From contig NC_087377.1 in assembly GCF_963675165.1 (NCBI RefSeq), forward strand, positions 9,069,122 to 9,133,121: 64,000 nucleotides of DNA, read 5' to 3'. Positions 1-64,000 of this stretch are shown here, in pieces. Origin of the DNA: Halichondria panicea. Taxonomy: Eukaryota > Porifera > Demospongiae > Suberitida > Halichondriidae. Below the pieces are notes generated by a model. The model saw nothing but the letters and a program-made list of their open reading frames with translations. It did not search any database and had not been told where the DNA came from. The translations under genes and the position numbers were made by a program. Each line of letters begins with the position of its first letter. Within the stretch, counting starts at the first letter, position 1.

Positions 1-1698
1 AAATGAAATAACAAAAAGTTAAATCAGGTTGTAGAGATGTGAGGATAACTTCCAGAGTATCCCTAGCCATGCCGTTAGCTGAAATCACAGTATTGGCATC
101 ACAGTTAGACATGATTCCGTAGGTCACTGTCAAACTGGTTGAGCCTTGGAAACCACTGGACAGACGAGCAGACACAGTAGCATTGGAATCTTTTACAACT
201 ACTGTCAAAGTCACCAATGAAGAGATGCTGACTGGCACTGCAAAAAATAGTTAATATCAAAGATGAACAATATCAAACTCACCTTGGAAGGGTGTATTCA
301 CTGATTGACCACCTCCTATTCCATTGGACACAGTCACAGTCACAGTAAAGGGGTTGCTGGGGCGATTATCACTAATGAAATTAGTCTGGTACTGACACAG
401 GGTAGCATTGCAGTCGCTCATGAGAACAACTTGTGGATCACCGACGGTTTGTACGGAGTAAGTAACTGCAGGAGACAAACCAGGAGCAACCTCAACAGGA
501 GTCTGCATGTGCATGAAAAGTGTTTGTAACATATACACTACCGGTAAATGCTACCAAGTTAAAGCTTACCACTGCTGGGAAGGTAACAATGATAGAGTCG
601 AGGCTGTCATCAGAATACACTGCCAGCACACTGACATCACCAACAGGAGGGGGAGACGGTTCTATATAATTATTAAGAGTCACAATGATACACTCACCCT
701 ATAGCTCTCACTCACCCATTAAGTTTAGCATTACAGGAGTGCTGAAGCTTCCAGTCTGACCACCACACAAGTCAGAGTTTGCCCTGACCATAACTGAGCA
801 GCTCTGTGGAGCAGTCCAACCAGAACAAACTCCTCCTAACATGTTGGTAGAAACTGAACAAGAGCCTCCACAATCTGAGATGATATCATAAGACGACGAG
901 GTTCTACAGCCACTGGTTAAGTCCATCCAAGTTACAGAGAATGTGGACACATCAACAGCTGTCACCATCACATTAGTGGGTGGTGGGGGTGGACCTGTGG
1001 GAGGTTAAACGTCAGTAGACTATTGTCACACTGTGACGCTGTTTACCTGCTACTTGCAAGGAATCACTGCCTATCACGGTAGAATCTCTAGAACATACTA
1101 CAGATTGTCCATCCATGTTGGTACTGATAGTAACTGACAGTTCTGATGTGTAGCAAGGTTCTATTCCACTAGTACTATTGTCCACTGAAATACCATTACC
1201 GCTAATAGCACTTGTACAGGTTGCAGCAACACCAGGGTACATAAAATGAATTAATACTATGTTATTGCCAGTTAAAGAACAGTCAAAGGCAGTTCCTGAC
1301 CACCGTGTAAAACCTCCACCGACTACAGTACAAATGTAGGTCTCCACATCACCAGGGCAGAAACATTGTCTTCCATTTGGAAGAGTGGGAGAGACTAAGA
1401 TGTCAGTTGCTCCATCACCTAGATTTATGACAGTCTAATAATCTGTCTCCACTGGTTTTATCACAGTGTTACATCAAGAACATATAAAGATAAGAGGGCA
1501 TGCAACTTGCTATGTACCGTACATACTCAGCATAATTATAATACTTCATATAAAAGATCGGATATATATATATACTATAAATAGAATCCAGTATACGGAC
1601 ATGAACTAGTGGGCAGTGTTATTTATGAAGTTATAATTACGGGCATTTACATCAGAGCTGCCTAGCCTAGCTACAGTAGAGTAACAGAGAAACATCAT
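1..1698 (-). CDS. Ig/FN3 receptor gene, inverted paralogue, 3' part beyond window
   Basis: Exons read on the minus strand: 1651-1698 (start ATG at 1698, short hydrophobic leader beginning MMFLCYSTVA), 1047-1434 (Ig-like, CPGDVETYICTV), 716-994 (FN3), 570-661 plus 283-502 (FN3 split by a phase-0 intron) and 1-237 (third FN3, cut by the window edge). Boundaries are GT-AG and match one for one the complete copy at 33070-40166, with only scattered substitutions and a three-codon insertion (NFI) in the fourth coding exon. The sushi, transmembrane and tail exons lie outside the window, so it is not known whether this copy still makes a receptor. The seen part has no frame break. Likely role, by family: cell-surface recognition or adhesion. 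Confidence 0.8.
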
Positions 1699-2652
1699 GA
1701 CCAGTGCCAGTAACCAGTCCTAGTCCAGTCAGGCCAAAGACAATCCCTTCGAGTGTGAAGTTAAGTGTTGAGCGAATTGTTATGCAGTGGACATGCAGGA
1801 CTTTCTTGTAAGCAGGTTTTATCTTCTTGGTGCTGTGCCGCTGCGTTTGATACTGCTAGTACGAGCCATACTGCTGGTTTTATCAATGCGAGCTAGCTAG
1901 TCCAGCAGATTCTAATTTATTACATGCAGTCAAATTTAAGGTTACGCATGGGCATTTTTGTGAGTAGTTCTAAAAAATAGCTACAGTGCGAGTTGCATGC
2001 TCTCTTTTCTTTATATATATGCCCTTGATTACATGTATGCAGGCTTTTATACAGAAAAAATTGACAGGGAGGGGGGGGCAAGCCGAATATCCGAGTGCGT
2101 TAGCACACAGCCATCTAAGGGGGTCCGTTGGCACGCCCCCCAGAAAATTTTTTGTTTTTAGACTGTCTGATAATGCATCTGGTATACATTCTTAGGAACT
2201 GTTAACTGAAAACTGTTATTATAATTATAAGTAAACTGTGGTCTGTGGTTTGTAGCACTGATGTGCAGTTGCTAACATAACAATTAGTAGAGTAAACAAT
2301 CGAACAACACCGATTTTCGAACGATTTAGCACCACGGTAAACAAAAACAAACAGCGTTATGCAGAATCTGACCCTATACAAGCCGACTTACATGCCTTAG
2401 GAACAAGCTGGGTTGAATAACAACGTCGTAGCTCTTGCAATGATGACGTAAAACAAAAGTGTGCGATAGTTGGAATTTCGAAAAAAGTAATGTATCCCCG
2501 AACCGAGGTACTTGCCGCTTTAATTAGCTAATATCGAGCTTCCCATCAGCTTTAGTATATGTCCTATTTAGATGTAGTGAACATAAGCAACACTAAAATT
2601 ACTTCACTGCTACTCAAAACAAACAATAAACTTTTGAACAGTAAGTGCTGAA

Positions 2653-2732
2653 TCAGCACTTTTAACACCCACGTGGATGGTTGTATACAGCAGATCTTAT
2701 ACAACCATCCACGTGGGTATTAAAAGTGCTGA
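2653..2732. repeat. 35-bp-arm hairpin
   Basis: 2653-2687 and 2698-2732 are reverse complements with about one mismatch, around a 10-bp loop. The arms contain CACGTGGATGGTTGTATA. The hairpin abuts the truncated end of the pogo-like MITE and has no counterpart in the right arm. Confidence 0.8.
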
Positions 2733-2962
2733 TAATCGAATAGATAAACCACGCCTTGATCCACCCACTTTATTGATGAACAGCAGTGCCACATGGTTGT
2801 CTGCGCATGCATGCGCCAAAGATAAACAGACATGTCTCCATGGTAACAGCTGCAACGCGCATGCGCATTGGAGGGACAGCCCATTTTCTGAATTATTTAA
2901 TCTGAAAGAAAGAAAACTGCCAAGCCGGATAATCGACGTTCCGGATAATGGAGGGTCTACTG
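2733..2962. mobile_element. pogo/Tigger-like MITE, one end truncated
   Basis: It ends in GGGTCTACTG followed by TA and carries GGATAA-type subterminal repeats, like the copies at 46000-46275 and 29881-32310. The other terminus is missing, replaced at 2732 by an unrelated hairpin. The family assignment rests on the CAGTAGAACC-type terminus and TA target sites. Confidence 0.7.
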
Positions 2963-3261
2963 TACCGTATTACTAGAATATTTTGTGGGTGAAAAACTTT
3001 TGCGAATGAGCCATATCAGCAGAAAATTTGACCCTTGTGATCAAACTATTGCATGCGTTCTGGTAAGGATCGTGTGTATTTACTAGTGGTAATTTAGGTT
3101 TTGCGGATATTAGGCCACACCAAATTGATCTTATGTTTCACGGGCATTTAATCCCCAAAAACAGACCAGGGTGGCAGGCAAAAAAAGAAAGAAAAATCGA
3201 TGAATATCATTATAAAACCACAAACAGAGTCACAACAAACCATAAAGTCACTTTAGTGCTG

Positions 3262-4033
3262 ATCACATGATCTCCAGCCAATCAGCTTATCTGAAAGTAG
3301 TCAGGTGACCATGGATTAAATAACTTAATCCACACTTAAGTGTGCTTTAAGTTGGTTTGTTAATGAACACTTTTATCAAACAATCATAATACAAGCAGAT
3401 TGAATCTGAATGTCATCATAATTATAATAATAATACAAGCAGATTGAATACGTACACAAGCAAAGTATTAGAAAGTTGAATGTTATTGTTTCGACTTGTT
3501 TCATGTGTACCGAATTGCTGACTTGACCATAGCATCACTTTTTCGTCTAGAGAAATAGGCTCAGCTTGCTTCGACGATGTACGTACCTGTACCTAAGCCA
3601 GATCCATATAATCGTTTCATCAAAGGTGCTTTGAATATCATAGCGTTCCAAAAGAGCAAACCAGATACTCATTGCCATATAGTTTGCGCACAAAGTTTCC
3701 CATCCAGTAAGCCAGATCAACTGGGGATCGGGACTGTTGGTCAGCAGGAGAAATAAGTCGAGAACATGCCCAGTGAGTCCAGATAGCTTTAGATAGTATC
3801 TCCTTCTCCTTTGCATCAGTTACTGGATCTACAAACCTACTAAAACTTGCTATTACGTCTAGCTAGCTAGCTAGCCATGCACCAGCAACTGATTCTAGAT
3901 CTAGCTGCCACGAGGCTAGAGCTCACGTGACAGCACTAAATCCTTTAGAACACACCTAACCAAGTCACGTGTTTTAATGCTGGTGCACTCGGATGGCCTC
4001 GGCACGCAGATGGCTAGGTGTGTTCTAAATAAT
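3262..4033. other. arm-specific insertion, no gene seen
   Basis: The right arm joins the sequence on either side of this block directly (CACTTTAG to CAAAATAT), so about 770 bp was inserted here or deleted there. It contains a short hairpin near 3943-4029 (ACACACCTA arms) and a GCTAGCTAGC run near 3860. No convincing coding exon or terminal repeat was found. Confidence 0.6.
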
Positions 4034-4671
4034 ACTTAGCAAAATATTACTGATAGATCATGTGGCCATTTTTGACCTCTGACCTGGACCAACCTCTGAC
4101 CTGGACCACACACATTCTGCAAAAATATGACCCGGAAAATCCGTGAAACATAACGGTGTGGCCTTATTGTTGCGAATTGATCGCAAAGTTCGCAAATGTT
4201 TGATGCTCGTAACAACATTCTAGGTACTAGCTGTAGAACATAAGCACCACCATCATTTAGGCGCTAGTTGGGCTGAACGAAATTGTTTGCGCCACTCAGA
4301 AGTGGAATAAATTTTTCTGGCGATGTAAGTATATGAATTACAATCAATCAAATGTGGTTTCTCTATGATTAATTATAGCTAGCTTGATCATGACCAAGGA
4401 CGTACAAAACTTGAACACGTACAAAACATAATGAAGTCTAATCTTACCTGACTTAATAAGCAGAGTCCCCAACAGTATTAAGCAGGTAACAACAATCTGT
4501 GAATTGACAAGTGTGAGTCGAGTAGATCTCTAGCACTGACATAATTACTTCTACTAGCTACACGGACTGATAGATCGTCAGACACAAACATACCTTTACC
4601 CTCATAGCGACATTTAGATCTAACATAGTTCTTCAACCTTATTAACCAAAATTAAGGAGGAAGGCTAAATA

Positions 4672-5784
4672 CAGGAATGATTCCAACTGCTGAGTCAGCC
4701 CTTTTGAGGTTATGGCCGCCCTCACATAATAGTCCTGAACCACCACAGGAGTACATGAATATTCATGCACTCCTGATCATGTCTATAGGAGGGCTGCAGA
4801 ACATGGGGGGAACACCTGTTTTGCAAATTCTGTGATACAGAGTGTATTTTATACCCCTGGTTTATGGAAAATAATTAGGATAGTGAGACATTGCAAACAT
4901 CTGACTCACACTAAAATAAATGTACACGTTTATATACTCAATCAGAGCATTGTCATGAAATTGGCCAGTTTTGTATGGTGTATGCTTTGAAAAGTCTCTA
5001 AATGAATGTCAGCAAAACTCTGTCGTGTGTCCATCAGCTGTATATTCTAATATGAAAAGTAAGATCAGATAAACGTTCTAGACATAAGTACGTATACCTC
5101 TCACCTAATTTCTGAATGAAAGAGTTGTTAATTCGCTGGAGACCAAATAGATGCCCATGAGTTTTTGCTGGGGATGTTTGAACACATCAAATATAAAGCT
5201 CTTACAGTACAATACAGTTTATAGTGACAATTAAAAGAACAGAATGGCAGTGTGCAGCATGCCCAAGAGTTACGACTAAGCTAGTGCGATACTTGTTTGG
5301 ATTGGCACCATTGGTAAGCAAGTGTTACCGCTTTTGATAAATAATTATCTCTATCAATGGCAAGCCCCACCTCCCCCTATAGGTGCCATAATGATGAGAA
5401 GTTGAATTCCTACTGCTTACCGGCTTTTACACATGTAGGTCCTGTGTTCACATAGACGAGCGAGAAAGATACAGCAAGCTTAAGCGCTTGGAGACAGATT
5501 GGTACTGTAGTAAATATTAAATGTACAAAGACAATGTGCACGTACATATATACCTAACATCAATCTGTTCTCACCATTTAATTGGCATTAACCATTTTGG
5601 TGAGCTCTTAAGTGATGAGGGAAGAATATGAATTAAATTGGGCCGCCAGGACTGGATATGGATGCACGCAGCTAGCTACTATGTTGAGAAGAGGAGACCG
5701 AGGAGAAGACACACGGTTGGCCAAACTGAGACCACGCCCCATTTGATTCATATATTGCTGACTCAGCAGTTGGAATCATTCCTG
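4672..5784. mobile_element. non-coding element with 28-bp terminal inverted repeats
   Basis: 4672-4699 and 5757-5784 are perfect inverted repeats (CAGGAATGATTCCAACTGCT inward). The 1.1 kb interior has no credible ORF. I find no target duplication. The left target-site copy of the large transposon (5784-5789) begins on the last base of this element. Confidence 0.65.
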
Positions 5785-5792
5785 CGTCTTAT

Positions 5793-6309
5793 CATAGATT
5801 GAAGAGTTAGAGGGATAGGAAACGGTTTGTATCTCGATTAACATCCGCGCTACGCTGCGGTTTAATCGAGGCCATCACAACAATATCTATTTCTACACTC
5901 AGTGCATAATAAACTACAAGTAACTGTGCTTAGTCCGTGCAACTCACTTATATTTCAAGGTCTATACCTATTGTAGTAGTCATAACCAGCACGCTTACAC
6001 GTTACATGTTCCAATAGCTCTAAAACAGCCTTGGGAACATATAACTTTATTGGAAAGTCTCTTTTTACTGGGTGTGGTCAGTCATTAGCAAGTACTACAA
6101 GTGGCTCATGGACTAGGCGTGTTATAAGTTGCTGAAAAGAGATGATGTCTCGAGGAAACACAGCTTTGGGAGTTACCCGGCAAAAATGTGCTTAATAGCC
6201 TCGTTCATAGGGCGTAGCGCGGATAATTTTCGAGGCTCCACTGCAGATTCAATGTAAAATCATCACGTGCACCACTCCGTTTCCTATCCCTCTAACTCTT
6301 CAATCTATG
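5793..6309. mobile_element. 517-bp MITE at the left edge of the large transposon
   Basis: Termini CATAGATTGAAGAGTTAGAG and its complement form inverted repeats of about 30 bp ending at 6309. GTCTTAT lies on both sides (5786-5792 and 6310-6316), a 7-bp target duplication. It sits across the junction between the large transposon's target site and its first bases, so it arrived later. No coding capacity. A 33-bp relative at 16628-16660 has the same ends and duplication length. Confidence 0.85.
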
Positions 6310-6313
6310 GTCT

Positions 6314-6545
6314 TATGGAACGCCGTTTGCGACAAAATTCAGGCAGAATCTGATAGGCGTGTCCATCCAATATAAAATCGATTTTTGAAGATCGATTTTT
6401 ATTAATCGATTTTTTACAGTTGATTTTCGATTATACGTCAACGATCTTTGACAATCCATTTTTGATAATCGATTTTTGATAATCGATTTCTGATAATCGA
6501 TTTTTGATAATCGATTTCTGATAATCGATTTTAGATAGAAATATA
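6314..6545 (+). repeat. left TIR of the transposon
   Basis: TATGGAACGCCGTTTGCGAC, then a stretch rich in ATCGATTT. About 6395-6455 matches a unit that is repeated in the right TIR. The inner part has a short tandem repeat of the type TGATAATCGATTTY, about five copies. These are plausible transposase-binding sites and may contain the transposase promoter; both are inferences. Confidence 0.85.
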
Positions 6546-6604
6546 AAGTCACATGACTTAGTGATGTATCACATGACTAGATCTGAGTCCCTTATTATAC
6601 CTCA

Positions 6605-8115
6605 ATGGGTACCTTATATGACTGTGTCCTGACATTTTGTGAAGCTACTCTGGAAGCAGTCAAGTTTGATTGCATTGAAGAAGAAGAAGATAGCACAAGA
6701 GAAAACACCAAGGAATGTCTTCTTGAAATGCTAGAAATGAGTATTAACTATCTTGATCTGGTGAGTAACGATGAAGCAGTCACTCTTAGGTGCACATTAT
6801 GGGAGATTCTTGTGATACTTAGCAATAAGCAAGAAAATAGAGAACAGAGAAGAGGAAGACCCAAAATTGTGATTGCTAGAGATCGACTATTATTCTTGAG
6901 AGATTGTGGTTTTAAGATGAACGATATATCTGTTATTTTTGGATGCAGTCGAAGAACTGTTGAGAGACGATTATTGGAATATGATATTCCTCGCCAATGT
7001 GATATGTACGCATCCATTACCAATGCTGAATTGGATGAAAAGGTTTTACGCATAGTGTCCATGTTCCCCATGTGCGGTCAGAAATCGGTCGATGGTAGAT
7101 TAAAGAGTGAAGGTTTGAGAATGTCTCGTAAAAGAATAAGAGAGTCTCTGAGAAGAGTTGATCCATTTGGGGTGGAGTCTCGTGCAAGAGGTGTTCTTCG
7201 CCGACGAAGATACCATGTTGATTCCCCAAATGACCTGTGGCATATTGATGGATACCATAAGTTGATCAGATGGCGACTCGTTATCCACGGAGGTATTGAT
7301 GGTTTTAGCCGCCTCATAATGTTCTTGAAAGTATCTTCAAACAATAGAGCTGAAACTATGTTCCAAGCATTTGAACAAGGAGTTACAGAGTTTGGGCTGC
7401 CCTCGCGTATCCGAATGGACAAGGGCGGTGAAAATGTTGAGGTTGCACGGTATATTGTTGAAGAGAGAGGAGTTGGGCATGCCATAGCTGGTCGTAGCGT
7501 GCACAATCAGAGAATAGAAAGGCTTTGGAGAGATCTTTTTTCAGGATGTATCAGTTTCTTTTACTATTCTTTCTACTTTTTAGAGGACTGTGGGCTTCTT
7601 GACATACAGGATGAGCGCGACATTTATGCTTTACATTTCTCATTTCTTGGAGTGATTCAAGACCAACTGAACAACTTTATGCTTGGTTGGTCCAATCATG
7701 GGCTAAGAACTGAGCATGGAAAATCTCCTATGCAACTTTGGGTGTCTGGTCTGCTGCAAACAAGAACAGTAAATCCTGAACACGAGGCACTAAGTGGACT
7801 GCATGAGGTAGGTGTAAATTTATGTTTATCCCACAATCACTTTTTATACATTATTATACTTATTATTATACCTATCAGGAATCTGAAGCTTATGGGATAG
7901 ATGTTGATGGGCCTGTACCACTCAACGGAGACCAAACAGTTGTTGTTGAAGACATTGACGATCTATTATCCAGTGAACAAAAACATGTACTTAGGCAAGA
8001 ACTAGCCCAAATTGATTGCAATTCTCAAGAAGGAATTGTGTCTATGTTTTCATTAGCAAAAGCTTATATTTGTATGTTTTCATTAGCAAAAGCTTATATT
8101 TGTGACTGTCATTAA
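6605..8115 (+). CDS. DDE transposase with integrase core (IS3EU-like)
   Basis: Two exons, 6605-7807 and 7879-8115, joined in phase 0 across a 71-bp GT-AG intron, give 479 residues. An acidic N-terminus is followed by a helix-turn-helix (about residues 95-125, MNDISVIFGCSRRTVERRL) and an integrase (rve) catalytic fold. The apparent catalytic triad is D215 (WHIDGYHK), D272 (RMDKGGEN) and E305 (HNQRIERLW), with 32 residues between the last two. A conserved WSNHGLRTEHGKSPMQLW segment follows near residue 360. Family knowledge: such enzymes cut and join transposon ends in the nucleus. It is read from the left TIR and ends 240 bp from the stop of the ligase gene. The last residues contain an in-frame 30-bp duplication. 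Confidence 0.9.
8044..8103 (+). repeat. 30-bp direct duplication inside the transposase C-terminus
   Basis: 8044-8073 and 8074-8103 are identical, each encoding MFSLAKAYIC in frame, just before the stop. It looks like a recent slippage or unequal-exchange event that did not break the frame. Confidence 0.95.
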
Positions 8116-8355
8116 TAATTATTAAAGATATCATGCCAGGCCAGAATTTAACCATTGGGTTCATGGTTCATGCATGAGCTATAATTGGAATCATGCACCC
8201 AATTAACATTAACAAATTTGTTTAGCAAACATCACTCACATCAAAAATTATAGTGAGGGTGTCCAAAATCTGAAACAATAGGTATAAGAATGACTCAATG
8301 AACAAGTGATAAATGAAGAATAAAACACATAATAGCTTGAGATGATTTACTGTCC

Positions 8356-11300
8356 TTATGGCCCACCAAAACCATCATTTGATTTCATGGAGAGAATCAT
8401 AGCGTCCTTAAAGGTAGCATAGCTTCCATGACACACAGGAAGGCGTATTTGAAGTTCACATGTTGAGGCAGTTGCCAGGGGGCGGTGCTGGTCATGGACG
8501 AACATTACACTCGGTCTTGGGTTAAATCCAGTTGGTGGAACTCGACTGGACCCTGACAGAAAGATTAGCACAGCTTAAACTGAACACTCATTGCCACTGC
8601 TCTCTGCACCAAAAATAACAAATAACATCATCACTATTACGGGGTTTCATCATAAGGGGGGGGGGGGAGATTTGGGTAAGCGTGCCACATGCCACAGAAT
8701 GTTTAGCTATGCACACTTTTGTTGTGCTAGTAAGTGCTGATTGATCTAGTTACATATTGCACATCATAAATTATAGACAGTATAGATTCAACCACTAATT
8801 AATGCGACGTTGTTATTCTTCAAATATTTTGAGGGGGGGGGGGGAAGAGCATTTTGGGCTGGGGGAGGTTCACCCCTGCCCTTCCATTACTGCAAAGCTT
8901 ACCATCACATTCATCCAGGAAGTCAACAAAATAAATGTATGTTTGCTTCTCAGCTGGTAAGCGGCTAGACCCATCTTCAGAGAAGAGACAAACCAGCTCA
9001 TGTTTCAGATATGCTGTACAGAACACAAGCAATAAAATATTATCTAGCGGTGAACATGCCATGCAGTATCATAAATAATAAAACTGTCAATACAATGGCT
9101 TAGTGCATGTATGTACATACCAGCATCAACCTTGACACCATCATCGACAAAAAATGCTTTCCATTTGCCTGGTTCCTTCCGCACTGACTTAAGAACATCA
9201 AGACTCTCCAACCCATCAATGTACTGGTCCATTGCCGCTTTGACTTTCGTCATGCAGTGGTAGTTGATCAATACTGAATATACGTTGCTCTTATCCTCCA
9301 GTGTGAGTTTTGTGAATGGCTTTGAGAACCCAGCCTCTAAGAGCATGCTCTGTGCTTCATCAATGGCGCAAGTCACTTGTATCTCGGTATCATTCTCAGC
9401 ATCCTCAACCTACAGCATATTAACACAAAAGTAGCAATTACATCGCTTAGAGTTAATTAAGATGGTGTCATTTATATACCCCCTATGAAGACAAAACATT
9501 GTACTTATACTTATATAATTATACACCAACCTTTTCAAGAATGAATTTGAGAGTTGGATCTGGAATACAGTGAAGTGGCACTTGGACTGACGCTGACAAT
9601 TTCCCAGTGGAGATGTACTCATACACGGGAGTAGCCATAAATGGCATGCCGCAACCTCCCTGAGATATGCTCATGACAGTATACTGCCCAAGAAACTTGT
9701 AGTGTTCACTCTATACAATTAATTATGACATGGTCACGTATACACAAGTTACAGACAAATTATTGTATACATGACATTGTGCACAAGAAGAAAGGGTGTT
9801 CACATTAGAGAGAATGCATGTCAACGTACTAACCTGAAGAGCTTGAGCATTCATTACAAAAAACTTTGCTGTAACATTTCCAATGAAGAGCGTGTTTGAA
9901 GCTTCTGACGCCAACAAGCGAAAAAACTCTCTTCGTGGGCCACCACTGTCTACTGCTCCTTCCCCAACAAACGTCACCTGTGGAAGTAGCACACCCTTGA
10001 GCCTAACAACAGACACTCGTCTAACTTACTTTCACTAACTTATTGACAGAGAATTTCTTTTTTTTGGCTTCACGTATCGCATCACAAACCACAAATTCCC
10101 GCCGAATGTCAAGACAAAGAGGATCATTTTTCTGGACTTTCCACGAGAAAAATTTTCCCAATAGTGAAGAAGCACTGTGAGTAGACACACTTATACTCAT
10201 GCTACAACACATGTAACTCGTAACTCACGTATAATCAGAAGCAGTTAAGCTTTGTTGCATGGCAGCCTGCACCATTTCCTCTTCCATATCATAGTGATTG
10301 CCCTAAAGTAGTAAACACATTGAGTAAGCAGCACACAAAAGTTGTACGACTTACAAAATGTATTTTAGGGAGGTCAGGTGATGGACTTTTCTCATGGGTC
10401 ACAAAATGCACTTCAGGGAGGACAGGTGATGGACTTTTCTCATGGGTCACAAAATGCACTTCAGGGAGGACAGGTGATGGACTTTTCTCATGGGTCACAA
10501 AATGCACTTCAGGGAGGACAGGTGATGGACTTGTCTCATCAACATCAATAACCTCACTACACACATGGTTCATTGTACGTAATTATAGATACAGGTGTTG
10601 TAGGTACTACAATTAGCTTGTTAGAAAACGAACAAGCAAATACATGCACATACACACACACCATTTTGCCTTGTCCTCATTCTTGGGCTGCTTTTGTTGT
10701 CTGAGATAACACAATGGGAATATTTATACGTATATACCATAACAAAAACTTACTTGGAATCACTGTAAGCTTTTTCACACTCTTTCACATGATTTTCTAG
10801 CTCCATGAGTGGCAAATAGGTACCACAAGTGAGACACTCATCCTCAGGCTATCAATTAAGAAATTATAGCACACGGTCAGCACAATACAAATGATAAACA
10901 AATGATTTAACAAAGGCTGACTGAACACAATCAGCAAATATTAGTCCGGCATACATTACATAAGTTATATTGTGGGAAACCAAACAAATAGCTTTTATCG
11001 ACAAAAAAACAGATACATGTAAGCATACCCCATCTGGAAGGTTAAAGACGACACTAAGGTCCATATCTTTCTGAAGGGGACGAATGTACGTCTTCGCATT
11101 GCCTACTCTCTGTTTCAAGTTTCCAGGGCAATCGTGAGCAAATGTAGACAGTATTTCCAGCTCTCTTGAATTTGGTTTGCATTTACATAGTTGAAAACCT
11201 CCCGCTTTCTTCAATTGAGGGAACTCTCCACAGATAATATCTCGAAATTCCTCGGCACTGGCATTCATGTCATGGAAAGAAATCTCTTTTTCACCTAGCC

Positions 11301-11857
11301 CTGCTTGCAAAAGATCATCTTTTTCCACATCCGTAGTAGGAATACGTATCTGCCCGCGATAGGCCAAACAAGAGAACTTATGTTTCCACTCAGTGGAAGC
11401 CTTTACTTTCTTCTTGCGCTTTGCAGGAGTGGCATAATTGAAGAGCTTAGTTACTTCTTGTTTGGATTGTCTTTTGGTGGCCCTAACTTGCTCAGCCTTC
11501 ACACCAGCTTTCATTCTTCTAAGCACATCCATTGCATCATCTGCGAGTCCTACAACTACAGAAATAAGCAGTTGATGTGTCTGCCAGTACAGTACACACT
11601 ACACAGAGTAGAAATCTTATCACATTTTTACAGTTCGTACTAGAATATGTCCTTGCAAAAGGCATATAGTGTCTAGACACACCATAAACAATTATGGATG
11701 AACACAAACCTTTCTTGGTTTCATCTCCAATACTGGAAGTAGAAGGATCATTTCTAGCTCCCGACGGACCAGCACTATCAACAAGACGCCCAAGGACTTC
11801 CATTGCTTCCTTGGCCTTCTGGATGTCGCTAGCAGACAGAGAAGATCGAGAGGCCAT
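8356..11857 (-). CDS. UBZ-UIM-HECT E3 ubiquitin ligase carried by the transposon
   Basis: Twelve exons (11857-11710, 11549-11029, 10848-10754, 10700-10662, 10556-10355, 10302-10229, 10201-10030, 9977-9834, 9710-9531, 9409-9121, 9013-8903, 8552-8356) join with consistent phases to 723 residues. Seen in order: basic N-terminal region with a Cys-rich segment; a UBZ-like finger C228-xx-C231-x11-H243-xxx-C247; three repeats of SPSPVLPEVHFVTHEK; a UIM at 342-354 (EEEMVQAAMQQSL); and a HECT domain from about 390 (VTFVGEGAVDSGGPRREF) to the end, with catalytic C690 in ATASTCELQIRLP. HECT ligases accept ubiquitin on this cysteine and transfer it to substrates; UBZ and UIM bind ubiquitin. The last exon ends GFGGP, with the cysteine 33 residues from the end, as usual. 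The substrate is unknown. Confidence 0.9.
10370..10535 (-). repeat. 48-bp coding minisatellite in the ligase gene
   Basis: Three near-perfect 48-bp units plus a diverged partial one encode SPSPVLPEVHFVTHEK repeats in exon 5, between the UBZ and UIM. The unit is a multiple of three, so copy-number change keeps the frame. It forms a flexible Ser/Pro linker. Confidence 0.95.
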
Positions 11858-11949
11858 GGCTCAAGGAACAACGTGTTTGAAGTCAATGTGTGTGTGCCAC
11901 GTGTGTAAGGGGAGGCCTAATCACGTGACGAAAGATCGCGTGTAGGTAT

Positions 11950-12190
11950 TAGAAAATCAACTGCAAAAATCGATAATCAGAAATCGATTGTCAAAGATTG
12001 TTGACGTATAATCGAAAATCAACAGTAAAAAATCGATTATTAAAAATCGATTGTCAAAGATCGTTGACGTATAATCAAAAATCAACTGTAAAAAATCGAT
12101 TATTAAAAATCGATCTTCAAAAATCGATTTTATATTTGATGCACACACAATTACATTCTGCCTGAATTTTGTCGCAAACGGCGTTCCATA
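11950..12190 (-). repeat. right TIR of the transposon
   Basis: It is the inverse of 6314-6545 at its outer end. Internally it has about three tandem units of roughly 62 bp, each with TTGACGTATAATC and ATCGATT motifs, where the left TIR shows one such unit followed by a different short repeat. The two ends are therefore not identical in length or repeat content. Confidence 0.85.
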
Positions 12191-12196
12191 GCGTCT

Positions 12197-12697
12197 AGCT
12201 GCTTTGAAATTAAGGCAAATCATGAAGTCTTTTACTTAACTCAATGGAATGTGCTGACATTGCAATTAGTTTCCTGGGGGACGGAAGTGCTGCTGCCACG
12301 CCCATTTTACTATCAACTTAATGTGCATGAAAATGTGCATGACTTCAGTTTGCAACTGCATTCTGTACTGCCATGTGCTTGATCTATTTATGCAAGACTG
12401 CATGCAAAATTGAAGTTTTAGCTATTGAATGATTGCACGAGTGATTGTTAGCAAGCGCTCAGGAGAGGAGCTACAGCCCACAGAAAACAAGCAGTTATGA
12501 CAGTAAATCCAACCTTCTGTGAACAAAACAAGAATGGCAACTTGCAGTATAATACTGTCTGTATAGCTACAGTATACAGTATGCAGTAAGCTAAGGTATA
12601 GGCAGGGTTTGTTGCAGAAAAATCACTCTAACTGGTTGGATTACTGTCTTACCTGCTTGCTAAGTAGAGTCTGAGGTCTCCCACATAGTGCTTACCA
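12197..12697. other. no gene seen
   Basis: AT-rich unique-looking DNA between the transposon's target duplication and the next MITE. I see no exon, repeat or RNA gene in it. Confidence 0.5.
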
Positions 12698-13709
12698 TCC
12701 GACTAGAAAAACATTTGCAATGTGAAAAATTGCTAGGATTGGCCAGGGGAACCACAAAAAAGCATGGAAACAAGAAATCCGACGAGAGCATAACTCCAAT
12801 CCGTTACAACGTCAATCACATGTACTGGTTGTTTTCCCGGCCAATAATTATAATGTAAATACGCAATTTTTACTGGTGGGGTGATGATCAATCCTTTTAT
12901 TATACATCCATTTGGAATGTGCGCATATAATCATGATGATTTGTGATGAATTGATGTTCCTAATACATGCAGTGTTGAGCACAGGTACACACAGTCCATC
13001 CATGCGTAGTAACATGCACGGACCGTACTGGTGACCTGCATGGAATGATGTGGTGGATGGAAGCTGGTAGAGATGGATCTGGAACACAGTCTATATACTA
13101 TGTATTGTACATGTTCATGACGTTGTAACAGATTGGAGTTATGCTCTCGTCGGATTTCTTGTTTCCACGCTTTTTTGTGGTTCCCCTGGCCAATCCTAGT
13201 CTCATGAATCAGCCGCCGTTCTTTGGAACCACCGTCCGAGCACTCTTGTCATCGTTTTATGTGCCAAGACGGAATTCCGTCTTGACCAATCAAATTGCAG
13301 AAGTCCAGTCAGGTGATGAACTTGGAGGCAGCAAAGAACTGCACTTTGCTCAACGCATTTGGATAATCATTACGCATGCATTACGCATGGTAAACACTTC
13401 ATACATAGAAGCTGCTACGAAGCATAAGCAAGGCAAGCAGGGGTCCTTGGGCACAGATTTAGCACCACAGCAAAACACAAGTAGAGAGAGATGCCTTCGC
13501 TTGGCGATTTGTATAACAATTAGGAAATATGTGTGGGCGTAAGATCACGATTTAATTACATTCCATTGGTTTTGTGAACAATCAACATTCCAGTTTGAAA
13601 TGACTTCATGACAAGAGTGCTCAGACGGTGGTTCCAAAGAACGGCGGCTGATTCATGAGACTAGGCCAATCCTAGCAATTTTTCACATTGCAAATGTTTT
13701 CTAGTCGGA
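12698..13709. mobile_element. MITE with about 100-bp TIRs, itself interrupted
   Basis: It begins TCCGACTAGAAAAACATTTG and ends in the inverse. The inner part of the TIR (AAATCCGACGAGAGCATAAC) recurs inverted near 13137-13165. The right TIR is split by the 467-bp element at 13197-13663. Related fragments occur near 51570-51620, 54895-55010, 55380-55480, 58575-58890 and 60190-60240. No clear target duplication; non-coding. Confidence 0.8.
13197..13663. mobile_element. MULE-like MITE nested in the previous element
   Basis: The termini are TAGTCTCATGAATCAGCCGC and the inverse, with TIRs of about 50 bp. The 9-bp duplication GGCCAATCC flanks both sides (13188-13196 and 13664-13672). Removing the element and one duplication restores the outer TIR exactly. 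Confidence 0.88.
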
Positions 13710-14959
13710 TTCCCTTTCTTTTTCAATACAAGTGGAACGTCAAGAGGCAGTACAGAAGTTCAAGAAGAGGAGATAGGACTAATCAGATTATCTCTGGACT
13801 AATAATTATACTGTATTGCTTGATATGTTGAATTTGTGAATCAGTATTAAATGACAGCCATTTAAGAGCATGATATATATAGCCAGTGCATATACATGTA
13901 GCATGCTTGTCAGAGAAAGGGACCACTATTCAAGGGGCTGGAGTCGAGGCTACTCCAGGCTCTGATTTTAGGCGCACGGTTTCTTAGCCACGCCTATCTA
14001 TTATTTGGACAACGCAATTGATGAGTCATTAAAGATGGCGGAATTGTCTAGGTAAGACAAATAGAGACTGAGAGGCCATCTGCCTTGTGGAAGCAATCGC
14101 AAATCTGAAGAAGCGCTTTGTAATCCAGGTTGTAGTCGTTTGGAAACCCTGTGCAGAATGTCCTGGAGAGGGCTGTACTTGGAGTAAATGCTGGGCAAGA
14201 AACTTACTTCTCACTTACATGTACTTACTCACTTACTTACACAACCAAAAAGTCCTGATCTGTTCCGTGTCCGTGTACAAGTCCGTACAGTTGTGTGCAA
14301 TTGAACTTGTACATTTCGTCTGGGCAATGACGTGTTACACAAGTGATAGCACAGATATGTGCGGAAGCTGTACAGTTGTGATTCAGCATTGTACATAATC
14401 TGGTACAGATATGTAAATATAAGCTAGAGCTGGTAGCTCGGTTGTATATCATTGTATTTACAGTAATTATGATAATTATAAATATAGATCTACAATCATG
14501 CAGTTGGCAGAGACAATTATGTATTGACAAGTGCATGCATGAAAAGGATGGTTAAAATAGCTAGAGGACAACTTATAAAAATTACTATGATAATGCTAAG
14601 TTGCTCTCGTTCTTGTTCGATTGTAAAAGGCTGCGTAGTAATGTTAAGTTAACAACGGACAGTCTTGCTCATTGTATATGGTGAAACCCAACTCGAGCTC
14701 CCGTAGGTCGAATTGTCCAGTGTAACATATGTACATGTCAGGAACATGTGTTTACGTGTTCAGTCCGAAGGGTCAAAAGCCTCTCATTTTGGCGAGGTGG
14801 AAGGGGGAAGATTCTTCTTCCATTATGGCACAGACCACTATATGCCGTCAATTAAGCAATTAGAATGAACAACAGGAGTCCTGCATACACAACCTGAAAT
14901 ATATTGTCAATGGTACATTGTATAATATTATATTCAAAAAATTGATATTGAACACTTAC
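13710..14959. other. no supported gene
   Basis: A short run near 14010-14200 has open frames on both strands but no recognisable domain and no partner exon. The block near 14220-14560 has low-complexity GTACA/TAATTAT text. Nothing assignable. Confidence 0.4.
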
Positions 14960-16260
14960 ATTCAAGCAAGAAGTAATTCGTACATGTGTCCATAAACTGC
15001 TCCATATACGTTTGCACCAAAACATCTAAGACTATGATGAATGTATATCGCATTCTCTTGGACTTCACACCATTCTGATTGGTGCCATTGAAAGACAAGG
15101 CAATATCTGGCAATATCTCTCAACTTGTTGGTTGAGCCTTGTTTTTAGATAGCATGCAAACAAACATAATTATATATAGCTTAATCCATGCATGTACAAT
15201 ACCTTTCTCAGTGCTGCTCCAGACTGATATAGCCTTGCCAAGATGTGTGATGAGACACCAGGCCATTCCATGCTGGTTGTAGAGATTAGTCAAGCCAGCA
15301 ACGCACCTAAATAAGTATAACAGGTAAACCAACAGCATAAATTATAATACTCACTGTTGAAAATCTCACTCTGGTAATAGCCACTTGAACAGACAAATCT
15401 CAATGCTTCTAATGTTGAAAACGAAGCAGTAATATCACCACTTAGGGCTCGTCTATTTGAAAAACTTTCTTCTCCCTCATCAATAAAGGCTTCACACCTG
15501 CAACACAAGACGAAGGAAGTGTTACATATCATATATACGTACACAGTTTAAACATTAACCTTTCAGTGTTAATTGAAAGCAGCAGTGGGACCGAAGAGAC
15601 AGCAAGGTCTTCCACAAGGTTGAGCATGCAGCGGGTGCACTTCCATTTTTTTAATGTTGTGTCCTTACCAGGTCTAAGAACCTCTTACATATACATACTT
15701 GTCTGCTTTCCAAAATGAAACACACTATGCAACTCTAAACACCTAGATACACACGCAGGGGTAGAGTTTGAAATGTAAAATGTACATGTACACACGTCTA
15801 AATGTATACGTACATGTAGTGCACTCACTTTTGAAAGTGCGAGCCATTCATAGTTAGTCACATAAGGGGTCACAATAAAAGCAGCCATCTAATAATTGAA
15901 ATAAATGTATAATCACAAAGTAACAGGGAAGTAGTGGATCATCAATTAACCCCTCGTCTGAATGTTGTCAAATAATGATGACTTTCAAGCCTAGAAATAT
16001 ATAATTATAATTTTGGTCATCAGTGCATACATAGTTAGACTCACGCGTTTCCACTCTATAGATGACTGACGTCTAGCTGTCTGGCCAGTTGTTCTACCTA
16101 ATAAAAATAACCAAAGTATTAAACTCTGGTTGTCTAACAAACCTTCATGTGAGTCTGCACCTTTCCACACTGTCAACAAGCGTTAATGCCTGCTTCTTAA
16201 TAGCTACAGTAATAAACAATTTAAATCACAAGCTCTCATTTGCTCACATGCACAGATGTG
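14960..16260 (-). CDS. possible multi-exon gene remnant, unrecognised
   Basis: Exon-like minus-strand segments with GT-AG edges lie at about 16165-16207 (AIKKQALTLVDSVER), 15836-15890 (MAAFIVTPYVTNYEWLALSK), 15562-15650 (LVEDLAVSSVPLLLSINTER), 15355-15499 (CEAFIDEGEESFSNRRALSG) and 15202-15307 (CVAGLTNLYNQHGMAWCLIT). The order is plausible but the full chain is not phase-checked, and one segment (about 16040-16100) carries a stop in the likely frame. I recognise no domain. It could be a decayed gene or a fragment moved here by transposons. Confidence 0.35.
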
Positions 16261-16477
16261 TAGCAGAGCAGCTCCTTCCTCACTTGTGATACATAGCAGA
16301 ACATCACATTGGTAATCACGAGTGAAGTACATATTGCACACACATCTTTAACACACATCTGATCCACTTGTATTACAAAATAGATTTCATACGGTTCTGT
16401 GCACACATCAGTATAATAAGTGCACCTCTCACAGATGCTAATCATATACGTGGATTTTTGGTTGTGTAGTCAGTCAG

Positions 16478-16960
16478 ACCAAGGGCGTATACAGAGAAGA
16501 GGGCATGCAACTCGCCCTATTCTCAGAATCATCTGACTTCGTATTGTCACTATTGAGCTATTTTTAGAACTGCCCACAAAAACGCCCACGCGTAACCTTT
16601 GACCGCACAAGGTAAATCATGTGCTAGCATAGATTGAAGAGTTAGACTCTTCAATCTATGGTGCTAGCTAGCTAGCTCGATTGCAGCATAGTAAAACTAG
16701 CTCTCAGCAGCAGTATGGCTCGTACTAGCAGTGTCAAAGGCAAACCATCCAACAGTTGCAACTCCAAGAAGATGAAACCTAGGTACAATAAACCTGTCTT
16801 CCTGAGTCTCTGGTACTTCTTAACAATGCGCCTAGCACTTAACTTCCCGCTCGAAGGGGTTGTCTTGGACCTGGCTGGACTAGGACTGGTCATGACACTT
16901 CTCTAAAATAATACTCCACTGTTAGCTAGCTAGCTAGCTAGCTAGCAAAGGCTAGGCAGC
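16478..16960 (+). pseudogene. vestigial third copy of the receptor 5' region
   Basis: 16485-16620 and 16665-16906 resemble the DNA upstream of and including the leader exon of the receptor copies (compare 32755-33105 and the reverse of 1690-1990): shared text includes AGGGCATGCAACTCGC-like and GGACTAGGACTGGTCATGA blocks. Here the leader reads ATG-ACA-CTT-CTC-TAA and stops at once, and no Ig/FN3 exons follow. A 63-residue ORF at 16715-16906 crosses it but is probably fortuitous. A 33-bp mini-transposon sits inside. Confidence 0.65.
16628..16660. mobile_element. 33-bp mini-transposon: two TIR ends and a 3-bp centre
   Basis: A 15-bp arm (CATAGATTGAAGAGT), the triplet TAG, then the 15-bp inverse, flanked on both sides by the 7-bp duplication GTGCTAG (16621-16627 and 16661-16667). 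The arms equal the outer 15 bp of the 517-bp MITE at 5793-6309. Confidence 0.88.
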
Positions 16961-18129
16961 TCTGATGTATTAAGCGAAGACAGTAGTAGTGACTGTGAGG
17001 AGGTAGAATGAGTAGAGGAAGTACAGTCCAGTGCAAGATGATATTAACTATTCTATAATTAGTCTAGTAAATAGTCTATAATTATTATTTTATAGTAGAT
17101 CTACCCCTGTACCCATGTAATTATATCCAAAAAGCAAGCCACTCAATGTTGGTAGCATGCATGTAGATCAAAAGAAGTGTGGCTGACTCATAACACTAGC
17201 ATGAGATAAGCAAAGGGTGAAATTGTTGATGATTTGTACGTGTACGTGTACATGCTAATATTATAATAGTCTTGAGAGTATTAATTTATAGTACATGATA
17301 AACTGTTTCTTGATCGTTTACGAAGTGGCTGTGAGAGAGACACATTCCAACTTGCCGGTTCGAAATTCCTATACAAGTTTAGATACACGGCACTTGAAAA
17401 GAGGTTGGACGTTAATGCTGTCTTCACCGATGGTGTTGCCTAGAGAAGTAGCACTCGAGTAGGTCCTGGGATAAATTTCACTTGATAGTATAATTAGCTA
17501 ACATTTGGCAATTGATATCTTAGCTCAGCGAAAGACAACACTGCAATTTGGAAAGTTAATGACATGTACATGTACGTGTGAACTTATTGATAGAAATCAT
17601 AATTGTAGTTGTAATAAGAACGTAGCATTAATTTTTGTTTAACAGTACATGTACATTGATTTTACATATTTTTCTTGAGGCTGTATTTTTCCAATAACTT
17701 TACTGTATGCTTAGTTAATAGATTCTCCTGCTGCATCAATACACGAAGGTTTTCATCAGCTAAATATGCAAAAAGTAGGCTCAACAGGTTTAGAAATAAT
17801 CTCACGCAAAAAGTGCAACTAACTCATGCTTTAGCCCTTTCATAACAGTTGTCAAACATAGATTCTCCTCGTAGTTTACAGTGTACTTCAAGTATTACTA
17901 CTGAATGGTAACCTGAATATTTACTGTCCAAGCCAAAAATCTCACACAAAGTATTTTTACAGGAAAATTTATGCTAAAATATGATATTCTCCCATGAGCT
18001 TAGAGAAACTAGTCTTACCTACAAGCCCACTGCAAGTATCAATGTGTGCCGGTCATTTTCACCAGTTTTCAGACACGGAACACTGTTTACTACGCTCTGG
18101 TTGCTATATAAACATGACAGTTACAGGTT
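16961..18129. other. no gene seen
   Basis: AT-rich DNA with short TACATGTAC-type palindromic words. No exon with convincing edges, terminal repeats or RNA gene noted. Confidence 0.4.
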
Positions 18130-19219
18130 TCTAACATAATCTGCTCGTTACGATGATAGCTTCAGACAATTCCCGTGGACCCCTCCGGATACTAGGCCGT
18201 TTCACATCCACGTCAGTACTGTATCATCTATGCAAGAACTCAGCAAATCCCTGTAGACACAAACTAAAAACAAAAAATGGCTGTCAAAAGTTTATTTCAA
18301 GAAGTCTGTTCTCAACCTCAAAAGAAGCCAACTGGGGGTTCCACAGGAGCTAAAGTTCGAGACTGAAGATACCAAGCAAGTCTTTGTAGGTATAATTGAC
18401 AGTGCTAAGCGTTATCTTGCTGCCAGAGATGCATTGGCCCAACATGAGGATCTGACAAACTGATGCTGTTGTTGAAGATGTGGACATAAATAACTCAAGT
18501 AAGTAGTCCATAGGTCTATAGTAAAAGTAGTAGTATAAAATAATGTGACTTCATCAACCTGCGAACGCTTTTTCGCTTTTTAATATTAATTTTGTTGTTC
18601 ATTTTTCATGGATAAAGTAACGAAGAGGAGAGTTGAAAGTCTGTAGGGAAAGACCTTTGTATAATATCTATTTGCAGTTTGTTCGTTCATATATAGTCAT
18701 TATGCCTCAGTTGGGCATGTGCAAGGTATACGGTAATTTGTCTGTGTATGTGTAGATCGACTGTTACAGCTGCTCGATGATAAATGAAGCTCGAAGAGTT
18801 TCTGTATAATTATTGTAGGCTGCTAATCATAATTATTTCTTGAATTGCAATTAGTTGGGTTTGCAAAATAATGCTTACGGTTATGTTTGCTTACTTTGAA
18901 AGCTAGTACAACTTGTGTGCAGCAAAATAGGGGAGTAACGAGTAAAATAAAAAGAATTAAGCATTATCCACCAGGGCCGATGAATCCATCTAAAATGTTT
19001 ATATGTACAGTGCATTCATTAATAATGGTACTGCATGTAGCTTCATTGCCTACACTGAGGCATCATCACCCTTTTAGTAACATTTATTTTTTTCCTCAGG
19101 TCGCGTCGAAGGACGCTTTGAAGGACTGCGACTGCCTTTGCTTGTTGACAGTCTCCCTGGGTACACCATCAACCTATGTAGAAAATGTAAGTATTACTAT
19201 CTGTATCAAGCAATAATTA

Positions 19220-19560
19220 TTATATCCCTAGCTCTTTGCTGGGGGGAGGAGAGCCTCACTGTCTGGTGGCATGCACTCCACTTGCCCTATTAAAATAGTA
19301 TAGTAAAGAATTTAGATGTACTGATATTCATATAAATCCTTTTCAGAATCGAACTTTTGGTGAATTTCCACAATGGCACAGTTTCACAGTTTCAATGCCG
19401 TCTATTATGCAAGAAAGCAAGCTTCCTAACTCTTCCACAACGTTCCCTGGAGTATGCTCACTGTAGCTGACCTGGAGCTGAAAAGATTCCCATAGCCTTT
19501 TGCTGTATCTATACATAAAGTATTTGTCAGCCATTTATTTTATTTTTTTGTTTTTTGTTT
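19220..19560 (-). pseudogene. truncated copy of the N-terminal exons of the 22 kb minus gene
   Basis: On the minus strand, MADK... and FQLQVSYSEHTPGNVVEELG parallel MADNKPRLK and VQLQVSYSNNPPVKFLEELR of the gene at 21924-22986. The flank GGAGAGCCTCACTGTCTGG also matches. It lies inside an intron of the plus-strand gene and lacks the C-terminal exons, so it is probably dead. Confidence 0.6.
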
Positions 19561-20946
19561 TTTGTTTTTTGTTTCTGCTTCTGGTAAAAAAGAAAAACTA
19601 CCAAGAATGTATTTCCCTTCCCTTTGTGTATATTTTTTAGTGTTCACAGTGTGTAGTGAATGGGTTCTGAGCGCTTTTGCGCAAGAGAAAAAACAGCTCG
19701 TTACTAAGGCTTGAATGAAAATTTAGGGGTCAAAGGTCGCGCCCACGGCAGCTCTTTTTATACTCAAAACTCGCTCCGAGTTCCGGAAGTTGCTAATCCG
19801 GTAATTAAAGCCAACATAAGCGTGTCCTTGCTGCTAGAGGCTCATTGCCCTTGGACAACAGAGAGCTTCTCTCTAGATTGTTGGACAATATGGAGGAACT
19901 GGCAGCTGAAGGTATAGTTACAACCCCCCCTGACAGAGTTTTCCCCGACTCTGATCAACATAAAGTCGTGCCCATGTTGGAGAATTCAGGTTTGTCAGCT
20001 GTGATATTTAATATGGCAACGAACCCCGTATTGTTTAGGAATATTCACTGGCAATACCAACGCCAGTGACGACCAGTTGTTCATTTGTGAGCGAAAAACA
20101 TTTTCCCGTCTGTGTACTAGTCTATCCCAACCATGTCCGTGCCAGTCATACTCTCGGAAGCCCACCACTTTTCGTCAGGTAGCGTGTAATTTGGACTGTC
20201 CAAATATCATCTTTTTTGCAGAAGGGGCACGTCCTCCGCATCGAGTTTCAATGTGACAATTGCGGTAAGTGATAGCAATGTACATTCTGTATTATCGAGT
20301 TAGTGTATTTACAGGCACCAAGAATGTTGCCAAGAAGATGACAAAACTAGCAGTTGGGACCAAGAAGACTCAAGGAAAGACCTGGTTTCCAGAGTTATCT
20401 GACAAACGTATGTTGAAATTGCTGAGCCACATAAACATAATTCCCACCAGGTAAAAGTACAAAAGTCCACTTGTACTACTGTATGAAGAACTGTAAGAAC
20501 TGTGCTCAGTCAGCAGAAAAGCTACGGAAAAGCATTTTGAATATCAGCAAACATTATCAGGTGAGCCTACATCTACCTTCATGTTGTCTATAGCTTTGTT
20601 GCCTCCACCGAGGCATCAACCACTCGCGGTGCTTCCATTAAAAATTGTGTTCACAGAACAAGCACGACGACTGTGAGGAAAGCTCATTTTGCAAGTGTCC
20701 AGGTTACAGGCCCACCAAAATTCTACTTAAAGATCCTGCTGCCATCGAAGCATATGAGATGACACTAAAGGAGACCCTTATATATAAGAGTGCGGAGTCA
20801 TACTGTCGAGTGAGGATGTTAATTAATTTAGGGTGACCCATATATAATTATGTTGATGGCATCATTGACAATTATGTCATGCCTATGTTTATTTGCAGTG
20901 TCGTGACACGTACTGGGTCGAGTCTTTCAATCACCAGCTACTCACA

Positions 20947-21354
20947 TAGTCTCGCGAGCAGACGTGGGAGGGAGGGAACGTCTGGTAACTATTGCAGCAA
21001 TTCCGTGGACCCCTGCCAGAATGTTGGCAGTGCCAATCAGATTTGTCCACGTCATAGTGGGCGGGTAACACCCCGTATATTTTCCTATTATAGCATAAAA
21101 TGAACGTGAAAAGAAGGATTATTGACTCTAGCAAAGGCTAATTTTAGTGTTGAACTATACCTGGTTGCGAAGGAACTTGGTTACAAGGAGCTCAGACCAA
21201 GCAAGAGCTAGCTAGCTGCAAATGAAAATATTTGTCTACATGTGAATTTGGTTAATTAACAAATATCTTGCACGTGACTACATTCCTCAGTGCCATGGAA
21301 TTGCTGCAATAGTTACCAGACGTTCCCTCTAGGACAAGTCTGCTCGCGAGACTA
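20947..21354. mobile_element. MULE-like MITE inserted in a coding exon
   Basis: TIRs start TAGTCTCGCGAGCAGAC and extend about 60 bp with small indels. The 9-bp duplication CTACTCACA is on both sides (20938-20946, 21355-21363). Excising the element with one duplication rejoins the host exon in frame (HQLL|TYIPKR). Confidence 0.9.
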
Positions 21355-21923
21355 CTACTCACATACATACCAAAACGTATTCACTTTGGATCAAGTACTT
21401 TTGCAATGAGAATGAACCTGGCTATTATGGACTGGGTATGTCCATACTGTGTACAAATATCTATGTATTTACATGTACATTACAGAACGAGAATGTATGT
21501 AGAGAAAGTACGAGTGAACGCGTAGTTCCAGACGCGAGGAGGCCTGATCGTAGGACTCCCATGAAAGTGCTGGTGAAGAAGTCATTTGATTTTGTGGACA
21601 ACATATGGGAGTGTTTCATTCAGCAAAGATCCGACGAGCTCAGGTATTGTTTTCTTTTAGGTGTGTGAATTGTTGATTTACATGTGTATATCTTCATCAC
21701 AGTGAGATTGATGAGGATGAGATGGATGGTGCCATGCAACCTGAGCAACAGTCAGAGGAGCCAACAGATTGGGATGATGATGACGTAACAAACGACGGTG
21801 TTCTTTTATTTGATGAAGATATACATGCAGACGAAGAAACATAAAGTAAGTGCATGTAACCTTATCTACAGACTTGCGAGCGCTTTTAGCAACAACAAAA
21901 ATTGTTTTTTTAGATTTTACATT

Positions 21924-22986
21924 TCATAGGACAATAAATGAAGAAGACGATTTATAGTCTGTGTACGGAACTCCTGGTGGGTTCGGAAACCGCCCACGCA
22001 CCTCCTGGAGAAACAAAATGAATTGTATTTTCAATGTAAGTACAAAAATACTTGAAACTTACCCTTAGCACACAAGTGGGCATTACATCCCTTCTGTCCT
22101 GTGCTGTTGTTTTTGTGTTTTTGTGCAGTATATATAAAGGGTGTTTCCACACTCCTAAGGTGCTCAAAAGTGTCCAAAACTTCCGATACATTTTGAATCG
22201 CTTACATAAGTTCCCCAAATTAGCTACTGCCGACCCTCTCAACCAGCTGGGTGGTGTAGCTGTGACACAGGGTGACAAGTGGCAGTGTTCACATGGGTTT
22301 TCTCCGCCCAATACAGGAGGAGGATCACCCTTCTCATAGCCACCAACAACTATGCAGAAAAAAAATTTTGCGGTTTATTTGTACTATATTTAGTGAAATT
22401 CACCTTTCTCAGGTTTATGAGATTGACTGTCTCCACTTCTCGGCTGTCTCTGCCCTCCACCTATGTAAAAAGATAAGTTAATTGATTGATATATGCCCTT
22501 TTATAGTCAGCATGCTCGTTTAATAACATTGACCTTTCTCAGACATTACTGACCATCTCTCTAGGGCACTACCACCCAAAAAAGATAAGTAACAATAACT
22601 TGGACTGCTGTTTCAAGTAATAACAATTATTGTATCTCCTTAGCATTACCTCTCTTTGGCCTCTTCGCTGGAGGGAGAGCCTCACTGTCTGGTTCCATGC
22701 ACACATTCGACAACCCTGATGGTATAGTGTAGTAGGTTTTTTGAGTGTTCATTAATTCACACAAATTCTCTTTCAGACTCACCTTCGTCAACTTCATCAA
22801 ATGGTTTGGTCTCGATGCTGTCTATTGTGACCTCATGGATAGAAGCAAGCTTTCTTAACTCCTCCAAAAACTTTACTGGAGGGTTGTTACTGTAGCTGAC
22901 CTGGAGCTGAACAGATTTTACTCATACTCTATTGTGTATGGCCTTATTTATACACTTACCTTGAGCCTTGGTTTATTGTCAGCCAT
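21924..22986 (-). CDS. short unrecognised gene convergent with the 18-21.8 kb gene
   Basis: Exons on the minus strand: 22986-about 22963 (MADNKPRLK), about 22911-22780 (VQLQVSYSNNPPVKFLEELR...), about 22725-22655 (ALPPAKRPKRG, nuclear-signal-like), small exons near 22590-22540 and 22475-22415 ending in similar EKG motifs, about 22350-22066 (NPCEHCHLSPCVTATPPSWL, then RFKMYRKFWTLL and RRDVMPTCVLR), and about 22003-21924 (EVRGRFPNPPGVPYTDY, stop at 21924). The C-terminal pattern of C-xx-C, YRKFW, IMP/VMP-x-C-V and RRRxPNPPG recurs, as I recall, in transposon-linked genes of aquatic animals and faintly resembles the P2X7-type C-terminal domain; I would not assign it. Its stop is 80 bp from that of the plus-strand gene. 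Confidence 0.55.
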
Positions 22987-23711
22987 GTTTAAATTTTTTT
23001 TTCTCTGGTTACTGCTCTGGTTCTGACGAGTTATCAGTGCATAGGGTGCTTACTAGATTCTTGCCAGCCAGTACAGTTCAAGCTACACACAGCACCGCTC
23101 AACTATTCTCTACCCCATTATCTAGCTAAATCTGGTCCAACTAGACTGCAGACACAGCTAGTTAATTCAGTAAAGCCAGGGGTAGCCCTACTTCTACGGT
23201 TGTTCAGTACCCACGGTAACAATTCCTCTGGGCTGGGCTAACTAGTTGAGCCACGCCTCCCAATTCTCAAGGCTAGGTACATGTCTCTGTCTAGCTGCTT
23301 CTTCAGCTTCTTGCTCAGTTTTGTGGCTTAGAGAAAGGCCAGCTACTCAGGGGGAAGAGTCCAGATGAAAGTCTGGCAGCCAGGTGACGTCCAAACGGTC
23401 AGTTATTCTTTCCACCAACTTTTTAATCTAGTCTAGTCCTGCTTGCACTGCTACTACTACTGCTACTCTTCCTACTACTACTACTGCTACTCTTCCTAGC
23501 TAGTCAAAGGTTTCTTTTTTTTTTTTTTTAAAGAGACATCAAAGCTTACATCAAAGGACACAGATTTTTAGCCTACTTGACTGATAAGGCCGTTACCTAG
23601 ACTACAGTTTGTTTGTCAGGGAGGAGCTCACATACAACTTCATCTAATTCATCATAACGATTCGTTACCGTTGTTGTAATTTCTACAACAGATTGCCAAG
23701 GAAAGAGATAA
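22987..23711. other. no gene seen
   Basis: Contains a CTACTGCTACT-rich run (23450-23500) and a poly-T tract (about 23515-23530). No exon recognised; the first part may hold the promoter of the minus gene (inference). Confidence 0.4.
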
Positions 23712-23882
23712 GAAAACCTTGTTTGGGACAGCTAGCACTGGCCGGTAAACGGAATAGCGAGTGGCCGTACTTCAGGTCGAGTTTTGTGCAGTAAACATAT
23801 AGCTAGCATTCTGTGCCAAGCCAAATGGCCGGTATATCGAGGTGGCCGTACTTCAGGGAGCCGGAATAGCGAGAGTCTACTG
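23712..23882. mobile_element. truncated Tigger-like MITE
   Basis: It matches one half of the element at 44086-44514 (and 47663-48079), including GTGGCCGTACTTCAGGGAGC and the terminus GAGAGTCTACTG then TA. The other half is absent. Confidence 0.8.
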
Positions 23883-24537
23883 TACCTGGTACCAGAGATA
23901 CAAAAGAAAGGGGATTGGAAACGACCGCCCACGCCCTATGTAAAAGGACTGACATCCGGTGAAGCACTCCGTGTAATTATTGCGCTCGCAAATAATTACA
24001 TGGAGGACTGCGCTACGGTTTTGTATCCCTGGTTTCTAGCTCTCCTATCCACTAGAGATCACTCAGGGCCTGGGAGATACTTGAGAGAAGTAAGCTTATA
24101 CCACTGACAAGCTCTAAGTCCGTTGTCTTTACTCTGTTTCCAATTTTTTTGAGTTTAGCTTGAATTACTCTATGTCAACTTTTCTCTGTCCCTCCTGTGA
24201 AGTCAAAACAGCAAAGGACATTGCTTAACTTGGTTATTATGTATCTAAGTGCTACATAGAATGGCTTCATGCTATAAATAAGCTGTACTATTCATAAACG
24301 TTTGCAGTATAGTCCTTCAAATTGCTTTAGTATACTTTTAGACACACCACGGGCCTGTCCCTCCTACGACTTCATAGTAAAGGCTATTTCTTCTTGCATA
24401 GCATTTATTTGTCTAGTAATAGTGGCTGCATGGCTTAGTCGACTTTTTAGAGCTAAATTCTCTTTACTTTTTAGAAAAATCAACATTAAAAATGATCAAT
24501 TTCACTGTTTTTATCAGCCTAATTTTATAAATTTAGA

Positions 24538-27500
24538 CTACACGTCCTCATCCTCGGTGTCTGAGTCAATTCTCATAGCGGTTTCGCTCCTTGTGTATTC
24601 TTTAGCCTTCCTCTTGATCCATGTGCTCATTTTTTCTCTGTTTAATTGATGCAGGGGGTCTGGGGAGAATTTGGGGAACATTCTGTGAGACCGGTTCACA
24701 ATAACGCTGAGGACCTCAGCCTTCTGAAGCACAGCTACAACTGTCTTGACGTCCTTCTCATCTGACCTCGTGCTGTGAGCTGTTACTTCACGGTGGATGT
24801 TAGTCTGCTTGTCAAAGGCCATGGAGATTCGATGAAGAGACGATACGGATCGTGCTGCCCAGGTGCTGGCAGTCTTCGTAAAGTTGGCACCCATGTTCGA
24901 GATGAAATTCTTGTAAAGCTTGTTTATGTGCTCATTGTGGAGATCACATGGGATGTTCCGTCCTAGGCCGCCATGAGTGTTGATGAAGCGGCCCCAGGTC
25001 AGCTGATGAGAGAGATATGGCTGGAGAGTGGCAAGTTGAAATTGAAGCCTAAGTGCCTCTAGTGCATATTTCGTCTTTTTCCCGACTCTGGGCCACACTA
25101 CTCAGCAGAGATTGGTTTACCTCTTTGTCCTTGATCTCATCATCGGGTCCTATATTATTTTATCGGTATGCTGTGTAAGCAATAATTATGTTACCTTCAA
25201 TGTCAAATTCCTTACAGCCTGCTGTCACTATGTGCCCCTTGAAGACTTTGAGGAAGGCAGCTTGACATGTACGTGTGCATGTCATTCTTCGGTTTCTTCG
25301 CCTTGGAGCATCCAATGCGAGCAAAAAGACTGCTGAGAGTGCCGTAATCTTCTTGGCTGTCCTTGTGCAGCTTCTGCCAGATGAGCTACATGTAAAAAGG
25401 TAACATATAATATGCTTGCGTGCTTCATGTACATATCTGGAGTGCATGAATACACTCCTGTTAGTATATACACTGGCATATAATACAGTACACACGAAGT
25501 CAATTAAGTTACTGTAATTATATGTATTATGGTGGGCTTTTAATAATAATTTATCACATGTACTTTAAACTTACAATCATAAAGCTCATCACACAATGCC
25601 AGTCCTCAATGCATGGCTCAAGTTGTTCAATCCTCCCTCCAGGAGTATTGGAGCACTGCACATGACGTTTGGCACCCTGCTCTCGCTCACATGTGAGGTG
25701 ATCACCCCCATACAGCAGCCGTGTGCTTGTGGTCTGATCCCAGGTACGACACCATTGTTCTCATTATTTCTATCATTTCACTACTCACATTCTCATTGTT
25801 GTGCAGTACATCCAATACAACCACCTCTGACCTTACTGCCATCTCTTCACTGTATTGATGTGGGATATGCTTAGTGACCAACCTCTTCAACTTCTCAAGG
25901 CCCTTAATGTAATCGCACAGTATTCGACTGACCAGTACTTCTAAGTCTCCTTGGATAACAATGATGTCTTCTCTTTGGATGGCAGGAAGCACTCGACAGT
26001 CTCTGTGCAGAGCATAGAACGAGACAAATCAGCGATAGGAGCAGGAGGTGAGACACGGGCCTTGACAGCAAATATACTGAACATATATGCATGAGCTTCC
26101 CATGATGGTCACTTGCAATGTCTCGTATATTGACTTGCTTGTCGACATTGTCTCCCACGAACTTCACAGATGCCCCGTCCTTTAACCACTTATCAAGCAC
26201 TTTAGTGTGACCTTTACTGATCATATTCACACGCTTCAGTATTGCGTTGTAACTGAGGGTCACGTTGATGTGGTTGAGCCTAGTCCAAGCCTAAAAATTA
26301 ACAATAATAATAAATTTTTTTTATCAGGCTGCATTGAGGGGGGTATTTTTCTCACCCCCTCGGGCCCCCTAGGATACATTAGTATATAGGCATTTGTACT
26401 GCTACAATGTATAGATCTAATGACTTGTACACCAGAATTGATCAAAGGCCTATAATTTTTACAGGGGAGCATGCCCTCGGACCTCCCTATTTTAATATAA
26501 ATCACACACAATCACACACAATCACACACAGACCTTCTTCTGGATGTGAGTAGAAAAGAGGGCACTCGACAGATAGGATTGAACCCCACACATCGTTTTG
26601 TTGCGTTCCTTCAAGAGGATAGCCACTGCTGTGCTTAGTCCTGGGAACTGTCGCTCTCCCTTCTTCAGCTTGTTCCTCTTGGACGAGTGGGTGATACCAC
26701 AATCAATAATGTGGTGGAGAGTTGGTGCTTTGGTCTCAAGCTCAGTGACTGTTTGTCTCCAGGAAAAGCTTTCTGCTTGCTCAATGGTCATGGACCGGAA
26801 CAGTGACACAGGTTGTGAACTCTTGCTGCACAACGAGGCACACTCAACATCTACCATTCTCGAGATACGAGACACAGCTTCGTCCCTGAGCTGAGGGTAT
26901 GAGAAAACAGCCCTACAAATTGACTGCAGGTTCCCCCCTGTCAGTGCCTTTGCAATCTTCTCAAGCTCTGGACGAATGGATACTGTACATATCACCCTCT
27001 TGCTTGGTGAGTACACCGATATCTGTAATAGTACACATTTATATAATTATTTTAGCTATACTTCCTACATGTACGTGCGTGTACCTTGACTGACTTCATG
27101 TCAGTAGCAGTGGTATTGGTACTCTGGGGAGTGCACTGCATTCCAGCTATAAACAAAAAATTCTCATTGTGATACAGGACATTTTTTACCTCTACGTATA
27201 AGTGAATATGAGTCCCACCCTTGAATCCCAGCCTTAATTTACATGACCCAAAGGGATTACCGAGTATACTAAAAATTATAGCACTAAACACTCTGCAGAT
27301 ATACCATTGGGTTGCTGAATATTGGCAGTCTGGCGAGAACTCTCAACACGAGTAGCTGGAGGAACGTTGCTCATGTCTCTCAAAGACGCATCACTCCGAT
27401 CAGTCACTATGATGATCAAAATCACTATGTTTCACTGTACTGATAACAAATATATCATCTTACTCTCGTCCTGGACATGGAAAACAGAGCCTCCTACCAG

Positions 27501-27910
27501 ACGCTCCAACAGTCTGCCGCTTTGCTGTTGGTCTGACTTGTTGTGTGTGTGGAGATACTCCAACCCCACTAGTGTCCTTGGATCTCTTTCTTGAAGCGTG
27601 AGTGCTCTTGGGGCTGCCGGTGACGCCTGTGAGAGGCCTGGGTAGAGATGTCCTATTCTTCTCATAGCTAGCCTTGGCTAGAACTCTAAAAGACTCAGCT
27701 GATACAAACTTCCTGTTACAAGGCCTGCAAATGTGCTGTGAAAGACCATCATTTGCAATGACTGGCACATCTATGACCCTGCTGAGCCTCTCTGCAAGAC
27801 CTGAGTCTGAGGCTTTACATTCTCTGGAGAATAATGATATGCTTTGTTTAGTCAAAGAAGTGCTGCAAATCCTGCACAGTGCGGTTTCTCTGGTAGCGGA
27901 CGTCTATTTA
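24538..27910 (-). pseudogene. DUF6589-like gene with N-terminal zinc finger, probably decaying
   Basis: Minus-strand exons: about 27908-27462 (CRIC...C-RPC finger; CRICSTSLTKQSISLF and HICRPCNRKFVSAESFRVLA), 27410-27304, about 27150-27085, about 27022-26531, about 26292-26100 (FVGDNVDKQVNIRD), about 26066-25800, about 25742-25602 (GDHLTCEREQGAKRH and IEDWHC), about 25386-25200 and 25098-24538 (WGRFINTHGGLGRNIPCDL). The GDNVD, GD-x-LT-x-ER and NTHGGxGxNIPxDLxxEH motifs fit what I recall of DUF6589 proteins, which spread in animal and fungal genomes and are suspected to be transposon-related. The exon near 25.3 kb needs two reading frames to keep the pattern, so a frameshift is likely. The CxxC-x(43)-CxxC finger resembles ZAD-type fingers. 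Confidence 0.6.
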
Positions 27911-28229
27911 ACCACGATTTCGTAGGAACCATGCGGTATAAAGTATTCTTATTTTGTGTATTTTCCGTTTTATATCTTGTTAAATACGATGCACTACGGC
28001 TGAAAGTTGACGCATGTGCACTATCACCCATGCAATAGGTACCAGGCCGTATTTTAATCGGCTTGGTCTCGAGGCTACCTATCTATGCGACAACACTGAA
28101 GCATTCCAACGGCCGGCCCGACCAGTACCCAACTCAAAATTATAATCGGGGTCCAGTTTACAGTTAGGCTATTCTGTCCACCCCCGGCCCCAGGGAGCCA
28201 GATAATAATTCGTGACTTTGTGATTTGCC
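27911..28229. other. upstream of the DUF6589-like gene, no gene seen
   Basis: It may contain a 5' exon of the gene (an ATG with an open frame around 28036-27930 on the minus strand) but this is not resolved. The rest is unassigned. Confidence 0.35.
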
Positions 28230-28846
28230 TTACTTTTGGTTAAGGTTAAAGAACTATGTTAGATGTAAATGTCGCTATGAGGGTAAAGGTATGTTTGTGT
28301 CTGACGATCTATCAGTCCGTGTAGCTAGTAGAAGTAATTATGTCAGTGCTAGAGATCTACTCGACTCACGCTTGTCAATTCACAGATTGTTGTTACCTGC
28401 TTAATACTGTTGGGGACTCTGCTTATTAAGTCAGGTAAGATTAGACTTCATGCTGTTTATTATTTTTGTACGTGTTCAAATTTTGTACGTCCTTGGTCAT
28501 GATCAAGCTAGCTATAATTAATCATAGAGAAACCACATTTGATTGATTATATCGCCAGAAAAATTTATTCCACTTCTGAGTGGCGCAAACAATTTCGTTC
28601 AGCCCAACTGGCGCCTAAATTATGGTGGTGCTTATGTTCTACAGCTAGTACCATATTACTAGAATGTTTTGCGAGCATCAAACATTTGCGAACTTTGCGA
28701 TGGTTGATCAATTCGCAACAATAAGGCCACACCATTATGTTTCACGGATTTTCCGGGTCATATTTTTGCAGAATGCCAAAAAAAGTGTGGTCCAGGTCAG
28801 AGGTCAAAATGGCCACATTATATATTTTGCTAAAGTGACTTTATGG

Positions 28847-29609
28847 TAGCCTCTACACAGGCTCTCCTTTTTCTGTTCTTTATCACAATCGTTCAATAAG
28901 ATAAAATACTGTATTATTCGTTCAATGAGATAAAATACGGTATTAATTGGAGGAATAAAGAAAGAAATAGACGTAAAGTTAGGAAAAAGGAGAGCCTGTA
29001 TCGGGAAGTCGCGTGAGGGTAGAAGGGTGGTAGAAGGGTGAAAATGAGCGTGGGCATACTGAGCTAGAGATGTTGGACTGCCCACGCAGAGGTCTACGAC
29101 TAGTAAAACTTTGCCTGCAGCAAGCTGGACATGGACTTGGAACTGGAAGTTTGCAAGCACTATAGCTAGCTATACCTTAGGCTTAGCTAGATAATCTACT
29201 AGTCTAGATTGTGTGTTTAGATTCTATCACTATTACCTTTTCTTGTGTCTTTCTACATGCTATAGTAGAATAGCTTAGTCATCATTATCATATAGCAGGT
29301 AGCTACTGCCACCAGAGCTGGCCACGCTGGTTCTCTGATCTGACTTGCAGCACAGCTTGGTGGTTGTCTCAGTGCAGTACAGTACAGTCTTACTCGGAAT
29401 GCGTGGGAGAATACCTTACGTCACGATTGTGGGCTACATATCGCCCACGTTCATAAAAATCCTTGTGGATCACGCGATTTCCCAAACCAGGCCTTACGTT
29501 TTCTTAACTGTACGCCCATTTCTTTCTTTGCTGCCTCACTATGTCTTTCTTATGTTTATGGATGAACAGTGACAACAGCAAGAAAAAGTAAGGCCTGGGA
29601 ACGAGGCTA
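28847..29609. mobile_element. MULE-like MITE
   Basis: The termini TAGCCTC...GAGGCTA have imperfect subterminal inverted similarity (CTTTTTC...GAAAAAG). The 9-bp duplication ACTTTATGG lies at 28838-28846 and 29610-29618. The left arm at 3235-3261 shows the related uninterrupted site. Confidence 0.85.
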
Positions 29610-29880
29610 ACTTTATGGTTTGTTGTGACTCTGTTTGTGGTTTTATAATGATATTCATCGATTTTTCTTTCTTTTGCCTGCCACCCTGGTCTGTTTTTGG
29701 GGATTAAATGTCCGTGAAACATAAGATCAATTCCTAATATCCGCAAAATCTAAATTACCACTAGTAAACACACACGATCCTTACCAGAACGCAATAGTTC
29801 GATCACAACGGTCAAATTTTCTGCTGATATGGCTCATTCGCAAAAGTTTTTCACCCACAAAATATTCTAGTAATATGGTA

Positions 29881-32310
29881 CAGTAGAACCTCCATTATCC
29901 GGCCCTCCATTATCCAGAACCTCAATTATCTGGCTTGGCAGTTTTCTTTCTTTCAGATTAAATAATTCAGAAAATGGGCGTGTCCCTCCAATGCACATGC
30001 GCGTTGCAGCTGTTACCATGGAGACATGTCTGTTTATCTTCGGCGCATGTGCAGACAACCATGTGGCACTGCTGTTCATCAATAAAGTGGGTGGATCAAG
30101 GCGTGGTTTATCTATTCGATTATCCGGCATATTCGATTATCCAGCATATTCACTTACAGTTCATTTAGTCTAGAAAGTAGATTACCACAAATGTGTGAGT
30201 AGTTGTACTGAAATGTAAATATCTTTTGATTGGAGTATTTCTAAGAAATGGTGTTGATACCCGTGTGTAGATGAATGACTGAACTAGAACATATCCAAAA
30301 ATGTTTCCATGGAAACATTAGGTGGTGGGTTTGTGGTGATTAATAGAACAACAGCAAATTGTTATAGTGGGTAATCGGTTAGAGTAATAAAACACTAACC
30401 TTAAACAGCTAAGGTCTTACACTTTTATCACACAATAGTTTAATGGTTTAGGTATCCTGACCATCCCTTTATGGGTCTTACATATGTTCACAGTGTCTAT
30501 AATTCATGATTTACTGGTTTTTAGGTACACTTTTGGTTAGAGTAATATTTTCTGAAATATTTATAGCTTAGCTTTAAAAGTTCTATGGTAAGTTTACAAA
30601 TAAATGGGCTACATTTTGATACCAAGAACATCCTATATGCTTATTCCATTGTTGAGATATCACTGAAAAACTACATACAGTCTGCCCTAAGACCCCCAAG
30701 TTTTCCAAGACAAGACAGGAAATACATACCACAAGTATTTTAATGGTATTCATAAGGATGACATCACAAAAACATTGTTTTAATGAGATTCATAATGATG
30801 ACACCCTACAACTCTGTCAGATTGTAGTGAAGGGTGATTTTTTTCTGAATTTCCAAAGCTCATAACACAGACCATTTACTGAACTAGAACCTGTTACTAG
30901 GAGATAAATTAGTTCAATATGGAATGTATTGACTCAGCAAGTTTGGACTGCATTGAGATAGTGTGAACAGCTTGCGCAAACTCTCAAAGTTAGCTCATTC
31001 TGAATAATCTCTGTGGTTGGTGGAACTCATGGCTGCATATCTCCAGATGTGAATGGAACCAGTGACTGCCTAAAGTATCAACTAGTGCATCTGATGCATT
31101 GCATGCTTAGCAGCAAGCTAGAAGGCTTGAAGTCATTCATGAAGTGTTCTATGCTATTGCCAAGTTGTGTATTTATTTCAAAGTTTGTGTAACTGCTTTG
31201 CAAAGACCATTCATTTGTATGGCATTTACCTTGAATATGTTGTAATTTAGATCCTTTTGATTTGATCAACCAATTTTTAGCTTGCTACGTTGATGGTGAA
31301 CAGCTTGCTCAAACTCTCGAACTTTCCGCAATCGTTTTCACAACTTAATGCCAGTTTGACCCAAATTCATATTTTAAAGTGTTTATCGTATGTTAAACTG
31401 TCTTCTTATTACATATTTCAACTTAGATAGCTCTAAAAACCTTTACTTTTATCAGAAACAAAGAAAAACTGTTCTCATTAATATATTCATGAGGCAGCTT
31501 GTAGCACTTCCTGTCTTACAACATTTGAGGTCTTAGGGCAGACTGATATTCTACTATTTTCTACTGTTTTAATGACATCACAAGCTGCTAACCACAAATT
31601 GATGACACTCAAATTAACCACATAAGTGGGCATACAATAACTGTACGCCCACTCTTAATTACGTTTGTGGTTGATTAAAGCATCATTGGTTTGTGGTTTG
31701 CAGCTGCTGATGTCATCAAAACAGTAGAAAATAGTAAATGATGTAGCTTTTCAGTGTTATCTCAGCAATGGAATAAGCATATAGGATGTTCTTGGTATCA
31801 AAATGTAGCCCATTTATCTGTAAACTTACTACAGAAATTTGAAAGCTAAGCTATTAATTTTTCAAAAGTTATTACTCTAACCAAAAGTGTACCTGAAAAC
31901 CAGTAAATCATGAATTATAAACACTGTGAACATTTGTAACACCCATAAAGGGATGGCCAGGATACTTAAACCATTGAACAATTATGTGATGAAGTCTAGG
32001 ACCTTAGCTGTACAAGATTACTGTTTTATTACTCTAACCGATTACCCACTATAACAATTTGCTGTTGTTCTATTAATCACCACAAACCCACCACCTTACG
32101 TTTCCATGGAAACATTTTTGGATATGTTGTAGTTCAGTCATTCATCTACACACGAGTATCAACACCATTTCTTAGAAATACTTCAATCAAAAGATATTTA
32201 CATTTAAGTACAACTACTCACACATTTGTGGTAATCTACTCTCTAGACTAAATGAACTGTATCCGGCCTGCTTCTGGAACCAAGGTGTCCGGATAATTGA
32301 GGTTCTACTG
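29881..32310. mobile_element. pogo/Tigger-like MITE split by a foldback element
   Basis: It starts CAGTAGAACCTCCATTATCC after TA and ends GGTTCTACTG before TA. The MITE parts are 29881-30154 and 32262-32310; together they equal the uninterrupted 276-bp copy at 46000-46275. Confidence 0.88.
30157..32259. mobile_element. 2.1 kb foldback element with TA target duplication
   Basis: Inverted arms of about 520 bp (30157-about 30675 and about 31738-32259) begin CAGTTCATTTAGTCTAGA and are roughly 90% alike. TA is duplicated on both sides (30155-30156, 32260-32261). The centre has further inverted pairs (31550-31735; 30690-30710 with 31530-31548) and a direct repeat GTGAACAGCTTGC at 30962 and 31298. 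No credible ORF, so it is non-autonomous. A fragment of its end occurs at 55499-55560. Confidence 0.88.
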
Positions 32311-32693
32311 TATAGACATTTCAGAGAAAATGGCCGTTGTCTAGCTCAGTTTCACTTACTAGCTGCACCGTTGAGAGCTGAGTGACTTGTGAACAACGTT
32401 CATTGACTGTTGCTATGGGCAAGAGTAGATAAGAGTAAGAGTGTTGAACTGCTAGTAACAGCATTTGCCTGCTCCTGCGGCATCACTTGATAGTAATCAG
32501 TACTAATTGTTATGTTAGCAACTGCACATCAGTGCTACAAACCACAGACCACAGTTTATTTAATAACAGTTAACAGTTCAGAATGTATACCAGATGCATT
32601 ATCAGACAGTCTAAAAAACAAAAAATTTCCTGGGGGGGCGTGCCCTCAGACCCCCTTAGATGGCTGTGTGCTAACGCACTTGGATATCCGGCT

Positions 32694-32715
32694 TGCCCCC
32701 CCCCCCCCCCCCCCT
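32694..32715. repeat. poly-C tract
   Basis: A run of about 20 C in the right arm; the left arm has only a short G run at the matching place (2070-2077). This is a length-variable homopolymer. Confidence 0.9.
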
Positions 32716-33069
32716 CCCTGTCAATTTTTTCTGTATAAAAGCCTGCATACATGGAGAGCATGCAACTCGCACTATTCTCAGACTCACCGACTTCATACTG
32801 TAGCTATTTTTTAGAACTACTCACAAAAATGCCTTTGACCGAATGTAGTAAATTAGAATCTGCTGGACTAGCTAGCTCGCATTTATAAAACCAGCAGTAT
32901 GGCTCGCACTAGCAGTATCAAACGCAGCGGCACAGCACCAAGAAGATGAAACCTGCTTACAAGAAAGTCCTGCATGTCCACTGCATAACAATTCGCTCAA
33001 CACTTAACTTCACACTCGAAGAGGTTGTCTTTGGCCTGGCTGGACTAGGACTGATTACTGGCACTGGTC

Positions 33070-36000
33070 ATGATGCTTCTCTGTTACTCTACTGTAGCTA
33101 GGCTAGGCAGCTCTGATGTAAATGCCCGTAATTATAACTCCGTAAATAACACTGCCCACTAGTTCATGTCCGTATACTGGATTCTATTTATAGTATATCC
33201 GATCTTTTATATGAAGTATTATATGCTGAGTATGTACGGTACATAGCAAGTTGCATGCCCTCTTATCTTTATACGTTCTTGATGTAACACTGTGATAAAA
33301 GCAGTGGAGACGGATTATTAGACTGTCATAAATCTAGGTGATGGAGCAACTGACATCTTAGTCTCTCCCACTCTTCCGAATGGAAGACAGTGTTTCTGCC
33401 CTGGTGATGTGGAGACCTACATTTGTACTGTAGTCGGTGGAGGTTTTACACGGTGGTCAGGAACTGCCTTTGACTGTTCTTTAACTGGCAATAACATAGT
33501 ATTAATTCATTTTATGTACCCTGGTGTTGCTTCAACCTGTACAAGTGCTATTAGCGGTAATGGTACTTCAGTGGACAATAGTACTAGTGGAATAGAACCT
33601 TGCTACACATCAGAACTGTCAGTTACTATCAGTACCCACATGGATGGACAATCTGTAGTATGTTCTAGAGATTCTACCGTGATAGGCAGTGATTCCTTGC
33701 AAGTAGCAGGTAAACAGCGTCACAGTGTGATAATAGTCTACTGACGTTTAACCTCCCACAGGTCCACCCCCACCACCCACTAATGTGATGGTGACAGCTG
33801 TTGATGTGTCCACATTCTCTGTAACTTGGATGGACTTAACCAGTGGCTGTAGAACCTCGTCGTCTTATGATATCATCTCGGATTGTGGAGGCTCTTGTTC
33901 AGTTTCAACCAACATGTTAGGAGGAGTTTGTTCTGGTTGGACTGCTCCACAGAGCTGCTCAGTTATGGTCAGGGCAAACTCTGACTTGTGTGGTGGTCAG
34001 ACTGGAAGCTTCAGCACTCCTGTAATGCTAAACTTAATGGGTGAGTGAGAGCTATAGGGTGAGTGTATCATTGTGACTCTTAATAATTATATAGAACCGT
34101 CTCCCCCTCCTGTTGGTGATGTCAGTGTGCTGGCAGTGTATTCTGATGACAGCCTCGACTCTATCATTGTTACCTTCCCAGCAGTGGTAAGCTCTAACTT
34201 GGTAGCATTTGCCGGTACTGTATGTTACAAACACTTTTCATGCACATGCAGACTCCTGTTGAGGTTGCTCCTGGTTTGTCTCCTGCAGTTACTTACTCCG
34301 TACAAACTGTCGGTGATCCACAAGTTGTTCTCATGAGCGACTGCAATGCTACCCTGTGTCAGTACCAGACTAGTGATAATCGCCCCAGCAACCCCTTTAC
34401 TGTGACTGTGACTGTGTCCAATGGAATAGGAGGTGGTCAATCAGTGAATACACCCTTCCAAGGTGAGTTTGATATTGTTCATCTTTGATATTAACTATTT
34501 TTTGCAGTGCCAGTCAGCATCTCTTCATTGGTGACTTTGACAGTAGTTGTAAATGATTCCAATGCTACTGTGTCCGCTCATCTGTCCAGTGGTTTCCAAG
34601 GCTCAACCGGTTTTACAGTGACCTACGGAATCATGTCTAACTGTGATGCCAATACTGTAATTTCAGCTAACAGAACGGCTGGGGATACTCTGGAAGTTAT
34701 CCGTACATCTCTACAACCTAATTTAACTTATTGTTATTCCATTTACTTCAACCAAGGAGTACTATCATTTAAGGTGACGGGAGTATTACGCTCAGGTGAG
34801 TGGTATATAACAGCAAATATTAACTATGTGCATTTACGTATGTATACCACTGCAGAATGTGATGTAGCTGAATTGTTTGAAGGTCCAATAGAACCCTCGG
34901 AGATGTGTTTAATGGATGGTTTTGTTGGTGGTATTATCATTTCCAATGGGAGTGTGTGCTACAATGGGACCACCCCTGGAGCCCAAAACTTTGCCATACC
35001 GTTCTGTAATAAGGGCACTCACCTACTTTCAGGTGACTCCTCTCCATACAGAGAGTGTTTGAGCAATGGTGAATGGAGTGGTACTGTTGCTCAGTGTGAA
35101 CCCTTACGTGAGTTTAATGCAGTAACATGCACAATACCTGAAACCAACTGCATGTTGTATGTGCACTTTTTAGCTTTCCTTGAGTTTAACATTTTTGTCA
35201 ATGTATGCCATAGTAGATTACTAGCTATATACTCTCTTTCACATTCAGTTCCAGGTTCACATTCAGTTCAAAGTTGGGTTATAGCTGTCATTATATGTGC
35301 GGTTATCTTCTCCTTTGCTATTGGAATTATTGTGGGAATATTGCTCACTCTTTTTTGTGGGATGTGTGTACAAGGAATTCGACGAAGTAAGTCAATTGAT
35401 AACATACAGATTAAGTGCTGTACATGTGCATTTATGCTCATTGTAGGAAAGTGTGGCACTCTACTGTTGGTCATTCTTCTTATAATCGTGTTTGGCCTGG
35501 GAATTGGTATTCTCATTGGCTACTGCTGTGTGAAGAACAAGAAAGGTATGTTGTGTACTGATACAATTGCTTGTCTGCCTAGCTAATACTCTTATACTCT
35601 TTATATTATACTCAGAGAAAGATGACAAAAAGCACTTGGAGTCTCAAGAAATAAAGTGAGTAACCATCAGTGAGGATTATAACTTATAGCTGACATTTGT
35701 CAGACCATGCTGCAAAATGATCGGTCATTGACTTCATATGCTAGGTCAACATGCATCTTAAAAATTACAACAGTAAAATATGTTATAAAAACGTTTGTTA
35801 AAAGATTAATGTTGATTTTTGTGTTCAATTTCTAGCTCTGTATATACTACACCATCGAAGTGTGTCGCTGATCGTAATCAGTATTGTTTGGCACAAAAAT
35901 AATATTTATTGTAGTTCAAGTCCTTCAACATTCAGATCTGAGACTGCCACTGCTTGAGTAGTCACTATTACTTCTCTTTCTCTTTGTACTAGCACTAAAA

Positions 36001-37125
36001 GAGCTACAGTATAGCACTGCTTCAAACCAGTAGCTCTGCTAATAACTATTAAATGGCTAAACTTCTCTACACGTGGCAGATTAATCTATATAGTGCGCAT
36101 GCTCTTTAGATTAGATTATCTAGCCAGCTCAGCATATTTGGTCGGTCAATGTGTCCGCTCAAGCTGATGGTGGGCCTGTCATTCGAGTCATTTGGTCGGT
36201 TTTTCACCGATGACGGACTGTTATAATCCTCACTGACCATGTTTTCCTGCTCTTTCAATTTATGTTGCTATAGTCCACCTCCTGCTGACTCCCTCTATGC
36301 TGACCCCAACACCATTGAGCACGAGGCAGCCCCAGGCACTGAGGACCAGTACGCCATGGTTGATAGAAAGGTCAAAAAGAACACGAAACCAAAGCCAACT
36401 CCACCAGAAGCTCTGTATCAGGTACTGCACTGTGCAGTGTGAAATAATTAGCTGTACTTCTAGTCGTAGATGCTGATGTGTTTGTGTTCATCCTAAGATT
36501 TTAATTGCCTGATGCTACCGTAGTCTACCATAGTCTATACAGCACTGACATGTACCAGCCTCCTCACAGCACCAGTATTATGTGTTCCGATGCTTGTTTC
36601 AGTCATTATTTTTTACTACTATTCTCTTTGTTATGCACTACTTCCCTACACAGGACCCCAACACGATTGAACACGAGACCGCTGCCTCCGGAGACACTTA
36701 TGCCGTGGTGGACAAGCCCAAGAGGTCCTCCAACAAGAAGGGAGGGCCAGATGTGGTTCCACCAGCCAGCGAGGGGGGGGTGAGTGGAGGAAGTCTTGTT
36801 TAGTATATACAATGCAGTTACTATTTTCCTTAGTGTACACATGTACCGTGAATGTGTATGTGCCTGCTAGGAAAGCATTAGAGTGTGTTTTAAGCTTAGT
36901 GTCTACGTGCAGCTTCCTGTATCCTTTGCATTGTGTAGCTACATGTAATTGGATAGTCTTTGTCAACTTGCATGGGACGAAGTATCGATTAGAGTGAGTT
37001 CAAGTACTTGTGGGTACTAGTTGAGCAGCTGTGTACTACTGTACAGAGGATTTCAGGTTGGTTGGCAGAGTTAAAAGTTAAAGTGCAGTCAACCAGGACC
37101 ACTAATTGCATTAGTAGAAGAAACA

Positions 37126-37206
<81 letters not shown>

Positions 37207-40166
37207 TCATGGTTGAGTGCACTTCAACTTTTAACTTCTGCCAACCAACCTGAAATCCTCTGTAACAGCAGGACTGTTCCCAGTACCTTTTCAGAGGTCA
37301 ACAGAAGCCTTACTAAACACAATACCATGTAGTGGGTAATTTTCGTGGGGTAAAATATTTGTTATTTTCGTGGGCAGGCTGACCTCCACGAAATTTTATC
37401 GTAGGCGTGGTTTATCTGAACATAGGAATGCCGTGCAGCCACGAGACTAAACGAAATTTTTACTCACGAAAACTACCATTTCTCGAGTTGAACGAATTTT
37501 TTACCCCACGAAACTTAGAAACTTACCCGCTATACGCTATACTGTGATTATGAACATAGTACTGTACATGTACACAATACAACCATGCATGTTATCAGTG
37601 ACCTTATCTTCCCCAATGGTCATATTGGTGTTTAGGAAGGAAGGGAAGCCATGCATTAAATAGGAAGAGCCAATTTTCTCTGGGTACTATTTGGTAGTTT
37701 ACAGTCAATAAGTTTATAGCCAGCATGTGACTGCCTGTGTGCTAGGAAAATATGTCATGCCCATCATATAACGTTGCCATTTATAGGCAGTGCGGTATAG
37801 CAACTGGTTCCTAATAAGTAACTCTCTGATCATACAACTCTTCCCTATTAATTGATTGTGCACGTGCCCTTTCAAAGAATATTCATACTCAATCTAATGA
37901 CATGGTGTTTTTCTTGACCACTATTTAATGGATGAATGTTTGTGTGTTCATGAGAGGATCCAGTAGCACAAACAGTGCGACTAGAGTCACTTTCACTTTC
38001 CTGCTGTTGAATACAGCTGTTGTCTTGTTTAGCAACACCACTATGAATTGAGATACACGGTTACCATCGAGTGAATTTCCCCCCTAGCTGACCTTAATAC
38101 TTTTGTCATAATTACGTGCTTTCTCACCTGCCAATTGCGGGTGTGTGTGTGTCTATTGCCTTAGTAGCGTTTGTGAATAATAGTACACGTCAGACATTTT
38201 AGTCCGATTATATATGTGTAGCACTCTTGTGTTGCCGTAGTCTTAGAGGTACGGTTTTGGTTGTCAAAGAGTTCCTCTGTGGCGCATAGTATTGGTTGTG
38301 TATAGATCTAGACAGTGTACGGATTGCTTCAATTAATCAGCCTTGTTAGTGTGTGTCCTCTTGTGCATTATCTGCCGCTCTCTTTTTGCATTAGGTTGCA
38401 TGGGGGGTATTTGAGTTGTCCGTTGTTTGCCCAGCTAGGCCTTGTTACCGAGAATACCTTCAGTTTCACTGATAGTGCCTCTGGTGTTCCCTGGTGTGCA
38501 TGTTTGTTGTCATGTAAACAGCTTTATTCATAGAATGTACTCATAAATCCACCCCTAATGTTTGTGTGTACATGATTTTAGGGGAAGATTTAAGAGAACG
38601 TGATAAAACCTTCCGTCTTTCCTTGATAGCGGTACCATTGTGAATTGTTGTTGTCATAACTAGCCTCTGACCTCATTTCCGAAGAAAGTGATCATGCTTT
38701 CTGGTTTTTGATACAACAATGATTTCTCTGTATACATGACTTAGATAGTGAAAAGTTAGCGTATAGGACCATAAATTGAAGCATCAACTCATAATTATGA
38801 TTTAACACACTTTTGCTAAAAGGTGACTATGAGTGGTTACTTGCCAACCATTTGACACTCTGTGTAGACCACTGTGAGATGTGTTAACTTGATAAACACC
38901 CACTTTAGTAGTGGTATGTGTAAGTACTTGGTTGTCATGTGCAAGTGTTAATCATGGGTCAGCAGTTACTTACTAGCACCTTTACTGTATCATATACAAT
39001 GTGTACTGCGTGCCATTCACATGTACATTGTACAGTACAACCCCAGCCCACGTTAGTCAGCACACAGCTGTGGTAATATCCCTGCTTTCTTATATGGTCA
39101 TGAATTCAGGTATCATATTTCATGTACATGCAATGTGTAGGGTGTGGCTGGCCAATATTCACAGCCATATACTGTAAATCTGACCTTTTGACAATAACAC
39201 TCCTATAATTCACTCACATACACATGTGTTGCACCCAATAGCCAGCCAGTGGCTGTGCAATGTTCCTCATACAATCATGTACCCAATATTCACAGCCATA
39301 TAAATCTGACCTTTGGCTCATATAATTTATACATGTGTTGCACCCAATAGCCAGCCAGTGGCTGTGCAATGTTTCTTATACAATCATTGTACTTGTACCT
39401 GTACAATGTACATCAGTGTTGCAATAATTATATTATGGTGTAGTCTAAATTTAGACCAGGGTTGCATGTTTCTATGAATAGCACTCTTAACTGCTGCCCA
39501 CAGGAATGTGTAGTGATATCCCCAACTTATAAAATTCGCATACCCCCTGACATAATACCCCCAGCTGTTATGAATATCCAGCTTCCTTGTTTTATCAGGG
39601 TGGGTGATCACCCTATACATAGCTATGAATAATATTTGCCCTAAACAGGGTAAACATGACCATCTGTCTACTTATGTTCATGTTTTCATTTCTTATGCTG
39701 AAAGCTAACATTCAAGTTTGCTTAGCAGATGTCCATTCTCTAAACAGCAATGGTAAACAAGTTTCTGTTATTATGTCTGATCATAATAACATTCATTCTG
39801 ACATTATACAGCTACCATTACACTAAACATTACACTGTAGTGCACTGTATAGTAAAGGGCCACACTTGAATAGCTATGTGTAGCTGGGTATCTAACTTCT
39901 GCGCTTTCACAATAGTTATCGTTGTTAATGGACTTGTTAAATGACTTGCTAATGTGTTTATGCAATAATATTGTATAAGCTATTCACTCTATTTCCTATG
40001 CACACACACATTCACCACTTAGCTGACCTATGCCGATATTGATCTGAGCAGCAAACGTCCAAAGCCAGGCAGTGGTCGACAGGCACCCCAACAACCCGGA
40101 GAATATCCAAAAGAACATCCGGTGGAGTATTCCAGCGTGGATCATGGCAACACCTCTCAGCTGTAA
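33070..40166 (+). CDS. Ig-FN3x3-sushi transmembrane receptor with ITIM-like tail
   Basis: Thirteen exons: 33070-33117, 33322-33709, 33762-34040, 34095-34186, 34252-34462, 34508-34795, 34856-35107, 35249-35386, 35447-35545, 35616-35655, 36274-36421, 36654-36779, 40023-40166. They sum to 2253 nt, 750 residues plus stop, with every phase agreeing. Order: leader (MMLLCYSTVARLG), Ig-like (17-145), FN3 146-238, FN3 239-339 (split), FN3 340-435, sushi-like 436-519 with five Cys, hydrophobic segments about 527-553 and 569-592 on separate exons, then a Tyr-rich tail. LTYADI (Y706) and VEYSSV (Y739) fit the ITIM consensus; YADP, YAMV and YAVV are further Tyr motifs. Inferred role: surface recognition with phosphotyrosine signalling. 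Extra exons in the 3.2 kb last intron cannot be excluded. Confidence 0.85.
35836..35902 (+). other. possible alternative terminal exon of the receptor
   Basis: After an AG acceptor, the phase-2 continuation from exon 35616-35655 reads NSVYTTPSKCVADRNQYCLA, then QK and TAA. Using it would replace the ITIM-bearing tail with a 22-residue end. Only the frame and acceptor support it. Confidence 0.3.
37040..37268. mobile_element. MITE holding a TG array
   Basis: Inverted ends (ACAGAGGATTTCAGGTTGGT type, about 60 bp) enclose a (GT)n run at 37129-37205. The same family occurs at 58266-58423 without the array. Intronic in the receptor gene. Confidence 0.8.
37330..37532. mobile_element. MITE with TTTTCGTGGGGTAAA ends
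   Basis: The ends TAGTGGGTAATTTTCGTGGG and inverse form TIRs of about 35 bp. A second copy in the other orientation lies at about 48369-48585. Intronic, non-coding. Confidence 0.8.
39152..39390. repeat. tandem duplication of about 120 bp in the last receptor intron
   Basis: Two head-to-tail copies share CCAATATTCACAGCCATAT and CCCAATAGCCAGCCAGTGGC, with small indels between copies. Confidence 0.85.
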
Positions 40167-42092
40167 ACAAGAGAACATCGATTTAAGAAACGAACAAAAG
40201 AGTACTCTGTTGCTAGATTATATTTAACTTGATTGTTAGATGTGTAGTGTAGCTAGTTAGCGTTGTAGTAATAAGCACGAGATGCTGAAAATAAAATTAC
40301 GTGTGAACACAGTCATCTCCTACCCTCCTTTATAACCTCTCATCACTAGTATGAGTGTTTTTGTACTATCATGAAGAGTAGACATTTATTATTGTTATGA
40401 TTGTTATAGTCTTGCGGGACATTAAAAATGTTATCGAATGTCAATTTCCGTGGATAGGCATGGCTTTATTATAGGTAAAGATCATTCAGAGTTAAAAGTT
40501 AAATTATTGTAGCAGGTATTAATGGGTAAAGATCAACATTGTTAGGTACTCCTATTAAATGAGCACCAGCATGCATGCTCTTTTCATGCAGACCCCATAA
40601 ATTATATGGTAAGTGTTAGTGTGGTGAGTTGTTCTGTACACATTTAATTACTTTATGTACATTATTATATATCCCTCAATCATGATGCAACTTTGTATAC
40701 GCTGACACTGGCATGACTCAGGTTAAGGTTCTCCTGTTATCGTGATGATGGACAACCTAGCCAGATTTCGTCGTGATCATGATGAAAAACAACGAACGTC
40801 TATACCTGCTTAGCTTGCGTCAGGCCTCTGCACCCTACCATGCGCATGCATTGAGATATTTGATTGAGGTGAGTGATTATCAATCGTAATGGATGCTTTG
40901 TGTTAATTGTAAATTTAGAGGTGATGATTGAGATATATATAGTTAATTTGTTCAACATTTCCCAGACCCCCTTGTCATTATCCCTAATAATTATATCGAC
41001 ATGTATAGGCCTTGGCGGATTATGCTAGCATAATTATTATTTAGATACTCCCGAGCATTGAGAATAATGCTTGACTTTGACGAGTAAAACGAGAAGTTAA
41101 AAAGCAAAAACTGCCAAAAGTTTTGTTTTATCAACAGATTGAATATTGTAGAAGACTTGCCTGTACAGCTGGCTGCTATGTAATACAATTAGTGAACATA
41201 AAATATTGACTATGTAACTAATTATACATGCATAGTTTTTGTGTATTTCATTCCTGAAATTCTGTTTTATATGCTGTGACTCCGACTCTCAATCAGACTC
41301 CTAAAACTCAATGTAAATTACTTCATGCAGAATCAATCTAATTATTGAGGGGAATAATTATAAAATAGGTACACAACCAATTCAGCAAGGCCTATCAATG
41401 TGCATACCCAGTGCCCACCCCATCTACTAAACTTTCTTGTAAAGTAATCAAAACATTTACAGTGGAATCCATTGCTTACACAGATTCCAAAACACTGAAA
41501 AATAAACAATTCTTTTTAGCATTGAATCACTTTAATCATTTTCCTATAATTTTAATCCTACGGTATAAAGGTGTTTCAGGTTAAGAAAATACATGCACCC
41601 ACGGCAAAAATATAATGTATAACCTAGCAAGAACATTATTACTATTATTTAAACCCTGGCGCATTAAAAAGAGCTTTATATTATTTTTCTGGCCAGAAAT
41701 TCTTTTAATTTCAAGCAGACTTGTACAATTCATATAGTCCTGTGTCCCTAACTTCCTAATGACCGACAGTTGAATGCATAATTATAGAGTCTTTACAGAA
41801 AGACTCCTGCCAGCTGCTCAAGGATCACTGCGAAAGTGAAAGTAAGAGCTTCTATTGGCTTCTAGTATAATGTTTTCAATTTTGTGGATTTGCAAATACA
41901 GATTGTGGTGAAAATAATGACTCACAAGCTGGAAATACCACGTAAATTTCCAACCAACTCTTTTCTTGATTGCAATGTACTAATAATTATTCTACCAATT
42001 TTGAGCATTATGGACGTGGCCTAACTTTAGTCGTCCTCACTTAATGATGATTGCAACATAGTTCGCAGTGTACTAATTGCAATTAAGCACTT
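40167..42092. other. no gene seen
   Basis: Downstream of the receptor stop. AT-rich, with ATAATTAT words. A polyadenylation signal is plausible (AATAAA-type words near 40290) but not decisive. No exon or RNA gene recognised. Confidence 0.4.
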
Positions 42093-42304
42093 GTACCGTA
42101 CGGGTGGAAAATTTCGAGGGTGTAAATTTTCGTGCAATTCAATATTTGGAAAATTTCGTGGGTAGTAAATTTCGTGGAGTTAGGGTGTGGCACTATCTCG
42201 CATGCGTATACGAAGCCTTCCATGGGTTTTAATTTTCGTGTTCTGCAGCCACCCACGAAAAACGCGAAATTAAAAACACCTCGAAATTTTCTACCCGTAC
42301 GGTA
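42093..42304. mobile_element. MITE with TACCGTACGGGT ends
   Basis: The ends TACCGTACGGGTGGAAAATT and inverse, with several TTTCGTGG motifs inside, resemble the TTTTCGTGG-type elements at 37330 and 48369. Confidence 0.8.
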
Positions 42305-42750
42305 TGAGCTAAAAGTTAATACTTACACCCCCACCCAGCAAGTATATTTATCACTGAATGATGAGTGGACCCATTAAATGCAAATGCATTGTACAGAATC
42401 AGCCTAACTCATAGCTCACAATCATGTACATATACCTAACCAACCTTTGCAGTCTGTGAACTCTCAGTATTCCGGCTAGGCCTTAACTTGTCTCTTTGTT
42501 ATGATGTGCAAATCCCAATTTTTGTTAATTGGTTGCGACCCCAATTTTATATACATAATACTACCGGAAGTGAATTATGGCTGTGGTTACCAAATTATAC
42601 CACACAACTAGCCTCGATAATTTTGGTGGGAAGATTATATGCATGGTTGCATTAGCAGCCAGGTTTGTGTATTGATTGATAAGATGAAATCATATAATTA
42701 TTGTGTCGTATAACAAGCACTAATTATGCCTCGGTTTGCGCATGCACAGG

Positions 42751-43114
<364 letters not shown>

Positions 43115-43559
43115 AGACTAGCTGCTATACAGCTGCACACTATTAATGAAGTTTGGGGAAGAGCTTCTATAGGCCAATTTTGTGGATTTGCAAAATAAAA
43201 CTTCGTTCTCGAGTTTTAGTTACTCTGAAGGCCATTGCTGTCTTTTTAGGCTTGTACGTGGCAAATCTGTTGCCTAGTAGGTAGTGCTGCACTAGCTATT
43301 AGTAGCTGCAAGAGTGAGACAAGAGGCTGAAAGGAGCTATACACCGTGCAGCAGCCATTAATTATGGACTTTGAACTTTTTGCATCCTTTTTAGCAACTA
43401 TATAGAATGAATAATAGTTACTCTGCATACGTATAGTATACCTAATAATTGGAACGTATACTGCTTATGCACGCTAGCATTGTTCCCTAGCTGTCTGTTG
43501 ATAGTGAATATTTAATATGTAAAGATGCTTTGTCATTAAAATAATGGTGTCATAAGTAG

Positions 43560-45330
43560 ACTGACTACTTACAATGTATATATAATATAATAAATGTATA
43601 TTATAATTATATAAAATAAACATGGAATTGAAGATGAAATAATTTTATCTCTCAATGAGAGAAAGGGTTGTACAGAAGGCACATGTGGCCTATAAAATTG
43701 TACTCCCCAACAAATAAGACAAAACAAGAACAAAAAATAAAAAGAACAGAAACAAAAATATACTAACCACAACAATAATAAGACAAACATAAACAAATAC
43801 AGTGAACAGTAATTAAAAAGAAAAATTCTTAACATGGTACTTAAAACTAGGTAAGGAATTCCACAAGAATGGTGAATTAAAAAAAAAATTGTATGTAGAA
43901 CCTAGACAATCTAGTATCAATTGTATACCTGACAGCATAATTATTAGCATATTATGTCTATCTTTTACGGACTGCCACTTTAGTTCATCAAGACATTTAC
44001 ATGTATGACTTAGACCATTGATACGTATTTTTATCCTATTTTGCAGCAATCCATCTTGAGGCTCTTTTCTACACATTTTCTAGTACAGTAGACTCTCGCT
44101 ATTCCGGCTCCCTGAAGTACGGCCACCTCGATATACCGGCTATTTGGCTTGGCACGGAATGCTAGCTATATGTTTACTGCACAAAACTCACCCTGAAGTA
44201 CGGCCACTCGCTATTCCGTTAACCGGCCAGTGCTGGCTGTCCCAAACAAGGTTTTCAATGTAATTTTATACGTATATTACGGCCGGATATGACGTTTTGG
44301 GTGTGATTTAGCAAATAAAATTGGATTACACTTAAATAGAGAACAGAATGATTCATTATCCTACATTATCCTCGAGACAAAAACTGCAAAAGTAGTCATT
44401 AGATTCGAGGTAAGGTCGTTTTTAAGCCGCGGCTATTTCCTGAGCTGCAGCCACCTCGCTATTCCGGCCAAGCTGCATGGTCCCAAAGGTGACCGGATTA
44501 ACGAGAGTCTACTGTAGTTGCCTTTGGTGTGGGATCCATACCACACAAGAAGATTCTTGGTGGGGTCGAACAAGGGCATTATACACTTTGATTTTTTAAA
44601 TTTTGCTACATCTATGTAGGGTACATCGTAGGAGATTAAGTGTTCTATTCGCCTTTGTCTTTACCTGGTTTACATGCTCAGACCACAAAAGTTTCTCGGT
44701 GAGGGTTGCGTCTAGGTATTTGTATGCCTTGACTTGTTCTAAGGTGTTGTTGTTAAGAACATAGCCAAAACATAATTATTGGTTTGCGCTTGTTAGTTAA
44801 GTCCATTGTCTTGCATTTGCTAGTATTCATGCTTAATTGCCAGTCTTGTGTCCAACGATGTAGGGTACGTGTGTATGTCATTTTGTAGCACCACACAGTC
44901 TGATCTTTCTTCCACTTTGTTGTTAGTCATCAGCGAATAGTCTTATGCTTGACTTTACATTTGTTCCAATGTCATTGACATAATATTATAGAATAAATAG
45001 CAACGGCCCAGAATCGACCTTTGGGGTACTCTTGGCAAGACATGTTCCCAGTTTAAGGCTTCACCATCTATAGAACCACTCGTTTCTGTCGGTCAGACAC
45101 ACATCCCTTAATCCAATTTAGCACATTTCCTCGGATCCCTAGGTTCTCAATTTTGAGTAGAAGTCCTTGACGAGGGACACTATCAAAGGCCTTCTAAAAA
45201 CACTGTGTGAGTGGAAAGACCTTCATTTATGGTTTTTGCCCAATCGTTCACTTTTTTTGCCCAATTGTTTACTGCTATGAGGAGTTGCGTTTGGCATGAG
45301 TTATAAACGAATAAGAATCCAAGTTTATCT
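43560..45330 (-). pseudogene. dead non-LTR retrotransposon, reverse transcriptase part
   Basis: On the minus strand, pieces in several frames read KAFDSVPRQGLLLKIENLGI, then NVLNWIK, STPKVDSGPLLFI, VNDIG, RLFADD, LAIKHEY, LENVQKRASRWIA and finally FFNSPFLWNSLPSFK. These are the fingers-palm motifs and C-terminal signature of a jockey/CR1-type reverse transcriptase, with stops and frameshifts throughout (for example the catalytic FADD is followed by a stop). The 5' part and an endonuclease are not visible. A MITE at 44086-44514 splits it. Confidence 0.8.
44086..44514. mobile_element. 429-bp Tigger-like MITE inside the retrotransposon
   Basis: It starts CAGTAGACTCTCGCTATTCC and ends GAGAGTCTACTG, with TA on both sides (44084-44085, 44515-44516). 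Removing it rejoins the retrotransposon reading (the LE of LENVQKR). Confidence 0.9.
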
Positions 45331-45999
45331 CACTCGACCATAGTCCTTATAGGCCTGGTTGGATTGCAACTTTGTAGAGTATTTCAAAGGACGGACCACC
45401 TATGTTAATTTGTTGGTAGCTAGGCTTTGTATACATAGATGTACTTGGCCCAAATATCACTAATTGGCGTTTCTTTCAAGGATACATCTCAATGCTGTAA
45501 GCTCGTCTTGTAATAAGTCACACGCATGGAATGCAATAAATAATTATTACCCGAGGCGCGTGGGTTGTTTGTCTGTTTGTAATTTCTGAGTCTGCTTACC
45601 TGGATGCCATAGCACTGCGTTTTCACTATAGCCTTCACACAACAAGTTATTAATGGAACATTTCGGTATAAAAGCGAGCAAAAGCTAAGAAAAACTTGCA
45701 TGTTGACCAGCTCTACACGCGACCCTTTTTCGAGGTAGATCTACATAATATATATGCAACTGCTCTAAATTAGTAGTTTATTGCTTCTATCTGAACACTC
45801 TTCCGGTTTTTATAGATCTATTTATTCATGTCAACATGCAGCCGAGGGTTAGCACTTTAAGTGCTCTAGATTCTAGTCTTAAAACATGTGCCTTCTGTGA
45901 ACAAAAATAACTATAGCCAATTTAAGACGTTAAGTACAACATACACATACAACTGACACACGAGAATTATTTTACTCAGCTAGTGTTATGTTACTAATA
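45331..45999. other. no gene seen
   Basis: It may include upstream remnants of the retrotransposon. A block near 45540-45720 (GCCATAGCACTGCGTT) recurs inverted near 63140-63330, so it is repetitive. Confidence 0.45.
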
Positions 46000-46275
46000 C
46001 AGTAGAACCTTGATTATCCCGACACCAGAAGCAGGCCGGATAAGTGAATATGCCGGATAATCAAATAGATAAACTACGTCTTGATCCACCCACTTTATTG
46101 ACAAACAGCAGTGCCACATGGTTGTCTGCGAATGCGCAGAAGATAAGTAGGCATGTCTCCATGGTAACAGCTGCAACGCGCATGCGCGTTTGAGGGACAC
46201 GCCCAGTTTCTGATCTGATAACAAGAAAACTGCCAAGCCGGATAATCGAGGTTCCGGATAATCGAGGTTCTACTG
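46000..46275. mobile_element. complete pogo/Tigger-like MITE
   Basis: CAGTAGAACCTTGATTATCC...GGTTCTACTG, flanked by TA (45998-45999, 46276-46277). This copy preserves the site (GTGAATATGCCGGATAA region and complement) where the foldback element inserted in the 29.9 kb copy. Confidence 0.9.
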
Positions 46276-46488
46276 TATTTCCTTCAGCCACTTTTTTGCG
46301 TCATATGCAAAACTTTATGACACAAAAATATAATATTTACCAAAAGATGCCTACTTAATTACTCACTTATTCTTTAGATATACTAACAATATTCCAGCCT
46401 TGAATTAAGTAATTTTTCACATGTCCATAAATGTTTTATATCACGACAACCCTTTACCAAATGATGCATCAAACGGACTGTATGATTT

Positions 46489-46854
46489 TTATTGCATCTT
46501 TGTTACCTTGACAACGTGATATATTCTTGCCTTATTCTCATCCATTCCTATTTTGCTCAAAATTATGCCAAGGCATATACGGACAGCCTGTAACCCAGCG
46601 GGGACGTCACCACTGAAGTTAAGAGAGCAACTCCTCAGTGACAAATCCCCCTTTAACCCGAGAGGGGGGTGGGGATTTGTATTGATAGGTGCATTAGTGC
46701 CATTAAATCCCTCAAGTTTATTTTGAATTTGGCTCATCATATCTACCGGATACTCCTTTGCAATTATCTCGCGGCTAAATGTAATCGAGATACCGCTAAC
46801 CCTAATGCTATTTATGCAAGCGCGAACCTTCTCGTATAAGTTTGTATCACACAA
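46489..46854 (-). CDS. hypothetical single-exon ORF
   Basis: 121 codons from ATG at 46854. No signal peptide or membrane segment; a Pro-rich middle (INTNPHPPLGLKGDLS). I recognise no domain. It lies downstream of the 47195-58006 gene on the same strand. The codon content looks like coding sequence, but there is no second line of support; it may be an exon of a longer gene or a repeat. Confidence 0.3.
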   Translation of the reverse strand: MCDTNLYEKVRACINSIRVSGISITFSREIIAKEYPVDMMSQIQNKLEGFNGTNAPINTNPHPPLGLKGDLSLRSCSLNFSGDVPAGLQAVRICLGIILSKIGMDENKARIYHVVKVTKMQ

Positions 46855-47194
46855 TTCTATTGGCTTTTATTTGAGGCCTGAAATCAATCACGGGGTTTTA
46901 TCGAGGAAATCGTATAATTATATAAATCACATGATGTTTTCATAGCCTTAAAACTGGCCGAAAGGCATAACTTTATGTTTGCATATAATTTCTAGCACTA
47001 CGGTAAGCAAAAATTCTGCTGTGATAACTTTAGATGCAAATAACAGACTCGGAAAGATCATTACAATAACGGACAATAATTAATGAATACCACAAGTTGA
47101 AAGACGTAGATAAAACCACATAGGCATAATAATTCATCTAAAGTGTCCAAGTTCAAAGTTAACATACCAGTGTAATTATAGTTGTGCATTGCAT
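46855..47194. other. short intergenic stretch, nothing seen
   Basis: AT-rich DNA between the hypothetical ORF and the stop codon of the next minus-strand gene. Confidence 0.4.
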
Positions 47195-50100
47195 TCATAG
47201 GCTACATTGTGAAGAATCAAAATGAGTATACGCAAACTCAACTCCGAACTGTTCCCCCACAATATAGTCTCTGTATTGTCCCTGGATAACTGGATCATTT
47301 GGTGATTCAATCTCAAATATCCCTCCACCCTGTCGATTACCCCCGTACAAACAGTACTCTTTCCCTCGTCTGTCCCACGTTGGAGAGTGCAGGAAGGTCA
47401 CAAAACGACGAGGGGGTGTGTTCGGATAGTTGACAGCCAGGATGTAGGTATCATCTCGTGTGCTGCCGTCAGAGAGAGAGCCCAAGTAGCGCTCGATGGT
47501 GATCGGAACATTACAAAACTGACCTGTAGCAAATAAGTGCATGATGTAAACACTGTAGTACACTTCCTGTAATCGTAACCATGTTCTACCTTATAAGGTT
47601 ACTATTATAGACGAATTTTATTGTTTTCAGATTTTTCTGTTAGGTACTAATTTTGGCAGATACAGTAGACTCTCGTTAATGGGACCATGCAGCTTGGCCG
47701 GAATAGCGAGGTGGCTGCAGCTCAGGAAATAGCCGCGGCTTAAAAACGACCTTACCTCGAATCTAATGACTACTTTTGCGGTTCTTGTCTCGAGGATAAT
47801 GTAGAATAATGAATCATTTTGTTCTCTATTTAAGTGTAATTCAATTTTATTTGCTAAACCATACCCAAAACGTCATATCTGGCCGTAATACACGTATAAA
47901 ATTACATTGAAAACCCTGTTTGGGACAGCCAGCACTGGCCGGTAACCGGAATAGCGAGTGGCCGTACTTCAGGGTGAGTTTTGTGCAGTAAACATATAGC
48001 TAGCATTCCGTGCCAAGCCAAATGGCCGGTATATCGAGGTGGCCGTACTTCAGGGAGCCGGAATAGCGAGAGTCTACTGTATTGTTTCATGAGATTCATG
48101 TGTTTTATTATTAGCGCAGACATAATTAAAAATTCGATTACACATTTATAATACAGTATAGCGCGAAATTTTCGAGGCACTTATATTTCGTGGAATAAAA
48201 GCATTTCTTTGCACAATGTTTGCACAATGCTCGTGGAAGGACTGCTTACCAGAAGCCACGCCTTTAATTTTTGCACTAGCAGATAATTCTAACAATTTTC
48301 GTGTAGGACTGCTAACCCATAAAATCGAATCAGCAAACATTAAGCCCCTTGAAAATGTCGCACTACTGTATAGCGGGTAATTTTCGTGGGGTAAAAAATT
48401 CGTTCAACTCGAGAAACGGTGGTTTTCGTGAGTAAAAATTTCTTTTAGTCTCTCGTTGCCTGCACTGCATTCCTACGTTCCGATAAGCCACACCTACGTT
48501 AAAATTTCGTGGAGGTCAGCTTGCCCACAAAAATATTGCCCACGAAAATAACGAATATTTTATCCCACGAAAATTAATCGCTATACGGTATACGGTAGTA
48601 ACATTAAGGGACATACACCCGGAGTCAGGACGGTGTCCTATAATTATTTTCGCGAGTATTAATTTCTTCTATTTCTGCTGAGAGTAAAATCGAAAAAATT
48701 TGTACTCGCAGATTATTAGAAATTGCAATGAATCTCATTAAAACCACTTGCGAGTAAATAGAAACGTTATGATTTCACAACTTGAAAGAATTAGCAGAAT
48801 TTATAATACCAGCAAAATGAGTGAAATAGCAAACAAAATCTACCTGTGAAAATATGTCACCCTAAGGTAAATTGTGTGTGACAAAAGCCATAAAATAGAC
48901 CCCAAAATTGACAGGGTGTATAAAGCAGCAAAGGCCACCTCTGTAAATGGCCGAAATGTTGATCCTCAATGGGGCTACGTTGTATAACTGATTGAGTGTA
49001 CACAATGGCACTGCATCGTTAAGGAATTAATGTTTAGCTTAACATAATTTTATGAGAGTATAAGGTATTTAGCCATCACTTACCCAGTAGACCATGAGCC
49101 GATTCGCGAATATTAAGTCCACAAGCAATCACAAAGTGAATCATACTAACATTGACCACAATATCGGGCTCTCCCAGTTCAGGGTACCCCCTCAGCTCTG
49201 CCTGCTCACAAAACACCCACATCACCAAATCAAGGTCTTGATAATTAGGGGCAGAGATTCTAACACGATTCCGATACATTCTCACAGATATTCCAGCACT
49301 TGTGTAAGTCTCATCAAGCACAGATCCATCGATTGATGCTTGACAGTTTCCAACACAGACTAAAATGTTTCAACAAATCCTGTCAAGTCCGGCTGCTCGA
49401 ACCGTTATCTCATCAATGATATTGGAACTGAGTTGTGGATTTGCTCACTGGTAATGTGCATTCACACTAATACAGGAGTCGGACACGAGGTTAAAGTATT
49501 CGTCTGCTTGACCATAGATTTCAAAGCAAAGGTTGATAACTTCATTTTCTCCGAGATTGATATTGCTCTGCAGTGCACTGGTGTTGGTGAGGTAGAGTGG
49601 TACGGTCATCAGTGGATCTCCAATTACAGAATCATTTACTCGACGAACATTTGTAACTGCATGAGGGAGAAGAAACATAAATCAACCTGTAACTGAGAGT
49701 ATGAACAGTGACCAGCCTAAGACAATTGATTATATTAAGTGCCCTTGTCACAAGGCCGATTATTTTCACGCTAGCAGGAGTGTATTAAGAGGAGTCATCC
49801 AACTGTAGCAGTTGTAGTGTAAACCAGGTTACGGTACGAGTATGTCATACCACGTCACTATCAGACTGCATCTTAAGTGGGTGCGTAGGTGTAGAGTTAA
49901 AAATGATATCAGCATACACGCACATAGCCTCGATCCCAGGCCGCACTTTCCACTTCACTTAGGGAAGTGGGCCTGGTATTGACTGCTTGCGCATGCGCTA
50001 ATATCCCCCCGGTATCTGGGGGCTTTGGATAACATCGTATATGTTCAGTAAAACTATGACATCACAACGAACGGAAGTGGATTGAAGGAAGTAGATAGAA

Positions 50101-53100
50101 AGAGGTTTCTAGCCCATCAGATAGCATTCTCTGATAGCTACCTTTAGCCTGCTATGTTAACAAAAGACTCACAGCCTGCAACAGTGTGGATGACGATCGT
50201 CTGAACGGAGTGAAAGCTGACAAGAGCCTATATGGACGACAGGCCACGCCCATTTAACACTAATTTTGGTGAAAGTCTACTACTGCTACTGATTCTATCA
50301 GAAGAAAATAGCTGTACAACAAACCTACACAGCTCTGTCTCTAGCTAGCTAGCTATATAGCTCTGTGTATGACTTTTAGGATTTTTCTCTGATGAATCCA
50401 GTATTATAGGAAATTTTACGGGGAAAAATATCCAATAATTTGGCGCATGCGCAAGCAGTCAGTAGCAGGCCTTCTTTTCTATGAAGGCCAGTGAAGGAGG
50501 CTAACACGCACATGGTCTGCTGTGGTTTGTACCTCCAGCCCACATTTAATTTTATTCATGGCTAACAATTTACACAACTACAAGTGTTAGTGACGGATTC
50601 AGTCCGATATGTAAAATGGAATGTGCATGGGAGTCGCATACTCCTCTTCATACACTCCTGACGCTAGGCATGTCCAAAAAATGGTAAATGCTTGCAGCAT
50701 CAAACTTAGTTTCTATACTGTCCCAATTGAATGTCACTTGGATAGATATTGAAGTTGCCCTGAATATATAACGTCCATTTAGTGGAAGGGGCCGGGCAGG
50801 GGTGAACTTCCCCCCCCCCCAAATGTTGTAGAATAATGATATCGTCAGATCATTACTATAAGTACAACATTATTAGTACGCTTACGCGCGCCCAAACCTT
50901 CCCCCCCAAACTTTTAATCCTAGCGATTAACCCTGATAATGCGACCAGGACGACCAGACCAGATGGTGGAACATTTTCCCAAAACATCTGTCATTAAATG
51001 AAATTTGCTAGTATGGTCATGCACTTTATGATGTGGCTGAACGTTTGGCTATACGTAGGAACAATTATACCGATCTAGGCGTGCAGCACAACAATATTGA
51101 CATACCTGGATTTTGACAGTTCACTCCGTTGTAATTGAAGGGGCATGTGCAAATATAGGATCCAGCTAGTAGCGCACAGCTTCCATTGTTCTCACATGGA
51201 CTAATGTCACAATCCATTACGAGGGACGCGTCACACCTGACCCCAGTGTAGCTGACGGAGCAGCTGCAGGTATTTGTGGCAATGCAAGCCCCGTTGAGGC
51301 GTGGTGGATCACATACAGCTGTGCGTGTGTGTGTGTGTGTGTGTGTTTGAGAACGTGTACAAAGGTATAGGTGCAAAATTCCTGATCATATATATTTCAC
51401 GTACGCGCTAAAATAGTACAGGATGAGTTGGTGCTTTCATTCGCAGAATGTATCTCAGCAGGAGTCTAAAAATTATTTTGATGAATTAATGTGCATATTA
51501 TAATTATATAGCACCGTAATAAAGGCTTAAGCACCACTGTAATCTTAGATCCGAACTAGACATGCTTTTTCTGGCCAATCCTAGCAATTAAGTTTTACAT
51601 TGCAAATGTTTTGTAGTCTGCATGGTGCATTGTATTGCTTTTGGGTATAGAATTAAGAAATGTGCATTGCTTACTTGGTCGGGAAATGTTCACAATATCT
51701 TCAAACTCCTGTCCTCCATTGAGGGTCGAGAGTCCGACCATGGTGTTTTCAGTTGTGGCTATATCAAACCGACAGAAAAAGTCATCCCCACAGAGGTCAT
51801 CTGCTTCCTGCTCTAAGGATGAATTAGAAAATACTACCTCGAATGTCGGTTCAAAGTTCGGGAAGGTGTAGTTAGCCCAGCTCTCACCCTCAGGATATGT
51901 GAAAAGACTGTCTTGTGGCCTGTTAATACTCCCTGCATGTAACATTATAATTATTAACGTTAACGACAAACGAAAATAGTACAAAGCTGACACCTGTTGA
52001 GTTCAACCGCATAATGATCTCTATTACCTACACAAAGTTAATGCCAGATTTGGGGAGGGCAGAGAGTATCACAACTTTTTTCGTGGCTACATTATATTAT
52101 ACTCACACATAACTCCAAACATTTCATGGATGGTCTTCAAGTCCGCATCCAGCGAAAGGGGATTCCCGGTATGTGGTGTGAGGTCATCAGCTGTGTCCCC
52201 ATTGTAGTTTCCTATTAACCCTTGGGTTCTTCCTTTCCATAAAATGGGAAAACTCACTAACAGAATTGATAAGAAACCATTCTCTTCTCTGACTTCAATA
52301 TACGCTCCGCTATTGAATCTCGCAAAAAGTTTATTTCCATCTTTTTCGACAGCCACTCCATTGAACTGTTGAAGAGACACTTCAGTAAAATCGATAAATG
52401 TTCCATTTATAAGAGCATCAGGGTCATCGGAAAAACCAATTTGAAACTGGATTATACTAGAACCGTCGCTCATAGCAACAGCGGAGAAGACAGAAGCTCC
52501 AACTGGGTCTCCCTGAGGATTCACAGCTTGGGTCATTCGTCCCTGAAATGAGAAGATGTCATCCACTTGAGCTATCAGGTACTCTCCCTTGCCGTTAAAG
52601 GTGTACTTAAATCCATCCAGAGTCACAATGTGGGGATCTCCATAGACACATGCTGCGTATAATAATGGGAAACACTGTATACATCGTTAAGTCATCACTA
52701 TCTAACAATAATTATAGACCTAACAATATGGACCACTATATATACATGTACAAGGGAGGAAAAAGTTATTTCTAGATCTTTATCTATGATTATACTTACC
52801 AGGATTGGGTGGGTTATATCCTTCTCCATTGTCGGAAGGACGCTTCTGATAATAGGCATCACAATTACTAAGGGGTCCAAAGCAGCAGAGAAAAACAGGA
52901 AGGACATCTTCTAGGAAATGGCCAAGAAAATTTTGTGGGGAAACTTTGTCAACTGAGCCTCCTCCTGGGGCACCCACCAACAGGTTTCCACTTTTTTCAT
53001 AACAACATTGCTGTCCAGCACCTGAGGGACTATATAGAGAATATACTAGTTGGACAAAGTGTAATATTAAATGATAGTGTATATTTAGTAAAGGACCATA

Positions 53101-56100
53101 TAATTATATTAATAAGTTGCAAACACCACTCTAATTCCTCTGTAACATCATTAACTATAGCCACCCTGCTTTTCCTAAGCAGTTGCATGCATGGTTTTTG
53201 CCATATAAAAAACTGGTACTGAAAATATCCATCCACCTTGCCTCTCTTGATCTGAAGCAGGTCTCCGATCCAACGTGAAAGACGTATCTGCTTAAAATGA
53301 TATTTATACCAGAATCCTCAACAAAGCCACTATTAAATAACCTAGCTTGAGTGACCCTAGGTGGACAAGGGGGGAGTTCATCAAGAAGGTTTTTACCGAT
53401 ATCTGTAGGCTGCTCATTGCACCAAGCTTCACATCTTAATCGGAGATTATTACTACTCATGTAATACAGAATTGGCGTCCACAGAGTGACTCTATATTTA
53501 CCAACAACCGGACAATCGGCCTTATTTGTTGCAGTACATCTCCAGAAAAATCTCCAATCCTAACTTGAATTGCAATTGGTCGTACAGCCATGTTATTATT
53601 GGTACGCACACTGAGAATTGGGATTACCACATTTGCTTGCCCAACATTTGGTAAACCTGATGCTAGTATCTCAACATCTTCCCATTCTCCTGTGTTCATA
53701 TCAAACTCAACAAGAACAATATTGACTTTGTAGAAGGACGGGTCTTCGGCATGAGAGGGAAGAAGATTAAAAGGATTCCAAGTTATCAAGATTTCGGTTT
53801 GAGGAAGAATGACTGGAATGTTCAAATTGTGCTGTACCTCAGTACTGTCTTCAATGTGTACTGGAAAAGGAATAGCCACATGCATGCGCGCAGTGTAACA
53901 TAATTATTAATGCACGGTGACGAGAGTTATACATAACTAAAATGCTTCAACATGCATACACTTCACGTATATAATTATAATATTATAATTATGCACTTAA
54001 TTACTATAAATTATACATAATAGCTTACATATAATTGCTACAAGAATGTAATTTTGTTCGTATATACCTGCATAGAATCGAGTGCCAATGTCATACTTCA
54101 ACGTTCCATTCTTATTTGTGACAACGACACGAAGAGTTTTTGATCCAGGCTCTAAAAATGCCGGTGACACACAAACAGCCACAACAGTTGGATTCTCATC
54201 TAGCTCTAAAAGCCCCACATCGGCATCCACTGTATCGAATCCTTCGTATTGACAAGTTATGTTGTCAGATTCCTCTAAGCATGTGCTGGTAATGGAGACT
54301 GCAGTTCCTCCAAGCATGTTTCCAACTCTTGGGGTGATCACAAGTGAAGCTGTGTGTTCAATCATTATAATGATCTATACACATTGAAAATTACGGCAGA
54401 TTAAACCAGGAATTTACTTGGTATTGCATTCATGCACACATAATTATACTTATGCGTTGTAAGAAAGTAAAATGCACTTGTCCGTAGATGGCTTAGTTTA
54501 GATTTTAGTAAAATAATTAGGTAGGAAGTATATTGGTACCAGCAAAGAGTAGAGTGTAACTGTATAGCTACTCACTAAACTGCTCTTCTTGGGCACTTTA
54601 TAAAATTGCGAACACGTGATATTTGAGCATGCTGCTTAAACTCTTCGCTATGGGCTATGGGTGGACGCAGAGCAAAGGAGGTACGACAAGGGTATATACC
54701 TCAATTAGGTAGGCTTGGTTACGTGCAACATTCAACAGTAGAGTCATTGTTGCACGTGACTAAAATACGTAAGGGTATATATCACTCCTCTGAGGGTTGG
54801 ACATATATTACGCCCTGAGGCATAAAATTACAAATTGCCAGTAAACTATATAATATACCAGTGAAAAATGTACTTATAAAAAAAATGTATGTTGTATAAC
54901 GGATTGGAGTTACGTATGCTCTTGCCGAATTTCTTGTTTCCACGCTTTTTGCCATGTTCCCGCGGCCAATCCTAGCAACTTTTTACATTGAAAATGTTTT
55001 GTGGGACTTGTGTATATAAAGGCTTACTATTTTCCATGTCCTCAGGGTCAGAGCATCGTGCAATATCACCGTTGACTTGAAATGTCCATACACCCGGTAT
55101 GTTCACATTGGTAGTGGAATCAATATTCATGATTCTGTTGGTCAGTGAGCCTGGCACACTATATAGAACCTCTTCCCATCACCAGCATTGAATCCAACTT
55201 GTGCAGGGGTTCCCCCAAATCCATTGGTGCTCCCTGAGGCATCTTCTTTGGTCCATTGCATCTCACCATCAGCGTATAAGAACTTGACAAAAGAGGAAGT
55301 TCCATCTGTCATAAGCACAAACTGAAATGTTGCAATCTGTGTCGGAGAAGGGTGAAAAGTAAAAAAAAACGGCATTTTGCACTGTGAAAATTGCTATGAA
55401 AATTACTAGGAAATTGGAAACCACTTGAAAATTTCTATAGGATTGGCCGCGGGCAAGCACCAAAGAGTATCAAAACAAGCGAGGAGGAGACAAACCATAC
55501 ACTTAAGTACAACTACTCACAAATTTGTGGTATTCTACTCTCTAGGTTACAGGCACTGTATAGTAAATTTTAACCAATCATATAAGCTAAAGGTGCTGTG
55601 TTTCAAATGCTTGGTAAGTCTAATTGCATGGTAATGTCCGAGAATGAGACCTGCACGCATGCTGTAAAGGAAGGAGCTGTACAATAACTGAACTGCTGCA
55701 TCTGCGTGCATTTACGGGCATGTCACAGTCATGCCCATCTCATAAGTGATATAATGAACACTAAAATACATAATTATTACGAACAGTAATGATATTCGTG
55801 AGTCAAACCTAAGAGGTCATGCGTCGGTGATCAGAAAATATCCATGCATTGTCCGGGGTTTTATTTCTTCGGAACTGTTATTTGTTTGGAATTGGAATCT
55901 TTACGCATAGAAAAACCCAAGCATTATTGCTGATTGCTGATTGCGCATGCTATAGAAATGGGCGAGATCACGACTTAGTAATAACAAACCATGCAGTGTT
56001 GCAAGTGTATAGTTTATAAACAGAGCTGCGCTAGTGCTGATAGCTAAATTAGTTTAATAGTTGTCTGCATGTCAGGCCAGGGGGGTGCTCAACCCCACTG

Positions 56101-58006
56101 ATGAGCTCCGTGCTAGACACGCTACTAGATCTAGCCAGCAACTTCATCTGAAAGCAATCTAGATATCGAGGTTAGACTTTTTTTAAGTGCTCTATTAATT
56201 TCTGTGTCGTCAAAGATGAATCGCAATGCTATACACGCTTGCAATCTATGTTTAAGAACAACTATTGTTATATAGAACACGCTTTTTTTCAATATACCTA
56301 CCCGGCCAGTGTGTCCAACTCTATCCCAAGTGGCAATGAAAACAAAAATTGGAAGGAATCTTCTCGAAAAAGACGTCATTACATCGTTTCTAGCTCGTCT
56401 TAGAACATCGTTATCTTGCGTCTCCCTGTTGTACACAGTACCTGTTCCATTTGTATCCACGTCAGCCCAATACGGGGCAATCAAAAACAATCCGGACAAC
56501 GGAAATGATTGAGGAATGACAGTTGAGACTGCAGCATCAAAGGAGATAACTCCATTTGTGTTCACCTGAAGTAGCAAAATATGTATAGAGCATTAATAGT
56601 TGTGAGGGACCCGATTTGCTATCAATATAATTATAGGTATATTGGAGTGCATGCAGATAGTAAAAAATACACAGAATGGTATGAGATGGACCACACACAT
56701 ATTTTCAATGAATAAGCAAATAACACTTAATTATTTGACGGCGAAAGTGTCTGCGTATAGTCAATAATTATTTTACACAATCAAACCAGAATGTAATTTA
56801 CTCAAGATAACTTAACTTGATAAGACTAAGAATAACATATAAATTATGAAGAATAACAAGATAACTCAACTTGGAGCATTAATAGTTGTGAGGGACCCGA
56901 TTTGCTATCAGTATAATTATAGGTATATTGGAGTGCATGCAGATAGTAAAAAATACACAGAATGGTATGAGATAGACCACACACATATTTTCAATGAACA
57001 AGCAAATGACACTTAATTATTTGACGGCGAAAGTGTTTGCGTATAGTTAATGATTATTTTACACAATCAAACCAGAATGTAATTTACTCAAGGCGCATAT
57101 AGTACTGTACAACAGGTATATGTCGAGGGAATAAATTTTCACGGATTAAATTTTCGTAATTATCAGCCTTTTGGCGCATGCATGTATGCGATATTAGTAT
57201 TATTATTCGTGGATATAAAATGTTTGCAGTGCATGCTAAATCAGCAAACACCGCGAATAATATATCCGCTATAACTATAACCGCTATAGTTTAAATTACC
57301 AACTTTTACATTACAAATACATCCTATAATTTATGCCTGGAGGTATATTCAGTCAGCTGACTGAGTGTGCATGTGTTTGATTTTGAGAGGGAGTATAAAA
57401 GGTGTCACTATAAACTATATGGGAGGATTTTGGCTTTCCATCGTCATCCTACCAAACTCAATGAAAGCACGAATTGTACGCGGTGCTTTCATTGAGTTTG
57501 GTAGGACGACGATGGGAAGCCAAAATCTTCCCATAACTATATAATTATATTATATAGTTATTATATATAACTATATAATTATATTATAAATACTTTTGTA
57601 AGTAAAACTGACTGCTATGGCATCAAAAACACACCTTTTTATAAGCGCCACAATTATATTCTACAAGCGCTTCTTTGTACACCTAGTTCAGTCTGCATGA
57701 GCTGGCATTAACTATATACGGTTAACACTAAGCTTGCATACTTATACATTATAGTTGTATAAAAAGGTTAGCATTATGGTGTTGCTGTTGGTAACACAAA
57801 TAACTTACAAACAGGTTAGTATACTGCTTTTCAAAGTAAGAGAATGAGCCAAACTGTAGAGTGATCTGTTTAGATGATCCATCATCGTTTGAGGGCACAG
57901 TCGTATCCCCTGAATTTTGCCCAAAGGAATAAAACTCCTCCCGTGGAATAGCCAGCGAACAAGTCACAAACGACAGCAAAAAGATGATTGTCTTTTTACC
58001 TTCCAT
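47195..58006 (-). CDS. secreted NIDO-IPT-AMOP-VWD-EGF protein (SUSD2/mesh-like)
   Basis: Exons on the minus strand: 58006-57809 (signal peptide, KTIIFLLSFVTCSLA), 56565-56302 and 55336-55028 (NIDO), 54349-54068 (IPT/TIG-like), 53860-53237 and 53029-52800 (AMOP: CEAWCNEQPTDIG, PPCPPRV, GAGQQCCYEKSGNL), 52652-52107 (VWD: VYGDPHIVTLDGFKYTFNG, GLIGNYNGDTADDL), 51932-51675, 51318-51106 (two EGF), 49656-49449, about 49357-49084 and 47523-47195 (C-terminal module, AHGLLG|GQFCNVPITIE). Phases agree except for two indels (see findings) and an unresolved junction before 49357. No transmembrane segment is visible, so it is probably secreted. Relatives act in cell adhesion or barrier structures. Several MITEs lie in its introns. 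Confidence 0.8.
47663..48079. mobile_element. Tigger-like MITE, intronic
   Basis: CAGTAGACTCTCGTTAATGG...GAGAGTCTACTG with flanking TA. It is the reverse-oriented relative of 44086-44514. Confidence 0.9.
48369..48585. mobile_element. TTTTCGTGG-type MITE, intronic
   Basis: Starts near TAGCGGGTAATTTTCGTGGG and ends near CCCACGAAAATTAATCGCTA. Inverse copy of 37330-37532. Confidence 0.8.
49925..50503. mobile_element. 579-bp MULE-like MITE
   Basis: TAGCCTC...GAGGCTA ends; subterminal GACTGCTTGCGCATGCGC inverted pair. The 9-bp duplication ACACGCACA lies at 49916-49924 and 50504-50512. It sits between exons of the secreted-protein gene. Confidence 0.9.
54895..55010. mobile_element. fragments of the 12.7 kb MITE family
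   Basis: 54895-55010 and the inverse at about 55380-55490 match the TIR region of 12698-13709 (GGCCAATCCTAGCAA, TTTCTTGTTTCCACGCTTTT). The pair flanks one NIDO exon, so that exon may lie between two copies or inside one element; not resolved. Confidence 0.65.
55499..55560. repeat. end fragment of the foldback element
   Basis: Matches the last 60 bp of the arm at about 32203-32255 (GTACAACTACTCACA, TCTACTCTCTAG) with a few changes. Confidence 0.75.
56588..57092. repeat. 219-bp direct duplication in an intron, spacing 286 bp
   Basis: 56588-56806 and 56874-57092 are near-identical head-to-tail copies (for example TTGACGGCGAAAGTGT), separated by 67 bp of AT-rich DNA. It lies in the first intron of the secreted-protein gene. 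Confidence 0.95.
57421..57532. repeat. 50-bp-arm hairpin with 12-bp loop
   Basis: 57421-57470 and 57483-57532 are inverse copies with only a few mismatches (TTTCATTGAGTTTGGTAGGA). It is intronic and would form a strong stem-loop in DNA or RNA. Confidence 0.92.
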
Positions 58007-58265
58007 GGTTCTCAAAGTTGTAGAATCAGTCACCTGGCCCAGATCCCAGAGCAGAGGAGGCAATTTCAGTGCACTAATTCGGTCCTGTAACTCTACATGT
58101 AAATCTATCCCATAAATAACCGCATGCTGGTAGCCACTGACCACATGCATGAATGCGCAGTCCAGGTTGACCACAAACCACAAGTTTTAATGCTCAAAAA
58201 CACTTAACAGTTGTAGCTGTAGGGTGCACTGCCATTAATTTTGTCTCAATTAATCTGCATGACGT

Positions 58266-58423
58266 TTACAGAGATTTCAGCTAGGTTGGTTGGTCGAAGT
58301 TAAAAGTTGAAGTGCAGCCATCTCACACTGTGTATGTTTTACTTCACTAATCCAATTAGTGGTCATGGTTGACTGCACTTTAACTTTTAACTTCTGCCAA
58401 CCAACTTGAAATCCTCTATATCA
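58266..58423. mobile_element. MITE related to 37040-37268
   Basis: The ends (AGTTAAAAGTTGAAGTGCAG and inverse) match the 37 kb copy; the GT array is absent here. Confidence 0.8.
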
Positions 58424-60603
58424 ATGATATAATTATCTCTAAGCTTGAAATTATAGGTGTTAATAATCATAATCATGGGATGGATTTTAAATCAGTAAAA
58501 AACTGGGATCATAATTATAGATATGAGAATATCAAGTATTTTATCACATGATGGTTTTTTTTAGGTAACTGATAATTATTGCAATGTGAAAAAATGGCTA
58601 GAATTGGATGCATGGGGAAACACCAAAAAGTGTTGAGATTAGGTTTCACTAAAACTGTATTATTATGCCCCACAAATAATTGGAGAAGTAAACCTCATCC
58701 CACCATGGAGCAATGTGAAAAATTGCAATCCACATTTTTTGGTGCTTTTCCAGAACACTCGCAAATTTCGAAAAAATGCACATATTCAAACGTTATAACA
58801 GATTGGGCTCTCCAGCTCATTTCCAAGTTTTTGGTATCTCCCCAGTCCCCAAGCCAATTCTAGCAAATTTTGTGCAGATTGCAACATACTTTTTTGTTCA
58901 GAAAAATGTGATAGCAACAAAACATGAGACATTCTCGGAATTTTTGACTGGTTCATAAATCAATGCTCAGATTTATAAATCAGTTGTGTGATATTTAAAC
59001 CCTTGCTTACATTTATTATTTTATTGTACCAACACATAATTATATATATATATACATAAATCGATCCATGCTTTAAAGGTGTATCGATGACGACGATGAG
59101 ACTATAAATAATTATCGACCCCCCCCCCCCATTGACAGTAAATAATTATTGCCATGCAGAACAATTCTATAGCTGTGTTGTAGTTGAGTTCGTATTGCCA
59201 TTCAATGCGGCATTTTCGGCAGACCAAGACGGAGATATCACGAATAGTCTAGTAGAGAAAAAATGGATCTATTCTTCAGGAAAGTCGAGCTATATATAAT
59301 TATAATTAGCAGAGCCATTCTACATAGTAGCATACGATGCATGCATGGTAGTTTAATAATTATTATAACTCACCATAATTCTAGTAGTTATAGCTTTGCA
59401 GCTTTGAGTGATATAGAAGTATATTATGCTTGACCAATTATACTGTATTTGGGTGGTATTAGCACTGCATGTTATTAGAGGTGTGCCGCTTTTAGCCACA
59501 TTTTGGGGGATTTGTATTACCGTATTGTAATGTTTTGGACTTATTCCTAACCTGGTATTTACCTTATTGATTTTTGTAGTCATATCCGGTTGGGCATTGC
59601 GCTCTGCGCAGCCGGCTGTATTGTTCAACTTATTATGCAATGTTTTGTAATCACCTGAGTCTCGATAATATATGATCTTTTAACCAAGACAATAAAGATA
59701 GCCGTGTGCACAGCAATAGTGTAGCAGTAAACCTAGCTACTACATAACACGTATATAATTATTAAATGCTAGAAATATTATATGCAAGCGTGAAATAATA
59801 TTATTATGGCAAGAACGTTATGCGATATTTATTTTATGCTCTCGTTAAATCATGGTCAGTGCAGTTTAGCGAGCGAAGTGGCTGCATTTCAGAAAATAGC
59901 AGTGGCTAAAATAATTATTCATCTAATGGCTATTATTATAATTTGCGGTACAGTACAATAATGACTTGTAAATTGAGTTGTACATGTATGATGTACCCTT
60001 ACATGCACGAGTCACACCGGCTCATAAGAAAACAATCGGGTAGACAATTTGAGAGAAAAAATTAATTTGGAAAGGCCTATATAGCCAGAACGCAAGCAAG
60101 AACGCTTAGGTTAGATCGCAAAGTCTCGCTCAACATTTCACCCAAAAATGAGATAATAATGAAGGAATATTAAGGGATTAGCTGTTGCTAAATTTCTTGT
60201 CCTAACAATGTTACACCTTGCAAAATGTTTTTTAGTCTGATATAAAATTATGATAATTACGCAGGGACTCAATTATATAATATTAATTTTGACTAATTTT
60301 GTACAGCTTAGGACAGCGACGTTGAATCAATTGCCGTAGACTAATTTTGTAGTTTTAATTTCCGTATGATGCTCTTCAATACGAAAATAACCCGCTATAT
60401 CGTTTTTTGCAATGCAATACAACTTCACTGCATATAGGCGATTGAAATGGAGAAATTGCGAAGAATTATAGACACACAAGCACTTTTCTTTATTGGGACG
60501 GAACTCAGCGTTGATTAATCACACCCAAAATTAATTGCTTAAGTAAATGTACATGTAATTCTTGCATGGTCATGTGCCGTAGTTTTGTACAAACTATCAA
60601 ATA
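58424..60603. other. no gene seen; MITE fragments
   Basis: 58575-58890 holds diverged fragments of the 12.7 kb MITE family. 59840-59960 is a diverged piece of the Tigger-like MITE (GTGGCTGCATTTCAGAAAAT). A C run is at 59120-59129. Otherwise unassigned AT-rich DNA. Confidence 0.5.
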
Positions 60604-60961
60604 CAGTAGACTCTTGTTAATCCGGCCACCCTTGGGACAGTATTTACAGCTTGGCTGAAATAGCGAGGTGACTGCATTTCAGAAATAGCCGCAGCTAAAA
60701 ATGACCCTACCTCGAATCTAGTGACTAATTTTGCGGCTCTGTTTCAAGGATAATGAATCATTACTTTCCATATCCAATTTTATCTGCCACACCACACCCA
60801 AAACATCATACCCGGCCGTAAAAAACCTACTTTGGGAAAGCCACACAACCAACCGGTTTATGGAATAGCGAGTGGCCGCAGCAAGTTTTGTGTAGTAAAC
60901 ATCTGGCTAACAATCTGTGCCATACTAAATGGCCGTACTGTAGAGAGTGAGAGTCTACTGT
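60604..60961. mobile_element. diverged Tigger-like MITE
   Basis: CAGTAGACTCTTGTTAATCC...GAGAGTCTACTG with TA on both sides. It is shorter and more diverged than the 44 and 47 kb copies. Confidence 0.85.
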
Positions 60962-61470
60962 ATTCGTACAGCTCAGGATAGTGACGTTACATCTATAATT
61001 ATTGTTCCAGAAAAATTTGCTGTTTTAATATTTGTACGTGCTATACTGATACGAAAATAACCCACTATATGGGTACGTAGGTTGTGTGCACAATTCAATA
61101 CAGAGACAAATAATTTATCTGAGGTGTAAAACTTCACTAAGTTGAAACGTAATTATGGGCGAGCATAAAATTAATAATAATTATCCTAAACAGTCAACAC
61201 ACACTCGCGCACTTTCTTAGCGATCTTGAGACTCTTCACTTTATTCTCAAACTTAGCTGACTGTATCTGTACAGGATGAAGGACATTATTAACCCTACTC
61301 AAGAGTATAAAAATATACATTTAGAATAGACTACTCGTTGGCGCTATAAAAATGAAAGTATCGTGGGTGCTGATCTATCGGTATACATGGATCCGAACAA
61401 ATTAATACAACACTTTTTGCTTGTATGCAGGGAACGGTGCAAAAGAGTGGGAAAAGATTGACTATTAATA

Positions 61471-61494
61471 AGGGTTAGGGTTAGGGTTAGGGTT
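61471..61494. repeat. interstitial telomere-type repeat, four AGGGTT units
   Basis: Exactly four AGGGTT (TTAGGG) units in tandem in otherwise ordinary sequence. Confidence 0.95.
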
Positions 61495-61577
61495 GCAGCC
61501 ACCAATAGTTAGTGCTAATGGTACAGAGAGCAAATTACCAATTTTTATACGTGAAAGTGAAGTTAGTATAATCAAAA

Positions 61578-62004
61578 TTGTTTGCTAAACACGAACTAGC
61601 CACAAATATATAAGCCATAACTCTAGACAGAAGCTTTTTGTTTCAAATCCACAAATCAAATAAACTAAAAGCAAAGCTATTACTTGTATTTGTATTGCAA
61701 CCATAGAACATTTCCAACAATAGTTTGCTAAACACAAACTAGCCACAAATATATAAGCCATAACTCTAGACAGAAGCTTTTTGTTTCAAATCCACAAATC
61801 AAAAGCAAAGCTATTACTTGTATCTGTATTGCAACCATAGAACATTTCCAACAATAATGCAAAATTGTTTGCTAAACACGAACTAGCCACAAATATATAA
61901 GCCATAACTCTAGACAGAAGCTTTTTGTTTCAAATCCACGAATCATAAAAGCAAAGCTATTACTTGTATCTGTATTGCAACCATAGAACATTTCCAACAA
62001 TAAT
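61578..62004. repeat. tandem repeat, three units of about 140 bp
   Basis: Units start near 61578, 61723 and 61866, each with TTTGCTAAACAC, ACAGAAGCTTTTTGTTTCAA and TTGCAACCATAGAACATTTC. Unit length varies by a short indel (AAATAAACTA present only in the first). Confidence 0.95.
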
Positions 62005-63722
62005 GCACTGACACACACAAACACATGCACTGTACGTATATATATGCCTCCGACGTGCATGATGCATTGATGTATATTGATGGTATTGGATGTTACCAGG
62101 ATAAAGAAGTTGAGAGTTAGTATAACTAATAGTATTAGGGCTCTAAACACATTGACACTCCCTTCACATACATGCATAACTGTTTGCTAACATTAGCTTT
62201 ACCATACTCTGTGCACTCCCATTCGACTAACATGCACACTGTCACTTACTTAGCACAGACTATCTTGCCACATTATACTTCCTCTCCAGTAGTACAAACT
62301 CACCTCATATAGTTATCCACTGGCTCATCCTTCAACCAGTGCTCCCCATCCTGCACATGTGTGGGCGTGTGGAGGGAGTGGTTAAAGGTAAATGCACTGT
62401 AAATACGTAAATAGGTTGGAAATATACTTTTGGTTTGGAAACAAACTTAAAGAGTTCTACCTTTGCATTTGAAATGATATGGGGTGTATTAAGGAGTAGC
62501 ATGCATACTTACTTTGTGGTACATGATTAAAAATAGTAATAGCAAACATTGTCCACCTTAGGGTTTAGCCAGATATAGAAATTATAACGAGACGTTCTGG
62601 ATTAATTAATTATCAACCCTCACTGGCACATGAACCAACCAAGTGACCCAAGCCGGTAATGGGGGCCACTATAATTATTGATTAGGTACTTAATCGCATG
62701 TTGTCCTATTATTCACTGTGATTTGTAGAGTGGATTAATCAATCACGTATCAGTAATTAACGTCATTAACAACGTGCAATTACTGCCTTGACGACTACAC
62801 GTTCGAATAACGGACGTGGCTAATTCTTTTACTGAAACTGCAGCTAAAACGTCCTTAAAACTGCATCACAAAGGATTAACAATCAATAGTATGGCTACTC
62901 GTGCAATAAGGGATTTATAACAAGCACTGGCAAGGTTAATAACACTCGGCTACGCCTCGTGCAATTAGTATCCTTGCCATTGCTTTGATAACATTTATAC
63001 CCTCAAAATACGTATAGCATGGTATGTGACTGTCATCATTGCCTGAGCACATGCACAATATAATGTATATGTATTTAGTGATCATGAGATCAAAATATTG
63101 TGACCGTCCAGGACATACACACCCGTAACTAGGAGAATGTACAGCTTCTTAGCTTTTGCTCGCTTTTATTCGACAAAGAAGCTTTAACATCGAAATCTGC
63201 CACTATTTAAACTAAGATATTGAAGACTATCCATGCTGTAAACGCAGTGCTATGGCACCCAGGTGAGTAGATTATCCTGTCACAAACAACGGACGACTAC
63301 ACATGTGGCCACCCACGCGCGCCTCGGGTAAAAATAACGATCCGTGATCAGTGAAGACAGCTTGATTTACTACTAGATAATCACTGCGTGTACATGCTAC
63401 CGTGGGACAATATACTTAGTAAGGCTTCTGTTTACAATAAGCCACACTTTGCTACATGACCACAATAAGCCATACTACACATGTACATATTCCTATGCAC
63501 TCTAGTATTCTTCAGCCCACGGGGCATAGTAGATCCCACTTGAGTGGGGAGTTATATGATTGAGGGTATAAACAATTAATGATGTAATGTTCCTAGCTTA
63601 TAGTTAGCCAATGAAAAGTGGGATCTATAAATCATTAGATAGTGTCCATTTGGGAACTCCCACTTTTCATTGGTGGCGTGGTATATCTAAAGTTACACTT
63701 TCAAAGAAAATCAGCTAAACCA
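62005..63722. other. no gene seen; possible upstream region of the last ORF
   Basis: Contains a short inverted pair CCAATGAAAAGTGGGA (63609-63624, 63657-63672) just before the next ORF, and a repeat block near 63140-63330 shared with 45540-45720. No exon recognised. Confidence 0.45.
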
Positions 63723-64000
63723 ATGGCTTTCACCAGGAACAGAGAATTAGATGGTAAAGCAAGTCAACAAAAAAATCAAGATGTTTATTCAGAAAAGAGT
63801 TTTGTTAAGAAACTAGAAGAACCGGAGCAAAAGAAACAAGCTAGAAAAAGAAAAAGACAAGCTGATGGTGGCATTTCAGAAAGACCCTCCACCAAGAAGA
63901 CTAGACTAGAGGTAGAGAAACAATCTTCTTCTCTAGTAGATCAAAAAATACGTCACAGTCAACAGAGTAGCGAACAGCTCTCAACCAGAAAAAAAGAAAC
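63723..64000 (+). CDS. lysine-rich protein, N-terminal part, runs off the window
   Basis: Open from ATG at 63723 to the window end (92 codons, no stop). It begins MAFTRNRELDGKASQQ and is very hydrophilic. RKRKRQ (near residue 45) and KKTR look like nuclear localisation signals. No domain is visible yet; the sequence is rich in Lys, Gln and Ser as in disordered nuclear proteins. It could also be the start of a transposon gene. Confidence 0.55.
   Translation, partial: MAFTRNRELDGKASQQKNQDVYSEKSFVKKLEEPEQKKQARKRKRQADGGISERPSTKKTRLEVEKQSSSLVDQKIRHSQQSSEQLSTRKKE

Follow-up and report, generated by a model that had tools for sequence, protein, structure and literature searches.

The window, by which we mean the whole analysed stretch of 64,000 nucleotides of Halichondria panicea DNA, contains a 5877-bp element of the IS3EU type (6314-12190, assigned to neither strand) with inverted ends, and the genome holds a second full copy of it. 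The ends, TATGGAACGCC..GGCGTTCCATA, lie at 6314 and 12190 and are identical over their outermost 36 bp, which bears out the original prediction of perfect element ends. Directly inside them are inverted stretches that are 85-90% complementary and contain many AATCGATTTTTGAT subrepeats, giving a left terminal inverted repeat at 6314-6510 (plus strand, with 14-bp AATCGATTTTTGAT subrepeats) and a right one at 11965-12190 (minus strand), both with approximate inner limits. The outermost bases, TATGG..CCATA, follow the TA..TA rule of IS3EU and GingerRoot. Two convergent genes, a transposase and a HECT ubiquitin ligase, are located between the inverted ends.

The hexamers that flank the element, TGGTCT on the left (6308-6313) and GCGTCT on the right (12191-12196, neither assigned to a strand), differ from each other. 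They agree at 4 of 6 bases, and a match of at least 4/6 is expected by chance in 3.8% of cases if base frequencies are equal. Because the left hexamer is TGGTCT, GCGTCT is ruled out as a 6-bp target site duplication (TSD) of the window copy. It had been described as a duplication, and recent activity, as far as it was read from the window copy's own TSD, finds no support in unequal hexamers.

The transposase gene

The transposase is encoded on the plus strand by two exons, the first (6605-7807) containing the DDE core with D215, D272 and E305 and the second (7879-8106) ending in a TGA stop. Its frame of 477 aa is open in the window copy. The protein matches Pfam rva_4 with E=1.8e-76, and the match to rve (E=3.1e-7) narrowly misses the cut-off; ahead of the DDE core there is a weak, below cut-off match to HTH_23 (E=0.014). 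With rva_4 matched and D, D and E all present, the protein has an IS3/IS481-like DDE integrase core, confirming the DDE transposase that had been predicted. Exon 2 contains a 30-bp tandem duplication (8043-8102), which is one unit shorter in the second full copy (copy 2). The earlier IS3-like placement can be narrowed, since the ends, the TSD length of relatives and the transposase core together support an assignment of the window element to IS3EU.

The ligase gene and its last exon

The ligase gene runs from 11857 to 8356 on the minus strand, and all of its 12 exons lie on that strand. Exon 1 (11710-11857) provides the start codon. Exon 2 (11029-11555) has a basic stretch, KRKKKVK, at 11421-11401, followed from 11397 by an N-terminal domain. 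A C2HC finger, CLTC..HVKEC (10836-10777), which is UBZ-like, is encoded by exon 3 (10754-10848). After the short exon 4 (10662-10700), exon 5 (10355-10556) contains a SIM-like motif, VIDVDE (10552-10535), and a 48-bp tandem repeat; in copy 2 this exon is 51 nt shorter. Exon 6 (10229-10302) encodes a UIM-like motif, DMEEEMVQAAMQQS (10290-10249). The HECT N-lobe and the start of the C-lobe are distributed over exons 7 to 11 (8903-10174; singly 10174-10030, 9977-9834, 9710-9531, 9409-9121 and 9013-8903), and the rest of the C-lobe, with the catalytic cysteine codon at 8460-8458 and the final stop at 8358-8356, falls in exon 12 (8356-8603), placed by homology.

The catalytic domain is HECT; no RING domain is listed by Pfam in the window ligase. 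TOM1, AREL1 and E6AP rank highest among the 50 PDB matches listed, none of which names G2E3. Pfam zinc-finger-type models match the C2HC finger below the cut-off only, and the Pfam UIM model does not match the UIM-like motif. The predicted convergent HECT ligase was confirmed with its 12 exons, HECT cysteine, CxxC..HxxxC finger and UIM-like motif.

The start of exon 12 determines whether the frame is open. A model that uses an inner AG acceptor gives a 716-aa ligase, matched by Pfam HECT (PF00632) with E=4e-7, and loses 17 C-lobe residues. We rejected this model because the 17 skipped residues align with the C-lobe stretch xSLxDILxFxTG of 9 other sequences; an FxTG or FxSG motif is found in 19 of 22 distinct C-lobes (raw ORFs), with L022, L054 and L055 having neither. 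Exon 12 most likely starts at the homologous acceptor, 8603. With this acceptor, an in-frame TAA (8575-8577, minus strand) precedes the catalytic cysteine codon, and because of this stop the ligase of the window copy is probably dead. Of the 723-residue ligase originally modelled, which differs slightly from the 716-aa one, the 12 exons stand, whereas their stop-free joining is not supported, as the homologous acceptor exposes the TAA. Likewise, of two coding frames described as clean, only that of the transposase was confirmed as such, and the evidence does not support calling the window copy intact.

Copies of the window family

We searched the genome (131 Mb in 39 contigs) for further copies with the first 387 bases as DNA query, using 65 of 119 match rows and scoring 40 of 97 candidates. 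The window family forms at least 36 clusters, comprising at least 2 full elements and at least 34 copies that are short or retain a single end (203 to 2046 bp). Copy 2 (L069, on C1) is the sole other full copy among the matches listed. It is flanked by a perfect TSD, GACCCG, and is 99.4% identical to the window copy over 5777 aligned bases, with 133 gap columns set aside. Its ligase is open at the site of the window's TAA, but the frame is broken in exon 7, where an A-run is one base shorter; this difference is possibly a homopolymer assembly error. The transposase frames are open in both full copies.

The two full copies differ at 8 of 2150 bases in the ligase exons and at 16 of 1295 in the ligase introns (Fisher P=0.005); for the transposase exons the figure is 5 of 1398 (P=0.014 against the same introns). 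Small as they are, these numbers suggest that the ligase stayed under coding constraint into the recent past and that each copy later suffered its own damage. The damage bears on the view that the element picked up the ligase from the host a single time and that its position inside the element is all that preserves this neutral passenger. Damaged ligase frames next to open transposase frames in both full copies speak for it, as does the fact that transposons can hand on accessory genes passively, the example being TET in fungi (PMC12730594). Against it are the exon constraint between copies, the linkage of the two genes at 69 of 93 loci described below, and the retention of the ligase with its catalytic cysteine across families whose C-lobes are ~19-56% identical. 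We consider a neutral passenger improbable.

No transposase or ligase of the window family was found in the at least 34 short or single-ended copies, and because both are missing these look like ordinary non-autonomous derivatives. Among 5 distinct short copies (L006 and L007 being counted as one), three have perfect 6-bp TSDs, one matches at 5/6 and one at 0/6.

Sister families

Both genes also lie inside inverted ends in three other families: L071 (family B; 5175 bp, TSD TACATC), L073 (family C; 5586 bp, TSD GAGACG) and L075 (family D; 5023 bp, TSD CGTGGC), all with termini TATG..CATA. In total, TSDs are perfect in copy 2, in 3 of 3 sister families and in 3 of 5 short copies, compared with 4/6 bases at the window. 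A test set beforehand asked whether the ends bound both genes at other loci, and they do so in four elements (copy 2, L071, L073 and L075). Near-identical copies of the window and sister families suggest that movement was recent.

The boundaries of other families were less clear. Inverted ends were not found in the stretch examined for L070 (family A) and L074 (family E'). Family F (L072, L076) starts on the left with TATGGCACGCC, and its right end was not identified, as the similarity extends to the end of the stretch. We considered families F and H as candidates for ligase-free elements and rejected this, since both contain a diverged HECT despite the lack of a window-ligase match. Family G gave weak ligase matches at 3 copies and none over 3 kb read from a further copy. 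Without near-duplicates, the transposase and ligase trees show weak congruence (Mantel r=0.37, P=0.06, 9 families; 0.31, P=0.08 without family F); with them, r is 0.84 (P=0.0004).

Linkage of transposase and ligase across the genome

Transposase relatives were collected by protein search (103 of 232 candidates scored) and with Pfam rva_4 (150 of 234 scored), and the rva_4 rows scoring 100 bits or more clustered into 93 transposase loci. Ligase relatives were collected with the window protein, with Pfam HECT (54 of 95 rows used, about one per gene) and with a type II query (35 of 46 rows used). Among the matches listed, a HECT ligase faces the transposase within 6 kb at 63 of the 93 loci, with a median gap of 747 bp. 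At another 6 it follows the transposase on the same strand, at 0 it lies upstream, and the remaining 24 lack a ligase within 6 kb. A ligase is therefore present on the 3' side of the transposase at 69 of the 93 loci among the matches listed, where about 1 is expected by chance.

Because the type II query came from loci that adjoin transposases, the linkage of those families is in part a product of selection. Pfam HECT alone, which is free of this bias, gives 28 convergent and 1 same-strand ligase at the 93 loci (0.46 expected), and the window-protein queries alone link 36 of 91 (~0.1 expected). Two of the six same-strand cases (C6:6881849-6891779 and C5:4156640-4163600) probably adjoin a neighbour's ligase, and at the former one element seems to be nested in another. 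The other four, one of which (L078) was read, are tandem arrangements in family H and a relative.

The 34 transposase loci that were read fall into 14 families at 85% aa, with labels set by hand. Ten of these families have a convergent HECT ligase, 1 is the nested case and 3 have no HECT within 6 kb; at one member of family D (C10:4061980) the nearest ligase is 6.45 kb off.

These data allow us to weigh whether two unrelated repeats are adjacent by chance or through nested insertion, with the HECT gene belonging to the host. Of the 54 HECT places taken from the Pfam search, 26 lie more than 6 kb from a transposase, which would fit such an arrangement, as would the apparent nesting on C6. However, copy 2 and 3 sister families have perfect 6-bp TSDs around ends with both genes between them, and the orientation is nearly fixed where about 1 linked locus in 93 is expected by chance. 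The four fully read elements (copy 2, L071, L073 and L075) refute chance adjacency in their own case, and as a general account it is extremely unlikely. Instead, the prediction that the ligase is standard cargo holds up: its position 3' of the transposase at most loci, and inside the ends of three further families with perfect 6-bp TSDs, supports the conclusion that it belongs to these elements and is not a one-off. Judged by its sequence, the window element appears to be an animal IS3EU DNA transposon of the autonomous type, with a HECT ubiquitin ligase as a second standard gene; that the genome belongs to an animal is also seen from Wnt, which gave 10 matches on three contigs. The other 28 of those 54 HECT places are beside such transposases, which explains part of the genome's HECT inventory and matters for gene annotation.

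Domains and motifs of the ligase

The N-terminal domain has 16 invariant residues in 6 families. AlphaFold2 predicted a mixed alpha/beta fold (pLDDT 84, pTM 0.75) whose structural neighbours, among the matches listed, are almost all ubiquitin-like or beta-grasp, and the modelled domain is likely to be ubiquitin-like (beta-grasp); type II HECT genes (F, H) are excluded from this claim. The C2HC finger is present in the window family (W) and in B, C, E', I and J, and none was found in families A and D.

A SIM-like motif precedes HECT in all 8 type-I families read (W, A, B, C, D, E', I and J). In C it was first seen in a model that was later revised and again in a better exon, and in I and J it comes from raw ORFs. 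A UIM-like motif follows it in 7 of the 8 (W, A, B, C, E', I and J), and none was found in family D. The chance of the UIM-like match is below 1% each in W, A, B and E'; those in I and J are from raw ORFs, and in J an F stands at the position for which the first pattern wants V, I, L or M.

The joint pattern, SIM and then UIM in one ORF, was matched in 5 of the 8 type-I loci scanned (A, C, E', I and J), or 4 of 8 cleanly, as the SIM part of the family A match is upstream of the modelled exon. There was no joint match in W, B or D, in the 3 others (F, G and H), in the 57.5 kb of the window outside the element, or in 11 reversed loci. Both patterns were written after six linkers had been seen and were loosened after C, I and J had been seen. 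Single linkers match the SIM pattern by chance in 9-39% of cases, and this pattern also matches elsewhere in the I and J models.

In the C-lobe alignment, L, F, G, F, T, C and F are invariant in 10 of 10 sequences, the catalytic TC is found in 22 of 22 distinct C-lobes, and Pfam HECT matches the family B C-lobe with E=3e-12. These ligases have a HECT domain with a catalytic cysteine, ahead of which the window copy has its stop. From these motifs we propose that the ligase reads SUMO and ubiquitin; that both motifs are short counts against the proposal.

Proposed role

The explanation we prefer, with a probability of about 0.5 as a whole, is that an IS3EU element carries as a standard gene a nuclear HECT ligase that ubiquitinates proteins marked with SUMO, or with SUMO and ubiquitin, for the element's benefit. 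The ligase would work in the nucleus, bind proteins that already carry SUMO, or SUMO plus ubiquitin, and ubiquitinate them, leading to their extraction or degradation. The element could benefit if SUMO-marked silencing factors were cleared from its chromatin, or if strand-transfer intermediates were freed of trapped transposase and host proteins. Counting against this explanation are the 24 transposase loci that have no ligase within 6 kb, the weak tree congruence and the damaged ligase frames of both full copies; here the element may manage without a ligase of its own or obtain one in trans.

Alternatively, the ligase might ubiquitylate the element's own transposase, limiting copy number or stripping the transposase from joined DNA ends. 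The genes are mostly paired and face each other, so that their expression could be balanced, and the unbroken retention of the catalytic TC fits this as well. However, contact between transposase and ligase is putative only, and the SIM- and UIM-like motifs suggest targets that the host has already marked. We regard the transposase as sole target as rather unlikely. SUMO-marked host proteins on the element or on the joined ends are favoured over it because SIM plus UIM is the reading pair of RAP80 and because a SIM guides RNF4 and, as a candidate, ICP0; on these motifs we favour SUMO- or ubiquitin-marked targets. The roles first suggested, control of transposase turnover and marking of host factors, are thus both putative.

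More specifically, and more tentatively than the general explanation, a whole branch of IS3EU in animals may carry a mobile SUMO- and ubiquitin-reading ligase, a counterpart on transposons to the SUMO-targeted ligase activity proposed for viral ICP0, directed against SUMO-dependent silencing or clearing the transposition site. Its predicted modules would be the ubiquitin-like domain, the C2HC finger, the SIM, the UIM and HECT. That many relatives carry the ligase suggests that protein tagging is part of how these elements live. With a conserved, predicted ubiquitin adder that has SUMO- and ubiquitin-reading motifs across many families, the question why transposons meddle with this system becomes testable, and the motifs point to the likely marks on the targets.

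Comparison with known systems

IS3EU elements are already known, as are transposons with a paired second gene or with ubiquitin enzymes. HECT genes of the G2E3-like type occur in fish and invertebrates, and G2E3 itself has an N-terminal zinc-binding part. RNF4 and RNF111 are RING ligases. We found no report of HECT on IS3EU in the open-access literature, surveyed partly by the titles listed, and Repbase entries may note it; by title, nothing related to a SUMO-targeted ubiquitin ligase on a transposon appeared in that literature either.

The IS3EU survey describes TA..TA ends and a TSD of usually 6 bp, and its main text on IS3EU does not mention HECT or ubiquitin (PMC10045372). Our elements share with IS3EU/GingerRoot these ends, the IS3/IS481-like DDE transposase and, in many copies other than that of the window, the 6-bp TSD. 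In fungi, TET+ IS3EU elements have TAYGG..CCRTA ends, a 6-bp TSD, an alpha-kinase gene opposite the transposase and a TET/JBP gene between (PMC12730594). The ends are similar, the TSD has the same length where it is perfect here, and a second gene is opposite the transposase in both, but the partner there is an alpha-kinase and here a HECT ligase. In Cottus fish, a study reports unclassified repeats that match proteins such as G2E3 (PMC5638112); our ligase genes resemble G2E3-like HECT genes in their repeat-like behaviour, a likeness by description alone.

For the predicted reading of SUMO and ubiquitin, PMC12751080 describes RAP80, which has a SIM and UIMs and prefers mixed SUMO-ubiquitin chains, and SIM-guided ubiquitylation by RNF4 and, as a candidate, by viral ICP0. 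The resemblance would lie in SIM-guided ubiquitylation, with a SIM next to UIMs in RAP80 and SIM- and UIM-like motifs here. RNF4 and RNF111 act through RING, whereas the transposon gene encodes a HECT; it may work alike, and we do not classify it as one of them.

The nearest precedent on transposons is Ginger1, which carries OTU or Ulp1 domains; its authors suggest that the ubiquitin pathway takes part in transposition or in the repair around it (PMC2836005). The ubiquitin and SUMO enzymes that we found reported on DNA transposons, OTU, Ulp1 and peptidase C19, are removers (PMC2836005). Ginger1 and our elements are alike in being integrase-like animal transposons that bring along a ubiquitin/SUMO-system enzyme domain. 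The Ginger1 domains hydrolyse ubiquitin or SUMO and are located within the transposase, whereas here a separate gene encodes a predicted ubiquitin adder.

Variation within and around the transposon family

The two full copies of this transposon family, one of them in the window, differ at two internal repeats: by 51 nt in ligase exon 5, where the repeat is built of 48-bp units (window 10353-10539), and by 30 nt close to the 3' end of the transposase gene, where the units are 30 bp long (window 8043-8102).

Elsewhere in the same genome, a ligase akin to that of this family (89% at the amino acid level in the N-terminal part) is present on another contig at C15:2542410-2543831 (L048, L049). Because it contains in-frame stops, and because no transposase was found within 12 kb around it, its sequence reads as that of a relic or a stranded piece. 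A ligase of a separate family, E', lies about 23 kb past the end of the window (C1:9155863-9158528, L065). Its C-lobe is open, and a search of up to 12 kb around it yielded no transposase; it may be the remainder of an element that lost one half, or else a gene that exists independently of any element.

Arrangement of transposase and ligase

At C6:6881849-6891779, match coordinates indicate that a second IS3EU element seems to have inserted between the transposase and the ligase of another. In family H and a relative, a diverged HECT is on the transposase strand rather than facing the transposase, an arrangement seen at locus L078 and at C4:3499349, C15:5971502, and C7:4194514.
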